Below are positions 1-13,338 of a stretch of 13,338 nucleotides of DNA, one piece after another (the stretch's first letter is position 1; each line of letters starts with the position of its first letter). A program made the translations under genes and the position numbers. Source of the stretch: Solirubrobacterales bacterium 70-9. Its GTDB lineage: Bacteria; Actinomycetota; Thermoleophilia; Solirubrobacterales; 70-9. The notes under the pieces are model-generated. The model saw nothing but the letters and a program-made list of their open reading frames with translations. It was not told the DNA's origin and ran no database searches. Where the stretch lies: contig MKSH01000035.1 of NCBI GenBank assembly GCA_001898095.1, positions 44,937-58,274 of the forward strand, given 5' to 3'.

Positions 1-587
1 TGGCGCGGCCTGCGACCGCGGTCACGGTGAGCGCGGTGACGCTCTCCTGGATGCCGCGTGACTCCTGGGTCCGCTACGTCTCCTCCGGCACCGCGGCCAA
101 CGACGGCGTCGTCGCCGGGGCCGGTGCGACCGGCGTCGCCTCGATGACCTCGCCCTGCCCCGACCGTCCGGCCGAAGCGGGCATCGCGCTCAACTACACG
201 ATCAATTTCGGTGCCAAGGAAAGCTGGTACGACCCGCTCAGCGGCGAGGCCGGCATCTACGGCAGCGGCAACGTCGCCTTCCGCTACACCGCCCACACGA
301 TCAACCTGACCGCCGCCGAACCGGAGATCGAGATCAACGGCTCCTCCTCGCGGGCGATCTTCCGCTTCAACGGCAGCGGCGGGACGCCTTACCCGAACCA
401 GCGGGTGGCGCTGGAGACGCTGGAAACGGCGGGGCGGCCGACCGTCTCGAACGAAGGCAAGACGCTCACCTACAACCTGATGCGCGGGCGCCTCACCAGC
501 GACGGCGAAAAGGTCTTCGCCGGCTTCTACACGGCGCCCAGCGACAATGAATTCGGGTGCGTCTCGGCATCCTTCACGCTGCCATGA
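1..587 (+). CDS. HtaA-like haem-binding domain protein (5' end outside window)
   Basis: The frame is open from the left edge, so the gene is cut off; the first complete codon is at 3 and the interrupted codon before it reads ?TG. The visible part looks like a single HtaA domain, the surface haem-binding module known from corynebacterial haem uptake. Numbering from the GTG at 27, it begins LSWMPRDSWVRYV (6-18), has GSGNVAFRYTAHTI (80-92) and ends with FAGFY (164-168). Tyr17, His90 and Tyr168 sit where HtaA domains carry their conserved Tyr/His/Tyr haem-associated residues. Cys44 and Cys178 could form a disulphide. No sortase motif or C-terminal membrane segment follows, so any signal peptide or anchor must lie upstream, unseen. 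The stop overlaps the next start as ATGA, which implies co-translation with the DUF2470 gene. The family call rests on pattern recognition. A generic beta-sandwich surface protein is the alternative. Confidence 0.68.
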   Translation, partial: ARPATAVTVSAVTLSWMPRDSWVRYVSSGTAANDGVVAGAGATGVASMTSPCPDRPAEAGIALNYTINFGAKESWYDPLSGEAGIYGSGNVAFRYTAHTINLTAAEPEIEINGSSSRAIFRFNGSGGTPYPNQRVALETLETAGRPTVSNEGKTLTYNLMRGRLTSDGEKVFAGFYTAPSDNEFGCVSASFTLP

Positions 588-925
588 ACCACGAGGAGAC
601 GGAAAAGGAGATGCGCGAGCATCCCCACGCGCCCGCCAACCCCGACGACCCGGTCAGCCACGGGGCCGCCCGGGCGATCGCCCACCTGAACGCCGACCAC
701 GAGGACTCGCTGCTCGACATGGCCCGTGCCCTGGCCGGCTGCGACGAGGCGACTGCGGCCCGCTGCCTCGACGCCGACCGCGTCGGCCTCACCCTCCTTG
801 CCGCCACCCCGAAGGGCGAGCTCACCCTCCGCGTCCCCTACGACGAGCCGATCGACGACGCCGAAGGCCTGCGCAAGGCAACCGTGGTCCTGGCCCGCCG
901 CGCCCGCGGGATCCTCACCGAGTAG
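584..925 (+). CDS. Stand-alone DUF2470 domain protein (haem-utilisation associated)
   Basis: A 113-aa soluble protein that is almost entirely one DUF2470 domain. Visible hallmarks are the HLNADHEDSL block (residues 35-44 from the ATG at 584), DADRVGLTLLA in the middle, and LRVPYDEPIDDAEGLRKA leading into an Arg-rich final helix. In established families this domain sits at the C-terminus of HugZ/HutZ-type haem-utilisation proteins behind a split-barrel domain. Here the barrel is absent, so the protein is unlikely to be a haem oxygenase by itself. The start at 584 overlaps the upstream stop as ATGA and has no clear Shine-Dalgarno, consistent with translational coupling. An in-frame ATG at 611 lies 12 nt after GAGGAG and is an alternative start that removes nine residues. 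Pairing with an HtaA-like gene supports a role in haem binding or trafficking, which is inferred. Confidence 0.78.
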   Translation: MNHEETEKEMREHPHAPANPDDPVSHGAARAIAHLNADHEDSLLDMARALAGCDEATAARCLDADRVGLTLLAATPKGELTLRVPYDEPIDDAEGLRKATVVLARRARGILTE

Positions 926-956
926 CAGACGTCCGCTCCCCTCGGACCTGACCCAC

Positions 957-1025
957 CGCTCAAAATTCTGTGTGTTTAGTTTTGGTTCCACAGCAACTGA
1001 AACTCGACACACACATTCTTGAGCG
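957..1025. repeat. A+T-rich 69-nt imperfect palindrome
   Basis: Two 33-nt arms (957-989 and 993-1025) are complementary around a 3-nt centre. By hand I count 25 Watson-Crick pairs, 3 G-T wobbles and 5 mismatches; the outer seven pairs (CGCTCAA/TTGAGCG) and an inner TGTGTGT/ACACACA block are perfect. Of the 60 bases 961-1020 only 23 are G or C, in a window near 70% G+C. No T-run follows on either strand, so it is not a textbook intrinsic terminator. It sits between the DUF2470 stop and the helicase leader. It could be a small non-autonomous mobile element remnant, a REP-type palindrome, or a structured boundary element. Confidence 0.6.
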
Positions 1026-1134
1026 ATCGGATGCGCGCTGGAATGGGGTCGGGGAGGGAAGTTCGGTACCGTGGAGAAGTCGGGTTGGCCCCACGGCCGC
1101 CCGAGAGAACCCGTTTCCTCCACGTGCACAGGCA

Positions 1135-1162
1135 CTTCCGGGGCTGCTGGATCTCCCCGAAG
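1135..1162 (+). promoter_or_regulatory. Hairpin in helicase leader, just upstream of the Shine-Dalgarno
   Basis: CTTC-C-GGGG (1135-1143) can pair with CCCC-GAAG (1155-1162), giving eight base pairs with one bulged C and an 11-nt loop. It ends 11 nt before the AAGGAG at 1174, so it could affect ribosome access. An alternative pairing of ACTTC (1134-1138) with GAAGT (1162-1166) is also possible. Short G/C hairpins arise easily by chance at this base composition, so a regulatory role is only a suggestion. Confidence 0.3.
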
Positions 1163-1173
1163 AAGTCCAATTC

Positions 1174-1179
1174 AAGGAG
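1174..1179 (+). promoter_or_regulatory. Shine-Dalgarno AAGGAG placing the helicase start at ATA 1187
   Basis: AAGGAG is a near-perfect anti-16S match with 7 nt to the ATA at 1187-1189. No ATG, GTG or TTG in any frame lies at a suitable distance, and the next in-frame GTG codons (1223, 1226) have no comparable site. This decides the start of the DEAD-box helicase. Confidence 0.6.
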
Positions 1180-1186
1180 CACTGAC

Positions 1187-2509
1187 ATAGCTACGTTCGC
1201 CGACCTCGGCACCTCCAGGTCGGTGGTGGACGCGCTGCGCGCGCGGTCGATCACCGAGCCGTTCCCCGTACAAGAGATGGTCATCAGCGATGCGCTCGAT
1301 GGCCACGATCTGCTCGTCCAGTCGCCGACCGGCTCGGGCAAGACGCTCGCCTTCGGCGTGCCGCTCGTCGATGTCCTCGAGCCCGGCGCCTGGGGCCCGC
1401 AGGCGCTGATCCTGGCGCCGACGCGCGAGCTCGCCTCGCAGATCGTCGACGAGCTCGAAGTCCTCGCCAAGGCACAGGGGCTGCGCGTCGCCGCGGTCTA
1501 CGGCGGCGTCGGCTTCGGTCCTCAGATCGCCGCCGCGAAGAAGGCGGACATCCTCGTCGCCACCCCCGGCCGACTCGAGGACCTGATCGCCCGCGGCGCC
1601 GTCGCCCTCGACCAGGTCCAGGTGCTCGTCCTCGACGAGGCCGACCGGATGCTCGACATGGGCTTCCGCCCCGCCGTCGACCGGATCGTCGGGCTGACCC
1701 CGGACGATCGCCAGACCCTCTTTTTCTCCGCCACGCTCGAGGGCGCGGTCGGCAAGGTCGCCCGCGACTACACCCACAAGGCGCGGTCCCACACCCACAC
1801 CCCGCCGGAGACCGCCGCCGCCGACATCGAGCACAAGTTCCTCCACGTCGAGTCGCAGGGCGCCAAGCTCGACCAGCTGGTCGCCTCGCTGGCGGCGGAG
1901 GAGCCGGGCCGCTCGCTCGTCTTCGTCCGCACCAAGCGCGGCGCCGACCGGCTGGTGAAGCGGCTGCGCGGCAAAGACGTCGAGGCGGTCGCCATGCACG
2001 GCGACAAAAGCCAGCGCCAGCGTGAAAACGCGCTCGCCCGCTTCGAGCGCGGCGAGGTGATGACGCTGGTCGCGACCGACGTCGCCGCCCGCGGGATCGA
2101 CGTCCCCGACGTGGTCCGGGTGTTCAACTACGACGCCCCCGAGGACCGCGCCGCCTACGTCCACCGGATCGGCCGCACCGGCCGCGCCGGGCGGACCGGC
2201 ACCGGGATCAGCTTCGTCCTCGCCGACGAGGTGAAGGAGATGCGGCAGATCGCGAAGGCCCTGGGCCTCGAGTTCGCACCGCAGACCGGGACCGCGACGG
2301 CCAAGCCGCGAACCGAGGGGCCGAAGCCGCAGAAGCCGGCGCTGAAGCCGGGCAACGCGGAGTCGAGCCGCCCGCGCAAGGGCCACGGCAAACCGCGCCA
2401 CTCCGGCGAGAAGCGCCACGCCCCGGCGAAAGAGGCCCGCGTCACCGACGGCCCGCGCCGCAAACGGCGTCGGCGTCGCAGGCGCAACCCCGCGGCGACC
2501 GCCGGCTAG
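1187..2509 (+). CDS. DEAD-box ATP-dependent RNA helicase (RhlE-like), probable ATA start
   Basis: A cytoplasmic RNA-remodelling ATPase of about 440 aa with both RecA-like domains complete. Counting ATA as residue 1: the Q motif has the upstream aromatic F4 and PFPVQ (25-29), motif I is TGSGKT (48-53), Ia PTRELA (78-83), Ib TPGR (126-129), II DEAD (150-153), III SAT (181-183), V ATDVAARGID (296-305) and VI HRIGRTGR (326-333). A Lys/Arg-rich, low-complexity tail from about 364 ends in a run of eight arginines and probably binds RNA, as in RhlE/CsdA-type enzymes. The frame stays open upstream to a TTG at 1019, but those 56 codons use A/T-ending and rare Arg codons and read unlike protein, so I treat them as leader. 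Starting at the first GTG downstream would delete F4 of the Q motif. The gene is probably monocistronic, ending at a hairpin. Substrate and RhlE subtype cannot be read from sequence alone. Confidence 0.92.
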   Translation: MATFADLGTSRSVVDALRARSITEPFPVQEMVISDALDGHDLLVQSPTGSGKTLAFGVPLVDVLEPGAWGPQALILAPTRELASQIVDELEVLAKAQGLRVAAVYGGVGFGPQIAAAKKADILVATPGRLEDLIARGAVALDQVQVLVLDEADRMLDMGFRPAVDRIVGLTPDDRQTLFFSATLEGAVGKVARDYTHKARSHTHTPPETAAADIEHKFLHVESQGAKLDQLVASLAAEEPGRSLVFVRTKRGADRLVKRLRGKDVEAVAMHGDKSQRQRENALARFERGEVMTLVATDVAARGIDVPDVVRVFNYDAPEDRAAYVHRIGRTGRAGRTGTGISFVLADEVKEMRQIAKALGLEFAPQTGTATAKPRTEGPKPQKPALKPGNAESSRPRKGHGKPRHSGEKRHAPAKEARVTDGPRRKRRRRRRRNPAATAG

Positions 2510-2519
2510 CAACCCCATC

Positions 2520-2564
2520 TGCGTTCGCAGTTTGCCGTGCTATGTACGGCAAACTGCGAACGCA
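2520..2564. terminator. Perfect 19-bp hairpin between convergent genes
   Basis: TGCGTTCGCAGTTTGCCGT (2520-2538) is exactly repeated in inverse at 2546-2564 around a 7-nt loop. It begins 11 nt after the helicase stop and ends immediately before the stop codon of the minus-strand SRPBCC gene, so a bidirectional terminator is the natural reading. Neither side has a T-tract, which is common for actinobacterial terminators but leaves room for another role, such as a dispersed palindromic repeat. Each arm also contains a short inner hairpin (CTGCG-TT-CGCAG on the left). Confidence 0.65.
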
Positions 2565-3128
2565 TTACACGGCCGGGTCGAGGCCGTAGTGCCGGGCGGT
2601 GTCGGTGAAGAGGGTCTTCAGGATCGTCCGGTTCACCGCCCCGCCGGGGCGGCCGATCGCGCTCGGTCGGGCGGCGATCGTCCAGGTGAAGCGGCAGGCG
2701 GCCTCGCCGCGCGGCTCGACCGCGTAGTCCTCGGCGAGGCTGGTGACGATCGGGGCCGTCGTCTCGGTCACGTAGAAGCAGTGGCGGCGGCCCTCCTCCC
2801 AGAGGAAGTAGTGCTCGCGCAGTTTGTTGGCGCCGCCGAGGGCGCTCACCTCGCGGGTGGTGCCGACGCCGAACGGGCGCGGCGAGGTCCAGGTGACCCG
2901 GTTGAGGATCCGACACCAGTGGAGGGCGGAGTCGCTGGTCAGCTCCCCCCAGACCTCGGCCGCCGGGCGCGGGATCTCGAAGCCGGCGCGCAGGCGCAGC
3001 GGCGCTTCGGCGAAGAAGGTCTCGTCGACCGGTTGGCATTTGAACCAGGGCCCGATCGCGCGAGAATATCCGCGCAGGGGGCAACCGAGGGCACTTTTCT
3101 TCCGTATCCACCGCCATGGCAACCCCAC
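2565..3128 (-). CDS. SRPBCC (START/Bet v1-like) superfamily protein
   Basis: A soluble protein of up to 187 aa with the SRPBCC pattern: a first beta-strand and helix region (PLRLRAGFEIPRPAAEVW, about residues 43-60), a strand series around NRVTWTSPRPFGVGTTREV, then FYVTETTAP and FTWTIAARP, and a long C-terminal helix ending near RHYGLDP. This superfamily forms a hydrophobic ligand pocket and includes polyketide cyclase-like and lipid-binding proteins; no catalytic set is diagnostic, so the ligand is unknown. The start is doubtful. The GTG at 3128 gives a head-to-head overlap of 13 nt with the plus-strand gene at 3116, and the first 24 or so codons use A/T-ending third bases unlike the rest. 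Convincing coding begins near 3056 (GPWFKCQPVDE), where no ATG, GTG or TTG is available. It converges on the helicase and shares the hairpin at 2520. Confidence 0.7.
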   Translation of the reverse strand: MGLPWRWIRKKSALGCPLRGYSRAIGPWFKCQPVDETFFAEAPLRLRAGFEIPRPAAEVWGELTSDSALHWCRILNRVTWTSPRPFGVGTTREVSALGGANKLREHYFLWEEGRRHCFYVTETTAPIVTSLAEDYAVEPRGEAACRFTWTIAARPSAIGRPGGAVNRTILKTLFTDTARHYGLDPAV

Positions 3129-3568
3129 CGACCGATCCCCAGGCTCACCGGCGCCGGCAGCGGCGACGGGCGCTGATCGGCTGGATCGGCGGCTTCCTCG
3201 GGCTCGCCGCCTTCGTCGCCCTGGTCATCGTCGGCGCCTCCGACGAGCACCACCGGCGCATCGTCAAAGTGCCGTACGGCGACGTGATGACCTCGCACGA
3301 CTTCGAGGAAGTCCACCTCGGCGAAGAAGACGTGGTGGTGCTGGAACGGCTCGCCGAGACCGGCCGGCCGGGAGAACTGACCAAGGAATACGTCCTCGTC
3401 CTCTTCCCGCCGGTCCCCGAAGGCGCCTACTGCGTCTACTGGGAGTTCTCCGACGAACAGCAGATCTTCGCCCGCCTCTGCTTCGACAAGGAAGATGGGG
3501 AAATGGTCGAAAAGCGCAAGCACAACGTGCTCCACCCGCCGGTCAGCGGGCAGAACACGGTGGTCTAG
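3116..3568 (+). CDS. Small single-pass membrane protein, function unknown
   Basis: A 150-aa protein with an Arg-rich N-terminus (residues 12-18), one transmembrane helix at about 19-41, and an extracytoplasmic domain. I do not recognise a named family. The domain pattern, DFEEVHLGEEDVVVLERL followed by two-strand stretches CVYWEF and FARLCFD and ending GEMVEKR, resembles in outline the small alpha/beta modules of the BamE/SmpA-OmlA and BLIP-like type (start helix with an LG motif, then antiparallel strands). That is a fold-level guess only. Cys residues in CVYWEF and RLCFD could pair. The start ATG at 3116 has no Shine-Dalgarno; no other plausible start precedes the membrane helix. It diverges from the SRPBCC gene and converges tightly, with a 16-nt gap, on the S53 peptidase gene. 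Confidence 0.72.
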   Translation: MATPPTDPQAHRRRQRRRALIGWIGGFLGLAAFVALVIVGASDEHHRRIVKVPYGDVMTSHDFEEVHLGEEDVVVLERLAETGRPGELTKEYVLVLFPPVPEGAYCVYWEFSDEQQIFARLCFDKEDGEMVEKRKHNVLHPPVSGQNTVV

Positions 3569-3569
3569 G

Positions 3570-3585
3570 GCCGCTTCCTCGCGGC
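3570..3585. terminator. Short hairpin between convergent genes
   Basis: GCCGC (3570-3574) and GCGGC (3581-3585) form a five-pair G/C stem with a six-base loop in the 16-nt gap between the two convergent stop codons. A pyrimidine-rich stretch (TACTTCTTCT) follows on the plus strand. It is weak, and a chance hairpin is possible, but its position fits a shared terminator. Confidence 0.35.
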
Positions 3586-5468
3586 TACTTCTTCTGCGTC
3601 TGCTTCGGGGCCGGAGCCGGGCGCGAGGCGAACCGCTCGGCGGCTACCTGGGCCAGGCCGGGGATCTTCAGTGAGCCCCAGCCGCTGGCGACGTCATAGC
3701 CGACGCCCGCCGAGAAGTACCCGAGCGGCGCCCCGCCGCCCGCGTCCACCGGGGTCATCGTGCCGAGGTCGTTGTTACCTCGGGTGACGTCGAGGAGGAC
3801 GTTCCGTGCGGCGGCGACACCCGACTTGGCTTCCCGGCCCACTTCGTAGACCAGCGGGTTCAGGAACCCGAGTGGCGGCGCTCCGCGCTTGGCCAGGTAG
3901 CCGTCGGCGAGGAGCACTCCGCCCGCGTAGAGCGGCGTCGCGGCGCTGGTGCCGCCGACGGTCTGCCAGCCGCCTTCCGGCTGTTCGGCGGATTTGCAGA
4001 TCTCCGCGGTGCAGTAGATCGCGTAGCCGGGGAGCAGGTCGGCGAGGCCCGCGACGTCGGGGACGATCCGGCCGTCGCCGTATTTGGAGACGAGGCCACG
4101 CTGCCACCAGGGGCGCGGCGTGGTGAGGATGCTGAGGGCACCGCCACCGGCGCCGAAGGCGATCGGCGAGTCGTTCCAGACCATCTCCTGCTTGATCTGG
4201 TTGGCCTTGGTGAGTTCGACGTTGGTGCCGCCGACGGCGGTCACGTACGGGGAGGAGGCCGGCTCGCTGGCACTCACCAGCGGCAGCGCGTTCGCCCCTT
4301 TTTCGTTTTCGATTTTGCAGCCGCTCGAGCCGACGTCGCCGGCGGCGACGAGGACCGAGATGCCGGAGGCGTCGGCGACCGCGAACACTTCGTTCAGCGT
4401 GTCGCGAAAGGCGATCTGGCCGCCCAGCTCGGCCTCGCACTGACCGAGCGAGATCGAGATCGCGTCCGGGTGATGGCCCTTCGTGCCGAGCGCGGCCGCC
4501 ACCGTGTCGAGGAGCTTGGACTCGGAGGAGCCGCCCTCGTAGACGTAGATGTGTTCGGCCTTCGGCACGGTTGCGGTCAGCACCTCGAGGTCGAGCGTCG
4601 TCTCGTCTCCCGGGGCCAGCGGTTTGGGGATGCCGACGGGACGCACGCGAAGGTTCGGGGCGGGCAACCCGAAGCACTTGGCGAACGTTTCGATGTCGGA
4701 GCGGCGGAAGCCGTCGGTCTCGATCACCGCGATGTCTTTGCCCTGGCCCTTGAAGCCCTGCTTGTGCAGGGTCGCGTGGCCGAAGGCGGTGAGGTACTGG
4801 TTCGGCGTGTAGCCGTTCAACTTGTCCTGGTAGGCGCCGGTCTGCCGGCCGGCGGCGCAGCCTTCGGTGGTGCCGCTGTTGAGGACGATCGAGGTGCCTT
4901 TCAGCCCCGGCTCCTGGCCGAGGTGTTGGCCCGCGACGGTCTGGGCAGTGCCCTCGAAGACGCCTTCTTCGGTCCCGATCAGGCCGATCGCGGAGACCTT
5001 GCCGCGCAGCGGGGCGGGGACTCGGCGGGCGTCTGAAAGCGAGCCACTCGACGAAGCCGTGGCTCCGGTCGCGGGGAGTGCCCGGCGCGCCACGGAGGTG
5101 GGGATGTGCGCGGTGACGTAGGTGCCGGTGGCGCCGAGTCGGCCGGTCGCGCCGTGCTCGTGCAGCCACAGCATCGTCGCCTTGGTGTCGGCGGGCGAGG
5201 CGCCGAACCTGCGGACGACCTGCTCGACCGTGAGGTATTCGCGGTACTGGGGCGACTGGGGGTCGGAGACGGCGCGTACGAGCTTGGCCAGGCCCCGCGG
5301 GTGCTTCAGCTGCAGGAGGAAGGTCAGCTCGCCGGGCTTCTGGTTCTGGGACTTGCCGGCGGCGGCGGTCGCGCTCAGGCCCAGGGAAGCGAGGGCGAGG
5401 ACGGCGAGCGCCAGGACGAGGCGGGGGAGATCGGACTTGCGTCGGCTCGAACGCGGGTGGTGGTGCAT
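3585..5468 (-). CDS. S53 family serine-carboxyl peptidase (sedolisin/kumamolisin-like), secreted proenzyme
   Basis: An extracellular endopeptidase precursor of 627 aa counted from the ATG at 5468. It has basic residues at 6-11, a hydrophobic signal core at about 17-33 and an Ala-rich cleavage region near 36-38. A pro-kumamolisin activation domain follows (about 46-160; note SPQYREYLTVEQVVRRFGAS). The catalytic domain runs from about 200 to the end. The acid-serine set is intact: E289 and D293 in ETTLD, oxyanion Asp378 in AAGDVGSSG, nucleophile Ser508 in GGTSAATP. A DVTRGNN stretch and GVGYDVASGWG near the C-terminus match the family's calcium-site region. Sedolisins usually act at acidic pH. 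The frame extends upstream to 5543, but the 5468 start is preferred because GAGGAG precedes it and the signal peptide follows directly. The gene is divergent from the transporter at 5561 and stands alone. Confidence 0.92.
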   Translation of the reverse strand: MHHHPRSSRRKSDLPRLVLALAVLALASLGLSATAAAGKSQNQKPGELTFLLQLKHPRGLAKLVRAVSDPQSPQYREYLTVEQVVRRFGASPADTKATMLWLHEHGATGRLGATGTYVTAHIPTSVARRALPATGATASSSGSLSDARRVPAPLRGKVSAIGLIGTEEGVFEGTAQTVAGQHLGQEPGLKGTSIVLNSGTTEGCAAGRQTGAYQDKLNGYTPNQYLTAFGHATLHKQGFKGQGKDIAVIETDGFRRSDIETFAKCFGLPAPNLRVRPVGIPKPLAPGDETTLDLEVLTATVPKAEHIYVYEGGSSESKLLDTVAAALGTKGHHPDAISISLGQCEAELGGQIAFRDTLNEVFAVADASGISVLVAAGDVGSSGCKIENEKGANALPLVSASEPASSPYVTAVGGTNVELTKANQIKQEMVWNDSPIAFGAGGGALSILTTPRPWWQRGLVSKYGDGRIVPDVAGLADLLPGYAIYCTAEICKSAEQPEGGWQTVGGTSAATPLYAGGVLLADGYLAKRGAPPLGFLNPLVYEVGREAKSGVAAARNVLLDVTRGNNDLGTMTPVDAGGGAPLGYFSAGVGYDVASGWGSLKIPGLAQVAAERFASRPAPAPKQTQKK

Positions 5469-5471
5469 CTG

Positions 5472-5477
5472 CTCCTC
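5472..5477 (-). promoter_or_regulatory. Shine-Dalgarno GAGGAG of the S53 peptidase
   Basis: On the minus strand GAGGAG lies three bases before the ATG at 5468. The spacing is short, but neither upstream in-frame candidate start (5504, 5543) has any purine-rich site, so this favours the 5468 start with the signal peptide at the N-terminus. Confidence 0.5.
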
Positions 5478-5546
5478 GGGTGACTGGGGGACGGAACCCC
5501 TCATATCGGCAGAATCGACCTCAAACCTGAGCCTCGGTCTCACGCT

Positions 5547-5552
5547 TACACT
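5547..5552 (+). promoter_or_regulatory. Candidate -10 box TACACT for the 5561 operon, possibly leaderless
   Basis: TACACT fits the TANNNT form of actinobacterial -10 elements and ends 8 nt before the ATG at 5561. Initiation at the usual distance would put the transcript start at or just before that ATG, and no Shine-Dalgarno is present, so a leaderless mRNA is plausible. No good -35 is visible, which keeps confidence low. Confidence 0.35.
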
Positions 5553-5560
5553 CGCGTTGG

Positions 5561-6442
5561 ATGGACATCGCCCTCGCCCTCGTCGCGGCGCTGCTGTTCG
5601 CGCTCGGCACCGTCCTTCAGCAGCGCGCCGGCCTCGAAGCCCCGGTCGAGGGGCCGAGCTCCGGCCTGCTCGTGCAGATGGCGAGACGGCCGGTCTGGCT
5701 GATCGGGATCCTCGCCGACGCCTTCGGCTTCGTCGCCCAGGCGGCGGCGCTCGGCTTCGGCCGGCTCGCCGTGGTCCAGCCGCTGCTCGTCTCCAGCGTC
5801 GTCTTCGCCCTGCCGCTCGGCGTGCGGTTGACCGGCCAGAAGGTGCGCCGGATCGACATCGGTGCCGCCTTCCTCGTCACCGCCGCGCTGGTCGCCTTCC
5901 TCACCTTCGCCAATCCCTCGGGCGGGCGCGCCGACGCGCCGCTCGGGGATTGGCTGATAACGATCGGCGCCTGCCTGGCGGTCTGCGCGCCGCTGGTGAT
6001 CGGCGGCCGGACCGGACCGGCGCCCCGCCGCGCGGCGATGCTGGGAATCGCCACCGGCGTCCTCTTCGCGCTCTCCGCGGCGCTCACGAAGGCCGTGGTC
6101 GACGAGCTCGACGACGGCATCTTCACGATCTTCACCACCTGGCACCTCTACGGGCTGGCGGTGATCGGCTACGCCTCGATGACCCTGAACCAGATGGCGC
6201 TGAACACCGGCGCGCTGGCGCCGGCGGTGGCGACCAGCATGGCCTTCGACCCGATCACCAGCGTCGTCCTCGGCGTGGTCCTGCTGGACGAGTCGCTGAA
6301 CGTCGGGGCGATCGACATCGTCGTCTCGATCTTGGCTCTGGCGGCGGCCGGAGCGGGGATGGCGGTGCTCGCGCGACAGCAGTCCGGGCTCACGTCGGGT
6401 CCCGGACCTGCCGAAAAGGAACCCGAGGTCTCGCCCGCCTGA
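5561..6442 (+). CDS. DMT-superfamily membrane transporter (EamA/NIPA-like)
   Basis: A 293-aa inner-membrane protein with about nine hydrophobic helices. The first is at the extreme N-terminus, with the motif ALGTVLQQRAGLEAP at its end. Helices near PVWLIGILADAFGFVAQAAA and VVQPLLVSSVVFALPLGV follow the drug/metabolite-transporter layout, and a second half beginning LGIATGVLFALSAALTKAVV looks like the internal repeat. The C-terminus is a short hydrophilic tail. NIPA-type members have been linked to magnesium and other EamA members to amino acids or metabolites; substrate cannot be assigned here. It is the first gene of a tight same-strand series, with 20 nt to the lysyl-tRNA synthetase fusion and no terminator between, so co-transcription is likely. 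The start has no Shine-Dalgarno and may be leaderless. Confidence 0.82.
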   Translation: MDIALALVAALLFALGTVLQQRAGLEAPVEGPSSGLLVQMARRPVWLIGILADAFGFVAQAAALGFGRLAVVQPLLVSSVVFALPLGVRLTGQKVRRIDIGAAFLVTAALVAFLTFANPSGGRADAPLGDWLITIGACLAVCAPLVIGGRTGPAPRRAAMLGIATGVLFALSAALTKAVVDELDDGIFTIFTTWHLYGLAVIGYASMTLNQMALNTGALAPAVATSMAFDPITSVVLGVVLLDESLNVGAIDIVVSILALAAAGAGMAVLARQQSGLTSGPGPAEKEPEVSPA

Positions 6443-6462
6443 GGCGGTGACCCTGCCCTTTT

Positions 6463-9400
6463 ATGGCCGCCCCCGACGAGACGAAAACCGACGCCCCGGA
6501 GACCCCGCCCGAGTCCGCGCAGACCGCGCGCGAGTTCCAGGAGGAGACGCGCGCCCACCGGCTGGCGAAGCTCGACGCGCTGCGCGCCCGTGGCATCGAG
6601 CCCTACCCGGTCCGCTTCGATCGCGACACGACCGCGGCGGCGATCCGGGCCGAGTTCGACGCGATCGCGGCGGGGACCGACACCGGCAAGGTCGTCCACC
6701 TCGCCGGCCGGGTGATGGGGGAGCGCCGCCACGGCGGCCTCGACTTCGCCGACCTCCAGGACGAGACCGGCAAGCTGCAGCTGATCGTCACCCGCGGCGA
6801 GGTCGGCGGCGAGGGCCTGCACGACTTCTCCGACCTCGACCTCGGCGACTGGATCGGCGTCGAGGGCACCGTCGTCGCCTCCGACAAGGGCGAGCTTTCG
6901 GTCCGGGTCGACAAGTTCGAGCTGCTCTCGAAGAGCCTCCGCGCGCTTCCCGACATCCGCCACGGGGTCACCGACGCGGAGACCCGCTACCGCAGGCGCT
7001 ATCTGGACCTGATCCTCGACGAGCCCTCGCGGCGGGTCTTCCAGATCCGCTCGGCGGTGATTTCGGCGACGCGCCGGACGCTGCTCGACAAGGGCTTCCG
7101 CGAAGTCGAGACGCCGGTCCTGCTCGACCAGGCGGGCGGCGCCGCGGCGAAACCGTTCATCACCCACCACAACGCGCTCGACATCGACATGACGCTGCGG
7201 ATCGCGCTCGAGCTGAACCTGAAGCGGTTGATCGTCGGCGGCATGAACCGCGTCTTCGAGATCGGCCGCGTCTTCCGCAACGAGGGCGTCGACACCCGCC
7301 ACAACCCGGAGTTCACGCTGCTGGAGGCCTACCAGGCCTTCGGCGACTACGAGGACATGATGGACCTGACCGAGGCGATCGTCGAGGCCTGCTGCATCGA
7401 GGCGATCGGCACCACGGTGGTGACGATCAACGGCAAGGAGGTCGACCTGAAGCCGCCGTGGCGGCGGGCGACGATGGCCGAGCTGATCGAGGAGAACGCC
7501 GCCGCGAAGATGCACCCGTCGATGCCGGTCGCCGAGGCGCGGAAGATCGCCGACGAACGCGGGGTCGAGTACCTCGACGTCTGGGGCTCGGGCAAAATCA
7601 TGGCCGAGGTCTACGACGACTCCTCCGAGCACCTGCTGGTCGAACCCACCTTCGTCCTCGACCACCCGCGCGAAGTCTCCCCGCTCGCCCGCGCCCACCG
7701 CGACGATCCAACGCTGACGGAGAGGTTCGAGTTGGTGGTCGCAGGTCGAGAGCTGGCGAACGCCTACTCCGAGCTGAACGACCCGGTCGACCAGGCCGAA
7801 CGCTTCCAGAAAGAGGCCGACCTGCAGGCCGGCGGCGACGAAGAGGGCGAACCGGTCGACAACAGCTATGTCGAAGCGCTCGAGTACGGCCTTCCTCCCA
7901 CGGGTGGCCTCGGCATCGGCCTCGACCGTCTGGTGATGCTGATCTCGGGCGCCGAGGCGATCCGCGACGTGATCTTGTTCCCGACCCTTCGCCCCGAGGC
8001 CGGCGACGGGGGCGATGGCTCCGCTCCCGTCGCCTCCGAGGGCGCCCCGACCGCCGCGGATTTTGCCGCGCCAGGCGAGGATGCGGGGAGGTCCCCCGAA
8101 CGACATCAGCACGAGGAGCTGGACGCGCCCGGCGCCAGCCCGCTCTCGGCCGAGCGACGAGCTGCCAGTGAGGGGGACCTCCCCGCGGCGTCGCCCGTCT
8201 CCCGCCGTCCCAAGCATCTGCGCTGGATCTCCTGGTCCGCGGTGTTGGTGGCGATCTTCTCGCTCTTGCCGACGGCCACCTCGATCCGCTTCTCGCTTGG
8301 GCACTTCTCCTTCGTGCATGGAGACGACCGCTCCGCGGGGCTGATCATCTCCGTGGCGATCGGCATCGGGATCCTCGGCATCGCCCGTGGTCTCAGCCGC
8401 GGCAAGCGGCGGGCCTGGGGCGTCGGGGTCGTACTCTTCGCCCTCGCTGCCTTGGTCCACCTGTTCCGCGGCCCCGATCCGGTCGCCGTCGTCCTCTCGG
8501 CCGCGATGCTCTTCGCGCTGATCTGGTTCCGCGACGACTTCCGTGCGCACTCGGACCCAGGCTCGCTCCAGCAGGCGGCGATCTTCGTGCCCGTCTACCT
8601 GCTGTTCGTCTTCCTCTTCACCTCGATCACGCTCTTTGCCGAGCGGAAACACATCACCCCCGACCTGACCTTCTGGGGCAACGTCCAGACCGAGTTCAAG
8701 GGACTGGTCGGGTTCGCGGGCCCCTACACGTACGAGCACAAGGTCTTCCATGACTTCTTCGAAACCGCGCTCCTCGTGCTCGGGATCCTCGGGCTCTTCA
8801 CCCTCCTCTACCTCGTCTTCCGCACCTTCGTCCAGGCCGATCCGCCGACGCCGGAGCGGCGCGAGCGGGCGGTGGAGATCGTGCGGCGGTGGGGGGACGA
8901 CACGCTCGACTACTTCGCCCTGCGGCGCGACAAGAACTACTTCTTCGCCGCCGACGGCGAATCGCTGATCGCCTACCTGTACGTGCGGGGAACGGCGATG
9001 GTGGCCGCCGATCCGATCGGGCCGCCCGGCAACGAGGCGCGGACGCTCGATGAATTCCTCACCTACTGCGCCGAGCGCGGCTGGCGGGTCGCCTTCTTCG
9101 CCGTGCGCGAGGCCGACGCGCCGCTCTACCGCGAACGCGGCATGCACCCGATCTACCTCGGCGACGAGGCGATCCTGCGGCTCGACACGTTCACCCTCGA
9201 CGGGGCCGAGCGCAAGGCCGTGCGCGCCGCCGTGAAACACGTCGAGAAGGACCATACCTTCGAGCTGATCGCCGAGAACGAGGCGGCGCCGGAGCTGGTC
9301 GCCGAGCTGAACGAGATCTCCGAGGAGTGGCGCAAAGGGGCTCCCGAGCGCGGCTTCACGATGGAGCTCGGCGAGGACGTCGAGGGGAAGAACCCCGACT

Positions 9401-9891
9401 TCGTCCTCGCGATCGCCCGCGACCGCACCAGCGAGCGGGTCGAAGGCTTCCTCCGCTTCGTCCCCGTCTACGGCGACGAACCGGGCTACTCGCTCGACCT
9501 GATGCGGCGTCGCCCGACCTCCGCCAACGGGATGACCGAGTTCCTCATCGCCCGCGCCGCGCAGGCGCTCGGGGCGCGCGGCTTCAAGCGCCTCTCGCTG
9601 AACTTCGCCGCCTGGGGGCGGCTGCTCGATTCGGCCGAGGACGCAGGCCTCTCCGGCCGCCTGCAGCGGCTGATGGCGAAAGGCCTGAACCCGTTCTTCC
9701 AGATCCAGAGCCTGAGGGACTTCAACCAGAAGTTCGGCCCCGAATGGGTGCCGCGCTCGGTGGTGATCGATGACGCCTCCGACCTGCCGCGGATCGCGAT
9801 GCTCTACGCCGGGGTCGAGGGGTTCCTCGAGGTGCCGGTGCTGAACAAGGTGCTCGAGCCACCGATCCGCCAGCGGGTCGAGGCGCCCTGA
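6463..9891 (+). CDS. lysS: Lysyl-tRNA synthetase / lysyl-phosphatidylglycerol synthase fusion (LysRS-MprF, reversed LysX order)
   Basis: A 1142-aa membrane-bound bifunctional protein. Residues 1-512 are a complete class II lysyl-tRNA synthetase: OB-fold anticodon domain (about 76-157), motif 1 region with GFREVETPVL (211-220), motif 2 FRNEGVDTRHNPEFT (271-285), ELANAYSELNDP, and motif 3 GGLGIGLDRLVML (481-493), ending FPTLRPE. Residues 513-586 are an acidic, Ala/Pro-rich linker. Six membrane helices follow (about 588-608, 624-644, 650-668, 672-689, 705-726, 765-786), then a cytoplasmic DUF2156 transferase domain (about 800-1125) with YFALRRDKNYFF, ADPIGP, SLDLMRRRP and LSLNFAAW. An even helix number puts both catalytic ends in the cytoplasm. 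Expected chemistry: charge tRNA-Lys, then pass lysine to phosphatidylglycerol, lowering envelope charge and raising resistance to cationic peptides. Mycobacterial LysX has the transferase first; here the order is reversed. The frame is continuous, without a frameshift. The TGA stop overlaps the next gene's GAGG. Confidence 0.93.
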   Translation: MAAPDETKTDAPETPPESAQTAREFQEETRAHRLAKLDALRARGIEPYPVRFDRDTTAAAIRAEFDAIAAGTDTGKVVHLAGRVMGERRHGGLDFADLQDETGKLQLIVTRGEVGGEGLHDFSDLDLGDWIGVEGTVVASDKGELSVRVDKFELLSKSLRALPDIRHGVTDAETRYRRRYLDLILDEPSRRVFQIRSAVISATRRTLLDKGFREVETPVLLDQAGGAAAKPFITHHNALDIDMTLRIALELNLKRLIVGGMNRVFEIGRVFRNEGVDTRHNPEFTLLEAYQAFGDYEDMMDLTEAIVEACCIEAIGTTVVTINGKEVDLKPPWRRATMAELIEENAAAKMHPSMPVAEARKIADERGVEYLDVWGSGKIMAEVYDDSSEHLLVEPTFVLDHPREVSPLARAHRDDPTLTERFELVVAGRELANAYSELNDPVDQAERFQKEADLQAGGDEEGEPVDNSYVEALEYGLPPTGGLGIGLDRLVMLISGAEAIRDVILFPTLRPEAGDGGDGSAPVASEGAPTAADFAAPGEDAGRSPERHQHEELDAPGASPLSAERRAASEGDLPAASPVSRRPKHLRWISWSAVLVAIFSLLPTATSIRFSLGHFSFVHGDDRSAGLIISVAIGIGILGIARGLSRGKRRAWGVGVVLFALAALVHLFRGPDPVAVVLSAAMLFALIWFRDDFRAHSDPGSLQQAAIFVPVYLLFVFLFTSITLFAERKHITPDLTFWGNVQTEFKGLVGFAGPYTYEHKVFHDFFETALLVLGILGLFTLLYLVFRTFVQADPPTPERRERAVEIVRRWGDDTLDYFALRRDKNYFFAADGESLIAYLYVRGTAMVAADPIGPPGNEARTLDEFLTYCAERGWRVAFFAVREADAPLYRERGMHPIYLGDEAILRLDTFTLDGAERKAVRAAVKHVEKDHTFELIAENEAAPELVAELNEISEEWRKGAPERGFTMELGEDVEGKNPDFVLAIARDRTSERVEGFLRFVPVYGDEPGYSLDLMRRRPTSANGMTEFLIARAAQALGARGFKRLSLNFAAWGRLLDSAEDAGLSGRLQRLMAKGLNPFFQIQSLRDFNQKFGPEWVPRSVVIDDASDLPRIAMLYAGVEGFLEVPVLNKVLEPPIRQRVEAP
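8083..8186. repeat. Perfect 15-bp inverted repeat inside the LysRS-MprF linker
   Basis: GCGGGGAGGTCCCCC (8083-8097) is exactly inverted as GGGGGACCTCCCCGC (8172-8186), enclosing 74 nt. The 104-nt unit falls entirely within the interdomain linker codons. Each arm is itself nearly palindromic (GGGG-AGGT-CCCC), so each can also fold alone. The spacer contains the 10-bp palindrome CTCGGCCGAG and has more A/T-ending codons than the flanking domains. I see no target-site duplication. It may be a remnant of the former intergenic region or of a small insertion, or an mRNA structure acting between the two halves. Confidence 0.6.
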
Positions 9892-9898
9892 GGCACCG

Positions 9899-11374
9899 AT
9901 GAGCGCCGCGGGCCGCCACGGCGGCGACCTCGACGCGATCCTGGCGACCGCGGCAGCGGACCGCAAACGCCTGAACTCGAACGCGCTCGGCGCCTTCAGC
10001 CTCACCCTGCTCGGGGTGGCGAGCGTGGTCGGCGCCGGGATCTTCGTCGTCACCGGCGACGCCGCCGCCAACTACGCCGGCCCGGCGGTGCTGATCAGCT
10101 TCGTCCTCGCCGGCATCGTCGCCGGGCTGACCGCGCTCTGTTACGCGGAGCTTGCCGCCTCGATCCCGGTCGCCGGCTCGACCTACTCCTACGCCCTCGC
10201 CGCCTTCGGCTCCTTCGTCGGCTGGTTCATCGGCTGGGACCTGCTGCTCGAGTACCTCTTCGCCGCCTCGACCGTCGCCGTCGGCTGGTCCGGCTACCTG
10301 GTCAGCCTCTGCGCCTCGGTCGGGATCCACATCCCGCATGACCTCGCCGCGGCGCCGTTCGGCTCCGACCCTGGGATCGTCAACCTGCCGGCCCTGGCGG
10401 TCATGCTGATCTGCTCCGGGGCGCTCTACCTCGGCACCAAGGAGTCGGCGATCGCCAACAACACGATGGTGGCGCTGAAGCTGGCGATCCTGGCCCTGGT
10501 CGTCGGGGTCGGGATCTTCTACATCAGCTCGACCAACCTGCAGCCCTTCCTACCGGCGGCCGAAGCCGGGTTCGGGCACTTCGGCTGGAGCGGCGTGCTG
10601 CGCGGCGCCGGGATCGTCTTCTTCGCCTACATCGGCTTCGACGCGGTCTCCACCGCCGCGGCCGAGGCGCGCGAACCGCGGCGGACGATCCCGATCGGGC
10701 TGATCGGCACGGTCCTGATCGCGACCGCGATCTACGTCGCCGTCGGCTTCGTCCTCACCGGGATGCTGAACTACACCCACCTCGGCGTCGCCGACCCGGT
10801 GGCCGCCGCCGTGCAGGCCGCCGGCCCGAGCCTCGATTGGCTGCTGCGGCTGACCGACATCGCTGCCGTGATCGGCCTCGCCTCGACCGTGCTCGTCACC
10901 CTCTACGGGCAGACGCGGATCTTCATGCGCATGTCCGAGGACGGGATGCTGCCGCCCGCCTTCGGCAAGGTCGGGCAGAAGACGAAAACCCCCGGCTTCT
11001 CGATCGTGCTGTGCGGGATCGTCGGCGGCACGGTCGCGGCGCTGGTGCCGCTCTCGGTGCTCGGCGAACTGATCTCGATCGGCACCCTGCTCGCCTTCAT
11101 CATCGTCTCCTGCGGGGTGGTGCGGCTGCGGCGGCGCTACCCGGATCTGGAGCGTCCGTTCAAGGTGCCGGCGCTGCCGCTGGTCGCCGCCGCGGCGATC
11201 CTCTCCTCGATCGCGCTGATGGCGACGCTGCCGGGCGCGACCTGGATCCGGCTCGCGGTCTGGGCTCTGCTCGGCTTCGCCGTCTACTTCCTCTACGCCC
11301 GCGACAACAGCGCCCGCAAGCTGCGCGAACACGCCGAGGCGCCGGGGCCGTCCCCGGCCGAGGTCGGGCTGTGA
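9899..11374 (+). CDS. APC-family amino-acid permease, CAT type (YfnA-like)
   Basis: A 491-aa cytoplasmic-membrane transporter with about 12 helices. The first helix carries the unwound-helix motif SVVGAGIFVVTG (42-53, GAGIF at 45-49). CYAELAASIPVAGSTYSY (81-98) and GWDLLLEY (112-119) followed by VAVGWSGY are strongly typical of the cationic amino-acid transporter (CAT/YfnA) branch of the APC superfamily. Bacterial members of this branch move various amino acids, so lysine or arginine uptake is an inference that the neighbour supports rather than the sequence proving it. The ATG at 9899 has GAGG at 9890-9893 overlapping the TGA of the LysRS-MprF gene, and its own TGA is overlapped by the next GTG; both imply translational coupling. 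A likely role is supplying lysine for tRNA charging and membrane-lipid modification. Confidence 0.88.
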   Translation: MSAAGRHGGDLDAILATAAADRKRLNSNALGAFSLTLLGVASVVGAGIFVVTGDAAANYAGPAVLISFVLAGIVAGLTALCYAELAASIPVAGSTYSYALAAFGSFVGWFIGWDLLLEYLFAASTVAVGWSGYLVSLCASVGIHIPHDLAAAPFGSDPGIVNLPALAVMLICSGALYLGTKESAIANNTMVALKLAILALVVGVGIFYISSTNLQPFLPAAEAGFGHFGWSGVLRGAGIVFFAYIGFDAVSTAAAEAREPRRTIPIGLIGTVLIATAIYVAVGFVLTGMLNYTHLGVADPVAAAVQAAGPSLDWLLRLTDIAAVIGLASTVLVTLYGQTRIFMRMSEDGMLPPAFGKVGQKTKTPGFSIVLCGIVGGTVAALVPLSVLGELISIGTLLAFIIVSCGVVRLRRRYPDLERPFKVPALPLVAAAAILSSIALMATLPGATWIRLAVWALLGFAVYFLYARDNSARKLREHAEAPGPSPAEVGL

Positions 11375-12444
11375 CCTGGCGCCCCCTGCACAGCGCCTCG
11401 CGCAACGCCGACCTCGGCCTCCTGCACGAGACCTTCTTCATCTGCGCGGTGACGACGATCCTCTGCATCCGCACCGACCTCTGGCTGACCGACTACCCGC
11501 AGCTCGGCGGCCACGGCCTGCACATCGCCCACCTGCTCTACGGCGGCGCGCTGATGCTGACCGCGCTCGCCTTCCTCCTCACCCTGCTCGGCCGGCGGGT
11601 GCGCTGGGTCGGCGCGGTGATCGGCGGGATCGGCTTCGGCTTCTTCATCGACGAGCTCGGCAAGTTCATCACCGCCGACAACAACTACTTCTTCCGCCCC
11701 GCGGCAGGGATCATCTACCTGGTCTTCATCCTGCTGTTCCTCGGTTCGCGCGCCTACCAGCGGCGGCGCGGGCTGAACGAAGACGAGCGGGTGCGGAACG
11801 CCTTCGAGCTGATCGCCGAAGCGAGCCTCGGGCCGTGGCAGGCGGGGTCGCGGGCGCGCGCCCTGCGGATGCTCGACCAGGTCCAGCCCGCTCACCCGCT
11901 GCGCGAGCCGCTGCTGCGGATGGCGGCTTCGATCGACGCGACGCCGGACCCGCGACCGCCCTTCTGGAACCGCTGGGCCGACGCGGTCGCGCGCCGCTAC
12001 CAGCGGGCGACGACGCGGGGCTGGTTCGGGCCGCTGGTGATCACCGTGTTCGTGCTCTGGGCGCTGCTCTCGGCGGTCGGCGTCTTCGCCCTGGTGCTGC
12101 CGTTCGGCTTCGAAGAAGGGGCGGCGCGCGGCGGCTTCCACTCCGACCAGGTCGCCCACCTCACCTTCCTCAACTGGGGCTCGCTGGTCTCCAGCGCCGC
12201 CTCGGTGATCCTCGTCTTCATCGGCCTCGCCCGGCTGGTCCGCGGCGACCGCGCGGGCGCCTACGTCTGGCTGACCCGCGCCCTGCTCGTCTCGATCTTC
12301 ATCACCCGCGTGTTCAGCTTCGTCGAGTCCCAGTTCGGCGCCGTTTTCGGCCTCGGGATCGACATCCTGCTGCTGATCTCGGTCCAGGCGATGGCCCGCC
12401 AGGAGGTCCGCCGCGGCTTCGAGCTGAACCAGTTGCACACCTAA
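11371..12444 (+). CDS. Conserved polytopic membrane protein of unknown function
   Basis: A 357-aa protein beginning at a GTG that shares bases with the permease stop (GTGA). I recall similar uncharacterised actinobacterial membrane proteins but know no function. Four hydrophobic segments lie in the first 126 residues (about 19-38, 50-73, 80-94, 110-126), a charged cytoplasmic-like stretch at about 127-215 (ending in an Arg-rich segment), then three or four more helices from about 218. Polar residues cluster in or near the membrane: H51 and H54 in HIAH, D94/E95 and K98 in FFIDELGKF, D103/N104 in the next loop, and an H..D..H pattern (FHSDQVAHLTF) in the second half. Such sets could bind metal, lipid headgroups or protons; this is speculation. 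It sits 11 nt before a DUF998 gene and is probably co-transcribed with the lysine-lipid genes. Confidence 0.8.
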   Translation: MTWRPLHSASRNADLGLLHETFFICAVTTILCIRTDLWLTDYPQLGGHGLHIAHLLYGGALMLTALAFLLTLLGRRVRWVGAVIGGIGFGFFIDELGKFITADNNYFFRPAAGIIYLVFILLFLGSRAYQRRRGLNEDERVRNAFELIAEASLGPWQAGSRARALRMLDQVQPAHPLREPLLRMAASIDATPDPRPPFWNRWADAVARRYQRATTRGWFGPLVITVFVLWALLSAVGVFALVLPFGFEEGAARGGFHSDQVAHLTFLNWGSLVSSAASVILVFIGLARLVRGDRAGAYVWLTRALLVSIFITRVFSFVESQFGAVFGLGIDILLLISVQAMARQEVRRGFELNQLHT

Positions 12445-12455
12445 GCTGCCTGGCG

Positions 12456-13121
12456 GTGACCCGCTCGCGCCCCATCGTCATCGGCACCGCCGTCGTCGCG
12501 GCGCTGCTGGCGAACTACTGGGTGCTGGAAGGGGCGCTGGCCGACCGGACGAACTTCGACGGCTCCTGGATCAGCGACCTCTCGACCCGCTCGGAGGGCT
12601 CGGGCGGGACCTTCGTCGCGCTCGGGGTGGTGGCGGCGGTGGCGCTGGTGGTCTACGCGGCGGAGCTGGTGGCGATCCTCCGCGGGCGCGGCCAGCTGCT
12701 CCGGCGCGGGTCGCTCGCCTTCCACCTCGCCGCCGTCTCCACGGTGGTCGCCGCCTCGGCCCCGCTCAGCTGCGCCGAAGGACTGGAAGCGTCCTGCTCG
12801 CTGGCCGAGGACCCGCTCGACATCGTTCACAGCATCGCCACCGCGGGGGAAATCGGGGTGACGGTGCTCGCCTTCGCACTGCTCGGGCTGGGGCTGATGC
12901 GGGGCGGGCGGCGCCGCTTCGGGATTGCGACGCTGGCCTTCGGCGCGGTCTGGCTGGCGCTGACGATCGTCACCGGGGTCAGCTACCTGAGCCATGGCGT
13001 CGACGAAGTCAAAGGCGCCTTCCAGCGGGTCGACCAGGCCCTCTTCGGCGTCTGGCTGGTGGTACTGGCGTGTGCGGCGACTTCGTTCAAAGGTCAAGCG
13101 GAGGACGATGACGGTCGATAG
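12456..13121 (+). CDS. DUF998-family membrane protein
   Basis: A 221-aa protein with about six transmembrane helices. The first lies within ten residues of the GTG start. The first loop carries FDGSWISDLSTRSEGSGG, matching the DUF998 feature of a conserved ISDLS-type segment after helix 1. A His in the DIVHSIATAG helix and a final FQRVDQALFGVW segment also fit the family pattern. Two cysteines in LSCAEGLEASCS lie in a probable outer loop and could pair. Function is unknown. The GTG at 12456 is the first usable start after the preceding stop 11 nt upstream; no clear Shine-Dalgarno is visible, so reinitiation or coupling is likely. The last six nucleotides before the next ATG leave no room for a terminator. 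Confidence 0.8.
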   Translation: MTRSRPIVIGTAVVAALLANYWVLEGALADRTNFDGSWISDLSTRSEGSGGTFVALGVVAAVALVVYAAELVAILRGRGQLLRRGSLAFHLAAVSTVVAASAPLSCAEGLEASCSLAEDPLDIVHSIATAGEIGVTVLAFALLGLGLMRGGRRRFGIATLAFGAVWLALTIVTGVSYLSHGVDEVKGAFQRVDQALFGVWLVVLACAATSFKGQAEDDDGR

Positions 13122-13127
13122 TCGGAA

Positions 13128-13338
13128 ATGCGACTCGTCCGACATCTCTCCTTCAGCAATGTAATCGCCGTCATCGCCCTCTTCATCGCCTTGGGTGGAG
13201 CCGCCTACGCGGGCTCGAAGATCAACGGCAAGAACATCGTCAACAAGTCGATCGGCGGCGGCAAGTTGAAGAACGAAACGATCACCGCCAACAAGATCAA
13301 GAAGGGCACGATCACCAGCGCCCAGATCGCGCCGGGAT
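13128..13338 (+). CDS. Exported short-repeat protein (3' end outside window)
   Basis: Seventy complete codons are visible and the frame is open at the right edge. The N-terminus is MRLVRHLSFSNVIAVIALF followed by IALGGAAYAG, a signal peptide or anchor. It continues as roughly ten-residue units rich in Lys, Asn, Gly, Thr and Ile (NGKNIVNKSI, GGGKLKNETI, TANKIKKGTI, TSAQI), with an aliphatic residue about every five positions, which suggests a pentapeptide-like or beta-helical stack. Proteins with this start and repeat style are a hallmark I associate with Solirubrobacterales; function is not known to me. It begins six nt after the DUF998 stop with no good Shine-Dalgarno. Its use of CGA, CAT, AAT, GTA, GGT and GGA is less biased than its neighbours. 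Confidence 0.75.
   Translation, partial: MRLVRHLSFSNVIAVIALFIALGGAAYAGSKINGKNIVNKSIGGGKLKNETITANKIKKGTITSAQIAPG

Follow-up and report, generated by a model that had tools for sequence, protein, structure and literature searches.

LysX is the closest described system to the gene examined here. It combines a class II LysRS, a six-helix membrane part and an LPG_synthase_C domain in one chain (PMC10580965), with the MprF half N-terminal and the LysRS half C-terminal. Iyer and colleagues noted MprF-LysRS fusions in actinomycetes, together with fungal fusions in which an AspRS comes first (PMC2922099). The fungal enzyme ErdS, an AspRS joined to DUF2156, is reported to charge tRNA and to aminoacylate a lipid (PMC9437257). 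A bacterial fusion with LysRS in first position was not found described in the literature searched, subscription journals lying mostly outside its reach.

One frame from LysRS to lipid lysyltransferase

The window (the whole 13,338-nt stretch of Solirubrobacterales bacterium 70-9 that was analysed) contains such a LysRS-first gene: a single open reading frame with an ATG start and no internal stop (Table 1). The open reading frame, the Pfam matches, the topology prediction and the AlphaFold model agree on the uninterrupted arrangement proposed in the initial annotation, in which LysRS is followed by a linker, six helices and DUF2156, the name under which PF09924 (LPG_synthase_C) goes in PMC5898192. 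An antisense frame of 1300 aa (6169-10071, minus strand) has no Pfam match and was taken as a high-GC shadow frame.

Table 1. Features of the fusion gene and of its neighbours (positions in the window)
Feature	Positions	Strand	Basis
DMT_1 family membrane transporter (NF038012), candidate partner, 20 nt upstream of fusion	5561..6442	+	profile match, linkage
LysRS-MprF fusion gene, 1142 aa	6463..9891	+	ORF, Pfam, relatives' loci
OB-fold anticodon-binding domain of LysRS, residues 78-155	6694..6927	+	PF01336 (tRNA_anti-codon)
Class II LysRS catalytic domain, residues 172-509	6976..7989	+	PF00152 (tRNA-synt_2), E 1.3e-84
Low-complexity Ala/Pro/Gly/Ser linker, residues 513-583	7999..8211	+	sequence, AlphaFold model
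Six-helix membrane region, residues 594-786	8242..8820	+	hydrophobicity, AlphaFold model, fold matches
Tandem-GNAT lipid lysyltransferase domain, residues 806-1101	8878..9765	+	PF09924 (LPG_synthase_C), E 3.6e-72
Amino acid permease (AA_permease_2), 7 nt downstream of fusion	9899..11374	+	profile match

The N-terminal half is a class II LysRS: the window protein scores 571.3 bits with TIGR00499 (lysS_bact), above the cut-off of 427.6, and this half aligns to solved LysRS structures. The best LysRS model reaches 648.9 bits and the best AspRS model 151.8, so the module is not an AspRS. Conservation was read from an alignment of 29 rows, comprising the window protein and 28 loci. E250, E288, Y290, N433, Y435 and E437 are invariant in all 29; these we take to be the lysine-pocket residues, a role assigned after E. 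coli LysU. The transferase residues that are equally invariant include W956, R957, E962, R963, G964, F965, D1012, N1047 and F1048. Between the two half-profiles, the linker measures 77 aa in the window protein and 16 to 113 aa (median 61) across 29 fusions, and the AlphaFold model has pLDDT <50 at residues 505-529 and 535-577.

The stretch from residue 594 to residue 786 contains six hydrophobic segments, the charges of their loops are consistent with an N-in/C-in arrangement, and the AlphaFold model shows six long helices from 585 to 787. The topology prediction therefore upholds the earlier claim that both catalytic halves face the cytoplasm. The model is good for the GNAT part and poor for the centre of the LysRS (pLDDT <50 at 213-293), so inter-domain contacts were not read from it; nor is its domain placement reliable, given a mean pLDDT of 71.2 and a pTM of 0.49. 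Fold matches were obtained to 7f47, 7duw, 6lvf and 4v36, with 4v36 matching the transferase part. The two best VIA rows (7f47 and 7duw) pair model residue 269 onwards with chain residue 94 or 98 onwards at an rmsd near 9, and were left out when placing the flippase part. Compared with MprF, the window protein has LPG_synthase_C and the six-helix subdomain 2; the flippase domain PF03706 was not found in it at E up to 1, and the helices number only six. We read the membrane region as subdomain 2 of MprF, with flippase subdomain 1 missing (compare the account of MprF in PMC8131360).

Distribution of the fusion and ancestry relative to LysX

When the C-half alignment was run against named GTDB genomes, 34 loci were recovered. 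At 29 of these (28 strains, L069 and L070 being two records of strain CPCC 204708) the two halves share a single frame in which LysRS precedes MprF. L066 is truncated at the start, yet shows the same order, bringing the LysRS-first loci to 30/34; the other four (L038, L041, L051, L053) consist of the C-half alone at a contig start, where the order is unreadable. The MprF-first order occurs at none of the 34. The architecture thus recurs among relatives in the order opposite to LysX, as the initial annotation had it for the window. The hosts are Solirubrobacterales, Conexibacter, Solirubrobacter, Pseudonocardia, Modestobacter and Geodermatophilus, with further loci in Thermoleophilia and Acidimicrobiia metagenome-assembled genomes (MAGs). 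Within the window's class, a fusion-grade C-half (E below 1e-160) is present in 27 of 399 genomes, the window's own included; 24 of the 27 lie in open frames of at least 946 aa and the other three on broken contigs. The fusion is found in one of 12 genomes of the window's genus and in 5/396 genomes of a phylum sample weighted towards the window's kin, in which 29 genomes have MprF-first proteins above the LysX cut-off.

Genes of these two kinds can be neighbours, as an adjacent pair in genome G707 shows, and an error of assembly or sequencing might join such a pair into one frame. The probability of such an artefact is negligible: the same single frame stands at 29 loci, or 28 when the duplicate strain is counted once, some of them in cultured strains, and a sequencing-induced fusion was ruled out on these frames. 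The G707 pair, from another family of the phylum, consists of LysRS followed by MprF as unfused genes 33 nt apart. Both genes are kin of the fusion, and in both trees the pair falls within the fusion clade, for which reason it was dropped as a proven ancestor; two tests do not reject a single fusion that leaves the pair outside (p 0.081 and p 0.18). The pair hints at how the LysRS-first order may have arisen, plausibly from adjacent lysS and mprF genes, though it may also be the product of a later split.

The trees included 33 fusions at first and then 20, near-duplicates having been removed. In the careful trees, the LysRS halves of LysX group with LysS of families f35, f60, f61 and f20 (100/100), and the MprF halves of LysX group with standalone MprF of family f30 (100/100). 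The halves of the fusion form groups of their own (LysRS 100/99, MprF 100/100); also placed there are the G707 pair and two unfused proteins, a LysRS (G429) and an MprF (G532). A single clade of fusion and LysX is rejected under naive constraints with p 9.6e-91 for LysRS and 1.8e-80 for MprF (AU tests). When the intruding rows are allowed, it is rejected with p 8.2e-6 for the LysRS half and, more weakly, with p 0.012 for the MprF half. The case for independence comes from these trees, since the reversed order alone is no proof. Judged by them, the LysRS-first fusion is of separate origin from LysX, in agreement with the independent event suggested at the outset.

A single ancestral fusion of LysRS and MprF, whose halves were subsequently permuted or re-shuffled to give a LysX in swapped order, would explain the shared domains and helix number, and the window protein does exceed the cut-off of the LysX model NF002821 (852.5 against 742 bits), as two stretches. 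With both halves outside LysX in the tests above, such a history is highly improbable. The LysX profile passes its cut-off whatever the order, so proteins of this class can hide under the LysX name. The profile tRNA-synt_2_TM (PF16995) has no match in the window protein at E up to 1, and the LysX-order protein of genome G196 is also below its cut-off (17.0 against 26.8 bits). This G196 protein, from the same class as the window, is MprF-first. For its LysRS half a position within LysX is rejected (p 0.0027), and its MprF half adjoins LysX in the tree (99/93), a placement that is unsure; it may represent a third LysRS/MprF fusion event. The class's own LysS may be the sister of the fused LysRS, a relation compatible with the data when the G707 and G429 rows are allowed (p 0.205), a stricter constraint having given p 0.001 only because those rows were shut out.

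A recurrent DMT_1 neighbour

The genes on either side of the fusion recur at other loci. A strong AA_permease_2 homologue lies near the fusion at several related loci. A DMT_1 protein over cut-off is encoded within about 3 kb of the fusion in all 15 genomes taken in from the 27, and is nearly single-copy in them, with two more copies elsewhere (G029, G034). In scanned flanks, DMT_1 was found at 28/32 fusion loci, 0/20 LysX loci and 1/20 standalone MprF loci (73 bits), counts that are not independent, since the loci are related, and that come from a profile built on fusion-linked DMT proteins, which favours fusion loci, and from some short control flanks. The fetched flanks of L043, L061, L063 and L068 are without DMT_1. 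The MprF-first locus of G196 has it (1/1), with two further copies elsewhere in that genome; the G707 pair does not (0/1), the single copy of its genome lying elsewhere.

At many loci DMT_1 is upstream on the same strand, and at others downstream on the opposite strand, for example in Pseudonocardia endophytica, Modestobacter and Solirubrobacter. The linkage has therefore survived rearrangement. From it we infer a candidate lysyl-lipid flippase or exporter, which may carry the lysyl-lipid across the membrane and so replace the missing flippase subdomain of MprF. Homologues of the PF03706 type occur elsewhere in 16/16 genomes, so a DMT flippase is not required, and DMT_1 as the sole possible flippase was dropped. 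This recurrent gene gives the translocation step a concrete candidate in enzymes that have no MprF flippase subdomain.

LysRS complement, proposed function and known systems

It had also been suggested that the fusion could be the only LysRS of its genome, with all lysine charging tethered to the membrane. For the window's genome the first part does not hold: besides the fusion there are a canonical lysS (contig C133) and a partial third LysRS (C262, with a possible continuation on C67). Tetranucleotide usage agrees between contigs C35 and C133 at r 0.89, but between-genera values reach 0.85, and the assembly is 5.66% contaminated. Here the fusion is probably an additional, dedicated LysRS.

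Fully tethered charging may hold in some relatives. Another class II LysRS over cut-off is present in 20 of the 27 genomes with a fusion-grade C-half, and was not found in the other seven (G007, G029, G038, G050, G388, G399, G364). G388 has a class I LysRS; none over cut-off was found in the other six. G007 is 97% complete in five contigs, completeness is 72% for G399 and 64% for G364, and no LysRS half of the fusion could be found on the G050 contig. The named genomes among the seven are metagenome assemblies. Among 19 named-locus genomes, the 12 with another class II LysRS are all cultured isolates, one is fragmentary, and six MAGs have the fusion alone: G388, G007, G029 and G038, which the class I search covered, and two Acidimicrobiia MAGs.

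The gene order coaX-dus-greA-lysS-clpC is present in 6/6 comparison genomes (G000, G090, G015, G063, G392, G023). In all four of the genomes without another class II LysRS where the slot is readable, namely the three assemblies of genus g3 (G007, G038, G050) and G388, greA and clpC have no lysS between them. It is unreadable in G029, G364, G196 and G758, where clpC is near a contig end, and in G399, which has weaker Clp matches only. The gap contains neither N nor any trace of lysS (best E 1.0); a GNAT acetyltransferase gene (PF00583) is located in it in G007, and G038 and G050 have similar DNA there. This gene order is good evidence for loss of lysS in genus g3.

It is likely that the fusion gene encodes a membrane-tethered bifunctional enzyme, LysX-like in action and separately fused. 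The N-terminal class II LysRS would charge tRNA-Lys, and the flexible linker would keep it beside the six-helix anchor and the tandem-GNAT transferase, which would move lysine from Lys-tRNA onto a membrane lipid, either phosphatidylglycerol or diacylglycerol. In relatives apparently without lysS, the enzyme would have to supply translation too. Channelling of Lys-tRNA and a lysylated lipid as product are what we infer from this architecture. Phosphatidylglycerol should not be assumed, because the LysX of Corynebacterium pseudotuberculosis and of two mycobacteria is reported to make lysyl-diacylglycerol (PMC10580965). Lysyl-diacylglycerol in its place would be a version of the same explanation, compatible with it, and is a reasonable possibility; the window protein is outside the LysX clade, so the product cannot be carried over from there.

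A different use of the same architecture would be as a localisation device, with the LysRS half serving translation and the MprF half a mere anchor or dead. The CAAD-anchored ValRS of Anabaena, described as the sole synthetase of its kind and confined to membranes (PMC4893482), offers a precedent, and the fusion is apparently the sole LysRS in some relatives. The many transferase residues invariant in 29/29 rows, and the other class II LysRS kept in 20/27 genomes, make a mere localisation device improbable. An extended form of the bifunctional-enzyme proposal holds that in part of the clade the fusion replaced lysS, that all ribosomal Lys-tRNA comes from the tethered enzyme and that DMT_1 is a dedicated lysyl-lipid flippase. 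It is rather doubtful, since another LysRS is retained in all 12 cultured isolates checked, and the named sole cases are MAGs. If true, protein synthesis and membrane charge would share one tethered source of Lys-tRNA, and every ribosomal Lys-tRNA would come from an enzyme joined to a competing consumer. The genomes apparently with the fusion and without lysS would serve as a natural experiment, showing whether one tethered synthetase is able to supply ribosomes and lipids alike.

Among the known systems, the Anabaena ValRS differs in its anchor, a CAAD domain, and in having no transferase. MprF shares the subdomain 2 helices and the tandem-GNAT synthase, but has the flippase subdomain 1, absent from the fusion, which carries its own LysRS. 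ErdS has the same order, synthetase N-terminal and MprF-like transferase C-terminal (PMC2922099), but its synthetase is an AspRS, its lipid ergosterol and its host a eukaryote, the comparison being drawn from published descriptions. LysX shares the expected tRNA-dependent transfer of lysine to lipid. It differs in domain order, in halves derived from other lineages and in flanks without a DMT_1-like frame (20/20 loci); it is also reported to be dispensable beside an essential LysS in M. smegmatis (PMC4721953), whereas some relatives of the fusion seem to be without lysS. On this evidence, fusion of LysRS with a lipid lysyltransferase has happened in bacteria on at least two occasions and in both orders, suggesting that membrane tethering of the charging step has itself been selected. 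The fusion is a real, widespread and separately evolved counterpart of LysX.

Frames around the fusion and other LysRS genes

The antisense strand of the window holds an open frame of 1300 aa that spans the entire fusion gene, and a Pfam search with this frame gave no match. The window's own genome has pieces of a third LysRS at contig edges, of which that on C262 shares 52% identity, over the piece, with canonical lysS; our guess is that the C262 and C67 pieces are one gene. A further genome with the fusion, G388, has no lysS in the slot between greA and clpC and encodes a class I LysRS (PF01921, 328.7 bits). Matches of G425, G453 and G482, of family f23, to the LysX/LysRS model were all weak, with E values of about 1e-27, which would fit genomes that lack a class II LysRS.

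Coordinates of the features
Feature	Sequence	Position	Strand
HtaA-domain protein	window	27-587	+
DEAD-box helicase	window	1019-2509	+
Kumamolisin-like protease	window	3585-5543	-
Antisense frame	window	6169-10071	-
Third-LysRS piece (window's genome)	C262	3-881	
Third-LysRS piece (window's genome)	C67	6952-7257	
Class I LysRS (G388)	C95	34371-35408	
MprF-first fusion (G196)	L192	7963-11319	
Separate LysRS and MprF genes (G707)	L194	8490-11897	

Unfused and differently built relatives

In G707, from another family of the phylum, LysRS and MprF are separate neighbouring genes, 33 nt apart and ordered as in the fusion. Loci such as L178, L180 and L182 contain frames of ~1000 aa with a C-terminal MprF-like transferase and an N-terminal part that differs from the fusion's; Pfam matches in the L178 frame cover the membrane region and transferase only.

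A record titled Bifidobacterium breve (L055) also carries the fusion; it matches G129, a genome of the window's order, and is probably a mislabelled MAG.

An MprF-first fusion in the same class

The LysX order, MprF first, occurs in G196, a genome (98% complete) of the window's class, where this fusion is the only class II LysRS over the cut-off and is adjoined by a gene of the DMT_1 transporter family. It is possibly a third separate fusion.
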